Source: a virus
Virus record (IMG/VR): IMGVR_UViG_3300025030_000029
Coordinates: 1-41,539 of that record
Strand: one strand, 5' to 3'
Length of the DNA: 41,539 nt
Part shown: piece after piece, positions 1-41,539 of the stretch
Layout: the number at the start of each line of letters is the position of its first letter
Numbering within the stretch: position 1 is the first letter of the stretch
Position numbers and translations under genes: made by a program
The notes under the pieces: generated by a model
What the model was told of the DNA's origin: nothing
The model's input: the letters and a program-made list of their open reading frames with translations, nothing else
The model's database searches: none

Positions 1-127
1 CTCAGCCGCAGCAATGACGGGACAGACAGGGGTGTGAAATGGCAACTGGAATATGACGTTGAACCGGCAAGCGGGGCGGTCCCGGCACCAACCACGGTAA
101 GCGTGGACATCACCATACCAGCCGGAA
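1..127. repeat. Direct terminal repeat, left copy (assembly overlap)
   Basis: Bases 1-127 are identical to 41413-41539. The length of 127 equals a common assembler k-mer, and one reading frame continues across the join without a break. The simplest reading is that the contig closes into a circle and the repeat is an assembly overlap, not a biological terminal repeat. Confidence 0.95.
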
Positions 128-318
128 CGGCGGTTAACACGGTATGGCGTGATGATGTCGCCACGTTCACCATCCCGGCGATTGCTCGGATGGTAGGGGC
201 GCGGCTGACAAGGATAGCGAGTGCTACGGCGGCACCGTCCGTTGATCCAGTACTTAGGGCTCTCCATTTCCACTATGAACTGGACACCGTAGGCTCACGC
301 AGCATCGTTACCAAGTAG
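1..318 (+). CDS. Tail needle/fibre protein, C-terminal part (continues from 40723)
   Basis: This is the 3' end of the gene that starts at 40723. Base 1 is the first base of a codon in that frame, because 40723 to 41413 spans exactly 230 codons. Joined across the circle the protein has 335 residues. This part is beta-rich, with many Thr, Val and Ala, and ends shortly before the first ejection-protein gene. It probably forms the distal knob of a needle or fibre. A GTG at 34 could be mistaken for a start, but it is internal. Confidence 0.8.
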   Translation, partial: LSRSNDGTDRGVKWQLEYDVEPASGAVPAPTTVSVDITIPAGTAVNTVWRDDVATFTIPAIARMVGARLTRIASATAAPSVDPVLRALHFHYELDTVGSRSIVTK

Positions 319-327
319 GAGGACATC

Positions 328-957
328 ATGAGCTTTTGGGGTAGTTTCTTCGTACCTTGGGACCAGACCCACAGCAGCAACTCCACCATCAGCACCATTG
401 CTGACCCGATGGACCTGTCAGGCAACCGTGCGGACAGGGCGCAAGACAGCATCATGGGGTCACAGCAGGCCGCAGCCGATGCCTCAATGAAGGAACTCCA
501 GGACACCTACGACAAGGTAAAGGCGCTTTACGCCCCCCTTGAGGATGCCGGAAAACAGGGGCTGGCGCAGCTTAACGCCAAGGGGTTCACCCCTTCCGCC
601 ACCTACCAGAACAGCCTGGAAGTGGGAGAGCGCGACCTCGGGCGCAAACTCAGGGCGATGGGGCGCTACAACTCCTCATTCGGCTCACGGGAGATGGGCG
701 GCTTCTACCAGAAATTGGCGCAGGAGGAGGCGGATAGGCAGTACGCGCCGACCCTTTCCATGATCCAGACCGGAAGCGGAGCCGTGAACGCCATCACCGG
801 AGCGGGAACCACGTTCGGGGCGGCTACCGACAAGACCCTTGCCAATCTCGGGCAGGGGATGTTCAACACGGCGCAGAACTACGGTATACAGCGCCAAAAC
901 AGCATGAACAACGCAGCCAATACCCTTGGATCACTGGCGCATTACTACAACACCTAA
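328..957 (+). CDS. Putative ejection/tail protein (gp14/gp7 position of P22)
   Basis: A 209-residue protein rich in Ala, Gly, Gln, Asn and Ser, with a helical, charged segment at about residues 40-85 and no signal peptide or membrane segment. The ATG follows an AGGAGG ribosome-binding site nine bases after the previous gene. It is the first of four consecutive genes between the needle and the tailspike, where P22 keeps gp14, gp7, gp20 and gp16, proteins ejected with the DNA. I assign the role mainly by position and composition. The family itself is not recognised with certainty. Confidence 0.6.
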   Translation: MSFWGSFFVPWDQTHSSNSTISTIADPMDLSGNRADRAQDSIMGSQQAAADASMKELQDTYDKVKALYAPLEDAGKQGLAQLNAKGFTPSATYQNSLEVGERDLGRKLRAMGRYNSSFGSREMGGFYQKLAQEEADRQYAPTLSMIQTGSGAVNAITGAGTTFGAATDKTLANLGQGMFNTAQNYGIQRQNSMNNAANTLGSLAHYYNT

Positions 958-966
958 GGAGCCAAC

Positions 967-1578
967 ATGCTACCTCTCATTCTAGCAGGCGCTTCCATGC
1001 TGTCCAGTTCCGCAGGGGCTTCCGCCGCGCAGTCGGCAACCAAGGAAGGTGCGCGGGCGCAGACCAAGATCAACCAGCAGGCCATCGACAAACGCCGTGA
1101 GATTCAGGACGATCTGACCCTCCGCAACAAGCCGTACTATGACCAGGGGATCAGCCAGATCCCCGGCATCCTCGCCATGAGCGGCAATCCGGACTTTTCC
1201 CCCACCAATCCGACCTACGGCGACAAGTACAGCCTCGGGGCCAAACAGATGACGCTTTCCGGCATGGGGCGCATGGGGCGCAACCTCGCCCCTCAGTCCG
1301 AAACAGACGCCAACTTCAACGCATCTGAGCAGGCGCGACTCCTGAACCGCAAGCTGGACATGCTCAAAGTCGGCTACGGCCAGGCGGGGACCGCAGGGCA
1401 GAGCCTCATGACTACCGGCACATCCATTGCCGACATCGGCAACCGGATAGGAAATATCCAGGCTAACGCCCGATCACTCAGCAGCATGGGGCGGCAACAG
1501 CAGATAGACGATACCGTGGACGGGGCCAGTTACGCGCCGCTTTATCTCAACTACAAGAAACTGAACGCGGGGGGCTAA
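967..1578 (+). CDS. Putative DNA ejection protein (gp7-like)
   Basis: A 203-residue protein that begins with a hydrophobic Ala/Ser/Leu stretch (residues 1-22), followed by a Gln/Lys/Arg-rich helical segment and a Gly/Asn/Gln-rich remainder. P22 gp7 is of similar size (229 residues) and is processed at its N-terminus during assembly; the hydrophobic head here may be its counterpart. The gene follows the previous one after nine bases with an AAGGAG site. Function is inferred from size, composition and position in the ejection block. Confidence 0.6.
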   Translation: MLPLILAGASMLSSSAGASAAQSATKEGARAQTKINQQAIDKRREIQDDLTLRNKPYYDQGISQIPGILAMSGNPDFSPTNPTYGDKYSLGAKQMTLSGMGRMGRNLAPQSETDANFNASEQARLLNRKLDMLKVGYGQAGTAGQSLMTTGTSIADIGNRIGNIQANARSLSSMGRQQQIDDTVDGASYAPLYLNYKKLNAGG

Positions 1579-1579
1579 A

Positions 1580-2962
1580 ATGGCGGTAAACAACGTGTTT
1601 CAGATGCTGGCGCAGCAGGAGATAGAGAGACCCGAAAGGGAACTTAAACGCCTGCAAGTAAAGACGCTGACGGACGAGGCTAACTATAAGGAGAAAGCCC
1701 GCAAAGACCTCGCCGCAGGGCCGAGCCAGACGCCCGAGTCTACGCTTGCATCAATGGGTCTGGCACGGTTCATGGTACCGGAAAATGCCGTACTGGACGA
1801 GAATGGCACGCTGATAGGAATGAAACCGCAGGCGGAACCTCAGCAAAAGTCCATGACCATCGCGGATCAGTTCAAGCGGCAGTATGACTATCACATTCAG
1901 AACGGGCGGACTGATCTGGCGCAGGGGGTCATGGAACACCAGCTTGAACTCTCCGAAAAAGCCGCAAAGGTGGCCGATCACGCCTACAAGACCGGGGGGA
2001 GGGAAGGTCTCGCCGCATGGCTACAGAACAACCCGACCTTTGCGCCTCTTCTTGGCGACCCCTCTCACATGAAGCTGGAAAAGGAGGGTGTACTCTACCC
2101 CGCAGCCGGTCCGGACGGCATACCTGTCCCTGGCGAGTACTGGTACCGGGATGAAAACGGCAAGGTGGCCTTTAAGACCGTCAAGCCGGAACCTGTGCAG
2201 ACCATCGCTCCCGGTGTAGGCATCGTAGGCAAGAACGGAGCGGTCAATATCCCGATCCCGAAGGTCAACAATACTGAGACATGGGGAGAACCTTACGCCA
2301 CCAACATCGGCGGGAAAAAGGCGATGGTTCAGAAAAGCAACAGGGGCCAAGTGAGATCCGTCTTGCAGGATACCAGCACAACGGTTAAGGTATCGACCGG
2401 GGGCGCAGGCGGCAACGTGAAACCACCCGCTGGCTACAGGTGGAAGGGTGACGGCACACTTGAAGCTATACCGGGGGGGCCGGCAGAGGCTAAGGCTGAA
2501 GCGGCGCGGCAGACTAAGGAGAAGGCCAAGGGCGCTTATGACGCTTCCATCACCGTAGTGGACAAGCTCCTCGCTCATCCAGGACGGAAGACGGCGACCG
2601 GCCTATCCTCGAAGCTCGACCCGCGCAACTACACGGCAGGGACTAACGCCTATGACTTTCAGAGGGAGCTTGACAGCTTCGACGCCGTGCTGTTCCTCTC
2701 CAACATCGAGAAGATGAAGGGGATGGGGGCGCTCTCCAACGCGGAAGGGGCCAAAGTCTCCGCAGCGGCAGGGGCGATCAAGCCCGGCATGTCTGAGAAG
2801 GCTTTTGAGTCGAACCTCAGAATCATTAAGGCTGAACTGGCAAAGGCAAAGACGCGCATCGACGGCGGGACGGCGGCACCGCCTCCCGGCAAAGGCACCC
2901 ACAAAGGCAAAACACCGCCCAAACTCTCCAAGGCCGCGTCAGCCGTAGACGAGAGGTACTGA
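1580..2962 (+). CDS. Putative DNA ejection protein (gp20-like)
   Basis: A 460-residue hydrophilic protein. It starts with a helical, charged region (residues 1-60), has a long Gly/Pro-rich middle (about 190-300), and an Ala/Lys-rich helical C-terminal third ending in a Pro/Lys-rich tail. Its length matches P22 gp20 (471 residues), and it lies directly between the gp7-like and gp16-like genes. The start is one base after the previous stop. Gp20 is carried in the virion and ejected at infection. No catalytic motif is visible. Confidence 0.6.
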   Translation: MAVNNVFQMLAQQEIERPERELKRLQVKTLTDEANYKEKARKDLAAGPSQTPESTLASMGLARFMVPENAVLDENGTLIGMKPQAEPQQKSMTIADQFKRQYDYHIQNGRTDLAQGVMEHQLELSEKAAKVADHAYKTGGREGLAAWLQNNPTFAPLLGDPSHMKLEKEGVLYPAAGPDGIPVPGEYWYRDENGKVAFKTVKPEPVQTIAPGVGIVGKNGAVNIPIPKVNNTETWGEPYATNIGGKKAMVQKSNRGQVRSVLQDTSTTVKVSTGGAGGNVKPPAGYRWKGDGTLEAIPGGPAEAKAEAARQTKEKAKGAYDASITVVDKLLAHPGRKTATGLSSKLDPRNYTAGTNAYDFQRELDSFDAVLFLSNIEKMKGMGALSNAEGAKVSAAAGAIKPGMSEKAFESNLRIIKAELAKAKTRIDGGTAAPPPGKGTHKGKTPPKLSKAASAVDERY

Positions 2963-2963
2963 T

Positions 2964-5225
2964 ATGGCAGATATAGCAAAAGTCAAGGCGATGGTCCGCG
3001 ACCCTGAATTCCAGGCGCTACCGTGGAACGAACGGCACACTCTCCTTGCGAAGAAAGATCCAGAATACGCCGCGCTTTCCCCGGGCGATCAGAACGGGGT
3101 GATGAACTCGCTCAAGGCGCGGGACTTCTGGAAACCGGCGGCACCCGCGCAGGAAGCCAAGCCCGCCAAGCCATCCATCCGCAAACGCGTTGCTGACTTC
3201 GTGCGCCCTACCTTGGAAGGACTCGGCACCGTGGCAGGGGAGGCGCTAGGCTTGCCATTCTCACCCGTAACCGCAGGAGCCAGTATACCCGCGTTAGGCG
3301 GTCTGGGATTCGCCGCAGGTTCAGGACTCTCGGACGTTATCGAGGGAACCCCCACCACCCTTGCTGAAATGGGCAGGGATATGAAGACCGGCGCGGCAAG
3401 CGTCATGGCCGGGCGTTTTCTGGGCGCTGGCATCAACGCCGGTATCCGCAAGGCTCCCGCAGCACTGGCGGCTATCAAAGCACCGCTGCAAAACAGGGCG
3501 CAGAGCCAAGCGCGTCAGACTCTCTCAGCCATGGGGGATCTGTCCGGCCAAGAGGCTAGGAACGTGGCGCAAGGCCAAGCGCTCACCTCAAAGCTCGGTG
3601 TCAAACTCACTCCCGCGCAGATGTCCGGCAAACCCTCGCTGTCGGCGATGGAGCAGGGATTAGCCACCGCCGATCCGGATTTCGCCGGGGCGCTCACCGC
3701 GCAGGACACCGCAGCTAAACAGGTGGCACTCTCCCGAATCCGTCAAGCCACAGGGAAGGGACGCGAACTCCCCGCGACGCAGGACTTGGCGACCACGGGC
3801 CAAAACATCGCGGACACCATTGGTGATGCGAGCCTCCCGGCCAAAAAAGCCGTTTCGGAGATGTACGACGCTATTCCGAATAGCCCACTTCCGACGAAAA
3901 ACACGGCGGGTGCCATCGCCGGTCTTAAGAAAGGGTTCAGGCCGGGGGATGAGGACGTTTTCCCATCCCGCGCCATTTCTCGCATAGAGGAAGCGTTGCA
4001 AGGGCCAAAGCCTGTCATGGGAGGTCATGGCAAGCCCGCCGATCCGGTCGTGCTGGACGCTTACGGAAAGCCCATGAGGGACAGCGTAGACGTTACAAAA
4101 GCGCAGGTAGGATTTCAGGACTTGCACTCGATCAGAAAAGATCTTGGTCGACAAATACAAGATGCCTCTGCCGGCGCGAACCCTAATCGTGAACTGGCAA
4201 TGAAACTGCGTCAGATCAAAGACGCGGTAGACGCGGACATCGAAGCCGGAATGGGCGCGAATAACGCCTACGTCGCAGCAAAGGACGCTTTTAAGGAGTA
4301 TGCGAACAAGTACCGGTCTGGCGCAGTCAACAAGGTTCTTGCAAAGGGGAACGAGTCCAGCGGGCTACGCACGGCGGATGAGAACATAGCACGGCAGTTC
4401 TTCACCCCTTCAGGTTCTACCGGGCTTATCAAGGCAGTGGGTCTCCCTGCCGCCAAGGAGCAGATGCGACCGTTCGTCATCGCCGACATGCTGAAAGCGG
4501 CGGCTCCCAACGGCGTCGACTACAACGTGCAAACCGGTATCAACTACATCCAGAAAAATAGGGCAGTATTGGAAAGACTCAGACTGGTAGACGATGCGCG
4601 GCAGGTATTGAAGGACCAGATCCCCGCCGAGATGGAAAGGATCCTCGCCAAACGCGCACCGGACGCCGCCACAGGCTTGCAGTTCTTCACCGCCCAGGAC
4701 ATGCGCGGCATCCTGCAAAAGTACGGCAACACGATCAAGCAGCTTTACGGGCCGGAAACGCTGACCGCCTTCCGCGATTACAACCAGCTTATGGGGATGA
4801 TCGAGCGCAAGAACGTCATTCCCCGGGGCGGCAACTCCAACACGGCGGAAAAGGCTATGAACATGGCCAATCTGATGATAAAAGAGTCTGCCGGACCCGC
4901 CAAGAAGCTAACAGACGGCCTCGCCATGGCGCTTGTCAAGGGCGCGGGACTCGGAGGCGGGGCAACCCTTGCCGCCGGTAACATGTCGCCCAAAGTGGCA
5001 GCAATCGGCGCAGGGCTGAACGGGGCGCGGCAGATGCTCACCAACGCAGACAGCCAAGTTGCCAAGGCGTTTGTCAAAATCCTGCAAGACGCCACCTTGA
5101 ACCCGCAGATAGCAAAAGACGTAATGACGCTACAGCGCACCGGAAAAGTACCGGCCGCACTTCAAGCCATAATCGACAAGAACATCATCGGAGCCACAGC
5201 CGCCACCGCCACCCAAGGAGAATAA
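2964..5225 (+). CDS. Putative DNA ejection/transfer protein (gp16-like)
   Basis: A 753-residue protein, the largest and last of the ejection block, matching the place of P22 gp16 (609 residues), which helps DNA cross the cell envelope. The N-terminus (residues 1-60) is a small charged domain. Residues about 78-125 are rich in Gly, Ala and Pro and could contact membrane. The centre is long and helical, and residues 645-690 form a second Gly/Ala-rich hydrophobic stretch. No lytic transglycosylase Glu motif is evident. It starts one base after the previous stop, so translation is probably coupled. Confidence 0.65.
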   Translation: MADIAKVKAMVRDPEFQALPWNERHTLLAKKDPEYAALSPGDQNGVMNSLKARDFWKPAAPAQEAKPAKPSIRKRVADFVRPTLEGLGTVAGEALGLPFSPVTAGASIPALGGLGFAAGSGLSDVIEGTPTTLAEMGRDMKTGAASVMAGRFLGAGINAGIRKAPAALAAIKAPLQNRAQSQARQTLSAMGDLSGQEARNVAQGQALTSKLGVKLTPAQMSGKPSLSAMEQGLATADPDFAGALTAQDTAAKQVALSRIRQATGKGRELPATQDLATTGQNIADTIGDASLPAKKAVSEMYDAIPNSPLPTKNTAGAIAGLKKGFRPGDEDVFPSRAISRIEEALQGPKPVMGGHGKPADPVVLDAYGKPMRDSVDVTKAQVGFQDLHSIRKDLGRQIQDASAGANPNRELAMKLRQIKDAVDADIEAGMGANNAYVAAKDAFKEYANKYRSGAVNKVLAKGNESSGLRTADENIARQFFTPSGSTGLIKAVGLPAAKEQMRPFVIADMLKAAAPNGVDYNVQTGINYIQKNRAVLERLRLVDDARQVLKDQIPAEMERILAKRAPDAATGLQFFTAQDMRGILQKYGNTIKQLYGPETLTAFRDYNQLMGMIERKNVIPRGGNSNTAEKAMNMANLMIKESAGPAKKLTDGLAMALVKGAGLGGGATLAAGNMSPKVAAIGAGLNGARQMLTNADSQVAKAFVKILQDATLNPQIAKDVMTLQRTGKVPAALQAIIDKNIIGATAATATQGE

Positions 5226-5228
5226 GAC

Positions 5229-5327
5229 ATGATGAAACGTCAACCGATGCCTATGAAGCCGATGCCTATGAAACCGAAGCCCTCACCGAAACCGCCGAAA
5301 AAGGGCGGCACCAAGAAACACTGCTGA
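5229..5327 (+). CDS. 32-residue Met/Pro/Lys-rich peptide
   Basis: A tiny ORF starting ATGATG, four bases after the gp16-like stop, behind a CAAGGAGAATAAG ribosome-binding region. The product contains the repeat MPMKPMPMKP, then a Pro/Lys-rich tail ending in Cys, and is very basic. Its stop (TGA 5325-5327) overlaps the next start in an ATGA junction, which argues that it is translated. It cannot form a globular fold; binding to DNA or to a membrane surface is possible. No family is assigned. Confidence 0.6.
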   Translation: MMKRQPMPMKPMPMKPKPSPKPPKKGGTKKHC

Positions 5328-5638
5328 TGCCCGCCCCCGACTGGCAATGGGTAGCCAACCCCGACCTGATCACCTCGGCTATCAAGTTGCTGGCCGGGGC
5401 GGTCTTCTCCTCCATCATCACGCTTGGCGGCATCATTGTTGCCGGGACAAAATGGGTAGCAACCACGACCATGAAGCGGGTAGAGAGTCGCATGGACGGA
5501 TTTGAGGAAAAGTTAGAGCGCGTGGCGGGCGGCATGGAGACATTGGCGCTTACCACGTCCAACCAGATAACCAGAATCGAAGTGCGCTGCGAAGAGCGGC
5601 ACTCTAACCACCACCGCACAGGAGACGCCCATGTCTAA
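5327..5638 (+). CDS. Small membrane protein with coiled coil (holin- or spanin-like)
   Basis: A 103-residue protein with one hydrophobic segment (about residues 15-41) followed by a charged heptad-like helix (45-90). It starts on an ATGA overlap and shares its last eight bases with the start of a lipoprotein gene. Membrane protein plus overlapping lipoprotein resembles an inner/outer spanin pair. However, acidic residues precede and Lys/Arg follow the membrane segment, so the positive-inside rule predicts a cytoplasmic coiled coil, unlike Rz. A holin or structural anchor is the alternative. Confidence 0.55.
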   Translation: MPAPDWQWVANPDLITSAIKLLAGAVFSSIITLGGIIVAGTKWVATTTMKRVESRMDGFEEKLERVAGGMETLALTTSNQITRIEVRCEERHSNHHRTGDAHV

Positions 5639-5726
5639 GTTTTACTCCCGTTTCATCGTATGGCTGATGCTGGCCTTTACCCTCACCGCCTGCGGACATG
5701 AATCAGAAACGGAGGGCATTTTATGA
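5631..5726 (+). CDS. 31-residue lipoprotein (o-spanin-like or entericidin-like)
   Basis: The peptide has a short basic N-terminus, a hydrophobic core (residues 8-18) and the lipobox L-T-A-C with Cys21, so the mature lipopeptide would have only 11 residues. The next residue after Cys is Gly, not Asp, which allows outer-membrane sorting. The start overlaps the upstream gene by eight bases, and the stop overlaps the tailspike start (ATGA at 5723). Known outer spanins such as Rz1 are longer, so a spanin role is uncertain. Confidence 0.6.
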   Translation: MSKFYSRFIVWLMLAFTLTACGHESETEGIL

Positions 5727-8071
5727 GCAGCAAGGCGCAAAACATACAGTTTCTTCTTTCACAGGTCAGGGCGTCGGGCGTGGCACTCTCTGGCGGACAG
5801 GTCTTCTTTTACTCGGCGGGTACCGACGAACTTAAGGCGGTATGGCTGGACCGGGGCAAAGTCACCCAGGCCGCGAACCCCTACACACTGGACGCAAACG
5901 CCACCGCACAGCTTTACGGCGACGGTCTTTACCGGATCGTCATTAAGACTTCTGCGGGGGTCACGGTATACGACCGCGACAACCTTTCATTTCTGGATGT
6001 CGGGGCAGAGCTTGACGCGCTCACCGACATAAGCATACCGGACATAAGCTCGTATGGCAGCACCTTTGCAGAGGCAGTGGCGGCCATAGGGTCCACTCCG
6101 CTTACCGTAGGCTTCAGGTCCGACCAGACCGTATCGGCCAATATCACCATTCCCTCAACACTGGAACTGGTACCTCTGAACGGGGCCAAGATCAACCACG
6201 GCGCATACACAGTAACCTATGCGGGAAGCACGGCGCGGTGGTCCATGGCGCAGATCTTCAGCGGGACCGGAGCGGTTACGTTCACAGGGAATATATCGTA
6301 CGCAGTGCCGCAGTGGTTCGGGGCCAAGGGTGACGACTCGACGCTGGACAGTGCCGCTTTCCGGTCGGCTGTCGCATCATGCAACAGGGTCTACGTGCCG
6401 CCGGGGATTTACCGGGTCGGGATGATCAAGCTTCCAAGCGACAGCGAGTTTTTCGGTGCGGGCGATTCCACCGTCCTCAGACGCGCGGAGGGTATCGACA
6501 GCGGCGGCACCGGCATAGCGCCGACCATTGAGTATATCGTGCTCCTTGCTACCAACTACGGCGATGAAGGTACGGCAGACATTGCCGACAACAAGAAAAA
6601 CATTTACGTTCACGACCTGCAACTTGACGGACGATCCAGGGACTTCACTCCAAACGCCGCTTTTTACCACAACATGGCAATAAGTGCCACATCCAACATG
6701 ACGGTGGAGAGGGTGACATTTTATGACTTTCTGGGCGACGGTGCATATCTTGGGCCAGCAGGGTCTGGCAGCTCGGAGCGGCACAACACCAATATCAAGT
6801 TTTTAAACTGTATCTTCGATGGCGCGAACAACGGCAACCGTAACGGGCTTTCGGTTATCGACTGCGACGGCCTTGTAGTGGAGAACAGCACGTTCAAGCG
6901 GATCGGCAACGCGACACTTTCGCAATCGGTCGGCGGTATAGACTTTGAACCTAATCAGGACTGGGCTATCGTCCGATATTCCCGCATGGTTAACTGCACC
7001 TTTGAGGACATTTCAACCACCAACACCGCAGCTATATCAGTATTTAACACCAATCAGACCGGCTTGAATATGCACGGTTGGTTGATAGAAGGGTGTACGT
7101 TTACCCGATGCTATGCTGGTTTTGGCGGCAGCGCGGTACGCAAGACATCCATATCTCCAAACGACAACATCACTATAAGAAACTCTACATTTATTAATAC
7201 AACCACCTTTGACATTATCAACCTGGGGTTCAAGGGTTTTGCAATTGAGGGCAATACTTTCCAGATCGACCCCATCGCGTCCAGCTCCTACCGCGGGGCC
7301 ATTAAACTGGGCCAGTTATCCGACACGGTGAACAGTTCGGCTTTCGACACAATTATCAGCAATAACAAATTCATCGGTTTGCGACCACAGTTCGGTATGA
7401 TGGCTGTCTTCGGGGTGCACGGTCTTATCGTCAGCAACAACACCTTCGAGGACATCACCGGAATCATCATCAAGTTTCTTTCTCCCGCTGAGGCGGGGAC
7501 CAGCCGATACCTCAGCGGTATACGCATCGTCGGGAACACCGCCAACAACGCGCTCCGTGCGGCGGGGACTGTCACGACATCAAGCTTCATCGGATCTACC
7601 GGAGGGATAAATGCCGATAACGACAACTCGTTCATTAACACGACGAACGTTGAGTACCAGAACGTGATGAACCACGGCGTGCCAAAGTTCGGCGGCGGGG
7701 TGCTAGCCATCTTCCGCGAACATAAAGTATCAGCCGCTCCGACATCCGGCACCTGGACGGTAGCCGATAAGCTTTACCTATCGGGGCCGAGTGCTGGAAG
7801 CGTCGGAACCGTCTGCTCCGTCTCTGGCACATTCGGCACGTTGGCCGACGCGACAGGAGACGCGACCAATGCAAGCGCGGTGCTGCTCAATGTGGCCGAC
7901 CCCAACGACTCTCTCAGGGAAGGGCAGTGGATCACCATCGCGGGAGATGCCGCCAAGAAGCAGATTGTTGAAATCGACGGCACCACCGTCTATCTGTCAG
8001 GCACATACACAGGGGTGACCGGGACGGGGCTTGCGCTGGCATGGTCTGCGCCAACGTTCGTGACGTTCTAA
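5723..8071 (+). CDS. Tailspike / tail fibre with beta-helix
   Basis: A 782-residue protein. Residues about 1-95 resemble the compact beta adapter found at the head end of podovirus tailspikes. From about 193 (WFGAKGDD...) the sequence matches the start of a pectate-lyase-type right-handed beta-helix, and Asn/Thr/Gly-rich turns continue to about 640. Residues 650-782 form a separate beta cap. It should bind, and probably cleave or deacetylate, host surface polysaccharide. In P22 the tailspike also lies near the end of the tail genes. The start overlaps the lipoprotein stop and has a GGAGG site. Catalytic residues cannot be chosen by eye. Confidence 0.85.
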   Translation: MSSKAQNIQFLLSQVRASGVALSGGQVFFYSAGTDELKAVWLDRGKVTQAANPYTLDANATAQLYGDGLYRIVIKTSAGVTVYDRDNLSFLDVGAELDALTDISIPDISSYGSTFAEAVAAIGSTPLTVGFRSDQTVSANITIPSTLELVPLNGAKINHGAYTVTYAGSTARWSMAQIFSGTGAVTFTGNISYAVPQWFGAKGDDSTLDSAAFRSAVASCNRVYVPPGIYRVGMIKLPSDSEFFGAGDSTVLRRAEGIDSGGTGIAPTIEYIVLLATNYGDEGTADIADNKKNIYVHDLQLDGRSRDFTPNAAFYHNMAISATSNMTVERVTFYDFLGDGAYLGPAGSGSSERHNTNIKFLNCIFDGANNGNRNGLSVIDCDGLVVENSTFKRIGNATLSQSVGGIDFEPNQDWAIVRYSRMVNCTFEDISTTNTAAISVFNTNQTGLNMHGWLIEGCTFTRCYAGFGGSAVRKTSISPNDNITIRNSTFINTTTFDIINLGFKGFAIEGNTFQIDPIASSSYRGAIKLGQLSDTVNSSAFDTIISNNKFIGLRPQFGMMAVFGVHGLIVSNNTFEDITGIIIKFLSPAEAGTSRYLSGIRIVGNTANNALRAAGTVTTSSFIGSTGGINADNDNSFINTTNVEYQNVMNHGVPKFGGGVLAIFREHKVSAAPTSGTWTVADKLYLSGPSAGSVGTVCSVSGTFGTLADATGDATNASAVLLNVADPNDSLREGQWITIAGDAAKKQIVEIDGTTVYLSGTYTGVTGTGLALAWSAPTFVTF

Positions 8072-8078
8072 ACTTAGC

Positions 8079-8096
8079 GCCCCGGTTCGCCGGGGC
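8079..8096 (+). other. Stem-loop between tailspike and lysozyme
   Basis: A perfect 7-bp GC stem (8079-8085 with 8090-8096) closes a TTCG loop, eight bases after the tailspike stop. No T-run follows, so it is not a canonical intrinsic terminator. It may protect the 3' end of the tailspike message or set the level of lysozyme expression. Confidence 0.5.
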
Positions 8097-8114
8097 TAAC
8101 TCTTGAGGTGATAA

Positions 8115-8717
8115 ATGAAAACACTTTTGACGCTGCTTTGCCTGTTGATTCCCATTACCGCCCATGCCGCAGACATCCGCCCGGCCCTCGTCAACACCTT
8201 CGGACATGAAGGGGGATTCCAGTCAGACCCCAACGACTCAGGCAACTACGCCCACGGGCGGCTTGTCGGCACCAAGTACGGAATTGCCGCAGCGTCCTAC
8301 CCGAATGAGGATATCCGGAACCTCACTCTCGATCGGGCGGCGGTGCTATACAATCGGGACTTCTGGGGCGCTTCCCGCTGCGGCGAATGGAAAAGCCAGA
8401 TCATCGCCAATGACTACTTTGACGCTGCGGTCAACATGGGGCAGGGAACGGCGGCGCGAATCCTCCAACGGGCGATCAACTATGCGGGATACCCTTTGCC
8501 GCGGCTTGCGGTAGATGGCAAAATAGGACCCGCTACGGTGGCCCGGCTGAACTCCGTCGACCAGTCCGCGCTTTACGTTCACATGATCGGTCTGATCCAT
8601 GGGCGCTATGTGCAGATCGTGGATGCGAACCCGGCCAAAGGGCGATACCTGCGGACGTGGGCGCACAGGGTCAAGGGAAACGTGCAACGGTCAGTGAAAG
8701 CCTACGATAGGAGGTAG
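8115..8717 (+). CDS. Secreted lysozyme, GH108 family endolysin
   Basis: A 200-residue muramidase cleaving peptidoglycan. Residues 1-18 form a Sec signal (two Lys/Leu-rich turns, AHA cleavage site), so it is exported by the host and does not strictly need a holin. The catalytic region has G-H-E-G-G-F with Glu32 as general acid, then the family motif around T53-K-Y-G-I. The C-terminal half has the peptidoglycan-binding DGKIGPAT motif (about residues 133-140) of the PG_binding_3 domain. The ATG has a GAGGTG site. Length is normal for the family. Confidence 0.9.
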   Translation: MKTLLTLLCLLIPITAHAADIRPALVNTFGHEGGFQSDPNDSGNYAHGRLVGTKYGIAAASYPNEDIRNLTLDRAAVLYNRDFWGASRCGEWKSQIIANDYFDAAVNMGQGTAARILQRAINYAGYPLPRLAVDGKIGPATVARLNSVDQSALYVHMIGLIHGRYVQIVDANPAKGRYLRTWAHRVKGNVQRSVKAYDRR

Positions 8718-8719
8718 CC

Positions 8720-8890
8720 GTGGAAGACCATGAGCGCGTCAAGATACTGGAGTCCTACGGAACTAAGGGGTCTTACTGCTCCTATATTTCCGGACATTGC
8801 GCCGTGGGGCATGACGTGAAATTGTGCGCGAAAAGAAACCCTGTCGAGTGCCGAAACTGTCGGCAGAAGAACGAGAAGGAGGCCCAATGA
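8720..8890 (+). CDS. 56-residue Cys-rich protein
   Basis: A small ORF with GTG start two bases after the lysozyme stop; the TAGGAGGTAG before it is its ribosome-binding site. The product has five Cys (20, 27, 36, 44, 47), the last two as CRNC, suggesting a small zinc-binding fold. The stop overlaps the next start in ATGA. It was overlooked by length-limited gene calling. Function unknown. Confidence 0.6.
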   Translation: MEDHERVKILESYGTKGSYCSYISGHCAVGHDVKLCAKRNPVECRNCRQKNEKEAQ

Positions 8891-9243
8891 CACAGCTAAT
8901 CCATATGCGAAACGTCCCCGGGACCGACGACGAGCGGGCGCTTGACGCTCCCCTGCCTCTCCTGATGCGGGACGGTACATGGGGCGAAGTCCCGAAAGAC
9001 TTCAAATGGGACGGGTCAAGCGTTCCTATGCTGTTTCAAGGGATATTCCCCCGTCACAATCACCCGATAGCATCCTGCCGGCACGACTGGCGATGCAAGA
9101 CTGCAAGGAGCGACAGGGACCGCGCCTTTGCTGACAAGCAGTTTGAAAAGGACGTAGGGACAACCTCCTGGTGGATCACCAAGAAGGTGGGATACATCGG
9201 CGTGAGGATCGGCGCGTTTTTCGGCATAGGCAGCGATTACTAA
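8887..9243 (+). CDS. DUF1353-family phage protein
   Basis: A 118-residue protein that I recognise as DUF1353-like: the block F-K-W-D-G-S-S-V-P followed by R-H-D-W and then ADKQFEKD matches the family pattern of a 'DGAS(V/I)P' turn, an HDW/HDY motif and a later ADxxF helix. These proteins are common near phage lysis genes; the biochemical role is not known. I chose the ATG at 8887 (GAAGGAGG upstream, ATGA overlap) rather than the in-frame ATG at 8824, which would overlap the Cys-rich gene by 67 bases. It is the last gene of the late transcript. Confidence 0.75.
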   Translation: MTQLIHMRNVPGTDDERALDAPLPLLMRDGTWGEVPKDFKWDGSSVPMLFQGIFPRHNHPIASCRHDWRCKTARSDRDRAFADKQFEKDVGTTSWWITKKVGYIGVRIGAFFGIGSDY

Positions 9244-9265
9244 CACTTCACTTCGCCATTTGGCA

Positions 9266-9305
9266 CCCGCCGCAGGAGCCCTCCCTCACTGCGGCGGGAA
9301 TTTTT
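9266..9305 (+). terminator. Rho-independent terminator of the late operon
   Basis: A perfect 10-bp stem (CCCGCCGCAG at 9266-9275 pairing with 9289-9298) with a 13-base loop is followed by AATTTTT. It ends right-going late transcription at the junction with the convergent left-going operon. On the opposite strand there is no T-run, so left-going transcripts may use only the stem. Confidence 0.9.
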
Positions 9306-9870
9306 AGGCCCACCCTTCTGTCATCAGCCTATCCCGATAGCCGACTGTGACAGGATCAACCGGAGGGGAAAGCCGGGATGAAAGAGACTCTACCTCCTCC
9401 GCTGTTAGCCGCCGCACCTCTCCGTGCCCGTATCCGCACCGCTCGTAAAGGCGCCTGTCCAGCTCTCTGTCGTAGCGTGACTGTTCCTCAGCCGACATGA
9501 GGGGCGCGGGCTTAGGTTTGGGCTTCCAGGGCTTCGCCGGAGTTATGATAAAAGCGTCCTCTATCGCCTCCCGCGCCTTCTTCCTCTCTTCAATGGCCCG
9601 CCAATCCTCGCCCGCCTTCTTCTCCCTCATCGCCTTTCTCTCATCCGCCGCCAACGCTCTATGAGTGGCGCAATACTTCACCTTCTTGTGTTCCGTATCC
9701 GCATCGCAGATGATGCATTTGCGCTTGGTTGCTGCGCGACGGGCTTTCATCCGGTCGGACGCTCTCTTGTTCTGCTCAGCCACCATCGCAGCAGTGTGCG
9801 CGTCTCGGTGAGGTATACAGCGTTTAAGGCGGTTACTGCCTGTCTCTTCCCCACAGTCAATGCATTTCAT
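9304..9870 (-). CDS. Zinc-finger-like hypothetical protein
   Basis: A 188-residue, strongly charged protein. It has two similar Cys/His modules: residues 3-21 (C-x2-C ... C-x2-H) and about 52-70 (C-x2-C ... C-x3-H), which look like duplicated small zinc fingers, followed by a Lys/Arg/Glu-rich helix and a Pro/Lys-rich linker. It is the last gene of the left-going operon, four bases after the HNH-type gene. Nucleic-acid binding is plausible. I do not recognise a named family. Confidence 0.65.
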   Translation of the reverse strand: MKCIDCGEETGSNRLKRCIPHRDAHTAAMVAEQNKRASDRMKARRAATKRKCIICDADTEHKKVKYCATHRALAADERKAMREKKAGEDWRAIEERKKAREAIEDAFIITPAKPWKPKPKPAPLMSAEEQSRYDRELDRRLYERCGYGHGEVRRLTAEEVESLSSRLSPPVDPVTVGYRDRLMTEGWA

Positions 9871-9874
9871 GATG

Positions 9875-10321
9875 TCACATTCCCCCCTTCATCATAAAAA
9901 TTTCCTCAGTCTCGAACTCAGCCGCGAACACTGCGGGGCTGTACAGCCTGTCGAACCGCGCCACCAGTTCCGGCACCAGCGGCACCGACTTGTGAAACAT
10001 CCGGCAGGACGGGTGAGCCAATACCTTGTTACCCCAAAGCGGATAATGTGACTCCTTGGGATAGAAGTGGGTACGCATGTAGCCGCCGTAAACTCCGCGA
10101 TGGCAAGGCCGATTGTCAATTGGTTCCCCGCAGAAGAAGCAGCGCCCCTTTTGCAGCCGGTAGAGGACATGGCTAGGGTAGTGCCACCCCTTGGCGATTC
10201 GATACCCCCTATCGCGGATTGGACGCGGTATACTGTGGCTTATGAGGCGCGTTTCCTCTTCCCCCTCACCGAAAAACGGAAGTGGGCCGCTTATTATCTG
10301 GATGCCGTGGCGGTCTTTCAC
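9875..10321 (-). CDS. Putative HNH-type endonuclease
   Basis: A 148-residue protein from the GTG at 10321. It contains a Cys pair (RCFFCGEPI), then H-F-Y-P-K-E, and finally L-A-H-P-S-C-R-M-F-H-K, a layout like a zinc-stabilised beta-beta-alpha HNH nuclease. A longer reading frame upstream would overlap the preceding membrane-protein gene in full, and the GTG is preceded by GGGGAGG, so the shorter form is preferred. Target and role are unknown. Confidence 0.6.
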   Translation of the reverse strand: MKDRHGIQIISGPLPFFGEGEEETRLISHSIPRPIRDRGYRIAKGWHYPSHVLYRLQKGRCFFCGEPIDNRPCHRGVYGGYMRTHFYPKESHYPLWGNKVLAHPSCRMFHKSVPLVPELVARFDRLYSPAVFAAEFETEEIFMMKGGM

Positions 10322-10362
10322 TTCTACCCTACCTCCCCTTGTTGCTCCCCGTAGAGGGGAGG

Positions 10363-10572
10363 CTATTTCTTCCGCTCCGCAAGATACTTTTTGAAATCGC
10401 GGTAATAAAAAGCAAACTCTATCAACAGCCCGTATGCCTTGATGTGCCGTCCCATGCGACCTATTGCCCAATCAGCAACGGCCCATATCGCCAGCACTCC
10501 ACCGATGAAACCGGCGACCATGGAAGCCAGCCGCCCCCCAAATATCAGCCACTCGCCAAACTCTAGCATCAC
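10363..10572 (-). CDS. Small membrane protein
   Basis: A 69-residue protein with one clear membrane segment (about residues 12-36) and a basic C-terminal tail ending in KK. The start overlaps the stop of the coiled-coil gene by four bases (ATGA). After its stop the message can form a small GC hairpin (six pairs, between 10346 and 10362) before the next gene. An inner-membrane protein of unknown function. Confidence 0.6.
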   Translation of the reverse strand: MMLEFGEWLIFGGRLASMVAGFIGGVLAIWAVADWAIGRMGRHIKAYGLLIEFAFYYRDFKKYLAERKK

Positions 10573-11069
10573 CCCTCCCCCAACAGGTCCACTATCTCCC
10601 CATGGTACTGAGAGGGGAGTTGAGAGGAAAGGAGGAGGAGGCGGGCGCGGAGGGTGGTGTATTCCGATGACATACGTGCCGCTTCCCCTTTGGCGATTAT
10701 AAGCTTGGACAAATTGCGGTTGCTAGAAAGTCTCCACCTCTGAATTTGGCCGTCTAGCACCTTTACCTCACCCTTCAGCCGCTCGTTCTCCCTCTCTGCC
10801 GCGTGCAGCTTCTCCAGCAGGCTATCCGCGTCCCGCTGGGTGGAGAGGTACAGTTGCAGGAGGCGGGTATTTTCGGCACGGAGGGCTTCAATATATCCGG
10901 TCACATTGGGATCTGGACCAATAAACGACATGAGATGGTCGGCACAGTCCCGCACCGTATCCGCAAAATCCGCGATGTCATCCCTACCGGACAACCAACC
11001 ACTTCCGATACTTAGGATAACTTCCCCGTCAGCATGAACATCAACTTGCCATGTTTCCGGCTTTTTCAT
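10569..11069 (-). CDS. Coiled-coil hypothetical protein
   Basis: A 166-residue protein with a beta-rich start (residues 6-26, alternating Val/Asp/Ile), then a long heptad-type coiled coil (about residues 58-150, rich in Leu, Glu, Arg and Lys). It lacks Cys pairs, membrane segments and known catalytic motifs. The gene starts after a GGAGGGGAGAG site. Such proteins are common in phage accessory operons. No function is assigned. Confidence 0.6.
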   Translation of the reverse strand: MKKPETWQVDVHADGEVILSIGSGWLSGRDDIADFADTVRDCADHLMSFIGPDPNVTGYIEALRAENTRLLQLYLSTQRDADSLLEKLHAAERENERLKGEVKVLDGQIQRWRLSSNRNLSKLIIAKGEAARMSSEYTTLRARLLLLSSQLPSQYHGEIVDLLGEG

Positions 11070-11106
11070 CTCTCCCCTCCTTCACGTAGCCGCCACAGTG
11101 GGCGGG

Positions 11107-11376
11107 TTAGTCATCCCAGACCTCATACTTGCTGCATAGGTTGTCAATATCCAGCCGCCCGCGATAGGTCACTAGCTCACCGCCATCTTTGTACACTACC
11201 TTGCAGTATTGCTGACCCTTGAGAATTTTGGAACCTTCAGCCACAGCCTGCCGATAAATCTGCCAATCATTCGGTGCCATGTCGGCTTCGCTTAATCCTG
11301 AGTTATTGAGACTCCGACACGCATCGCACCAGTAGTCTTTCTGCGCCACTGGCCTTATGTCACTAATTATGTCCAT
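11107..11376 (-). CDS. Hypothetical protein with Cys pair
   Basis: An 89-residue protein. The first Met with an AAGGAGAAGG site is at 11376, where it overlaps the previous stop as TAATG. A longer form starting at 11415 would lie inside the upstream gene. Features are W-C-D-A-C near residue 29, a helix and a beta-rich end. The Cys pair plus two later Cys may bind zinc. Family unknown. Confidence 0.6.
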   Translation of the reverse strand: MDIISDIRPVAQKDYWCDACRSLNNSGLSEADMAPNDWQIYRQAVAEGSKILKGQQYCKVVYKDGGELVTYRGRLDIDNLCSKYEVWDD

Positions 11377-11678
11377 TATCCCTTCTCCTTCCCCGCCCCC
11401 AACCTCACAGGGCATAAAATAGACTGGTGATCCCCGCCGCAGATGGCGCAGTGGGGGTGATCGGCGGCGTACTGCTTCTTGAGTCTGGCTATAGCCCGAG
11501 ACGGCCCGTTAATCTGAAAGACGGCGTTAAGGGCTTCCATGCGACCCCCATGGCGAGATGCCGCCGCGTCAGACTTCAGCATCTCTATCTCCCCTAGCAG
11601 GACGCGCAGCACTTCGTCATGCGGCATTTCAAAAGCCAGCCGCGCCCGCGCTTTCGCTATCGCCTCTGCGGGGATCAT
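11376..11678 (-). CDS. Hypothetical protein with C-terminal zinc knuckle
   Basis: A 100-residue helical protein ending in a knuckle-like motif H-C-A-I-C-G-G-D-H-Q-x3-C, close to a CCHC zinc knuckle that binds single-stranded nucleic acid. The start at 11678 overlaps the upstream stop as ATGA. The predicted helix carries an Arg/Lys-rich stretch just before the knuckle. RNA or single-strand binding is a reasonable guess but unproven. Confidence 0.6.
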   Translation of the reverse strand: MIPAEAIAKARARLAFEMPHDEVLRVLLGEIEMLKSDAAASRHGGRMEALNAVFQINGPSRAIARLKKQYAADHPHCAICGGDHQSILCPVRLGAGKEKG

Positions 11679-12016
11679 GGGCACACCGCCTGATTGCACG
11701 CCTGCCGCTGATCAATCGAACGTACAAGTAAAAGGATCTCTTCTAGCGCAGCCTTGTAGCGGTCGCGCTCGGCCACGATCTGCTCCACGTTGTGGCGGAT
11801 CATCCCCATGACAGTCCCAGCGCAGGCAACCGCCGTTGCATCATCCGGTATACCATCCGCGCATCCGGCAACTCTTGCCAGTACGCGCAGACGGGTAGCA
11901 TCAAAATCGTGTCTTTGATTCAACTGTTCCACCTCGGCAATGAGCCAGACAATATCAGGGTGCCGGTCCTGGACTCCGTTTATCTGCCGCTGCTTAATGC
12001 TCTCTAAAATGTCCAT
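11675..12016 (-). CDS. Hypothetical helical protein
   Basis: A 113-residue, mostly helical protein with heptad spacing at about residues 22-50 and 82-110. It has a GGGGAGGAG site and overlaps the following gene by four bases. No motif that I can name. It belongs to the run of small genes in the left-going operon. Confidence 0.6.
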   Translation of the reverse strand: MDILESIKQRQINGVQDRHPDIVWLIAEVEQLNQRHDFDATRLRVLARVAGCADGIPDDATAVACAGTVMGMIRHNVEQIVAERDRYKAALEEILLLVRSIDQRQACNQAVCP

Positions 12017-12039
12017 TTCACTCCTCCCCTTCCCCTACG

Positions 12040-12531
12040 TTAGCGTGGGCGTTTATACCCTGACGAATAGGCGTCATAAGCATCGTTCAAGTCCCTGATG
12101 TAAGCCTCAACATCGGCGTTGCCCCAAAATGACCGGCTTGTCTCATGCCTCAACCGGTGGCATTCGTGGCACAGTGGCACCGTACGACGGTCTGAGGTTT
12201 TCCCCCCCATCGTTCCCTTTGCTACCTCAGATTCATGGTGGGCGTGAACACCTTCGATGCTCCCGCAGGTAAAGCAAGGCATGGATCGGGCAAAGGCCAG
12301 TCTTGCAAGGTCACGCACCGGCACCTCCTTGAACTGTGCCACTAGTTCCGGCCGGTCATAGCAAAAATCCACGGCATCCAGTGTACCTGTTACCCTTTCC
12401 TTTTTAGGGGGGGCGAATGTGCGTTTGCATTTCGGCCGGCAGAAGGCCGAGGCCAGTCTCTTGGTGAACTGCGCCGGAGTCTCGATGCAGAACTGATCCT
12501 TGATTATCTCTCGACCGCAGGGGCAGATCAT
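12040..12531 (-). CDS. HNH nuclease-like protein (DUF968/Ref-like)
   Basis: A 163-residue protein with three Cys-rich patches: CPC at the N-terminus, C31-x3-C35, and a C-terminal nuclease-like core with C86-x2-C89, H96-x-H98-H99, the loop G109-G-K-T-S-D and C121-H-E-C124-H-x3-H129. That layout resembles the DUF968 / phage P1 Ref group, RecA-associated HNH endonucleases. The stop is followed closely by the next gene, and its start overlaps the 80-residue gene by four bases. DNA cutting or recombination is inferred. Confidence 0.7.
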   Translation of the reverse strand: MICPCGREIIKDQFCIETPAQFTKRLASAFCRPKCKRTFAPPKKERVTGTLDAVDFCYDRPELVAQFKEVPVRDLARLAFARSMPCFTCGSIEGVHAHHESEVAKGTMGGKTSDRRTVPLCHECHRLRHETSRSFWGNADVEAYIRDLNDAYDAYSSGYKRPR

Positions 12532-12770
12532 GGCTTGTCTTCCCAGAAACTAAATCCGTCAGGGTCTACGCCCAAGAAGTGGCAGTGATGGAAGCAAGAG
12601 GTAGACCCCCCATGGCTAGTATTCCCGAGAATGAAGTCTTGCACGATCTTCCAATTTGGGATTATCTTTCTTTTACTTGTCGGCATGTTCCGCTCGATGC
12701 TACGAAGAATCGTAAGTTGGAACTTTGACGACAGTGTTTCCTCTACGCTTAATGCGCTAACCCGTTCCAT
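12528..12770 (-). CDS. Hypothetical protein
   Basis: An 80-residue protein with a helical, basic first half (Lys/Arg around residues 28-38) and a second half rich in His, Cys, Gly and Phe (C-F-H-H-C-H). The His/Cys cluster could bind a metal. It is coupled to the HNH-like gene by a four-base overlap and starts after GGGGAGAGG. No family recognised. Confidence 0.55.
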   Translation of the reverse strand: MERVSALSVEETLSSKFQLTILRSIERNMPTSKRKIIPNWKIVQDFILGNTSHGGSTSCFHHCHFLGVDPDGFSFWEDKP

Positions 12771-12801
12771 CCTCTCCCCTCCCTATGGGCTGATAGCCCT
12801 G

Positions 12802-13239
12802 TTAATATCCGAGCGATTCCATATAAGCTATCGCCTCTTGCGCTCCATTCGCCACTATTCCCAACCATCCCCGCCGCCTCATTTCCGCAAGGTAATCGAT
12901 CTGTGCTGCGGTCGGATTGTTCTTGCCGAACTTCATTTCCACCAGAACGCCCTTGAACATGGGCGCGATAGGTGGAGAGTCATAAATGATGTGATCCGCC
13001 GCACCTGGGAGAAGACCCATTGACTTGAGCATGACCATTTCCTGGACTGAGCACTTGCGCTCGTTGGCTTGGTGTGCGGAGTAAATACCCTTTGCCACTA
13101 GCCATTGATGGAACTGGTACGACTCATACTGCTCCGGCTGGTAGGCTATTCCGTTCACTACCATGCAAGAGTTCTTCACCCTTGAACGGGCAAGGGTAGA
13201 TTGCTTTAAGGCGTGAAATTCAGCCAAAGACATTGACAA
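12802..13239 (-). CDS. VRR-NUC family nuclease
   Basis: A 145-residue protein whose second half fits the VRR-NUC (PD-D/E-x-K) fold: G-L-L-P-G-A-A-D82, then beta strand with V-E101-M-K103 and a helix with Q113, followed by G-x-x-x-I-V-A. Asp82, Glu101 and Lys103 would form the catalytic metal site. Stand-alone VRR-NUC proteins in phages are linked to recombination or junction cutting. The first half (residues 1-70) has no recognised fold. Possible starts are 13239 or the second Met two codons later. Confidence 0.75.
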   Translation of the reverse strand: MSMSLAEFHALKQSTLARSRVKNSCMVVNGIAYQPEQYESYQFHQWLVAKGIYSAHQANERKCSVQEMVMLKSMGLLPGAADHIIYDSPPIAPMFKGVLVEMKFGKNNPTAAQIDYLAEMRRRGWLGIVANGAQEAIAYMESLGY

Positions 13240-13252
13240 GGTATCTACTCCC

Positions 13253-13822
13253 CTATTGCAGTTTATTGGCGGGCATCAAAAATCCTTCCCCACCATCAAA
13301 CTTGATCAACGCGGGGCTCGTTTTGCCGGTCGGCCCGATCTGGACGTTCGGCAAATCCACAATGAGCATCAATGCGCGGTTGTTGAAAGTGGTGTTGCCG
13401 ATGTCGGTCTGCTTGTCGGAGTCGTAACCTGTACCGGCGCAGTGGATGCACTCGTCAACGTCACCATTACCATCGCAGGTGTTGCAGTCCATGTTGTACT
13501 CGCTGTAATAGTTGGCAAGATTGACCACCCCGCGCCCGTTGCACTCTGGACAGGTGAAGTCCTTTATTTTGCCCTTGCAGAACTTGCACGGCTGAACATC
13601 GACCACAGGGATGTCATACCAGACTTCGGGAGGCGTTGTCGGATGGCATCTTGAAATGTCCGGCGCGTGATCATTGGCGGGAACATCGGCCCTTTCCGGA
13701 ACTCCTATCGCCAGCCAGCCGTTAGTGGCCCACGTCTTGCCGTTTTGGGTAAACGGGTGGTTCATGCCGTGTCGTTCGGAGTCTTTAACGCAAAATTTTG
13801 ATAGGTCTAAAATCGTATCCAT
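13253..13822 (-). CDS. Protein with DnaJ-type zinc finger
   Basis: A 189-residue protein with four CxxCxGxG-like units at residues 79-85, 91-98, 113-120 and 125-132, the classical cysteine-rich centre of DnaJ. There is no J domain or HPD motif, so it is not a full co-chaperone. Flanking regions (1-75 and 140-189) are beta-like and not recognised. It may hold a protein partner or nucleic acid. The ATG has an AGGGGAGGG site, and a TATAAT box lies about 30 bases upstream. Confidence 0.75.
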   Translation of the reverse strand: MDTILDLSKFCVKDSERHGMNHPFTQNGKTWATNGWLAIGVPERADVPANDHAPDISRCHPTTPPEVWYDIPVVDVQPCKFCKGKIKDFTCPECNGRGVVNLANYYSEYNMDCNTCDGNGDVDECIHCAGTGYDSDKQTDIGNTTFNNRALMLIVDLPNVQIGPTGKTSPALIKFDGGEGFLMPANKLQ

Positions 13823-13850
13823 GCTATTCCCTCCCCTCTATATGCTGTTA

Positions 13851-13856
13851 ATTATA
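13851..13856 (-). promoter_or_regulatory. Possible internal left-going -10 box
   Basis: In the 73-base gap before the DnaJ-type gene the reverse strand reads TATAAT, a perfect -10 hexamer. The -35 position 17 bases upstream (TTCTGT) matches poorly. It may be a weak or activated internal promoter of the left-going operon. Confidence 0.3.
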
Positions 13857-13895
13857 CTACCCCTTTACGTGTGACAGAATAGACTGAGCTTGTGC

Positions 13896-14126
13896 CTAAA
13901 TCAGCTCCCCAACGATTGCATCTAATAGCATTGATTCAGCCACCCGCCGCAACTCTTTAGCTTCTTTATCGGTTAGCACGTCGCTGATGTTGTTAAGATC
14001 CTGTTCCAGAGATGCCGCAAGGGCTTTTACTACCACCCTTGCGGCCTTGCAATCTCTCCGTGTCTGATAGAACAGTTCAGGCGGGATGTTCAGTTCTTTG
14101 CACTTCGCCGCTAACTTGTCCATCAT
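13896..14126 (-). CDS. Hypothetical helical protein
   Basis: A 76-residue acidic-to-neutral helical protein with heptad-like Leu/Val spacing, preceded by AAGGGAG. It lies 11 bases after the fused modification enzyme and is likely co-translated with it. It could be a small partner of that enzyme, but only proximity supports this. No known motif. Confidence 0.55.
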   Translation of the reverse strand: MMDKLAAKCKELNIPPELFYQTRRDCKAARVVVKALAASLEQDLNNISDVLTDKEAKELRRVAESMLLDAIVGELI

Positions 14127-14137
14127 ATCTCCCTTGT

Positions 14138-16432
14138 TTACAGCCTGCCGGTGGGCGGGTAAAGTTCCTTGATTAAGGTGGGGTCGCCCTTGTAGGCAAC
14201 GATGATCTTCTGCTCCCGCTTGGGAAACTTGCGGTAGTTAAGAGTTTTCTTTGCTTGGGCGAGTCGGGTGAACTCGCATTCCAGATAGATGATCTTGTTG
14301 TAGATGGAAAGCCCCTGCTCCTTGAAAAATATCTCTGTCTCGGATTCGTGGCAGTGGTATGAGCCGTTTTTGTCCCTGCTATCTCCGGTCATGACCACAA
14401 AAAAGCAGTTATCGTTCATCGCTTCGATTGCCTTCTTGTAACCGGCAAACAGGGTATCTCTGAACCCCTCGTAGGTGTCGATAGAGTTGATTTCCCCCAC
14501 TGGCGATTTGCCGTCGTAGTCGATGTATTTCTCAACTCGGTAGTAGGGCGGGCAACTGAAAACAAGGTCGGGCCGGTTTTCGGGGGTGTAGGTGGAACTA
14601 TCGCTTTTGATCCATTTCGCACTGTCCAAGTCCTGACAGATAGCGTTGTTGGTGTCGCACTGGTTCTGCCGTATCTCGCTCGAGACGTAGTTGTAGCCGT
14701 ATGACCCCGCAACAAAACCCATCTGGACACCGCCGCCGAAAGGGTTGTAAACGTGTTTCCCGTTCTTCGGCATGAAGAACCGCAGGATAACCTCACATGC
14801 GACAGGATCAAGCACGGAAGCATTCCCGTTGAGTGACTTCTTGTTGTCAACCTCAATCACCTTGTCCTTAACCTTGCGGGTCGTTAGCACCACGTTGGAG
14901 AAACCGCTTTCGCCCTGCCAGCACCCTTCACGAGATGCAAACTTGGGATTAGGGACGCCGTGCTTTTCTCCTGCCGCCTCAATCTGCGCGTTCCACTCCT
15001 TTTTCAGTCGTAACCAGTCGCCCTTGATGGAACTCCACACGTTGCACATCGTGATGTGTGCCAAGAGTTTCAGCCTCACATCCTTTTCGTCACCGTAAAC
15101 CATGTATTCGTAGCTGGACATGGTGAGATAGGTTTTAAAGCCAAGGCTTTTAAACCGCTTCGGCGTCTCAAACTTGCTCTTGGGGTCGGTGGTGATAATC
15201 ATCGGGTAGCCGTTCACGTTCTGAGCGATGATAGCTTTCACCATGTTGTCGTAAATGTCGAAGTTGAAACGGTCGGGCCGGATCGTGGATTGCAAAAGGC
15301 AAAACTCTTTTACCTCTTCGTTGTTCTGGAAGGTGAAGAAGCCGCAAAACTCGCCGTCAATCTTGAGGATGATAGCAGAGTGGATCTGCATGTTCTTCCT
15401 GGCCGCACGGTAGGCTATACCGTCCTCAATAGCCAGCTTTGCCACATCATCCTCATAGCCGGAACCGATAACGCTTTTCACATAGAGGTATTCCACTGAT
15501 TGATGCGGTGGTGCGATTACCTTGTTTGCCCTTGGAACGGCAACCTTGTGTTTCGGTGCGTGGTCAAATAATATCCCCTGTATCTCTTCCATTTTCTCCC
15601 CTTTTGTTTGCATGATGGTAGATTGATCTACCCCGCATTGGTCTGGACACTCGCCACAGGTGCCAAGGTACACATTAGGGCAATGCAGCGATACAAACTT
15701 GCCCCCTCCGATAGATTCATTTTTCCGCGTCAAAATGATGTTGCCATTTAAAACATGCTTGTTGCCTTTGGTAGCCCTTAACGGGTTGTCAATGATGTTG
15801 CCAAGAGACATGAGATAGTTTTGTTTGTCGGTGCAATCCTTGCCCCATTCAGTGGCCCCGTACTGGCAGGTAACGACACGGCAAACGCTCTTAACTCCTG
15901 ATGCCTTCACCCGCTTCATTTGTGCCGCTCGGTGTCTTATTTCCGCTTCGGTATCCATGCCGCTTGTGGAAGTGTTAATAACCGCCGACAGTTTTTCGAG
16001 TCGGTAAAGATGGTCGTCCGTCATTTCCAGCCAGTGCTTTGTGATAATAACCGGGATCTTCCCGGTACCCCCCAAAGCCTCACAAACTGAAACGGTGTGC
16101 TCCCAGTCGTGGGAAGGATCGCCAGCCGTGCCAATCCGGTACCATGCGGCGGGATGGTTCTTGACCACCGCGAAACAATCCCCGAAACTTGAACGCCCCA
16201 TTTTACGGGTGATACTGGTGGCAAAGTCTATGCCGTACTGATTGGCGGTCTTGCTGGCGTAGCATTCGCCGTAACAGCCACCGTCTGGATAAGCCTCCAT
16301 GCCCAACGTACAGCCTTTAACCGTGTCACAGTCCAAAACCCCTTTGCCGTTTTCCGAGACAGTAAGAAGTGGTTTGTAGCGCCGAGGATGTAAACCGTCT
16401 ACCTGTGTGCCGAACAAGAGGGGCTGTTTCAT
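14138..16432 (-). CDS. Three-part DNA-modification enzyme: Fe-S/radical-SAM-like, GNAT/Mom-like, methyltransferase
   Basis: A 764-residue protein with three regions. Residues 1-275 are Cys-rich: C35, C41, C53-x3-C57 followed by Y-A-S-K, and C251-x7-C259-x2-C262-x3-C266, suggesting one or two Fe-S clusters like phage gp88/radical-SAM-type proteins. Residues 310-445 look like an acetyltransferase fold (strand G-E-F-C-G-F-F, then F-K-S-L-G-F-K), the fold of phage Mu Mom. Residues 535-750 are a DNA amino-methyltransferase: motif I N-P-F-G-G-G (563-568) and motif IV S-C-P-P-Y (626-630). It probably modifies phage DNA bases against host restriction. The methyltransferase assignment is firm; the other two are inferences. 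Confidence 0.75.
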   Translation of the reverse strand: MKQPLLFGTQVDGLHPRRYKPLLTVSENGKGVLDCDTVKGCTLGMEAYPDGGCYGECYASKTANQYGIDFATSITRKMGRSSFGDCFAVVKNHPAAWYRIGTAGDPSHDWEHTVSVCEALGGTGKIPVIITKHWLEMTDDHLYRLEKLSAVINTSTSGMDTEAEIRHRAAQMKRVKASGVKSVCRVVTCQYGATEWGKDCTDKQNYLMSLGNIIDNPLRATKGNKHVLNGNIILTRKNESIGGGKFVSLHCPNVYLGTCGECPDQCGVDQSTIMQTKGEKMEEIQGILFDHAPKHKVAVPRANKVIAPPHQSVEYLYVKSVIGSGYEDDVAKLAIEDGIAYRAARKNMQIHSAIILKIDGEFCGFFTFQNNEEVKEFCLLQSTIRPDRFNFDIYDNMVKAIIAQNVNGYPMIITTDPKSKFETPKRFKSLGFKTYLTMSSYEYMVYGDEKDVRLKLLAHITMCNVWSSIKGDWLRLKKEWNAQIEAAGEKHGVPNPKFASREGCWQGESGFSNVVLTTRKVKDKVIEVDNKKSLNGNASVLDPVACEVILRFFMPKNGKHVYNPFGGGVQMGFVAGSYGYNYVSSEIRQNQCDTNNAICQDLDSAKWIKSDSSTYTPENRPDLVFSCPPYYRVEKYIDYDGKSPVGEINSIDTYEGFRDTLFAGYKKAIEAMNDNCFFVVMTGDSRDKNGSYHCHESETEIFFKEQGLSIYNKIIYLECEFTRLAQAKKTLNYRKFPKREQKIIVAYKGDPTLIKELYPPTGRL
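15590..15603 (-). promoter_or_regulatory. Internal ribosome-binding site and ATG within the fused enzyme
   Basis: Inside the long ORF the reverse strand reads AAAAGGGGAGAAAATG, placing an in-frame ATG (codon 281, base 15592) directly after a strong Shine-Dalgarno match. It lies exactly between the Cys-rich region and the GNAT/methyltransferase part. A 484-residue product could be made separately. Confidence 0.55.
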
Positions 16433-16445
16433 TGATATGCGTCCG

Positions 16446-16550
16446 TCATATCAGATCATCCCTCGATACTCCCAACCCTTTAGCAATGGCCGATGCCGTG
16501 CTGAATGATACAGGCTTTCCCCTCCTGGCGTAATTAGTCATTAACTCCAT
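16446..16550 (-). CDS. 34-residue half-HTH peptide
   Basis: A short ORF with a very good site (GGAGGAGGACGAACAC before ATG) overlapping the GIY-YIG 3' end by ten bases. The product contains R-R-G-K-P-V-S, then T-A-x-x-I-A-K-G-L-G-V-S-R-D-D-L-I, matching the last two helices of an XRE/Cro-type HTH domain. The usual first helices are missing. It may be a remnant, a dimer-disrupting fragment or a translated leader for the following enzyme gene. Confidence 0.45.
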   Translation of the reverse strand: MELMTNYARRGKPVSFSTASAIAKGLGVSRDDLI

Positions 16551-16819
16551 GTGTTCGTCCTCCTCCAATTGCCAGCACCGTGTCTGGCTGATTTATTTAT
16601 TAGGTCACACCCTAAGAATCTAGCGTATGTGATCCAATTATCCTCTACCCCTGACCAAAAATCGTCAGTTTCCTCTAACACTTCCAAATAACACGGCTCC
16701 CCTGCTTCCTTGATGACTTTGTATTTGTGTTGTTTAAACCTTGCAACGGGGTCCCACGTAATACCGATATATACGAGCCTGTGTGTATTCTCGGTAAAAA
16801 TGCCGTAAACATATAGCAT
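16541..16819 (-). CDS. GIY-YIG nuclease
   Basis: A 92-residue single-domain protein. Strands with V-Y-G (4-6) and V-Y-I-G (16-19), Arg27 and His31 in D-P-V-A-R-F-K-Q-H, Glu59 before N-W-I, and the terminal L-I-N-K motif fit the complete GIY-YIG core, as in UvrC- or Slx1-like nucleases. It lacks an extra DNA-binding domain. The start overlaps the XRE stop as TAATG. It could repair or cut DNA, or have moved as a homing enzyme; position in the operon favours a phage function. Confidence 0.85.
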   Translation of the reverse strand: MLYVYGIFTENTHRLVYIGITWDPVARFKQHKYKVIKEAGEPCYLEVLEETDDFWSGVEDNWITYARFLGCDLINKSARHGAGNWRRTNTWS

Positions 16820-16998
16820 TACGCCAGATCCTCCTTCTTACACTTCATGCTCTGCGCAATCAGAGCCGCCGTACCTGCCGACACATCATCCCCCTTCATC
16901 GCCTTGCGTATCGTGTTGAAGGATAGACCGGACTTGACCGCCAACTCTTCGGCCCTCATGTGGCCTTTCATCTTCTTTCCCAGCCTAGTAAGTATCAT
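16819..16998 (-). CDS. Cro-like XRE-family regulator
   Basis: A 59-residue HTH protein: R-A-E-E-L-A-V-K-S-G-L-S-F-N-T-I-R-K-A-M-K-G and A-G-T-A-A-L-I-A give the five-helix XRE/Cro fold with no dimerisation domain, so it is Cro-sized. It is the first gene of the left-going operon, with AAGGAGGAAC before the ATG. The 18-bp dyad just upstream over its own -10 box is the likely binding site, giving autoregulation and a possible switch with the right-going promoter. It is too short for many gene callers. Confidence 0.8.
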   Translation of the reverse strand: MILTRLGKKMKGHMRAEELAVKSGLSFNTIRKAMKGDDVSAGTAALIAQSMKCKKEDLA

Positions 16999-17024
16999 GT
17001 GTTCCTCCTTGGTAGCTAAAATCT

Positions 17025-17042
17025 AGGTGAACACTATCACCT
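17025..17042. promoter_or_regulatory. Dyad operator over left-going promoter
   Basis: A perfect inverted repeat AGGTGA-ACACTA-TCACCT. The six central bases are exactly the left-going -10 box read on the other strand. Arms and spacing resemble lambdoid Cro/CI operators (the half-site TATCACC). The XRE protein encoded 27 bases away is the probable ligand; binding would shut its own promoter. I see no second perfect copy nearby. Confidence 0.7.
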
Positions 17043-17059
17043 TGTAAAAAGATTGTCAA
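17031..17059 (-). promoter_or_regulatory. Left-going promoter of the XRE operon
   Basis: On the reverse strand, a perfect -35 TTGACA (17054-17059), a 17-base spacer and -10 TAGTGT (17031-17036). The -10 lies inside the dyad operator. The predicted start gives a leader of about 25 bases before the XRE ATG at 16998. Confidence 0.7.
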
Positions 17060-17103
17060 CAAAAACATATAGAAAATAAATTACATAAATGCTCACAAAA
17101 GAG

Positions 17104-17132
17104 TTGACTTGTATACTGGCATGATTTAAGGT
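17104..17132 (+). promoter_or_regulatory. Right-going early promoter
   Basis: TTGACT (17104-17109), 17-base spacer and a weak -10 TAAGGT (17127-17132). A TATACT hexamer at 17112-17117 could be an alternative -10 but has a poor -35. The region is visibly A+T-rich compared with neighbouring genes. GAGTTGA (17101-17107) and its inverse TCAACTC (17151-17157) bracket the promoter and may be regulator half-sites. Confidence 0.5.
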
Positions 17133-17177
17133 TACGCATCACTTAACGGATCAACTCACAGCACAAAGGGGGAGAAG

Positions 17178-17516
17178 ATGACAACAGCTAACGCAATAGA
17201 CGATCTTTACAAGAGGGTTAGAGCAATGGTGCCGGAAGCAACAAGCGTATCGGTTAATGCATCCAGGCAAACCAGCGGAGACGGTGAGCGTGTTTTTTCC
17301 AGTTATACGATCATGTTGCATTGTGCAGGGGCAACCATGGCCCACGCTTCCAGCCTCCCCAACGAGGATAAGGCTATCACCGAAACCATGCGGCAGGTCG
17401 AGAGATACCGCAAAGCCAAGGCCGCACTTCCCGAAGTTTGCCCCACTTGTGGCACCGCAAAGCCCGTATCCTGCTGCACCATCCCCGCTGAACTGGCACC
17501 CACGGAGGAGCTTTAG
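17178..17516 (+). CDS. Hypothetical protein with C-terminal zinc ribbon
   Basis: A 112-residue protein and the first gene of the early right-going operon, with GGGGGAGAAG before the ATG. Residues 1-80 look alpha/beta and small; the end has C-P-T-C-G and a CC pair, suggesting a partial zinc ribbon. Early phage proteins of this sort often act on host factors, but nothing here shows a target. Confidence 0.65.
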   Translation: MTTANAIDDLYKRVRAMVPEATSVSVNASRQTSGDGERVFSSYTIMLHCAGATMAHASSLPNEDKAITETMRQVERYRKAKAALPEVCPTCGTAKPVSCCTIPAELAPTEEL

Positions 17517-17518
17517 CC

Positions 17519-17668
17519 ATGGGACAGTGCATGTGTGGTGCTGACGATTGCCCCCGCTGTTACCCTGACCGCTTCAACTACTGCCCCATCCATGGCCGGT
17601 ACAGCGAAGACCTTGAAGACTGCCCCGCATGTGAGCGGGAGATTGAAGACGACGAATTCAAAAACTGA
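17519..17668 (+). CDS. 49-residue Cys-rich zinc-binding peptide
   Basis: An ORF with GGAGGAGC before ATG at 17519, three bases after the preceding stop. It carries C-M-C, C-P-R-C, C-P-I-H and C-P-A-C, so about half of its length is metal-ligand motifs, followed by an acidic C-terminus. It fits a small double zinc ribbon. Function unknown; a longer frame starting at 17535 in the exonuclease phase lies across it and is rejected. Confidence 0.65.
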   Translation: MGQCMCGADDCPRCYPDRFNYCPIHGRYSEDLEDCPACEREIEDDEFKN

Positions 17669-17696
17669 AGTTCAACCATCCCAAGGAGGGGACACA

Positions 17697-18365
17697 ATGA
17701 AAACGATCTATCTGGACATCGAAACAATCCCGACACAGAAGCCCGGTGCAATGGAAGCCATCAAGTCGAATCTCCAGCCGCCGGGGAACATTTCCAAATC
17801 CGAAACCATCGCCGCATGGTGGAAGGAAAAAGCACCGGCAGCGGTAGACGAACAGTACCGGAAGACCGCGTTGAACGGCACCGAGGGGGAGATAGTGTGC
17901 ATCGGGTGGGCGCTTGACAACGGGGATACTTTCAGCGTGTCCAGGGGGCTTGACGGCTCCGAGGCTTCCATACTGGCAGAGTTTTTCGGCCACATGGACG
18001 CCGCCACGCAGTCTCAGCCGCTGTGGGTCGGTCACAACATCATCAGCTTTGACCTGCGCTACCTTTTCCAACGCGCCGTAATCACCGGCGTCAATCCCCT
18101 TCAGCCGCTTCCTCATGACACCCGTTACAACGGGGAGAAGGTCTATGACACCATGCTGGCGTGGGCCGGATGGGGCAACCGGATCAGCCTTGTCAACCTT
18201 TGCGCGGCACTGGCGATCCCGGTCAAGCAGGGTGATATTACCGGCGCGACCGTGTGGGACGCGATCCAAGCCGGGAGAATTGCCGATGTTGCCGATTACT
18301 GCCGCGAGGATGTAGCGGCAACGCGGGAAGCCTACCACCGTATGACTTTTGGGCAGAGACGCTAA
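17697..18365 (+). CDS. 3'-5' exonuclease, DEDDy (PolB-exonuclease-like)
   Basis: A 222-residue RNase H-fold exonuclease. Asp7 and Glu9 lie in Y-L-D-I-E-T, Asp119 in H-N-I-I-S-F-D-L, and Tyr201/Asp205 in D-Y-C-R-E-D-V, completing the DEDDy set. It resembles the stand-alone exonuclease domain related to family B polymerases (DNA_pol_B_exo2). With ERF and NinB next, it probably makes single-stranded ends for annealing. The ATG at 17697 has CCAAGGAGGGG upstream and is preferred over an in-frame upstream GTG. Confidence 0.85.
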   Translation: MKTIYLDIETIPTQKPGAMEAIKSNLQPPGNISKSETIAAWWKEKAPAAVDEQYRKTALNGTEGEIVCIGWALDNGDTFSVSRGLDGSEASILAEFFGHMDAATQSQPLWVGHNIISFDLRYLFQRAVITGVNPLQPLPHDTRYNGEKVYDTMLAWAGWGNRISLVNLCAALAIPVKQGDITGATVWDAIQAGRIADVADYCREDVAATREAYHRMTFGQRR

Positions 18366-18389
18366 AACTAGATCAACAAGGGGGGGAGT

Positions 18390-18986
18390 ATGAACATTTA
18401 CAAGAAACTGCAACTATGCCGCAAGGAACTCAAGTCCTTGCCGATACCGGAGAGCGGGAACAACAAGTTTGCCGGTTACACTTACATGGAGTTGGGCGAC
18501 TTCTTGCCGCATATCGTGGACCTTTGCGAAGCCCACGGCCTTTGCACTCTCATTTCTTTCGGGGAGACAGCAACCTTAACCGTGGTCAACTCTGACAAGC
18601 CGGAAGAGCAGATCGTTTTCCATTCCCCCATGTCCACCGCCTCGCTGAAAGGGTGCCATGAGATTCAGAACCTGGGCGCGGTGGAAACTTACCTTCGTCG
18701 CTACCTGTACGTTTCCGCTTTCGACATTGTTGAGCATGACGCGCTTGACAGTACACAAGGGAAGGCAGAACCACAGCAGCAAGCGGCCAAATCTGCTCCA
18801 CAGGGCGACAACGACCCCGCCTTAATATCCGAGGCTCAGCAGAAGATGATCTTCGCCAAGATGAAGTCTAAGAACCTCGCGCCGGAGCTGCTGAAAGAGG
18901 CGTTCAAGGTAGAGGGTAGCAAGTTTCTCAAAAAGTCTCAGATGAACGATATTCTCGCATGGATTGACGGCCAAGCGCAGGCATGA
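18390..18986 (+). CDS. erf: ERF-family single-strand annealing protein
   Basis: A 198-residue protein. The core N-K-F-A-G-Y-T-Y-M-E-L-G-D, then G-C-H-E-I-Q-N-L-G-A-V-E-T-Y-L-R-R-Y and the acid-rich end of the domain match the ERF superfamily, founded by P22 Erf. It pairs complementary single strands and can circularise incoming DNA. The domain covers residues 1-130; a Gln/Ala-rich linker leads to a small helical C-terminal domain (about 145-195). Its stop overlaps the NinB start as ATGA. Confidence 0.88.
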   Translation: MNIYKKLQLCRKELKSLPIPESGNNKFAGYTYMELGDFLPHIVDLCEAHGLCTLISFGETATLTVVNSDKPEEQIVFHSPMSTASLKGCHEIQNLGAVETYLRRYLYVSAFDIVEHDALDSTQGKAEPQQQAAKSAPQGDNDPALISEAQQKMIFAKMKSKNLAPELLKEAFKVEGSKFLKKSQMNDILAWIDGQAQA

Positions 18987-19459
18987 AGACCACCATCATT
19001 CTATCGTCAGAGGAGCTCCGCAACAGGGCCATAGCGGTCCTGTTGCACCTTCCCCTTGATCCTGTATGCGAAATCGTAATCAGGGAGCACAAGAAGGACC
19101 GCAGCGCCTCACAACATTCACTTTACTGGCTTTGGATGACAGTCATTGCCAACGAACTTGGGGAGACAAAGGACGATATTCATCTCCGCTCAAAAAAGAT
19201 GTTTCTCGTCCCGATCTTTGAAAGAGATGATCCAGAAGGTTATGGCAAAATGATTGCAGCGGTGAGGTTGATCCACAAGCTGGACTTGAAAACTTCCGCT
19301 AAAACTTTGGCCTCGCAGATCGTCAAACTCACTTCAACAACCGATTGCACCGTCGCACAGTTCACCGAAATGCTCAACGACATAGAGAAATATTATATCA
19401 CACTCGGAATAACATTGCCGCATCCAGAGGACAGGTACATCGACGCAATGCAACGTTAG
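18983..19459 (+). CDS. ninB: NinB-like recombination protein
   Basis: A 158-residue protein resembling lambda NinB (Orf), a mediator that binds single-stranded DNA and SSB. Recognisable parts are the basic start of the core with K-K-D-R-S-A-S-Q-H-S-L-Y-W-L-W and the following helix with L-G-E-T-K-D-D-I-H. Lambda and P22 keep NinB close to their annealing proteins, which supports the assignment. The four-base overlap implies coupled translation with ERF. Confidence 0.78.
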   Translation: MKTTIILSSEELRNRAIAVLLHLPLDPVCEIVIREHKKDRSASQHSLYWLWMTVIANELGETKDDIHLRSKKMFLVPIFERDDPEGYGKMIAAVRLIHKLDLKTSAKTLASQIVKLTSTTDCTVAQFTEMLNDIEKYYITLGITLPHPEDRYIDAMQR

Positions 19460-19484
19460 GTCATTCAATGAATAAGGGGGGAGT

Positions 19485-19865
19485 ATGGCATCAGATCAAG
19501 TAATCAGCGCAAGGGTGCCGCAGGAAATCTTTGACCGATTCGGCGCCTTTGTGACGGCAGAATACGGCACGGAGCGCGGAGCCAGGACAGCGGCAGTAAT
19601 TGAGGCGTTGACGGCTCAAATGGCGGGTAGGGTTGTCAAGCCTTCTATCAAGCCGACCAAGATCAACATACTTGCGGCAATGGAGGAGCTGGGGCCGTCC
19701 ACCTGTCCCGAGATAGCCGGGCATCTCCGGTGCAGCGCGAATCAGGTAAGCAAGCGCATGGGAGAAATGCGGGACCAGAACAGGGTGGTTTCCGTGACCG
19801 CCCGTTTCAGCAAGGAAAGCAGCCGTAGGCTGGATGTCTGGACTATCTCCCAGGAGGGAAAATGA
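19485..19865 (+). CDS. DNA-binding protein: RHH-like plus winged helix
   Basis: A 126-residue protein in two parts. Residues 5-48 resemble a ribbon-helix-helix (I-S-A-R-V-P-x-E-I-F then helix and T-A-A-V-I-E-A-L). Residues 58-122 resemble a winged helix (I-L-A-A-M-E-E-L-G, P-E-I-A-G-H-L, S-A-N-Q-V-S-K-R-M recognition helix, W-T-I-S wing). It could regulate early genes or take part in replication initiation. Its end overlaps the next start as ATGA. Confidence 0.6.
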   Translation: MASDQVISARVPQEIFDRFGAFVTAEYGTERGARTAAVIEALTAQMAGRVVKPSIKPTKINILAAMEELGPSTCPEIAGHLRCSANQVSKRMGEMRDQNRVVSVTARFSKESSRRLDVWTISQEGK

Positions 19866-20191
19866 GCGAAGGGACTAAGCACGATCAGCAGAAAATGGAC
19901 TGGTCATTATTGCCTCTTGAATTTGTGGAGGATCTTGTCCCGGTATTCACGCTGGGAGAGCAGAGATACACCTACGAGAACTGGCGCAAGGACTTCGGGC
20001 CGGACTATCAGCGCCGGTTCATCGCCGCCTTGAAGCGTCACCTTGACGAAGTAGAGCGGCACGGCTCCCTCGCAATAAACGAGAAGGACGGAGACGTTTA
20101 CCACCTCGCCCAGGTAGCATGGAACGCGCTCACCCTGCTCTACCATGCCAAGGCAAAGGAGACACCGAATGAAGGGCATCCTTCTCTGTAA
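19862..20191 (+). CDS. dATP/dGTP diphosphohydrolase-like (DUF5664) protein
   Basis: A 109-residue protein that begins K-H-D-Q-Q-K-M-D-W-S-L-L-P, the hallmark start of the DUF5664/dGTP_diPhyd_N group, followed by Y-x-x-x-N-W-R-K and a helix with R-H-L-D-E-V, then D-x-D-V-Y-H-L-A-Q-V-A-W-N-A. The pattern of acidic and His residues suits an all-alpha nucleotide pyrophosphohydrolase. It could hydrolyse dNTPs. No partner of the Z-DNA pathway (PurZ) is seen, so a role in base exchange is not supported. Confidence 0.65.
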   Translation: MSEGTKHDQQKMDWSLLPLEFVEDLVPVFTLGEQRYTYENWRKDFGPDYQRRFIAALKRHLDEVERHGSLAINEKDGDVYHLAQVAWNALTLLYHAKAKETPNEGHPSL

Positions 20192-20357
20192 AAAGTGCAT
20201 GGGAACCGGCAAGGACCGGACCAAGCTGCCGATCCGCGCCAAGGTGCCGGGAACCTCGCCGGGACTGGACAGGTATAAACTCGTGCAGCCTCTATGCAGT
20301 AGTTGCGGGGGAACGGGGGAAAGCACAACAATTCCCTTGCCCTCTGCCCCTCATTAG
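20169..20357 (+). CDS. 62-residue protein with two DnaJ-type CxxCxGTG motifs
   Basis: The start at 20169 has AAAGGAGA six bases upstream and overlaps the previous gene by 23 bases. Two units, C-K-K-C-M-G-T-G (7-14) and C-S-S-C-G-G-T-G (43-50), would bind one zinc as in half of a DnaJ cysteine-rich domain. It is shorter than but related in motif to the gene at 13253. An in-frame ATG at 20145 lacks a good site. Confidence 0.65.
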   Translation: MKGILLCKKCMGTGKDRTKLPIRAKVPGTSPGLDRYKLVQPLCSSCGGTGESTTIPLPSAPH

Positions 20358-20421
20358 TGGTAAAGTGGGGGTACAACTGAATAGAACCTCACCGGGCAGG
20401 ATGAGGATCACCATACGACTT

Positions 20422-20491
20422 TGGCCCCAACTGGGGGCCAGTCTGCAAGGCCCCTTAGAGACTGCCCTCTCTTTGGGGCCTTGCCTTTTTT
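20422..20491 (+). terminator. Terminator with competing hairpin (attenuator-like leader)
   Basis: Hairpin 1: TGGCCCC (20422-20428) with GGGGCCA (20434-20440). Hairpin 2: CAAGGCCCC (20446-20454) with GGGGCCTTG (20475-20483), followed by CCTTTTTT, a standard intrinsic terminator. The right arm of hairpin 1 can instead pair with the left arm of hairpin 2 (six GC pairs, nine-base loop), which would break the terminator. It stands 13 bases before the HNH gene start. Confidence 0.75.
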
Positions 20492-20503
20492 AAGGAGGAA
20501 ATT

Positions 20504-21001
20504 ATGAACTACGCGCAGCAGATCAAGCACCCATTATGGCAAAAGAAGAGGCTGGAAGTGTTAGAGGCAAGTGGTTTTGAATGTGAAAACTGTGGAGACA
20601 AGGAAGAGACACTGCATGTGCATCATCCGTTTTACCGCAGGGGAGCAATGATATGGGAATACGAAAAAAGTGAACTTGAGTGTCTGTGCAACAAGTGCCA
20701 TAAAAGTGCTCACGCCTTAGATGAAAAGATAAGGTTGTCGCTGAGCAAATGTTCGATTACAGACAAGGAAAAGGTTATGGGCTACATTTCGGCGCTCAAT
20801 GCCGACTTCTACAAGGATGATGCCCCTAATATAGACCTTGCCTCGTATGAATCAATCGAAGGTGCTTTTGACGCCTATGCAGCCGACTTAGTATTGGATA
20901 GCAAGAGCAGGTTTGTTGATTTACTGGTGTCAAACATTAATGGGGTGACTGACTTCCGTAGTTTCAAGAACGCGGTCATTTTAAGCAAGTGGAAACTCTA
21001 A
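20504..21001 (+). CDS. HNH endonuclease
   Basis: A 165-residue protein. The HNH core spans residues 9-70: P-L-W-Q-K-K-R-L-E-V-L, C27-x2-C30, H40-H41-P-F-Y-R-R-G, then C62-x2-C65-H66-x3-H70, with paired Cys binding a structural zinc. Residues 75-165 are a helical, acidic domain of unknown type. By eye it is more A+T-rich than its neighbours and has its own leader/terminator, suggesting later acquisition, perhaps as a homing endonuclease. The AAGGAGG site is eight bases before ATG. Confidence 0.85.
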   Translation: MNYAQQIKHPLWQKKRLEVLEASGFECENCGDKEETLHVHHPFYRRGAMIWEYEKSELECLCNKCHKSAHALDEKIRLSLSKCSITDKEKVMGYISALNADFYKDDAPNIDLASYESIEGAFDAYAADLVLDSKSRFVDLLVSNINGVTDFRSFKNAVILSKWKL

Positions 21002-21016
21002 AAAGGAGCTTGCAAA

Positions 21017-21934
21017 ATGGCCCGACCAAAGAAAGCCACCGTTGATTATTTCCCTCACATGACTGAACACGGATCAACTCTTTTCATCCTTCAAAACCGT
21101 TGGGGTAATGATGGATACGCGGCATGGTTCAAAATCCTTGAGCGTGTAGGCTCGACCGATGGTCTGTACATTGACTGTCGAAAGGCGGGCGCATGGCATT
21201 TCCTCATAGCCTACACCAATGTGACTGAACAGGTGCTCACGGACATATTAGACACCCTGGCCGAGCTTGGCAAGATCGACAAGTCGCTATGGAGCAGCAA
21301 GGTTATTTACTGCCAGAAATTAGTTGATGGTGTGGTGGATGCTTTCCGCCGCCGTCTCAATGTGCTACCAACCCGTGCAGCAGTTTTCATTGCATGTGAC
21401 CTTGCACCAAAAGAGTTTCTGACGGAAGATTGCTCGTTAAATGAGGCCGCAGTACCAGTTATAGACGTTGATGCTGTCAGAAGTACAGAAAGGGAAAGGG
21501 AAAGGGAAAGGGAAAGGGAAAGAACTACTACAACCCTTTCTGCATCTCTCGATGCAGAGCAACCCCCCTCTGTTGAGTTTTACCTCACAGCCAAGAAAAG
21601 GAAATTGTCCGGTGAGAGGTTGAAAACCTTTGACGAGTTTATGGACATCTTCAAAGACAAGCGGGGGAGAGCGCAAGCGGCTGATTCATGGATAGACATT
21701 AAACCCCTCACCCGCGCAGTTTTCGACCAGATAATAAAAGCCGCCAAGCTCTACGCAGAACAGAGGCCACAAATGATAGCCGACAAAAGAACCCCTAAAA
21801 TGGCGCAGGGTTGGCTCACTGCGCGGAGGTGGGAAGATGAGGGGATGCCCAACACAGCATTGCCGCTGACCCAGCAGGAAGAATCAGACAAGCAGTTAGC
21901 CTATTACCGATCATTGGGGTACGACATACCATGA
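21017..21934 (+). CDS. Replication initiation protein (Lin1244/DUF4373-like N-terminus)
   Basis: A 305-residue protein. Residues 1-115 match the DUF4373/Lin1244 type found at the start of phage replication proteins: Y-F-P-H-M, N-R-W-G-N-D-G-Y-A-A-W-F-K-I-L-E. Residues 157-170 are an (ER) repeat encoded by a hexamer tandem. The C-terminal third is helical and may contact the helicase. It overlaps DnaB by four bases, as lambda O/P-type pairs do. It probably binds the origin, perhaps within its own gene. Confidence 0.7.
   Translation: MARPKKATVDYFPHMTEHGSTLFILQNRWGNDGYAAWFKILERVGSTDGLYIDCRKAGAWHFLIAYTNVTEQVLTDILDTLAELGKIDKSLWSSKVIYCQKLVDGVVDAFRRRLNVLPTRAAVFIACDLAPKEFLTEDCSLNEAAVPVIDVDAVRSTERERERERERERTTTTLSASLDAEQPPSVEFYLTAKKRKLSGERLKTFDEFMDIFKDKRGRAQAADSWIDIKPLTRAVFDQIIKAAKLYAEQRPQMIADKRTPKMAQGWLTARRWEDEGMPNTALPLTQQEESDKQLAYYRSLGYDIP
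21488..21557 (+). repeat. GGGAAA hexamer repeat (G4 motif) plus perfect hairpin; possible origin
   Basis: Five GGG tracts separated by AAA (21492-21518) form a classical quadruplex motif on the coding strand. Eighteen bases after the repeat ends is CTGCATC-TCTC-GATGCAG (21540-21557), a perfect 7-bp hairpin. Both sit inside the replication-protein gene, the place where lambdoid phages keep their origin iterons. The unit of six preserves the frame when copy number changes. Confidence 0.5.
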
Positions 21935-23232
21935 ACTTTTGCGATGAGATAGCCGAGAGGGAACTGATAGGGAACTTGCTGAACGACGCCGATTGCGCCG
22001 TTGAGGTGATGGGACTCCTTTCAGCCGAAGATTTTTCGGATGCGAGACTTGCAACGGCCTACAATGCCTTTTGTGAGGCCTACGCCAGCGACGAGCGTAC
22101 CGACTTGAGGATGATAGCGGAAAAGGCCAGTATAGCCCCCTCCTTCCTCGCTGAGTGCATGGAGCTAGGTTTCATGTCTGCCAACATCAAATGGCGGGCG
22201 GGTAAAATCGTTGACCATGCGCACCGTCGCCGGACTTTGTTGGAGTGCCGCCAGCTAGCCGCCGAACTCACCGATATGACCGGGGCGCAGATCAGCGGGA
22301 GACTTTCCGAGATAGCGGCGGGGATCACCATCAAGTCGGCCGACAAGAAAATCTATGGCGGAAACGATCTGATTAAAAGGGTGATGGCCTCACAGGAACA
22401 GCGCAGGAAGGGCAAAGGCGCGATAGACGGCATACTGACAGGCTACTATTACCTTGACCAGCAGATAAGGGGCATGAAGCCTAAACGGGTGACTGTCATT
22501 GCAGCCGGTACAGGATTCGGCAAGACCAGTCTGGCACTCAACCTTTTCAACAACGCAGTTAAAGCGAAAGTGCCAAGCCTCTACATCTCCAACGAGAACG
22601 ACGTGGACGATAACCTAGACCGGCTTTGCGGCATGACTGCCAAGGTTGACATGAAAGAGGTAGAAAGTGGATCCGCTTACGATACGGTTTGCTTTTCCTT
22701 CGCCAAACTCTACAAGGATAAACCAGTTTACATTTCCGACAACTCCCCCAGGAACATAGACGAGGTGTGCGCCACTATCAGCAAGTATGCTATCCAGCAC
22801 AACGTCAAGCTGGCAGTGGTTGACTACATCGGGGAAATCAGCGGGGAAGGCAGGCAAAAGGAAAGTGAAGAGGCGATGTTTGCCCGCTACAGCCAGCGAT
22901 TAGTTGACTGCGCCAAAACTCACGGAGTCCACATCATCGTACTGGCGCAGCTCAACAGGGAAGGCAACAAGAAGGGGAAGCCGGGCAAGGCTGAACTCGC
23001 CCTCTGTTTCCGTCTGGCTCAGAAGGCCCACACCATGCTTTTGTTCTGGCAGGACGAAGATCAAGACGTTATCACCATCGAGAAGAACCGGCAGGGACCG
23101 GCCAAGATTGATATGGCAATGACCTTTGACCGACCTACCCAAAGGATAACCGAAGAAGGCTTTTGGGGGAGTGCTAAAAAAGAGATATTTCGGCCACGCA
23201 AGAACGACGCAGACGCGCCATGCGCTTTTTAG
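21931..23232 (+). CDS. dnaB: Replicative DNA helicase, DnaB family
   Basis: A 433-residue hexameric helicase. Residues 1-130 form the helical N-domain that interacts with primase. The RecA-like motor has Walker A G-T-G-F-G-K-T-S (193-200), Walker B V-V-D-Y (295-298) and the downstream V-L-A-Q-L-N-R motif. Length is near that of bacterial DnaB (about 470). Its start overlaps the initiator stop (ATGA), so the two are made together. Phage-encoded helicase plus initiator suggests it recruits host primase and polymerase, which are not encoded here. Confidence 0.93.
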   Translation: MNFCDEIAERELIGNLLNDADCAVEVMGLLSAEDFSDARLATAYNAFCEAYASDERTDLRMIAEKASIAPSFLAECMELGFMSANIKWRAGKIVDHAHRRRTLLECRQLAAELTDMTGAQISGRLSEIAAGITIKSADKKIYGGNDLIKRVMASQEQRRKGKGAIDGILTGYYYLDQQIRGMKPKRVTVIAAGTGFGKTSLALNLFNNAVKAKVPSLYISNENDVDDNLDRLCGMTAKVDMKEVESGSAYDTVCFSFAKLYKDKPVYISDNSPRNIDEVCATISKYAIQHNVKLAVVDYIGEISGEGRQKESEEAMFARYSQRLVDCAKTHGVHIIVLAQLNREGNKKGKPGKAELALCFRLAQKAHTMLLFWQDEDQDVITIEKNRQGPAKIDMAMTFDRPTQRITEEGFWGSAKKEIFRPRKNDADAPCAF

Positions 23233-23241
23233 GGGGATTCA

Positions 23242-23439
23242 ATGATTATCAGAGACTTGGTTGGTTATGAGGTGTGGGAATGTGACAAGGAAGAGGCAAG
23301 GACGCTTTGGGTGTCTAACCCCGATGACCGATGGAGGATCTGGACCCATGAGGAGGTAGACGCGCACATGCTCAGCGATCCCGACACCATACTGGACATG
23401 ATCCAGAAGAAAGAGAACCAGCCGGGGGAATACCTATGA
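23242..23439 (+). CDS. Hypothetical small acidic protein
   Basis: A 65-residue acidic protein, with W-E-C-D-K-E-E-A and a helical C-terminal half. It begins nine bases after DnaB with AGGGGG. The stop overlaps the next start as ATGA. Family unknown. Confidence 0.6.
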   Translation: MIIRDLVGYEVWECDKEEARTLWVSNPDDRWRIWTHEEVDAHMLSDPDTILDMIQKKENQPGEYL

Positions 23440-23597
23440 AAGCAAAAATGATTAAATCTCATTGGCCCTCAGACATTCCCAACGGAACTATCGGCGAGGT
23501 CAAAGGACAGTCAAAAGAATGGACAACGGTTGAATGGTCTACCGGCCACGTTCTGAGGATGCACGATTATGAGATTGAGGTAAGAACTAACGGATAG
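23436..23597 (+). CDS. 53-residue small beta-barrel-like protein
   Basis: An ORF coupled to the previous gene by an ATGA overlap. The pattern G-T-I-G-E-V-K-G then W-T-T-V-E-W-S-T-G-H and L-R-M-H-D-Y-E-I-E-V suggests a KOW/SH3-like barrel, common among tiny phage proteins. No specific function can be stated. Too short for usual length cutoffs. Confidence 0.55.
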   Translation: MKAKMIKSHWPSDIPNGTIGEVKGQSKEWTTVEWSTGHVLRMHDYEIEVRTNG

Positions 23598-23650
23598 TAT
23601 GGCAGTACACAACATTTAGAGCGGGTGTTAAGCCTGCGAGGGAGGGATGC

Positions 23651-24092
23651 ATGAAAGCGAAGCCGCTCGATGATCTGGAACTGTTTGAGCTACTTAGGGC
23701 AGCATATCCTGAGAAGTTCAAAGACGATGACGACGAAACATGGAACGCGGCTCAGAGTTTTGCCGATGATATCGCGGGGTGGCAAGATGTGGCCGATTTG
23801 CTAGGTCGCGTGGGTGATGCTGACCATGCCGATGGAGAGCGGGCTTACCAAGCGCCTGTCGCACTGCCTTGGGGCTGTGACGTTTAGTGAAGGTTCGGCG
23901 CTAATGACGGCAGCGGTACTTCGGGATGTTGTGACTGGTGCGGCGGCAGGGGCGGTGCGGCCATCTGATGGCGAATGTGTCCATGTTAACGCCTCTGGTT
24001 GGTGTAACAATTCTGAGAGCGCGGAGACGGCATTTTGTAAGGATGCCTTGCGTCAACAGGATGGCACCGCTGATTGTGGTCGGGCGGTTTAA
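23651..24092 (+). pseudogene. Frameshifted gene (two ORFs, one phage protein of unknown function)
   Basis: The first frame (23651-23887) runs well to D-L-L-G-R-V and then becomes unlike a normal protein. The second frame (from about 23814) starts directly with M-L-T-M-P-M-E-S-G and continues S-H-C-L-G-A-V-T and L-M-T-A-A-V. From memory, intact phage proteins of this kind read ...LLGRV(x)MLTMPM... without a break. Dropping one G from the GGG at 23812-23814 joins them into 146 residues. It could be a mutation, a sequencing error or programmed +1 frameshifting. Confidence 0.65.
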
Positions 24093-24119
24093 CTCCTGAT
24101 TAAACCCTATGAAACAAGA

Positions 24120-24147
24120 AAGGCCACTACAGTGATGCAGTGGCCTT
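24120..24147 (-). terminator. Hairpin between convergent operons, probable left-going terminator
   Basis: Perfect 9-bp stem AAGGCCACT (24120-24128) with AGTGGCCTT (24139-24147) and a 10-base loop. On the reverse strand it is followed by TCTTGTTTCATA, moderately T-rich. It closes the left-going antirepressor operon and may also slow right-going early transcripts. Confidence 0.6.
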
Positions 24148-24169
24148 ATGCTTCGTCTATGTTGGGGGG

Positions 24170-24397
24170 TTACTCTACTGGTCCATCTTCCGGCTCAATC
24201 GGCACAGGATGCAGTATCGCCCCAAGCTGTGTAAATGCCGAGTGGAATGTGTCACCGGCCACGCATAGACCGTTGTGGTGGAGATACACGTGCTTGAACG
24301 GGGTGGACTTGCCGCCAAAGTGTTCCTCGTAGGTAATGGCGCACTCTTCGCCGTTAACCAGAGTTGCCATGTGATGTTTCATCTCTTCGAATGTCAT
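24170..24397 (-). CDS. Hypothetical protein
   Basis: A 75-residue protein with a helical start, then a beta-like centre (E-C-A-I-T-Y, H-V-Y-L-H-H-N-G) and an acidic Pro-rich tail. It overlaps the upstream gene by four bases (ATGA) and is the last gene of its operon, before the terminator. Family unknown. Confidence 0.6.
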   Translation of the reverse strand: MTFEEMKHHMATLVNGEECAITYEEHFGGKSTPFKHVYLHHNGLCVAGDTFHSAFTQLGAILHPVPIEPEDGPVE

Positions 24398-24882
24398 AGT
24401 TTATCTCCCTGTTCCTGCCAAGTGAAGGTGCCGGTCTTGCCAAGAAGTTCACATAGGTCTGTGCTATTTAGCCGCTGGACTCGCGCTGTTCCTGCCACCT
24501 CATTGATGCGGATTCTTGTGCTCTTTTCCACAGGCTGAGCCTTTGGGCGGGTGTAGGCGCCGGTGAGTTTGATTGGCGGGGATTTGCAGCATGACACCAT
24601 CACCGTTTCGCCGGGCCAAACTCTGTCGCACAAGGGGCATAACCATTTGACCACTGTCACCTCTTCCATCTCAGGTGGGGGGTGAACTATTGACCGTACC
24701 TTTTCAATGCACTCTCTAGCCATTGTGTTGCCGGTGCTGTTACCGTAGCAGTCACCGTTGCCGAGACACGCGAGGTCGTGCAACGCGCTCATTGCCAAGT
24801 CTAACCCCTCTTGATACCGCCCTAACTCCGTTTTCATAACTCCCTTAAGTTCTGCCACATCTTTAGTGTATACCCTACTCAT
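24394..24882 (-). CDS. Hypothetical protein with zinc ribbon
   Basis: A 162-residue protein from the ATG at 24882, which has GGGAGGAGGAG upstream and an ATGA overlap. A helical N-terminal region is followed by W-L-C-P-L-C and V-S-C-C about 14 residues later, a zinc-ribbon pattern, and a basic tail. An upstream ATG at 24924 lies inside the previous gene. Function unknown. Confidence 0.6.
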   Translation of the reverse strand: MSRVYTKDVAELKGVMKTELGRYQEGLDLAMSALHDLACLGNGDCYGNSTGNTMARECIEKVRSIVHPPPEMEEVTVVKWLCPLCDRVWPGETVMVSCCKSPPIKLTGAYTRPKAQPVEKSTRIRINEVAGTARVQRLNSTDLCELLGKTGTFTWQEQGDKL

Positions 24883-25004
24883 AACTCCTCCTCCCTCTGG
24901 AATAACTCCTTGATGTTGTACCATATCTCCATCGCCTCAACTTCTACATCCTCGCAGAACTCTCGGAAGCCGCGCTTCAGGTGGAAAATGAAACCGTCTA
25001 TCAT
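24879..25004 (-). CDS. 41-residue amphipathic peptide
   Basis: The ATG at 25004 overlaps the previous stop (ATGA), and the stop overlaps the next start in the same way, so translation is likely. The peptide has an amphipathic pattern (I-D-G-F-I-F-H-L-K-R-G-F) and an acidic helix ending in E-E-E-L. A longer reading to 25118 would be inside the upstream gene. No family known. Confidence 0.5.
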   Translation of the reverse strand: MIDGFIFHLKRGFREFCEDVEVEAMEIWYNIKELFQREEEL

Positions 25005-25429
25005 CGCGCATCCCCCTGGTAGAACTGCATCCTGTTGGGGAGGTTCAACTCTGCCGCCATGCGATCGACTTCGGCGACGGTGCGAGAGTGGGCGTGGTCC
25101 TGCTTTGCGATGATGCATGCATAGACCACTTCATAATCCGTCTCGGCATTGCGGCGCAACTCCTCCTGAGACAGCATCGACTGGATTTCCTCGGTGAACG
25201 GGCGCGGGCAGTGGGCCAGCTCCATGTAGATGTCAACGTAGCGACTCGGCGTCTTCCAGTCCCGGCCGATGCCGGTCATGATGCCGTGTACCCACTTGGC
25301 GGCCCGCTCAAAGCTCAGCGGCTGCGCGTTGCACACTTCGCTGTGGCGGGCGAATCCGCCAATGTAGGGGTACTCCGAGACGATCACCACGTTGAAAAGC
25401 TTGCTTTCGACGTTCTCGTAGGTCTGCAT
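25001..25429 (-). CDS. Hypothetical protein
   Basis: A 142-residue alpha/beta protein from the ATG at 25429, with AAGGAGGG upstream. It starts with a strand-rich segment (F-N-V-V-I-V-S-E-Y) and continues as helices with many Glu and Arg. No cysteine pairs, membrane segments or catalytic motifs that I can name. The in-frame ATG at 25456 lacks a good site. Confidence 0.6.
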   Translation of the reverse strand: MQTYENVESKLFNVVIVSEYPYIGGFARHSEVCNAQPLSFERAAKWVHGIMTGIGRDWKTPSRYVDIYMELAHCPRPFTEEIQSMLSQEELRRNAETDYEVVYACIIAKQDHAHSRTVAEVDRMAAELNLPNRMQFYQGDAR

Positions 25430-25465
25430 ATTCCCTCCTTGGTTGGTTGGCTGCATTGAAAAAGG

Positions 25466-25612
25466 TTATTCACCCTTCCCGTAATCCGGATTCTTCCGGT
25501 TGCCAAAGTTGCGCTTCTGGAAATCGTAGTCTTTCAGCTCCACCATGCGCTGCGGGGGAGGTAATCGGGATATCCGCTTGGTGAGGCGGTCTTTGAGTTT
25601 GTCACTTGCCAT
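25466..25612 (-). CDS. 48-residue basic peptide
   Basis: The start overlaps the previous gene's end by eleven bases, with a GGGAGG site nearby. The product is basic (many Lys/Arg) with L-P-P-P-Q and a charged C-terminus. Binding to nucleic acid is possible. It was missed by a 60-residue cutoff; there is no other candidate in this stretch. Confidence 0.5.
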   Translation of the reverse strand: MASDKLKDRLTKRISRLPPPQRMVELKDYDFQKRNFGNRKNPDYGKGE

Positions 25613-25730
25613 CAGCCGCAGCCTCCCGTGCTTTCTTCTCTGCCAGTTTTCTTATCAACAGGTTGTGCAGCTTTTCGCCAAAGGCAAACTCCCGCGATGT
25701 TTCTTCTATCTGTACGGTGTCTTTGCTCAT
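25602..25730 (-). CDS. 42-residue helical peptide
   Basis: Its ATG overlaps the stop of the membrane-protein gene (ATGA), preceded by a GGAGGTAGTGAG stretch. The product is a charged, probably helical peptide (E-K-L-H-N-L-L-I-R-K-L-A-E-K-K). Unknown function. Confidence 0.5.
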   Translation of the reverse strand: MSKDTVQIEETSREFAFGEKLHNLLIRKLAEKKAREAAADGK

Positions 25731-25945
25731 CTCACTACCTCCGGATGCGTAGCCTGATAAAGTGCCGCCCCGCGAATGTCGCGCTCAGTTTGCTTGCTGA
25801 GTTCAGGAACCATCGAAGGAGCGCCAAGGGATAGGCTGTGGAGGCCCATAACAGCAGCGATGAGGGTAATGGCTACCACGAAGCAAGCTATGGCGCGGGT
25901 GCGGGCGTTTCGCTCTTGTTCAAGTATCCATGGTGATTTGTTCAT
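25727..25945 (-). CDS. Small membrane protein
   Basis: A 72-residue protein with one hydrophobic segment (about residues 17-37) after a basic N-terminus (R-x2-A-R-T-R), so the N-terminus should be cytoplasmic and the C-terminal half periplasmic. The ATG has AGGAGGGC upstream. It lies directly behind the antirepressor gene. A role in exclusion of other phages is conceivable but nothing in the sequence shows it. Confidence 0.6.
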   Translation of the reverse strand: MNKSPWILEQERNARTRAIACFVVAITLIAAVMGLHSLSLGAPSMVPELSKQTERDIRGAALYQATHPEVVR

Positions 25946-25968
25946 CTTGCCCTCCTAGGCAGTTCCAT

Positions 25969-26673
25969 TTAAGAAGCCGATACTTCCCGTCTGATAAAGT
26001 CCATCCCCTTCTGAAACACCACAGTTTTGAAGCTCACGCAAGCGGATCCGTCCGGCTTGCTGTACTGCGACTCAACAACGCGGAAGTACCCCCTGTCGCA
26101 ATATTTCTGATAGGGGATGTTGCGCCGGTCCAGAATACCCTTTTCCCGCAGAATCTCAAAGAGCCGGTTACGTCCCATGCCCATGTTGAGGGTCTTGGCC
26201 ACGATGGACATATCAACCGCCGTCTTTGAGTCTGTGACGGCATCGAAGAAATCAGCCTTGGGAGCCATTATAGCTATCATGGCGTCTTTCTGTTCGATCA
26301 TCTTGGTAGCCAAGACCAGGGCGTGAGCTATTTGCAGTTCGGGTGTTTGCACGGCGTAACTGCCGTTCTTTCTGATAGCGGGCAAAACCTCAGACGTTAC
26401 CCACTTCTTGAACCTCTTGGCTTCCGGCTTGCGACTGGTCATGATAAGGGAATAAAGACCCGACTCGTTGACAGCCACCATTTCCTGTTTACCGCCTAGG
26501 GTGTCCACTACTACCGGCCCCCTTTCGTCATCGTCCAGGCGGGAAGCAGCGTCCCGATGCTTGTTGATATCCAGCACGGCGCAGACGTCGGCGGCGACAA
26601 ACCACGGCTCACCGTCTTTCACAATGGTGCGAATCTCGGTACTGTCGAATTGGAAAACTTGAGGTGAGTTCAT
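25969..26673 (-). CDS. ant: Phage antirepressor (BRO-N plus KilAC/ANT)
   Basis: A 234-residue protein. Residues 1-105 are a BRO-N domain (F-V-A-A-D-V-C-A-V-L-D, then L-Y-S-L-I-M-T-S-R-K-P-E-A-K-R-F-K-K-W-V). Residues 138-232 are an ANT/KilAC domain (T-L-N-M-G-M-G-R-N-R-L-F-E-I-L-R, then G-Y-F-R-V-V-E-S). Such proteins lift repression by binding a repressor or DNA. The ATG at 26673 has GGGAGATAAC; a longer frame to 26754 lies over the preceding gene. It implies a temperate ancestry even though no integrase is seen. Confidence 0.88.
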   Translation of the reverse strand: MNSPQVFQFDSTEIRTIVKDGEPWFVAADVCAVLDINKHRDAASRLDDDERGPVVVDTLGGKQEMVAVNESGLYSLIMTSRKPEAKRFKKWVTSEVLPAIRKNGSYAVQTPELQIAHALVLATKMIEQKDAMIAIMAPKADFFDAVTDSKTAVDMSIVAKTLNMGMGRNRLFEILREKGILDRRNIPYQKYCDRGYFRVVESQYSKPDGSACVSFKTVVFQKGMDFIRREVSAS

Positions 26674-26674
26674 G

Positions 26675-26902
26675 TTATCTCCCGTAGTTGATCTGCATGA
26701 GTACCTTGACGCCAGTGGGGGTAACGATGCGGGACAAGTCAACCCACGCCTCACCCTCCCCTTCTACGGGGGAGACAAGGAGCCGGGGCATACCGTAGGC
26801 AACCTTGGCATCCTTTACCACCATGGGAATGTTCCATTTTTCGACCTTCACCGTTACCGTTTGCCCTACTGCTACAATGAGTTCCTTCGCCGTGTGAGCC
26901 AT
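26675..26902 (-). CDS. Small beta-rich (SH3-like) protein
   Basis: A 75-residue protein with alternating Val/Lys strands (V-T-V-K-V-E-K), then L-L-V-S-P and E-A-W-V-D-L, suggesting a small barrel. It is the first gene of the left-going antirepressor operon, starting after AAGGGGGAC, about 32 bases from the -10 box. It ends one base before the antirepressor start. Function unknown; DNA or protein binding is possible. Confidence 0.6.
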   Translation of the reverse strand: MAHTAKELIVAVGQTVTVKVEKWNIPMVVKDAKVAYGMPRLLVSPVEGEGEAWVDLSRIVTPTGVKVLMQINYGR

Positions 26903-26934
26903 GTTGTCCCCCTTAGTTGCTATTGATAGTTATC

Positions 26935-26963
26935 CTTATAGCTGATAGGGCTAGCCGCGTCAA
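26935..26963 (-). promoter_or_regulatory. Strong left-going promoter of the antirepressor operon
   Basis: Reverse strand: TTGACG (26958-26963), 17-base spacer, TATAAG (26935-26940), each five of six consensus bases. TGATAG at 26924-26929 and again at 26943-26948 (19 bases apart, bracketing the -10) may be a direct-repeat operator. Confidence 0.75.
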
Positions 26964-26973
26964 GACAAAAAGA

Positions 26974-27002
26974 TTGCATGTGATAAAATAATAGTGCATT
27001 AT
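26974..27002 (+). promoter_or_regulatory. Possible right-going promoter
   Basis: TTGCAT (26974-26979), 17-base spacer, CATTAT (26997-27002). A GATAA ... TTATC inverted repeat (26982-26986, 26999-27003) overlaps it. It would drive the small genes leading into the late block. The matches are moderate. Confidence 0.4.
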
Positions 27003-27032
27003 CTCGTCAGATTCTGCTACACGGAGTAAACA

Positions 27033-27194
27033 TTGCCAGGGAAACGGGGGCCGACAAAGGAAGTCATAATAGTGCGGCATGTTGCGGAAGCCTTCGGAGT
27101 GAACCGGAACACCGTAGCCCGGTGGCTCACGGAAGGTAAACTGAAGGGCCTCACCTTGGCTGACATTCTGGAGTTTGACAGATGCAAGCGATAA
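27033..27194 (+). CDS. 53-residue HTH protein (MerR/Xis-like)
   Basis: TTG start with ACGGAG seven bases upstream. The product has V-R-H-V-A-E-A-F-G-V-N-R-N-T-V-A-R-W-L-T-E-G-K-L, a clear helix-turn-helix like excisionase or HTH_17 proteins, with a basic N-terminus. It stands divergent to the antirepressor operon and next to a GATAA/TTATC dyad, so it may regulate both. It overlaps the next gene by 13 bases. No integrase is present, which argues for a regulator over an excisionase. Confidence 0.65.
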   Translation: MPGKRGPTKEVIIVRHVAEAFGVNRNTVARWLTEGKLKGLTLADILEFDRCKR

Positions 27195-27445
27195 CAGCGG
27201 CAGTAACCTACATAGCCGACCAGATACCGCAGTCAGGGTCCGAACTGAGAAGCGAAGTTGACAGCAGGGTAGCCGAAATAATAGCGGAGAAGGTCAAGGC
27301 GCTGGTCCAGGTGAACCACGAACTGAGTCCAGCGCTTCCGCGTGAACCGTGTCACTTCAAGCCGTATCGAGAATATCTCGCAAGTGCTGAATTAATAATA
27401 CTTTCTAGGGCAGAATACGAGCAGATCAAAAAGGGGGGGGAGTGA
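27182..27445 (+). CDS. Hypothetical protein
   Basis: An 87-residue protein with an amphipathic helical first half (about residues 15-50, Glu/Val/Ala-rich) and a short basic C-terminal part. It overlaps the HTH gene's end by 13 bases and is followed directly by the next gene. No known motif. Confidence 0.55.
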   Translation: MQAITAAVTYIADQIPQSGSELRSEVDSRVAEIIAEKVKALVQVNHELSPALPREPCHFKPYREYLASAELIILSRAEYEQIKKGGE

Positions 27446-27646
27446 ATGACAAAGGAAACGCTGGTGGAAATTAAGAGGGCAATGAACTATCACGATGGGG
27501 ATGAGTGCTGCGGGAATTGCCAACATTATGAGAACGAGGGGCAATGTGGCATACAGACATTTCTGATCCCGGTTAATAGCCGTGGCTGGTGTAAGCACGG
27601 GACACATGTACCGCTCAACGTAGCTTGTCAAGATAAATCTTGCTAA
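27446..27646 (+). CDS. 66-residue Cys-rich protein
   Basis: The ATG follows the previous TGA directly, with a GGGGGGG site. Cysteines lie in C-C-G-N-C, then G-Q-C-G, G-W-C-K-H-G and two more at the end, recalling small zinc or iron-sulfur proteins of the high-potential type. The stop lies inside a small CAAGAT/ATCTTG inverted repeat (27629-27642). Function unknown. Confidence 0.6.
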   Translation: MTKETLVEIKRAMNYHDGDECCGNCQHYENEGQCGIQTFLIPVNSRGWCKHGTHVPLNVACQDKSC

Positions 27647-27931
27647 CACATTAAAACGATAGTATCTTGCAAGCCGTGGCGAGGTCAAGCGCTAGGCCGA
27701 CACCCTCCAATGGGCCGCATCTCTGTCTGGCCAGGGTCGAGTCCCACTACTCCCCGCAGATTCAAGAGAGCCTACGCAGTAGGAGGCTGAATCGACGCTG
27801 GCTAGTTGCTATCCGGTGAATCGTGAAGGTCTCCATGGGAAACGAGGGTAGGAATACCCCACGAACCTGACAGCCGGAAAGACGGCACCTTTCAGTATCA
27901 AGGCTTCGGCCATCAAATATCAGGGGGGATT
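27647..27931 (+). ncRNA. Gene-free, highly structured region; candidate noncoding RNA or leader
   Basis: A 285-base stretch without a credible ORF, the longest such gap. Hairpins visible by eye: GATTCA ... TGAATC enclosing CCTAC-GCA-GTAGG (about 27769-27793); GGGTA-GGAA-TACCC with a GNRA-type loop (27845-27858); CTGA..GCCG-gaaaga-CGGC..TCAG (about 27867-27894); and paired GGCC blocks between 27693 and 27733. I do not recognise a family. It may be a structured RNA, a leader controlling the downstream late genes, or part of an intron. Confidence 0.45.
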
Positions 27932-28243
27932 ATGCACAAGGAAAAAACAGGGTATACCGGGCAAGGCCCTATGCCGCCAGCTGGATGCTGTGAAGAACGT
28001 GACAAGCCGGAGATTCACAGGGTAGTTGATGACATCCGCAATGTGATTGAAAGATACGAGTGTCTTGTTGGGCGCATGGCCGATAAGCTGAGTTGTGTGA
28101 CCGTATCAGCACCACCTCAATGCAGCGCCAAAGAGGAAGTTGGCTACCAGACCGGTCTTGCCAACGCGCTCAACGAGATCCGCTGCAAGATGCGCAACAT
28201 CACGGACGGGCTGGAATCCATCTACGAGCGCATCGAACTGTAA
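27932..28243 (+). CDS. Hypothetical protein
   Basis: A 103-residue protein with a Gly/Pro-rich head, a central helical segment with Cys, and a coiled-coil-like end (N-E-I-R-C-K-M-R-N-I-T-D-G-L-E-S-I). ATG follows CAGGGGGG, immediately after the structured gap. It precedes the terminase genes. Not recognised. Confidence 0.55.
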   Translation: MHKEKTGYTGQGPMPPAGCCEERDKPEIHRVVDDIRNVIERYECLVGRMADKLSCVTVSAPPQCSAKEEVGYQTGLANALNEIRCKMRNITDGLESIYERIEL

Positions 28244-28302
28244 CGCAGCACGGCTAGGGGCGGGGCAACTCGCCCAGAGCTTTAAATTCAGGAGGGGACA
28301 GA

Positions 28303-28521
28303 GTGAAGATGAAGCTATCAGACATAGGGGCCAGCAATAAGGCAGTGCTGAGAGTTCTTCACCCTCGCAAGATAGACGATCACATGGCCGATGTTTACGG
28401 CAAGGTGAGAGATGCCACAGTCTGTAACGGCAACCTTTCAAACGCTGGGTGCATAGCCGTGTTGGAACTGGTTAAAGCCGAACTGATAAGGGATGTACAA
28501 GCACAGATTGACGAGGGGTAA
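28303..28521 (+). CDS. Hypothetical protein
   Basis: A 72-residue alpha/beta protein starting with GTG at 28303 behind AGGAGGGG. It is mostly helical in its second half. A small GC hairpin lies just upstream (about 28258-28276) without a T-run. Immediately before the small terminase gene; function unknown. Confidence 0.55.
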   Translation: MKMKLSDIGASNKAVLRVLHPRKIDDHMADVYGKVRDATVCNGNLSNAGCIAVLELVKAELIRDVQAQIDEG

Positions 28522-28525
28522 AAGG

Positions 28526-29098
28526 ATGGCAAAGGTCAAAGAAGGGGGGAAGACTGAGGAAGTAAGAAAGCCGCTCACTTTGCAGGAGGAGCGGTTTTGT
28601 CGTGAGATGCTGAGGGACGGGGTAAAGGTTCGATCGTATCTCAGAGCTTTCAAGGAGAAGGATGTCACCTACGGGTCGGCGTCCGTGATGGCTGCGCGTT
28701 TGTTAGAAAATGTTGCAATACAAGACAGAATCAAAGAGCTTGAAAAGGAGCGCAACAAGCGGCTTGAACTCAGCACCGATAAAGTGCTGCGCCGTATAGA
28801 GAACCGCGCTAGTTTCAACCCTCAAGACTGCGTAGACGCAGAAGGCAACTACCTCCCTCTTCATCAGCTTGACCCCGACGTTGCCGCATGTATCCAATCA
28901 CTTGAAGTGGAAATCATCGCCGACAAGGAAGGGGGGCAACTCGGGTTTGTCCGCAAGTATAAGTTCCATGACTCCCACAAATCTGATGAACTCATAGGGC
29001 GCAATCTCAAACTCTGGAAGGACGTAGGCAGCAAGGATAACCCCTTAGTCGGGGAGATAACCAAGATTGAGCGCACAGTGATAAGGCCCGCTGAGTGA
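28526..29098 (+). CDS. terS: Terminase small subunit
   Basis: A 190-residue protein. Residues 16-85 match the Terminase_2 N-terminal DNA-binding domain (L-T-L-Q-E-E-R-F-C-R-E-M, then Y-G-S-A-S-V-M-A-A-R-L-L-E-N). It binds the packaging site and hands DNA to the large subunit. The start at 28526 has GAGGGG and is preferred over ATG 28493, inside the previous gene. Its end overlaps the large-subunit GTG start (GTGA). Confidence 0.85.
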   Translation: MAKVKEGGKTEEVRKPLTLQEERFCREMLRDGVKVRSYLRAFKEKDVTYGSASVMAARLLENVAIQDRIKELEKERNKRLELSTDKVLRRIENRASFNPQDCVDAEGNYLPLHQLDPDVAACIQSLEVEIIADKEGGQLGFVRKYKFHDSHKSDELIGRNLKLWKDVGSKDNPLVGEITKIERTVIRPAE

Positions 29099-30411
29099 CC
29101 GTCCTTCGCATCGACACCGCTGAAGTGTTCCTTCCACTTCTGGCCCCTGCCAGGTATAAGGGTGCTCACGGGGGGCGCGGTTCGGGAAAGTCCCATTTCT
29201 TTGCGGACAAACTGATAGAAGACTGCATGGCTGAGCCGGGGGAGAGCGGCGAGGGTATGCGGTCCGTCTGCATCCGTGAGGTTCAAAAGGATTTGGCACA
29301 GTCTTCCAAGCTCCTGATAGAAAGCAAGTTGAAGGCTTTTCGGTTAGGCGAGGCAGACGGCTTTAAGGTCTACCGTGACGTAATTAAGACGCCCCATGAC
29401 GGATTGATGATCTTCAAGGGGATGAACGACTACACCGCCGACTCCATCAAGTCGCTGGAAGGCTTCAAAAGGGCATGGTGGGAGGAAGCGCAGTCGGCAA
29501 CCGCACGGTCACTCCAACTGTTGCGCCCGACGCTCCGCGCCGATGGTTCGGAACTGTGGTTCTCCTGGAACCCGCGAAGAAGGATAGACCCTGTTGATAT
29601 GATGCTGCGCGGCAAGGATCTTCCTACCGGCGCGGCAGTTGTCAAAGCGAACTGGCGGGACAACCCATGGCGGACCAAGGAGCTGGATCAGGAACGACTG
29701 GACTGTATGAGGCTGGACCCTGACGGCTATCCCCATATATGGGAAGGCGACTATGTGACCGTGATCGACGGCGCTTACTACGCCAAAGACATCAACACGG
29801 CAAGGCTTGAGGGAAGAATCTGCAGAGTTGCCGCAGATCCCTTGATGACTATTAGGATAATCTGTGATATTGGTGGCACCGGGGCAAGGGCCGATGCCTT
29901 TACCATGTGGGCGGTTCAGTTCATCGGCCCGGAAGTCCGGATCCTCGACTACTATGAGGCGATAGGCCAACCATTCGCCACACATCTGGAATGGCTGACG
30001 GAGCGCAAGTACACCACGGGTAAGGCTAAGATCTACCTTCCTCACGACGGTGACACTCAGGACAAGGTTTTTGACGTGTCCTATGCCAAGGCGTTCCGCG
30101 CAGCGGGGTACGAAGTCAAGGTAATCCCGAACCAGGGCAAGGGCGCTGCCAAGATGCGGATTGAAGCGGCAAGGCGTCTGTTCCCTTCCATGTGGTTCAA
30201 CGAGGCGACAACGGACGGGGGGCTTGCGGCGCTCGGATGGTATCATGAGAAAAAGGACGAGGCCCGCAACATAGGTTTAGGGCCGGACCACGACTGGTCA
30301 AGCCATGGCGCTGACAGTTTCGGTCTTATGGCTATAGTATACGAGCAGCAGAAGGGCAAGAAAGCAGTCAACACTAACTACAGTGTGCCGTCATCATGGC
30401 AGGGGATGTGA
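29095..30411 (+). CDS. terL: Terminase large subunit (PBSX type)
   Basis: A 438-residue packaging motor and nuclease. Walker A G-G-R-G-S-G-K-S (26-33), Walker B in R-A-W-W-E-E-A (126-132), coupling region, then the nuclease with Asp258 in I-I-C-D-I-G, the H-D-G-D turn and H-G-A-D-S-F-G at the end. It fits the PBSX/Terminase_3 family. Headful packaging from a pac site is typical for P22-like phages and fits the circular assembly. GTG start overlapping the small subunit. Confidence 0.92.
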   Translation: MTVLRIDTAEVFLPLLAPARYKGAHGGRGSGKSHFFADKLIEDCMAEPGESGEGMRSVCIREVQKDLAQSSKLLIESKLKAFRLGEADGFKVYRDVIKTPHDGLMIFKGMNDYTADSIKSLEGFKRAWWEEAQSATARSLQLLRPTLRADGSELWFSWNPRRRIDPVDMMLRGKDLPTGAAVVKANWRDNPWRTKELDQERLDCMRLDPDGYPHIWEGDYVTVIDGAYYAKDINTARLEGRICRVAADPLMTIRIICDIGGTGARADAFTMWAVQFIGPEVRILDYYEAIGQPFATHLEWLTERKYTTGKAKIYLPHDGDTQDKVFDVSYAKAFRAAGYEVKVIPNQGKGAAKMRIEAARRLFPSMWFNEATTDGGLAALGWYHEKKDEARNIGLGPDHDWSSHGADSFGLMAIVYEQQKGKKAVNTNYSVPSSWQGM

Positions 30412-30431
30412 ACAAATAAGGGGATACCGCA

Positions 30432-30623
30432 ATGCCAAGAAAAGCGAAGTACACCGAAGATCGTGTGGGCGAGATGATGGCAGAAGGGCTTATCGAATTC
30501 GCAAAGTATATGAAACTGGAATTTGCGAAGGACAGATTTTGCAGCACAACCGATATGGAGCCTGAAAGGATCGTTGCGATTTATCTGGACAGGAAACTAA
30601 ACAAAGGCAATACAAGTTGGTAG
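30432..30623 (+). CDS. Hypothetical basic protein
   Basis: A 63-residue, mostly helical protein with basic residues at the start and end. The ATG at 30432 has AAGGGG upstream and follows the large terminase by 20 bases. Small genes between terminase and portal are common and often dispensable. Not recognised. Confidence 0.55.
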   Translation: MPRKAKYTEDRVGEMMAEGLIEFAKYMKLEFAKDRFCSTTDMEPERIVAIYLDRKLNKGNTSW

Positions 30624-30669
30624 TTTGGATCATCAACCCTTTACCGCCGAACAGCGGTCAGGAGACAAC

Positions 30670-32703
30670 ATGAGTGAAGAAAAGAAGCCCCCCATAATGG
30701 ACATGGGATTGGCTCGGAAACGGTATGCCAAGACCATCGAGGTCCAGAGCACGCCCCGCGAAGATGCCAACATAGACCTTCGCATGATCGTAGGGGGCAA
30801 AGAGAACCATTGGGAACCCGCAGCCCTTGCCGCTCGAAACGGCAGGCCCACCCTCTGCATAAACAAGCTCCCCAAGTTCCTCCGCTCAGTCACCGGAGAC
30901 CAGCGCAAGAGCCGACCAAGCGTCAAAGTCAGACCGGTGGACTCCAAAGCGGACCCGCAGATAGCCAGCATCCTTGAGGGGCATATCCGCAATATCGAGT
31001 ACACCTCCAACGCCTCATACTCCTACGATTCGGCTTTCAAGCACGCCACATCCTGCGGCTTTCCTGGCTACTGGCGTCTGCTCACCGATTACGCCGATGA
31101 TGACGTGTTCGAGCAGGACATCAAGATAGCGCCGGTCAGAAACCACTTCAGCGTCTACATGGACCATTCATGCGTTCCATACCAGGGGCTTGAGAAATAC
31201 TGCTTCGTCGTGGAAACCATGCCGATGGAGGAGTTCAAGCACACCTACCCCAAGGCAGACGCCTTGCAGTTCACGGACGGCGCCACAGGCGATGAGATGT
31301 CGCAGTGGTTCGACGATGACGGCATAAGGGTTGCCGAGTATTTCTACAAGGTGGCCGCGACCAAGACCATCATGCAACTGGCAACCGGCGAAGTGGTCGA
31401 ACTCACCGCCAAGCTGAAGCCCTTTCTCTCCCCCGACCGGAAGCAACTGATCTCCCCGCAGGGCGAACCGATGGATATCGTAAGGGAGCGCACCGTCGAG
31501 AGCCACAAGATCATGTGGGCCAAGATCTGCGGACTTGACGAGCCGCTGGAAGGGCCGCAGGAGTGGGCGGGTAAATACATCCCGGTCATCCCGGTCATGC
31601 CCGAAGAGTTCATCATTGACGGCAAGCCGGTATGGAAGGGGATGGTGAGGGACGCAAGAGACCCGACCATGCTTTACAACTACGTAGCTTCGGCCAACAT
31701 CGAGGCAGTGGCACTCTCCCCCAAATCCCCGCTGATGATCGGCAAGAGCCAGATACAGGGGAACGAGGCGCAATGGAACAACGCGCACACAACTCCCTAT
31801 CCATATCTGGTATACAACGACGAGGAAGGCAACACCAGCATCCCCCAAAGAACGGCACCGGTGCAGCAGCAGCCGGGACTCCTCGCCACCATGCAGCAGG
31901 CCAACATGGACTTTGAGGACACCATCGGCATATTCCGCGCCGGACTGGGAGCGCCGAGCAACGAGAAAAGCGGCATTGCTATTCAGGAGCGCAAAGAGTC
32001 GAGCGACGTCGGCACCTACGAGTACCACGACAACCTGTCACGGGCTGTCCAGTGGTCCTATCGGGTTCTGATCGACCTGATCCCCCGCATCTACGACACC
32101 GAACGCGGTCTACGCCTCATGAACCCCGACGATACCGAGAGCCACACCGAGATAAACAAGGAGATCGTCGGACCCAACGGGGAGAAAATCATCATCAACG
32201 ACATCACCCAGGGGAAATACGATGTAGTCGCCACGCTCGGACCCGCCTACGCTACACAGCGGCAGGAAGGTCAGCAGGTACTCTCCGACATCCTTACGGC
32301 CATCGCCCCGGTAGCGCCTCAAACCGTGCCGGTGATCCTCCCCAGGCTGTTCAAGCTGATGGACTTCCCCGAGGCACAGGAGATCACCAAGGAGCTTCGC
32401 GCCGTATTCGGGCAGGGCGAGGACGGCAAGCCGCAGGAGAAGGGGCCGGACCCCATGCAGGAGATGCAGCAGCAGATGGCCAAGGTGATGATGCAGCTCG
32501 AAGTGAGGGAGAAAGAGGCAGCAATCGCCAAGATTGAGACGGCATCTATGCTGGACCTCGCCAAAGCGGAAGCGGCAGAGATAGGACAGGACTTGGCGGA
32601 ATACAAGATGATCGTAGAGGACTTCATGCGGATGAACCAGCCGCAACAGCCGATAGAACAACCACAGCAGCAGGCGGCACAGCCGCAGGGAGGTCTTGAA
32701 TGA
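30670..32703 (+). CDS. Portal protein (P22 gp1-like)
   Basis: A 677-residue protein, near the 725 of P22 portal. It has the typical early R-x2-Y-A-K-T and V-G-G-x-E-N-H-W segments, the long acidic body and a Gln-rich helical barrel at the C-terminus (about 590-677). Twelve copies form the ring through which DNA passes and to which the gp4-like factor binds. ATG at 30670 has a CAGGAGAC site; the in-frame start 45 bases earlier has none. The stop overlaps the next start (ATGA). Confidence 0.88.
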   Translation: MSEEKKPPIMDMGLARKRYAKTIEVQSTPREDANIDLRMIVGGKENHWEPAALAARNGRPTLCINKLPKFLRSVTGDQRKSRPSVKVRPVDSKADPQIASILEGHIRNIEYTSNASYSYDSAFKHATSCGFPGYWRLLTDYADDDVFEQDIKIAPVRNHFSVYMDHSCVPYQGLEKYCFVVETMPMEEFKHTYPKADALQFTDGATGDEMSQWFDDDGIRVAEYFYKVAATKTIMQLATGEVVELTAKLKPFLSPDRKQLISPQGEPMDIVRERTVESHKIMWAKICGLDEPLEGPQEWAGKYIPVIPVMPEEFIIDGKPVWKGMVRDARDPTMLYNYVASANIEAVALSPKSPLMIGKSQIQGNEAQWNNAHTTPYPYLVYNDEEGNTSIPQRTAPVQQQPGLLATMQQANMDFEDTIGIFRAGLGAPSNEKSGIAIQERKESSDVGTYEYHDNLSRAVQWSYRVLIDLIPRIYDTERGLRLMNPDDTESHTEINKEIVGPNGEKIIINDITQGKYDVVATLGPAYATQRQEGQQVLSDILTAIAPVAPQTVPVILPRLFKLMDFPEAQEITKELRAVFGQGEDGKPQEKGPDPMQEMQQQMAKVMMQLEVREKEAAIAKIETASMLDLAKAEAAEIGQDLAEYKMIVEDFMRMNQPQQPIEQPQQQAAQPQGGLE

Positions 32704-33005
32704 ATCTGACAAAGGATCTGAACGGGAACATCATGCAGCTGTTGCAGCCTGCCGCGACACATCAGACAGTCTCCATATCCGGTGTATCCGCACAGTCGGC
32801 GGTGCTGGCCGGTACGACCCGATTCGTCGAGCTGTACAGCGATACCACCTGTTTTGTTGCGGTCGGGGCAGACCCTACGGCGGTCGTCACCAATATTCCC
32901 GTATACGCAGGCATCCCGCGCACGCTGCAAGTAACGGGCGGGACCAAGATAGCGGCGATCACGGCGGGCGGGACCGACACGCTGAGAATCGTGGAGATGG
33001 TCTAG
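32700..33005 (+). CDS. Putative small virion protein
   Basis: A 101-residue protein rich in Val, Thr, Ala and Gly, almost certainly a beta-sandwich, with repeated T-x-V/I patterns. Coupled to portal by a four-base overlap and to the next gene by direct adjacency. Its composition and position suggest a head-decoration or accessory virion protein. No named family. Confidence 0.55.
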   Translation: MNLTKDLNGNIMQLLQPAATHQTVSISGVSAQSAVLAGTTRFVELYSDTTCFVAVGADPTAVVTNIPVYAGIPRTLQVTGGTKIAAITAGGTDTLRIVEMV

Positions 33006-34733
33006 ATGTTGGGCTTCGGCGGAGGGTTTTTAGGGAAGCCGCAGTGGGCGTTGCCACCAATCACAGACCTCTTCAACGGGTTCAATACTGACGGCACCTA
33101 TACGGGTTCGGCACAGACTTTGGCTGATTATCTTGGAGTCAATCAGACCTCTCCCGCCAACGTGCTGCCGGTGCAGGGGGGGCGGCTATCGTATGATCTC
33201 TTAGAAGGCGCAACGCTTGGGCCTGAACTACTGACAACGGCACAACAGAACATGGATAGTGGTTGGGTGGTCTCGGGCGAATCTACTGTATCTGGTGGTG
33301 TAGGCCATGTATTAAGTACCGATGGCACAGGCTCCGGTTTGTTTGTTTATAACAAGCAAGTGGCAGGCAAAAAGTACCAGTACGCATATGCAGTTATAGG
33401 CGCACCAAGTGGCGGATTCCGGATTAACAGCATTGACGCCCCCCGGCGTGTTGGTTCCAATACTTTCCAGATTACAGCTGCGGATACGGCTATAAGCTTC
33501 GGGAGGTACGGTATCAGCGATGTACAAATTGATTCCGTATCCGTCCGTGAAGTTGTGCCGATATGGGTTTCTGATAGAAACAGCGTCAACGCATCGGCAT
33601 GGGGCGACAGCATGACGGCGGCACCATCGTTTACATCAACATTGTTTTCCCACTTTCGAGGCGTCAGCGTCTACAACGGAGGGGTGAGCGGGGAAACCTC
33701 AACCCAAATCAAAGATAGGATGGTGGCGGCATCAGGCAAATTTGCAGATGTGGTTACGATATGGGCGGGGAGGAATAACCGTACAGACCCGACCACCATT
33801 AAAGCTGACATAGCCGCCATGGTGGGGGTGTTGTCTACAGCTAAATTTGTGGTGATTTCGGTGCTAAACGGGGATAACGCCGTAGAGTACAGCGGACAGG
33901 CACAACATATTCTTATAACCCAACTTAACTCTGACCTCGCCGCGACATACCCTGACAATTACATAGATCTCAGAAGTTATCTGGTAACTCAATATAATCC
34001 GTCAAATCCTCAAGACGTGACAGATTTTGAAAGAGATATTGTCCCGTCTTCCCTCAGATACGACGATCAGCATCTAAACGTCACAGGAAACCACCTCGCA
34101 GCGGGATACATAGCTGAATGGATCAGCGTGAAAGGGTGGCTGGGCGAAACTTCTCACATCCAATCATCTCAAGTTACCCGCACTTGCAAAGGTGGCAGGC
34201 TCAAATACGCCGCCGCCTACCTCGGCTACAAGAGCAACACCGCTGCGGCGACCAACTACACCCGTCCAACGGCGAACGTGCTCCGCTCCAATAATTTCGG
34301 ACTGTGGGGCCGCTGTGTCCCTTCTGCGACGGGGCAGGCAACCGTTGATCTCTGGTCGGCCCGATCTGATGCCAGTAACCTCCTCGAAGTCTACATGAAC
34401 GCTACGCAGGTGCGATTTTACAAGGTCGTAGCCGGAGCGTTTGCCGGACCGGTCGCCACGTACACCCATACCACGGGGGTTGCGTTCGAGTTCCAATCCT
34501 ACCAGTCAATCTCCGGCATGGGGATCAGGGTGAAGGAAGACGGCGGCGAGTGGTCGGCATGGGCGGAAACGACTGATGCAACGAGTATTCTGGATGCCGT
34601 GATACCGGCTAATTACCAGATAGGGGCCATGAACGACGCGAACCATTTCGACGGCAACATCCCATTTATCGCAATCGTCAAGCATGGCGACCCGAAAAGA
34701 GAGTTAGAGAGGTTGGGGCTGATGTATCCATGA
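33006..34733 (+). CDS. SGNH/GDSL-type hydrolase, modular virion protein
   Basis: A 575-residue protein. Residues about 70-185 are beta-rich like a carbohydrate-binding module. Residues 195-375 form an SGNH hydrolase: G-D-S202 (block I), a Gly in Y-N-G-G-V-S-G-E (block II), W-A-G-R-N (block III) and D353-x2-H356 (block V), the Ser/His/Asp set of an esterase. Residues 385-575 look like a LamG/concanavalin-type beta-sandwich. It may remove acetyl groups from host polysaccharide. P22 has no such gene between portal and scaffold. Not recognised as a fixed family. Confidence 0.75.
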   Translation: MLGFGGGFLGKPQWALPPITDLFNGFNTDGTYTGSAQTLADYLGVNQTSPANVLPVQGGRLSYDLLEGATLGPELLTTAQQNMDSGWVVSGESTVSGGVGHVLSTDGTGSGLFVYNKQVAGKKYQYAYAVIGAPSGGFRINSIDAPRRVGSNTFQITAADTAISFGRYGISDVQIDSVSVREVVPIWVSDRNSVNASAWGDSMTAAPSFTSTLFSHFRGVSVYNGGVSGETSTQIKDRMVAASGKFADVVTIWAGRNNRTDPTTIKADIAAMVGVLSTAKFVVISVLNGDNAVEYSGQAQHILITQLNSDLAATYPDNYIDLRSYLVTQYNPSNPQDVTDFERDIVPSSLRYDDQHLNVTGNHLAAGYIAEWISVKGWLGETSHIQSSQVTRTCKGGRLKYAAAYLGYKSNTAAATNYTRPTANVLRSNNFGLWGRCVPSATGQATVDLWSARSDASNLLEVYMNATQVRFYKVVAGAFAGPVATYTHTTGVAFEFQSYQSISGMGIRVKEDGGEWSAWAETTDATSILDAVIPANYQIGAMNDANHFDGNIPFIAIVKHGDPKRELERLGLMYP

Positions 34734-34743
34734 ACCATTTTTC

Positions 34744-34772
34744 TTTACAATCTTCATGAAAGAGAGTAATAA
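34744..34772 (+). promoter_or_regulatory. Possible promoter before scaffold and coat
   Basis: TTTACA (34744-34749), 17-base spacer, TAATAA (34767-34772), in a short A+T-rich gap. It could add transcription for scaffold and coat, which are needed in large amounts. Matches are moderate. Confidence 0.35.
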
Positions 34773-34850
34773 AGCGACTCAGTGAGTAACACACAAAAAA
34801 CGTTCACCGGCACCGTACAGCCGGGGCAAATCCGCCCAAGGGGTGACAGC

Positions 34851-35690
34851 ATGAGCGCAGAAAATCGTGAAGAATTCGAGCAAGTAGTAGAACCGGCAGC
34901 GGCGGAACCCGCTGAGCCAGCCGTAGAAGCGGAACCGGCACCCGCAGACATACCGGCAGAACCCGAAGAACCCGCCGAAGACCCCGTAAAGAAGGAAAAG
35001 GGGATCCAGAAGCGCATCAACGAGCTTACCAGGGAGAAGCACGAAGCCCGCGCAGAGGCCGAGTATTACCGCAAACTGGCAGAGCAAGCGCAACCCTCGC
35101 AGCCGCAGGATGACTTCATCCCTCCCGGCTTCCCCGCTGAACCCGTTCTGGATCAGTTTGAGGATTACGACCAGTACAACCGTGCCTTGGTACGGTGGGA
35201 GGCCAACAGGATCCTCGCCGAGCGCGACCACAAGGCCGAACAAGGCAAGGCACAAGCGGCGAAACAGACCGTCATGCAGGCTCATGCGGCCCGCGTCGAA
35301 GCCGTGCAGGAGAAGTACACCGACTTTGACGAGGCGATAGCGTCCGCGCCGGACATCAGCTTTAACGATGGCACCTTTTCGGCCATCGTCGAGAGCGACC
35401 AGAGCGCCGACATTGTTTACCACCTGGCGAAGAACCCCGCAGAGGCGTACCGGTTGCACGGTCTCTCTCCTGTGCAGCAGATCAAGGAAATCGCCCGGCT
35501 GGAAGACAAGTTCAGCGCGGCCCCCGAAAAGCCGGTGAAGCGGGTAAGCCAAGCGCCTACCCCGATCAACGCGCTGAACGGCACCAGCGAGGCGGCGGCA
35601 AGTTCCAAAGAACCCGACGCGGCTCTCAACCCTGCGGCTTGGTCTGCATGGGAAGCGGCAAGAGTTAAGAAACTCGGCAGAAGATACTAA
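34851..35690 (+). CDS. Scaffolding protein (P22 gp8-like)
   Basis: A 279-residue protein, acidic Pro/Glu/Ala-rich at the start (residues 5-50) and strongly helical afterwards, with a basic C-terminus (V-K-K-L-G-R-R-Y), as expected of scaffolding proteins whose C-terminal helix binds coat. It directly precedes coat. The ATG at 34851 has AAGGGG upstream; an in-frame GTG at 34782 lacks a good site. Assigned from position and composition. Confidence 0.8.
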   Translation: MSAENREEFEQVVEPAAAEPAEPAVEAEPAPADIPAEPEEPAEDPVKKEKGIQKRINELTREKHEARAEAEYYRKLAEQAQPSQPQDDFIPPGFPAEPVLDQFEDYDQYNRALVRWEANRILAERDHKAEQGKAQAAKQTVMQAHAARVEAVQEKYTDFDEAIASAPDISFNDGTFSAIVESDQSADIVYHLAKNPAEAYRLHGLSPVQQIKEIARLEDKFSAAPEKPVKRVSQAPTPINALNGTSEAAASSKEPDAALNPAAWSAWEAARVKKLGRRY

Positions 35691-35745
35691 ACAGGCGCTA
35701 CGGCGCATAACCCTTTGCGGGAGAACACCCGCCAGGAGAAACTAA

Positions 35746-37080
35746 ATGAAACATTTACTCGCTTGCCTCATGGCATTCATTGGCGGCATGTTGAACTTCA
35801 AAGCCGTCTTCCGCGCCCCGATCAACGCCATGATGGGCACCAATACCATCCTCACCACCGATAAAATTTTGCTCAAGGCTCTCGACGTCCTCCACGCCAA
35901 GCTGAACTTCATCGGCTCCATCAACCGCAACTACGATAGCCAGTTCGCTCAGACCGGTGGCAAGATCGGGGAAAGCCTCCGCATCCGTCTCCCTGAGAAG
36001 TTCACCGTCACTGACGGCGCGATTCTGGACCTGCAAGATTCTGTAGAGCAGAGCATCACCATGACCCAAGCAACCCGCAAGCATGTCGGGATGCACTTCA
36101 CCTCGCAGGACCTCACCATGAGCCTGGACGATTTCACCGAAAGGAAGATCGAACCGGCAATGGCCGCTCTCGCCTCCACCATCGAAGCCGACGCGCTCTC
36201 CATGGTTCTGGACATATACAACACCACCGGCACATTCGGCGTTGTCCCGGCGTCCCTCGTTCCCTTCCTCGGCGCAAAGGCGAAGCTGAACCAGTACCTC
36301 GCACCGAAAGACCATCTCCGCAACATGCTGATCGACTCCACCACCACCGCCGCCATGGTCGAAGGTCTGAAAAGCATCTTCAACGACCAGTCCAGCATTG
36401 CCGCGCAGTACAAAGAGGGCCAGATGGGGCGCACCGCGGGCTTCATGTTCGCCGAGAACGACCTCCTGCCGGTACTCACCAACGGAACCCGCACCGGCTC
36501 CATCACCGTGAACGGCGCGGCACCGACCGGCGCAACCATCGCGCTGAAAGCTCTCGGAGCTTCGACCACCATCAAGAAAGGCGAAGTCTTCACCATCGCG
36601 GGTTACTACGCTGTCCACCCCGAGACCAAGACCCCTTACAGCCACCTTCAGCAGTTCGTGGTCACGGCTGACGCGACCGGCGGCGACGGCGGCGGGGCTA
36701 ACACCACCATCGCGGCACTCCCCATCTCCCCGGCAATCGTCACCAGTGGGGCTTACCAGAACGTCTACGGCGCTCCCGGTGCGGATGCGGTTGTCATCTT
36801 CCAGGGTGGCGCGGCTTGCGGCGGCGTGGCGGCGGCGGCGGGCGCTTCCACGGCTTACGGCCAGAACATCGCCTACCACAAGAACGCGTTCGCCTTCGTC
36901 TCCGCCGACCTGGAACTCCCCCGCGATGTCAAGCTGGCTTCCCGCCACGTCAAGGACGGCATCAGCATGAGGATGGTCGGCCAGTACGACATCAACAACG
37001 ACCGTTCGATCACGCGTCTCGATGTCTTGTACGGCTTCAAGACAATTAGGCCGGAGCTTGCTTGCCGCGTTACGAAGTAG
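35746..37080 (+). CDS. Major capsid protein (P22 gp5-like coat)
   Basis: A 444-residue HK97-fold coat protein. From about residue 30 it follows the P22-type start (N-T-I-L-T-T-D, then F-x-x-x-I-N-R-N-Y-D, G-x-K-I-G-E-S-L-R-I-R, F-T-S-Q-D-L-T-M-S-L-D-D-F), with an inserted beta-domain in the second half (about 255-335). Residues 1-29 are an extra hydrophobic N-terminal stretch. The ATG at 35746 has a CAGGAG site, while Met29/30 has none. Scaffold and head-fibre genes on either side support the call. Confidence 0.9.
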   Translation: MKHLLACLMAFIGGMLNFKAVFRAPINAMMGTNTILTTDKILLKALDVLHAKLNFIGSINRNYDSQFAQTGGKIGESLRIRLPEKFTVTDGAILDLQDSVEQSITMTQATRKHVGMHFTSQDLTMSLDDFTERKIEPAMAALASTIEADALSMVLDIYNTTGTFGVVPASLVPFLGAKAKLNQYLAPKDHLRNMLIDSTTTAAMVEGLKSIFNDQSSIAAQYKEGQMGRTAGFMFAENDLLPVLTNGTRTGSITVNGAAPTGATIALKALGASTTIKKGEVFTIAGYYAVHPETKTPYSHLQQFVVTADATGGDGGGANTTIAALPISPAIVTSGAYQNVYGAPGADAVVIFQGGAACGGVAAAAGASTAYGQNIAYHKNAFAFVSADLELPRDVKLASRHVKDGISMRMVGQYDINNDRSITRLDVLYGFKTIRPELACRVTK

Positions 37081-37127
37081 ACAACCTTTAGCGGGGAGCC
37101 TTAACCGGCTCCCCATAGGAGATAGAA

Positions 37128-37334
37128 ATGGCAATCGAACAGCAGCTATCGCAGAGAACCACCGGGGGCGCTTCCTTCGGGCAGTCCGCCACCGACAAGA
37201 TCAGCTTTTACGGAGTGACTCCCGTAGACCAGCCTGCTCCCGCCGTCACGGTGGGTACCGACATCGCAACGGTCATCCTGGAACTCGCAGACCTTCGCGC
37301 CTCCCTGGCCGAACTCGGGCTGATTGCAGCCTAG
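37128..37334 (+). CDS. Head fibre/decoration-like protein
   Basis: A 68-residue protein with the pattern S-Q-R-T-T-G-G-A-S-F-G-Q-S-A-T-D-K-I-S-F-Y-G-V-T-P followed by a helical tail L-E-L-A-D-L-R-A-S-L, similar to small head-fibre proteins found after coat genes in many phages. It probably decorates the capsid. ATG has a TAGGAG site, 47 bases after coat. Confidence 0.7.
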   Translation: MAIEQQLSQRTTGGASFGQSATDKISFYGVTPVDQPAPAVTVGTDIATVILELADLRASLAELGLIAA

Positions 37335-38006
37335 ATGAATATCTACCTCGGCATACCGATGTACGGGGGCGCTCACGGGTTAACCGTGAGTTGCCTCCTT
37401 GCATCCCAAAAGCACCTGATGGAGTTGGGCCATACCGTCATCGTTGACATAGTGGCGGGCGGATCCATTCTCCCCAAGGTGCGCAACGGAATAGTGAAAC
37501 GGTTTATCGACTCCGCAGCCGATGTTCTGGTTTTCATCGACAGTGACATGGTGTGGGAGCCTGAAACCCTGTTGAAACTGGTCAATGCCCCTTTTGACGT
37601 TTCCGTGGCGAACTACCGCAAGCGCAGCAATGAAGTTACCTGGCTGGCAGAGCCTGTTTATGAAGACGGGGAACCGCTCGGCAAGGTCCACAACGGCGAT
37701 ATCTGGTTGCAAACTCGCAGGGCCGGAACGGGGATGATGGCGATTCGGCGACTGACCATCAAAGAAATGGTGGGGTTACTCCCCGATCTGGTTTATGAGG
37801 AGAACGGCGAGTGCATCCCGTGCCTTTTTGATTTTGAGCTGAAAGACGGCCAATACCACGGCGAGGATTACACCTTCTGCCGCCGGCTGGAATCCATCGG
37901 CGGTCAGATATTCATACTGGCAGATGCCTACATAGGTCATGTGGGCCACACGGTCTACGGCGGTAACTACCATGAGTTTCTGATGGGACAAAGAGGTGCT
38001 GCATGA
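37335..38006 (+). CDS. Glycosyltransferase (GT-A, family 2-like)
   Basis: A 223-residue protein with the GT-A fold: strand I-Y-L-G-I-P-M-Y, then the metal- and sugar-nucleotide-binding D-S-D motif (69-71) in V-F-I-D-S-D-M-V-W, and the acceptor-site segment G-E-D-Y-T-F-C-R-R-L. It starts directly after the head-fibre stop and overlaps gp4 by four bases, so it is produced with virion proteins. It might glycosylate a capsid protein or modify the host surface. No sugar specificity is visible. Confidence 0.8.
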   Translation: MNIYLGIPMYGGAHGLTVSCLLASQKHLMELGHTVIVDIVAGGSILPKVRNGIVKRFIDSAADVLVFIDSDMVWEPETLLKLVNAPFDVSVANYRKRSNEVTWLAEPVYEDGEPLGKVHNGDIWLQTRRAGTGMMAIRRLTIKEMVGLLPDLVYEENGECIPCLFDFELKDGQYHGEDYTFCRRLESIGGQIFILADAYIGHVGHTVYGGNYHEFLMGQRGAA

Positions 38007-38704
38007 TCGTTGCCGAACTGATAAAATCCGCCTACGCTGACCTCGGAGTGCTGGACATTGGCAGCGATCTTGACCCCGCGCAGTACGCGCAAGGGCTTCT
38101 GTCGCTCAACTCCATGATAGGCGCTTGGAGCCGTGGACGCCTGACGCTTTACGGACTGGTGGAGGAGTCATTTACCCTCACCCCCGGCAAGGCGGTTTAC
38201 ACGGTAGGATCTGGCGGCGAGTTCGACACGGCTTGGCCTTTTCAGATCACCCGCGCTTTCATCCGTGACGCCAACGACATCGACTACCCTGTCCAGATCA
38301 TCACCCCCGGCGAATACGCGGCCATCGTCCTCAAGACCGTCAGCGAGCGCCCTTTCAGGCTTGTATACAACCCCAAAGGCTACCCGACCGGCAACGCGAC
38401 ACTCTACCCTGTACCCGCAGCGGCGGAAGCCCTCCACTGGACCGCGCAGAAGGTTTTGGTCTCCTACGCTTCCATAGAGGATACCGTGGGAGTTGCGCCG
38501 GAATACGAAGAGGCTTTGGAGTTCAACCTTGCTCTCCGCCTTGCTCCCAAGATGAGCGTACCGGTTTCGGGGGAGCTTCGGGAACTGGCGCGGCAGTCGA
38601 AGTCGGTAATCCCACTATCGGTTGAACCGGCTACATTTGACGGGGCTTTTGGCAGTGCCAGGGCCATCGACGGTCTTGACGGCATATACTCGGGGTGGCT
38701 GTAA
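38003..38704 (+). CDS. Tail accessory factor, gp4-like
   Basis: A 233-residue protein beginning V-A-E-L-I-K-S-A-Y-A-D-L-G-V, then L-N-S-M-I-G-A-W-S-R-G-R-L-T, the usual start of P22 gp4-type head-completion proteins that plug onto the portal. It is coupled to the glycosyltransferase (ATGA) and to the gp10-like gene (TAATG). Length is above P22 gp4 (166). No lysozyme motif is obvious. Confidence 0.8.
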   Translation: MIVAELIKSAYADLGVLDIGSDLDPAQYAQGLLSLNSMIGAWSRGRLTLYGLVEESFTLTPGKAVYTVGSGGEFDTAWPFQITRAFIRDANDIDYPVQIITPGEYAAIVLKTVSERPFRLVYNPKGYPTGNATLYPVPAAAEALHWTAQKVLVSYASIEDTVGVAPEYEEALEFNLALRLAPKMSVPVSGELRELARQSKSVIPLSVEPATFDGAFGSARAIDGLDGIYSGWL

Positions 38705-40167
38705 TGAAAACCGCATCCCTACCCCTCGGTAACGGCGTCAACCTAGATGTCAACGAGTCCACCGTGCAGGACGGCGGTGCGATCTCGTTTATCAACGCCT
38801 ATGTCGATAGGGGCGGGGCTGTGCGTACCGTGCCAGGGTGCGCCGAGTATCTGGACACCGGAGCGGGTAATTCCTCGGTGTGGATGTGGTATTCGACCAC
38901 TCACTTGATAATGGTCATCGTGTCGGCGGGAAGGGTTTGGATTCAATCGGCCAAGGACGGTGCCCTCACTGAGATCTTAGGGACGGCACTCACCGCAGGG
39001 AGCCGCCCGACGTTTGCGGAGGATGCCAGCAGCATCTTTTTCGCCGCAGACTCCAAGATACACATGCTGACCGGTGGAGTGCTCACCATACTCGGTGCGC
39101 TCTCCCCGAACAGCGTGAGCAGCCTGGCATTCATCGGCGGCTACCTGATGAGCGACGGAGACAGGCCAACTGATCCGGTGGCCGGCGACACTCATTACAG
39201 CGACGACAAGGCAAACGGCTACGCGGCTTGGGAGCTCTACAACAACGAGTCCCGCCCCGACGGTCTGCAATGTCTGGTTGTCGCCTATGAGCAGATATAC
39301 AACATCGGGCGCACCTCTCTTGAAGTGGCGTACATCGACGGCACGGTGCCCTTTTCGGTCAACAAGAACGCCGCGCAGCACTTCGGGACCATGGCACCTC
39401 AGAGCGTGGCTTTTGACGGCGAGAACATCTACTACCTCTCGGAAGTGGCCGGGAGCCGAAAGATTATCCAGCTTGCCGGGGGAGGTACCCCTCAGATCAT
39501 TTCCTTCCCAGTTGACGTGCCGCTTGAGGACTTTGAAAGGGTGGATGACGCGCAAGGCTTCATCATGGCGTTCCGTGGGCGCAACGGCTATGCCGTGACC
39601 TTCCCAACCGCCAATGCGACCGTTGACGAGCAGTACTGGACAGCGATTACCCTGTTTTACCAGTTGCAAAGCAAGGAGTGGATTATTCTCGCACAGTGGG
39701 ACGCGGACACGGCATCCTACGGGCCTTATCGCGGCGTCTCCTTCGCCTATGTCGAGGCATGGGGCGGCTTGAAGTTGATAGGTGGCAGGGACGGCAAGAT
39801 TTACCAGTTGCAGGACACGACCGGCCAGGATTACACCGAAGCGCCGGTATTCCTGCACAGGTGGCGCGACAACGGGAGCAAAGTTTGGGGCAATGCCCGC
39901 GAAATATCGCTTGGTCTGGCGGGTCAATACGATCTGGAACCGGAATCTAGGCAATGCGGCGTGTACCGCAAGAGACAGCATCAATTCATTTTCACCGACC
40001 TGACCGACGCAGGGGCGATCTTCCGCGCAGCGATCAAGACCGGACATATCTCGCACAAGTCGCCCAACAAGAAGGCCGCAGCAGTCTACCGGTATGACGT
40101 GCAGTGCGGCAAGCCTGAGTTCGTGCTTAACGGCGTGGTGGAGTCCTACGAGATATTGAGAAGTTAA
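38704..40167 (+). CDS. DNA stabilisation protein, gp10-like
   Basis: A 487-residue protein, close to P22 gp10 (472), which closes the portal channel after packaging and carries the needle. Features are repeated beta-blade segments such as L-P-G-C-A-E-Y-type turns, N-I-Y-Y-L-S-E-V and the end of a propeller-like fold. The ATG at 38704 overlaps the gp4 stop (TAATG). A GTG nine bases earlier is possible. It fills the normal place between gp4 and the needle. Confidence 0.85.
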   Translation: MKTASLPLGNGVNLDVNESTVQDGGAISFINAYVDRGGAVRTVPGCAEYLDTGAGNSSVWMWYSTTHLIMVIVSAGRVWIQSAKDGALTEILGTALTAGSRPTFAEDASSIFFAADSKIHMLTGGVLTILGALSPNSVSSLAFIGGYLMSDGDRPTDPVAGDTHYSDDKANGYAAWELYNNESRPDGLQCLVVAYEQIYNIGRTSLEVAYIDGTVPFSVNKNAAQHFGTMAPQSVAFDGENIYYLSEVAGSRKIIQLAGGGTPQIISFPVDVPLEDFERVDDAQGFIMAFRGRNGYAVTFPTANATVDEQYWTAITLFYQLQSKEWIILAQWDADTASYGPYRGVSFAYVEAWGGLKLIGGRDGKIYQLQDTTGQDYTEAPVFLHRWRDNGSKVWGNAREISLGLAGQYDLEPESRQCGVYRKRQHQFIFTDLTDAGAIFRAAIKTGHISHKSPNKKAAAVYRYDVQCGKPEFVLNGVVESYEILRS

Positions 40168-40172
40168 GAGTT

Positions 40173-40186
40173 TAGCCAGCCAGCTA
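40173..40186. repeat. 14-bp inverted repeat, left copy
   Basis: TAGCCAGCCAGCTA, five bases after the gp10-like stop, is the exact reverse complement of 40695-40708. The ends TAGC/GCTA are themselves inverted. The pair brackets the genes at 40215 and 40532. Confidence 0.7.
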
Positions 40187-40214
40187 TACAAGCCAGATAG
40201 ACAGGGAGACAGAC

Positions 40215-40535
40215 ATGATTATTAAAGTAAAGCAGGGCGCAGTAGATCAAAATTCTTGGCGTTTCCATGACGGCGTGCATGAGTTTGCTTATGCAGGAGT
40301 GGCAAGGGAAAGAATACCGCTGCTGGACGGAGTGCCGCACAACGAGCAAATGGGCATACAGTATGAGGGTGATGACGGAGTAGTGAGGGAAACACATTTC
40401 ATTGGCGCAGCAATGCCGGAAGAGTGCTTGATGCTGTCGTTCATCGACTTCAACGGCAAACCCCACGAAGTGTACACGGACGCACAGGCCTACCTGCTGA
40501 ACGATGCAGGGAAGACCATAGAGAGGTTGTCGTGA
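40215..40535 (+). CDS. Hypothetical protein in bracketed cassette
   Basis: A 106-residue alpha/beta protein with W-R-F-H-D-G, an acidic middle and C-terminal N-D-A-G-K-T. ATG has GGGAGAC upstream. It lies in the cassette between the 14-bp inverted repeats and overlaps the next gene by four bases. P22 has gp26 directly after gp10, so this two-gene unit is an insertion relative to P22. Unknown function. Confidence 0.6.
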   Translation: MIIKVKQGAVDQNSWRFHDGVHEFAYAGVARERIPLLDGVPHNEQMGIQYEGDDGVVRETHFIGAAMPEECLMLSFIDFNGKPHEVYTDAQAYLLNDAGKTIERLS

Positions 40536-40690
40536 CCTTTGCCGAGATAACCGAGAAGGCAAAACAGCGGGGATGGAAGACACCGACCAATGACGCCTTT
40601 GGCGAAGATGTCTGGCTCAGGTATTGGGACCAGTGTGCAAGGCACGAGGCAGACCCCACCACAGGAAGGCCGGTAGTTCCACACCGTTAA
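40532..40690 (+). CDS. 52-residue hypothetical protein
   Basis: GTG start overlapping the previous stop (GTGA). A basic-to-neutral, Trp-rich peptide with T-E-K-A-K-Q-R-G-W-K, then W-L-R-Y-W and a Pro/Val/His end. No fold recognised. Longer ATG starts in this frame would lie inside the previous gene. Confidence 0.55.
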   Translation: MTFAEITEKAKQRGWKTPTNDAFGEDVWLRYWDQCARHEADPTTGRPVVPHR

Positions 40691-40694
40691 CCGC

Positions 40695-40708
40695 TAGCTG
40701 GCTGGCTA
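40695..40708. repeat. 14-bp inverted repeat, right copy
   Basis: TAGCTGGCTGGCTA, four bases after the cassette's last stop and 14 bases before the needle start, complementary to 40173-40186. Confidence 0.7.
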
Positions 40709-40722
40709 GATAAGGATTTAAC

Positions 40723-41539
40723 ATGGCAGGCGAGAACCCGCAAACAACCCTCCCCCCCGTGCCGCGTGAGCCGCTGATTGACCAATCGGGGCGACAGTCG
40801 ATGCAGTGGACGCGATGGCTGCAACAGGTGCAGCGGGTCCTATCCTTTGCCGGAGGGGTGGCGTGGGGGATCATCAACAAGGCATCTTCCAGCCTGGATG
40901 ACATCGAGACCCGCACCCATGCCATGCTGCAAAGCATTCTTGGTACCGGAGACCGGCACATAACCGCAGCGGAAAACGCCGAAATAACCGCTCTGGACGC
41001 TCTTGACGCCGGGATGGTAGCCAAGACCGGCAACGCGGCTTATGCGGCGCGGTCGATCCAGGGAACCGCAAACGAGGTAGGGGTAAGTTACGGCGACGGG
41101 CAGAGCGACAACCCCACGGTGTTTCTCCCCGACCGGATAGAGGGACCGCGCATTTTCGGCGGGGAAGCGGATTATGCAACCTTTGAGGATGACGGGACAT
41201 TGGCGTTTACAGGCGCGGCTACCGTCTGGAAGGATGTTATGTTTCCCATGGCCCCCCCAAAGACTACCGGCGCAGGGAATCCGACATTGATCACCTACAA
41301 CGGGAATATGCGGGGGTACTCATTCGCCGTCAATGATGTCCACGACTTCGACCCACAGGAAATGGAACACGATTCAAAGGTGGGAAGCACCGCGACATTT
41401 CATGTCCACTTTCTCAGCCGCAGCAATGACGGGACAGACAGGGGTGTGAAATGGCAACTGGAATATGACGTTGAACCGGCAAGCGGGGCGGTCCCGGCAC
41501 CAACCACGGTAAGCGTGGACATCACCATACCAGCCGGAA
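40723..41539 (+). CDS. Tail needle/fibre protein, N-terminal part (continues at base 1)
   Basis: The 5' part of a 335-residue protein that runs across the circle junction to 318. Residues 1-30 are Pro-rich; 30-110 are helical, with heptad-like spacing as in a trimeric coiled coil; then Y-A-A-R-S-I-Q-G-T-A-N-E-V and N-P-T-V-F-L-P, frequent at the start of fibre beta domains. It has the position of P22 gp26, the tail needle, and a beta-rich end as in Sf6-type needles with a knob. ATG follows TAAGGATTTAAC. Confidence 0.75.
   Translation, partial: MAGENPQTTLPPVPREPLIDQSGRQSMQWTRWLQQVQRVLSFAGGVAWGIINKASSSLDDIETRTHAMLQSILGTGDRHITAAENAEITALDALDAGMVAKTGNAAYAARSIQGTANEVGVSYGDGQSDNPTVFLPDRIEGPRIFGGEADYATFEDDGTLAFTGAATVWKDVMFPMAPPKTTGAGNPTLITYNGNMRGYSFAVNDVHDFDPQEMEHDSKVGSTATFHVHFLSRSNDGTDRGVKWQLEYDVEPASGAVPAPTTVSVDITIPAG
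41413..41539. repeat. Direct terminal repeat, right copy (assembly overlap)
   Basis: Identical to bases 1-127; marks closure of the circle. The unique sequence is therefore 1-41412. Confidence 0.95.

What the first reader, a model, noticed from the sequence alone, without database searches (positions are those of the whole stretch)
14138..16432. Three enzyme regions in one chain: Fe-S/radical-SAM-like, GNAT/Mom-like and DNA methyltransferase
Seen: a 764-residue ORF with clustered Cys (C53-x3-C57; C251-x7-C259-x2-C262-x3-C266), a middle that looks like an acetyltransferase, and a methyltransferase with NPFGGG and SCPPY. Known: phage Mu Mom is a GNAT-fold enzyme that hypermodifies adenine; radical SAM enzymes carry out difficult carbon chemistry. 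Inference: the chain could methylate DNA and/or build a larger base modification in several steps, protecting the phage from restriction. I do not recall this exact arrangement as characterised.
Basis: partly seen in the sequence, partly recalled or inferred. Interest (0 to 1): 0.85.

Follow-up and report, generated by a model that had tools for sequence, protein, structure and literature searches.

The report
Three-enzyme phage DNA-modifying protein
A family of bacterial viruses carries one protein that joins a radical-chemistry (radical SAM-like) domain, an acetyltransferase-shaped domain and a DNA-methyltransferase-like domain, very likely to put an unusual, larger-than-methyl chemical group on the virus's own DNA; the combination has not been described in anything I could search.

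Summary
The ORF is real: minus strand, 16432→14138, 764 aa. Each domain was tested separately. Residues 1–277 (N): an AlphaFold model (pLDDT 94) matches radical-SAM enzymes in the PDB. Six Cys (41/53/57 and 259/262/266) are invariant in 77 homologues; C251 is not. Residues 309–446 (G): clear GNAT topology, but no CoA loop and no detectable similarity to Mu Mom. Residues 460–764 (M): the methyltransferase of phage ParB-MTase proteins, with motif IV CPPY.

Decisive evidence is comparative. In 89 of 90 non-redundant viral loci the G-M protein has a radical-SAM partner: fused (39), directly downstream (31) or directly upstream (13). In six loci N is replaced by an unmistakable canonical radical-SAM protein (PF04055, E 1e-11), homologous to the radical-SAM gene of the M6-type thymidine-hypermodification cassette. 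A tree needs 21 changes of arrangement, so the pairing survives repeated fusion, fission and replacement.

Best reading: a compact phage DNA-base hypermodification system. M alkylates a base, the radical-SAM unit functionalises the installed carbon, and G assists or caps. Domains and linkage are shown; substrate, order and product are inferred. "Mom-like" is not supported. Novelty: new variant of a known kind.

The parts
14138..16432 (-). Whole three-domain gene N-G-M (764 aa + stop)
   Evidence: homologues at 60-83% identity
15602..16432 (-). N domain, residues 1-277: variant radical-SAM-like (beta-alpha)6 partial barrel
   Evidence: AlphaFold pLDDT 94.4; Foldseek matches to radical SAM enzymes; profile-profile match to canonical radical SAM partner
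16262..16312 (-). C41-x11-C53-x3-C57, presumed [4Fe-4S]/SAM cluster loop directly after beta-1
   Evidence: Invariant in 77 of 77; spacing C-x(9-11)-C-x3-C in 76 of 77; lies between strand 38-40 and helix 58-65 of the model
15635..15658 (-). C259-x2-C262-x3-C266, second metal site (auxiliary Fe-S cluster or zinc; inferred)
   Evidence: Invariant in 77 of 77
15083..15508 (-). G domain, residues 309-450: GNAT fold without the CoA pyrophosphate loop; AARKNMQ block at residues 343-349
   Evidence: AlphaFold pLDDT 92 with b-a-a-b-b-b-a-b-a-b-b order; Foldseek PDB GNATs E 6.7e-6; no RxxGxG/A in 74 of 74
14141..15055 (-). M domain, residues 460-764: Rossmann DNA methyltransferase of the phage ParB-MTase kind
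   Evidence: phrog_12517 E 2.7e-38 and phrog_498 E 3.2e-36; PF01555 in 66 of 74 members, best E 3e-6; profile match to P2559S ParB-MTase E 2e-32
14729..14746 (-). MTase motif I, NPFGGG (residues 563-568)
   Evidence: Invariant in alignment A4; found in 88 of 90 loci
14543..14557 (-). MTase motif IV, SCPPY (residues 626-630); Cys in place of the usual Asp/Asn/Ser before PPY
   Evidence: C invariant in A4; xCPPY in 87 of 90 loci

Best explanation
The protein is a self-contained phage enzyme for hypermodifying DNA bases. The M domain binds phage DNA and transfers a one-carbon (or SAM-derived) group to a base. The N domain, a variant radical-SAM enzyme with a [4Fe-4S] cluster on C41/C53/C57 and a second metal site on C259/C262/C266, makes a 5'-deoxyadenosyl radical and functionalises the carbon that was installed. 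The GNAT-fold G domain, which has lost its CoA loop, holds the modified base or delivers or caps with a non-CoA donor. The product would be a bulky base that blocks host restriction. Shown here: the domain identities by fold or profile, the invariant Cys, and the obligate linkage of a radical SAM to G-M despite repeated rearrangement. Inferred: DNA as substrate (from MTase kinship and hypermodification-gene contexts), the order (alkylate first, radical second), the role of G, and the protective function. Confidence in 'DNA hypermodification by coupled M, radical SAM and G' is about 0.72; in this exact order about 0.4.
For: Radical-SAM fold: PFL-AE, MgmA, QueE, EpeE, LipA, HydE and NifB dominate the PDB matches. 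Invariant 3+3 Cys. N versus canonical radical SAM partner R: hhalign E 5.8e-5 over 169 columns, reversed controls 0.008-0.66; N versus DUF5131 E 1.9e-4 at the Cys motif. 89 of 90 non-redundant G-M loci carry N or R fused or adjacent; 38 of the 44 separate N genes overlap the G-M gene, five more lie within 19 nt, and one is 614 nt away. In six loci N is replaced by a CxxxCxxC radical SAM (PF04055 E about 1e-11) directly downstream. On the G-M tree: 21 arrangement changes, at least 7 forced for fusion and at least 3 for the N/R swap. No other gene family is found in more than 17 of 90 of these neighbourhoods. R is homologous to SN1_022, the rSAM of the M6-type thymidine-hypermodification cassette (blastp 2e-10; PMC9476957). 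Relatives of R sit beside ParB genes, genes that look like DpdA/TGT and YhhQ by reading, and an ABC-ATPase/GNAT pair. MTase kin recruit other small-molecule enzymes: SAM decarboxylase and a PLP enzyme. Precedent for installing a handle and then elaborating it: CmoX/CmoY (PMC12783734).
Against: N matches no curated radical-SAM model above its cut-off, and its Cys spacing is not the canonical CxxxCxxC. Foldseek E-values for N are modest (1.5e-3, TM about 0.5). G lacks the CoA loop, so an acyl donor is unknown. M's motif IV is CPPY, not D/N/S-PPY, so the target atom is uncertain. No homologue of the tested M6-cassette, SpeD, DpdA-like, YhhQ-like, ABC or R proteins is found in the window, so all further chemistry would need host metabolites. 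No biochemical or nucleoside data exist, and no phage in the INPHARED copy encodes N or G at tblastn sensitivity.
Confidence: 0.72

Rival explanations
1. Donor-first order: the radical-SAM and/or GNAT-fold domain makes an altered SAM or other small-molecule donor, and M then transfers that ready-made group to DNA, as CmoA/CmoX do with carboxy-SAM and as the SpeD-linked MTases probably do with decarboxylated SAM.
For: The same MTase superfamily has a clade with SAM decarboxylase directly downstream in 34 of 38 loci; CmoX precedent (PMC12783734).
Against: M here keeps the Gly-rich motif I (NPFGGG) rather than the FAGD of the SpeD-linked clade, which suggests ordinary SAM; the FAGD comparison is biased because FAGD was part of the search pattern. 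R is kin to a cassette radical SAM, which from memory acts on a base adduct.
Confidence: 0.2
2. An ordinary orphan DNA adenine or cytosine methyltransferase, with N and G as accessory (binding or structural) domains that have no chemistry of their own.
For: M alone looks complete; G lacks its CoA loop; N lacks the canonical radical-SAM spacing.
Against: Six invariant Cys in a domain that otherwise falls to 31-38% identity; N is replaced by a canonical radical SAM at least three times; a radical SAM is kept in 89 of 90 loci.
Confidence: 0.1
3. The module modifies RNA (for example tRNA) or a protein rather than DNA.
For: Radical-SAM, GNAT and Rossmann enzymes are common in tRNA and peptide modification; radical SAMs of the PA0069/spore-photoproduct-lyase kind are functionally diverse (own knowledge).
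Against: M belongs with phage ParB-MTases and PF01555 DNA methylases; relatives of R sit beside ParB and probable deazaguanine-modification genes.
Confidence: 0.08
4. A Mom-type system: the GNAT domain itself makes N6-(carbamoylmethyl)adenine as in phage Mu, with the other domains supporting it.
For: GNAT fold, phage origin, and an alkylated exocyclic amine is a plausible product.
Against: No similarity to Mu Mom by hmmsearch or hhalign; Mom is not named in the top 50 viral fold matches; Mu needs no radical SAM or fused MTase (own knowledge).
Confidence: 0.04

Closest known systems
M6-type (Yuavirus) thymidine-hypermodification cassette, Sphaerotilus phage SN1 SN1_017-024 (PMC9476957; locus L232)
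   Same: Phage DNA hypermodification that includes a radical SAM protein; its rSAM SN1_022 is homologous to R, the gene that replaces N in six loci.
   Different: Uses a pyrimidine hydroxymethylase, kinase, aGPT-Pplases and PLP enzyme, none detected in the window, and has no GNAT-MTase fusion; N itself aligns only weakly with SN1_022 (E 0.022).
Phage ParB-DNA methyltransferase proteins (phrog_498, phrog_12517; Listeria B054 gp77, Enterococcus phiFL3A gp36, Croceibacter P2559S_66)
   Same: Homologous methyltransferase; xCPPY motif IV in the members read here.
   Different: ParB domain in place of GNAT; no radical SAM fused; substrate unknown.
CmoA/CmoX/CmoY carboxymethylcytosine system (PMC12783734)
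   Same: A DNA methyltransferase homologue installs a chemical handle that another phage enzyme elaborates; associated with ParBc genes.
   Different: C5-cytosine MTase with Cx-SAM and an AMP-forming ligase; no radical SAM and no GNAT is described.
Phage Mu Mom
   Same: GNAT superfamily (per PMC7824862), phage DNA modification.
   Different: No sequence or profile similarity to G; Mom (241 aa) carries no radical SAM or MTase domain.
DUF5131 (PF07505) and PA0069 / spore-photoproduct-lyase-like radical SAM proteins
   Same: GC-x-C-x-CYA cluster motif and probable common barrel.
   Different: N is below all curated cut-offs, has C-x(9-11)-C-x3-C spacing and an added CxxCxxxC site.

Membership tests
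Radical SAM superfamily | Three Cys binding a [4Fe-4S] cluster in the loop after beta-1 | tested here: met
   C41, C53, C57 invariant in 77 of 77, between strand 38-40 and helix 58-65; the cluster itself is untested
Radical SAM superfamily | Canonical CxxxCxxC spacing | tested here: not met
   C-x(9-11)-C-x3-C; hence called a radical-SAM-like variant. The replacing R proteins do have CxxxCxxC
Radical SAM superfamily | Partial (beta-alpha)6 TIM barrel fold | tested here: met
   pLDDT 94.4 model with six barrel strands; radical SAM enzymes lead the PDB matches, E 1.5e-3, prob 1.0
Radical SAM superfamily | Match to the curated radical SAM profile | tested here: inconclusive
   No PF04055 hit listed; weak DUF5131 8e-4 and rSAM_mob_pairB 3e-4 in a few members; hhalign to R 5.8e-5
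Radical SAM superfamily | [4Fe-4S] cluster and reductive SAM cleavage | not testable with these tools
   Needs protein chemistry
GNAT superfamily | GNAT fold topology | tested here: met
GNAT superfamily | CoA pyrophosphate loop (R/Q)xxGx(G/A) | tested here: not met
   0 of 74; present in the diverged paralogue in L123 (KWKGNGLAK), which matches EctA
Mom family | Sequence or profile similarity to Mu Mom | tested here: not met
   hhalign E 0.83, hmmsearch below threshold
N6/N4 amino-methyltransferases (PF01555) | Motif I FxGxG followed by motif IV (D/N/S)PP(Y/F/W) | tested here: inconclusive
   Motif I NPFGGG and order met; motif IV is CPPY; PF01555 below its cut-off in the window protein
Phage ParB-MTase family (phrog_498/12517) | Homologous MTase domain | tested here: met
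   E 3e-36 and 3e-38; hhalign 2e-32
Phage ParB-MTase family (phrog_498/12517) | N-terminal ParB domain | tested here: not met
   GNAT-fold domain occupies that place
M6-type thymidine-hypermodification cassette | Hydroxymethylase, kinase, aGPT-Pplase and PLP genes nearby | tested here: not met
   No homologue in any frame of the window
Phage DNA hypermodification systems (functional class) | Non-methyl modified base in phage DNA | not testable with these tools
   Needs nucleoside mass spectrometry

The most novel reading that the evidence does not exclude
A single polypeptide carries out a new route to a DNA base: a methyl (or SAM-derived) group is placed on a base by an atypical CPPY methyltransferase and then extended by radical-SAM chemistry on the DNA itself, with a repurposed CoA-free GNAT domain, giving a base not yet known in nature.
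Probability: 0.4. Interest if true: 0.9.

Novelty: new variant of a known kind. Interest (0 to 1): 0.74.

Why it matters
If right, this would be a one-protein DNA hypermodification pathway using radical chemistry, present in many viral contigs yet absent (N and G, by tblastn) from the 50,697 phage records searched. It points to a new DNA base and to an enzyme that could be tested by expressing one gene. It also suggests a general rule: this MTase superfamily keeps recruiting small-molecule enzymes (radical SAM, SAM decarboxylase, PLP enzyme), which makes its members good places to look for new bases.

Tried and rejected
Mom kinship (rejected). C251 as a cluster ligand (rejected). Sequence-only search of the PDB: no informative hit for N (the pentatricopeptide hits look spurious) and only weak hits for M and G. 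PADLOC: no defence-system match for the window protein. The genome search 'relatives' is not available for a virus record. A search for more copies of the CoA-competent G paralogue found only its own contig. No held paper describes this arrangement; key papers that I looked up by id are not held. A conserved extra partner gene in the neighbourhood was sought and not found beyond 17 of 90 loci.

Full report
OBSERVATION. The ORF lies on the minus strand (16432 to 14138) and encodes 764 residues; the plus strand is interrupted by stops.

FAMILY. No Pfam or NCBIfam model matches N or G above its cut-off; M is matched by PHROG phage DNA methyltransferases. tblastn against 50,697 phage records finds only the M part, mostly in ParB-MTase proteins, and nothing for N or G alone. 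IMG/VR, in contrast, holds many relatives: 174 stretches for N and 216 for G-M. GTDB genomes give six clear carriers (Smithella, Spirochaetes, Desulfobacterales, Desulfobacula, Massilibacteroides, an unnamed bacterium) plus a diverged Riemerella relative.

N DOMAIN. AlphaFold on the 77-row alignment gives pLDDT 94.4 and a six-stranded alpha/beta barrel with C41/C53/C57 in the loop after the first strand. The PDB matches are led by PFL activating enzyme, MgmA, QueE, EpeE, lipoyl synthase, HydE and NifB, all radical SAM enzymes, though at modest E-values and mixed with other TIM barrels. Weak family hits point the same way (DUF5131, rSAM_mob_pairB, PA0069). The spacing C-x(9-11)-C-x3-C is not canonical, so I call N a radical-SAM-like variant.

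REPLACEMENT TEST. The strongest evidence is comparative. Among 90 non-redundant G-M loci, N is fused in 39, directly downstream in 31 and directly upstream in 13. In six loci N is missing, and directly downstream lies a different protein, R, with CxxxCxxC and a clear PF04055 match (E about 1e-11). The one remaining locus (L123) ends in a second G-M gene at the contig edge. N and R align over 169 columns (hhalign E 5.8e-5; reversed-sequence controls 0.008 to 0.66). On a tree of G-M proteins the arrangement changes at least 21 times by parsimony; well supported branches alone force at least 7 changes of fusion state and at least 3 N/R swaps (quick IQ-TREE search, SH-aLRT support only). No other gene family occurs in more than 17 of the 90 neighbourhoods. 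A radical SAM protein is therefore a near-obligate companion of G-M.

LINK TO DNA HYPERMODIFICATION. R is homologous (blastp 2e-10) to SN1_022, the rSAM of the M6-type thymidine-hypermodification cassette (PMC9476957). Relatives of R lie beside ParB genes, genes that look like DpdA/TGT and YhhQ by reading (not profile-tested), and in L186 an ABC ATPase followed by a GNAT-like fragment; a GNAT-ABC pairing was predicted earlier to acylate DNA (PMC7824862). None of the tested M6-cassette, SpeD, DpdA-like, YhhQ-like, ABC or R proteins has a homologue in the window, so N-G-M appears to stand alone.

G DOMAIN. The model (pLDDT 92) has the GNAT order of strands and helices, and 227 PDB chains match at E<=1e-3, led by Gcn5. 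The CoA loop is missing in all 74 members, while a diverged paralogue in L123 keeps it and matches EctA. Mu Mom shows no similarity. In Riemerella the same M is fused to a different N-terminal domain that matches lysyl-phosphatidylglycerol synthase only weakly (E 0.011), so an acyl-transfer role without CoA is conceivable but unproven.

M DOMAIN. Motif I NPFGGG and motif IV SCPPY are conserved, with Cys where amino-methyltransferases usually have Asp, Asn or Ser (the usual residues are from my own knowledge). M aligns with ParB-MTases of Croceibacter phage P2559S (E 2e-32) and Pseudomonas phage ZRG1. Whether the target is adenine, cytosine or something else cannot be read from sequence.

MECHANISM. 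Most likely M installs a small carbon group on a base, the radical-SAM unit activates a C-H of it, and G binds the base or transfers a cap. The alternative, that N and G build a donor which M transfers, is supported by the SpeD-linked clade (34 of 38 loci) and by CmoA/CmoX. Shown: domains, conservation, coupling. Inferred: substrate, order, product, protection from restriction.

NOVELTY. Radical SAM in phage DNA hypermodification is known (M6 type); MTase-installed handles are known (CmoX). The radical-SAM/GNAT/MTase combination in one chain or operon was not found in the held literature, which lacks most subscription papers, so I class it as a new variant of a known kind.

Noticed in passing
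L163:1982-3623, L164:1982-3839, and loci L233-L312: A ParB-CPPY-methyltransferase clade has a small AdoMet decarboxylase (SpeD) gene directly downstream in 34 of 38 non-redundant viral contigs; motif I is FAGD there versus FAGG/FGGG in relatives without SpeD, although FAGD was part of the search pattern. Candidate DNA aminopropyltransferase system.
   Followed up: partly
L177, L178, L183, L186, L187, L188: R-type radical SAM genes lie in phage regions with ParB genes, genes resembling DpdA/TGT and YhhQ, a C5-methylase-like gene, and an ABC ATPase with a GNAT-like fragment.
   Followed up: partly
L172:5683-7323 (Riemerella columbipharyngis): The same MTase (54% identity) is fused to a different N-terminal domain with a weak match to lysyl-phosphatidylglycerol synthase C (E 0.011), with no N or G.
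   Followed up: partly
L230:3083-5572 (Pseudanabaena phage Pam4): A PLP (PALP) enzyme domain is inserted inside a ParB-CPPY-methyltransferase between motifs I and IV.
   Followed up: partly
L123:5254-5871: A second, diverged G-M gene follows the first; its GNAT domain keeps the CoA loop and matches diaminobutyrate acetyltransferase EctA.
   Followed up: partly
L170:7569-7835: After a G-M gene in Massilibacteroides only the C-terminal third of an R-type radical SAM remains, apparently a decayed copy.
   Followed up: no
window 13253-13822, minus strand: Cys-rich protein with DnaJ-type CxxCxGxG zinc motifs two genes downstream of N-G-M.
   Followed up: no
window 37335-38006: Glycosyltransferase-like protein (weak GT2 match, E 0.0018) among the virion genes.
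   Followed up: no
L001:4682-5473 and L032:7167-8129: C5-cytosine methyltransferase-like genes (by reading, PCQ motif) close to N-G-M in two relatives.
   Followed up: no
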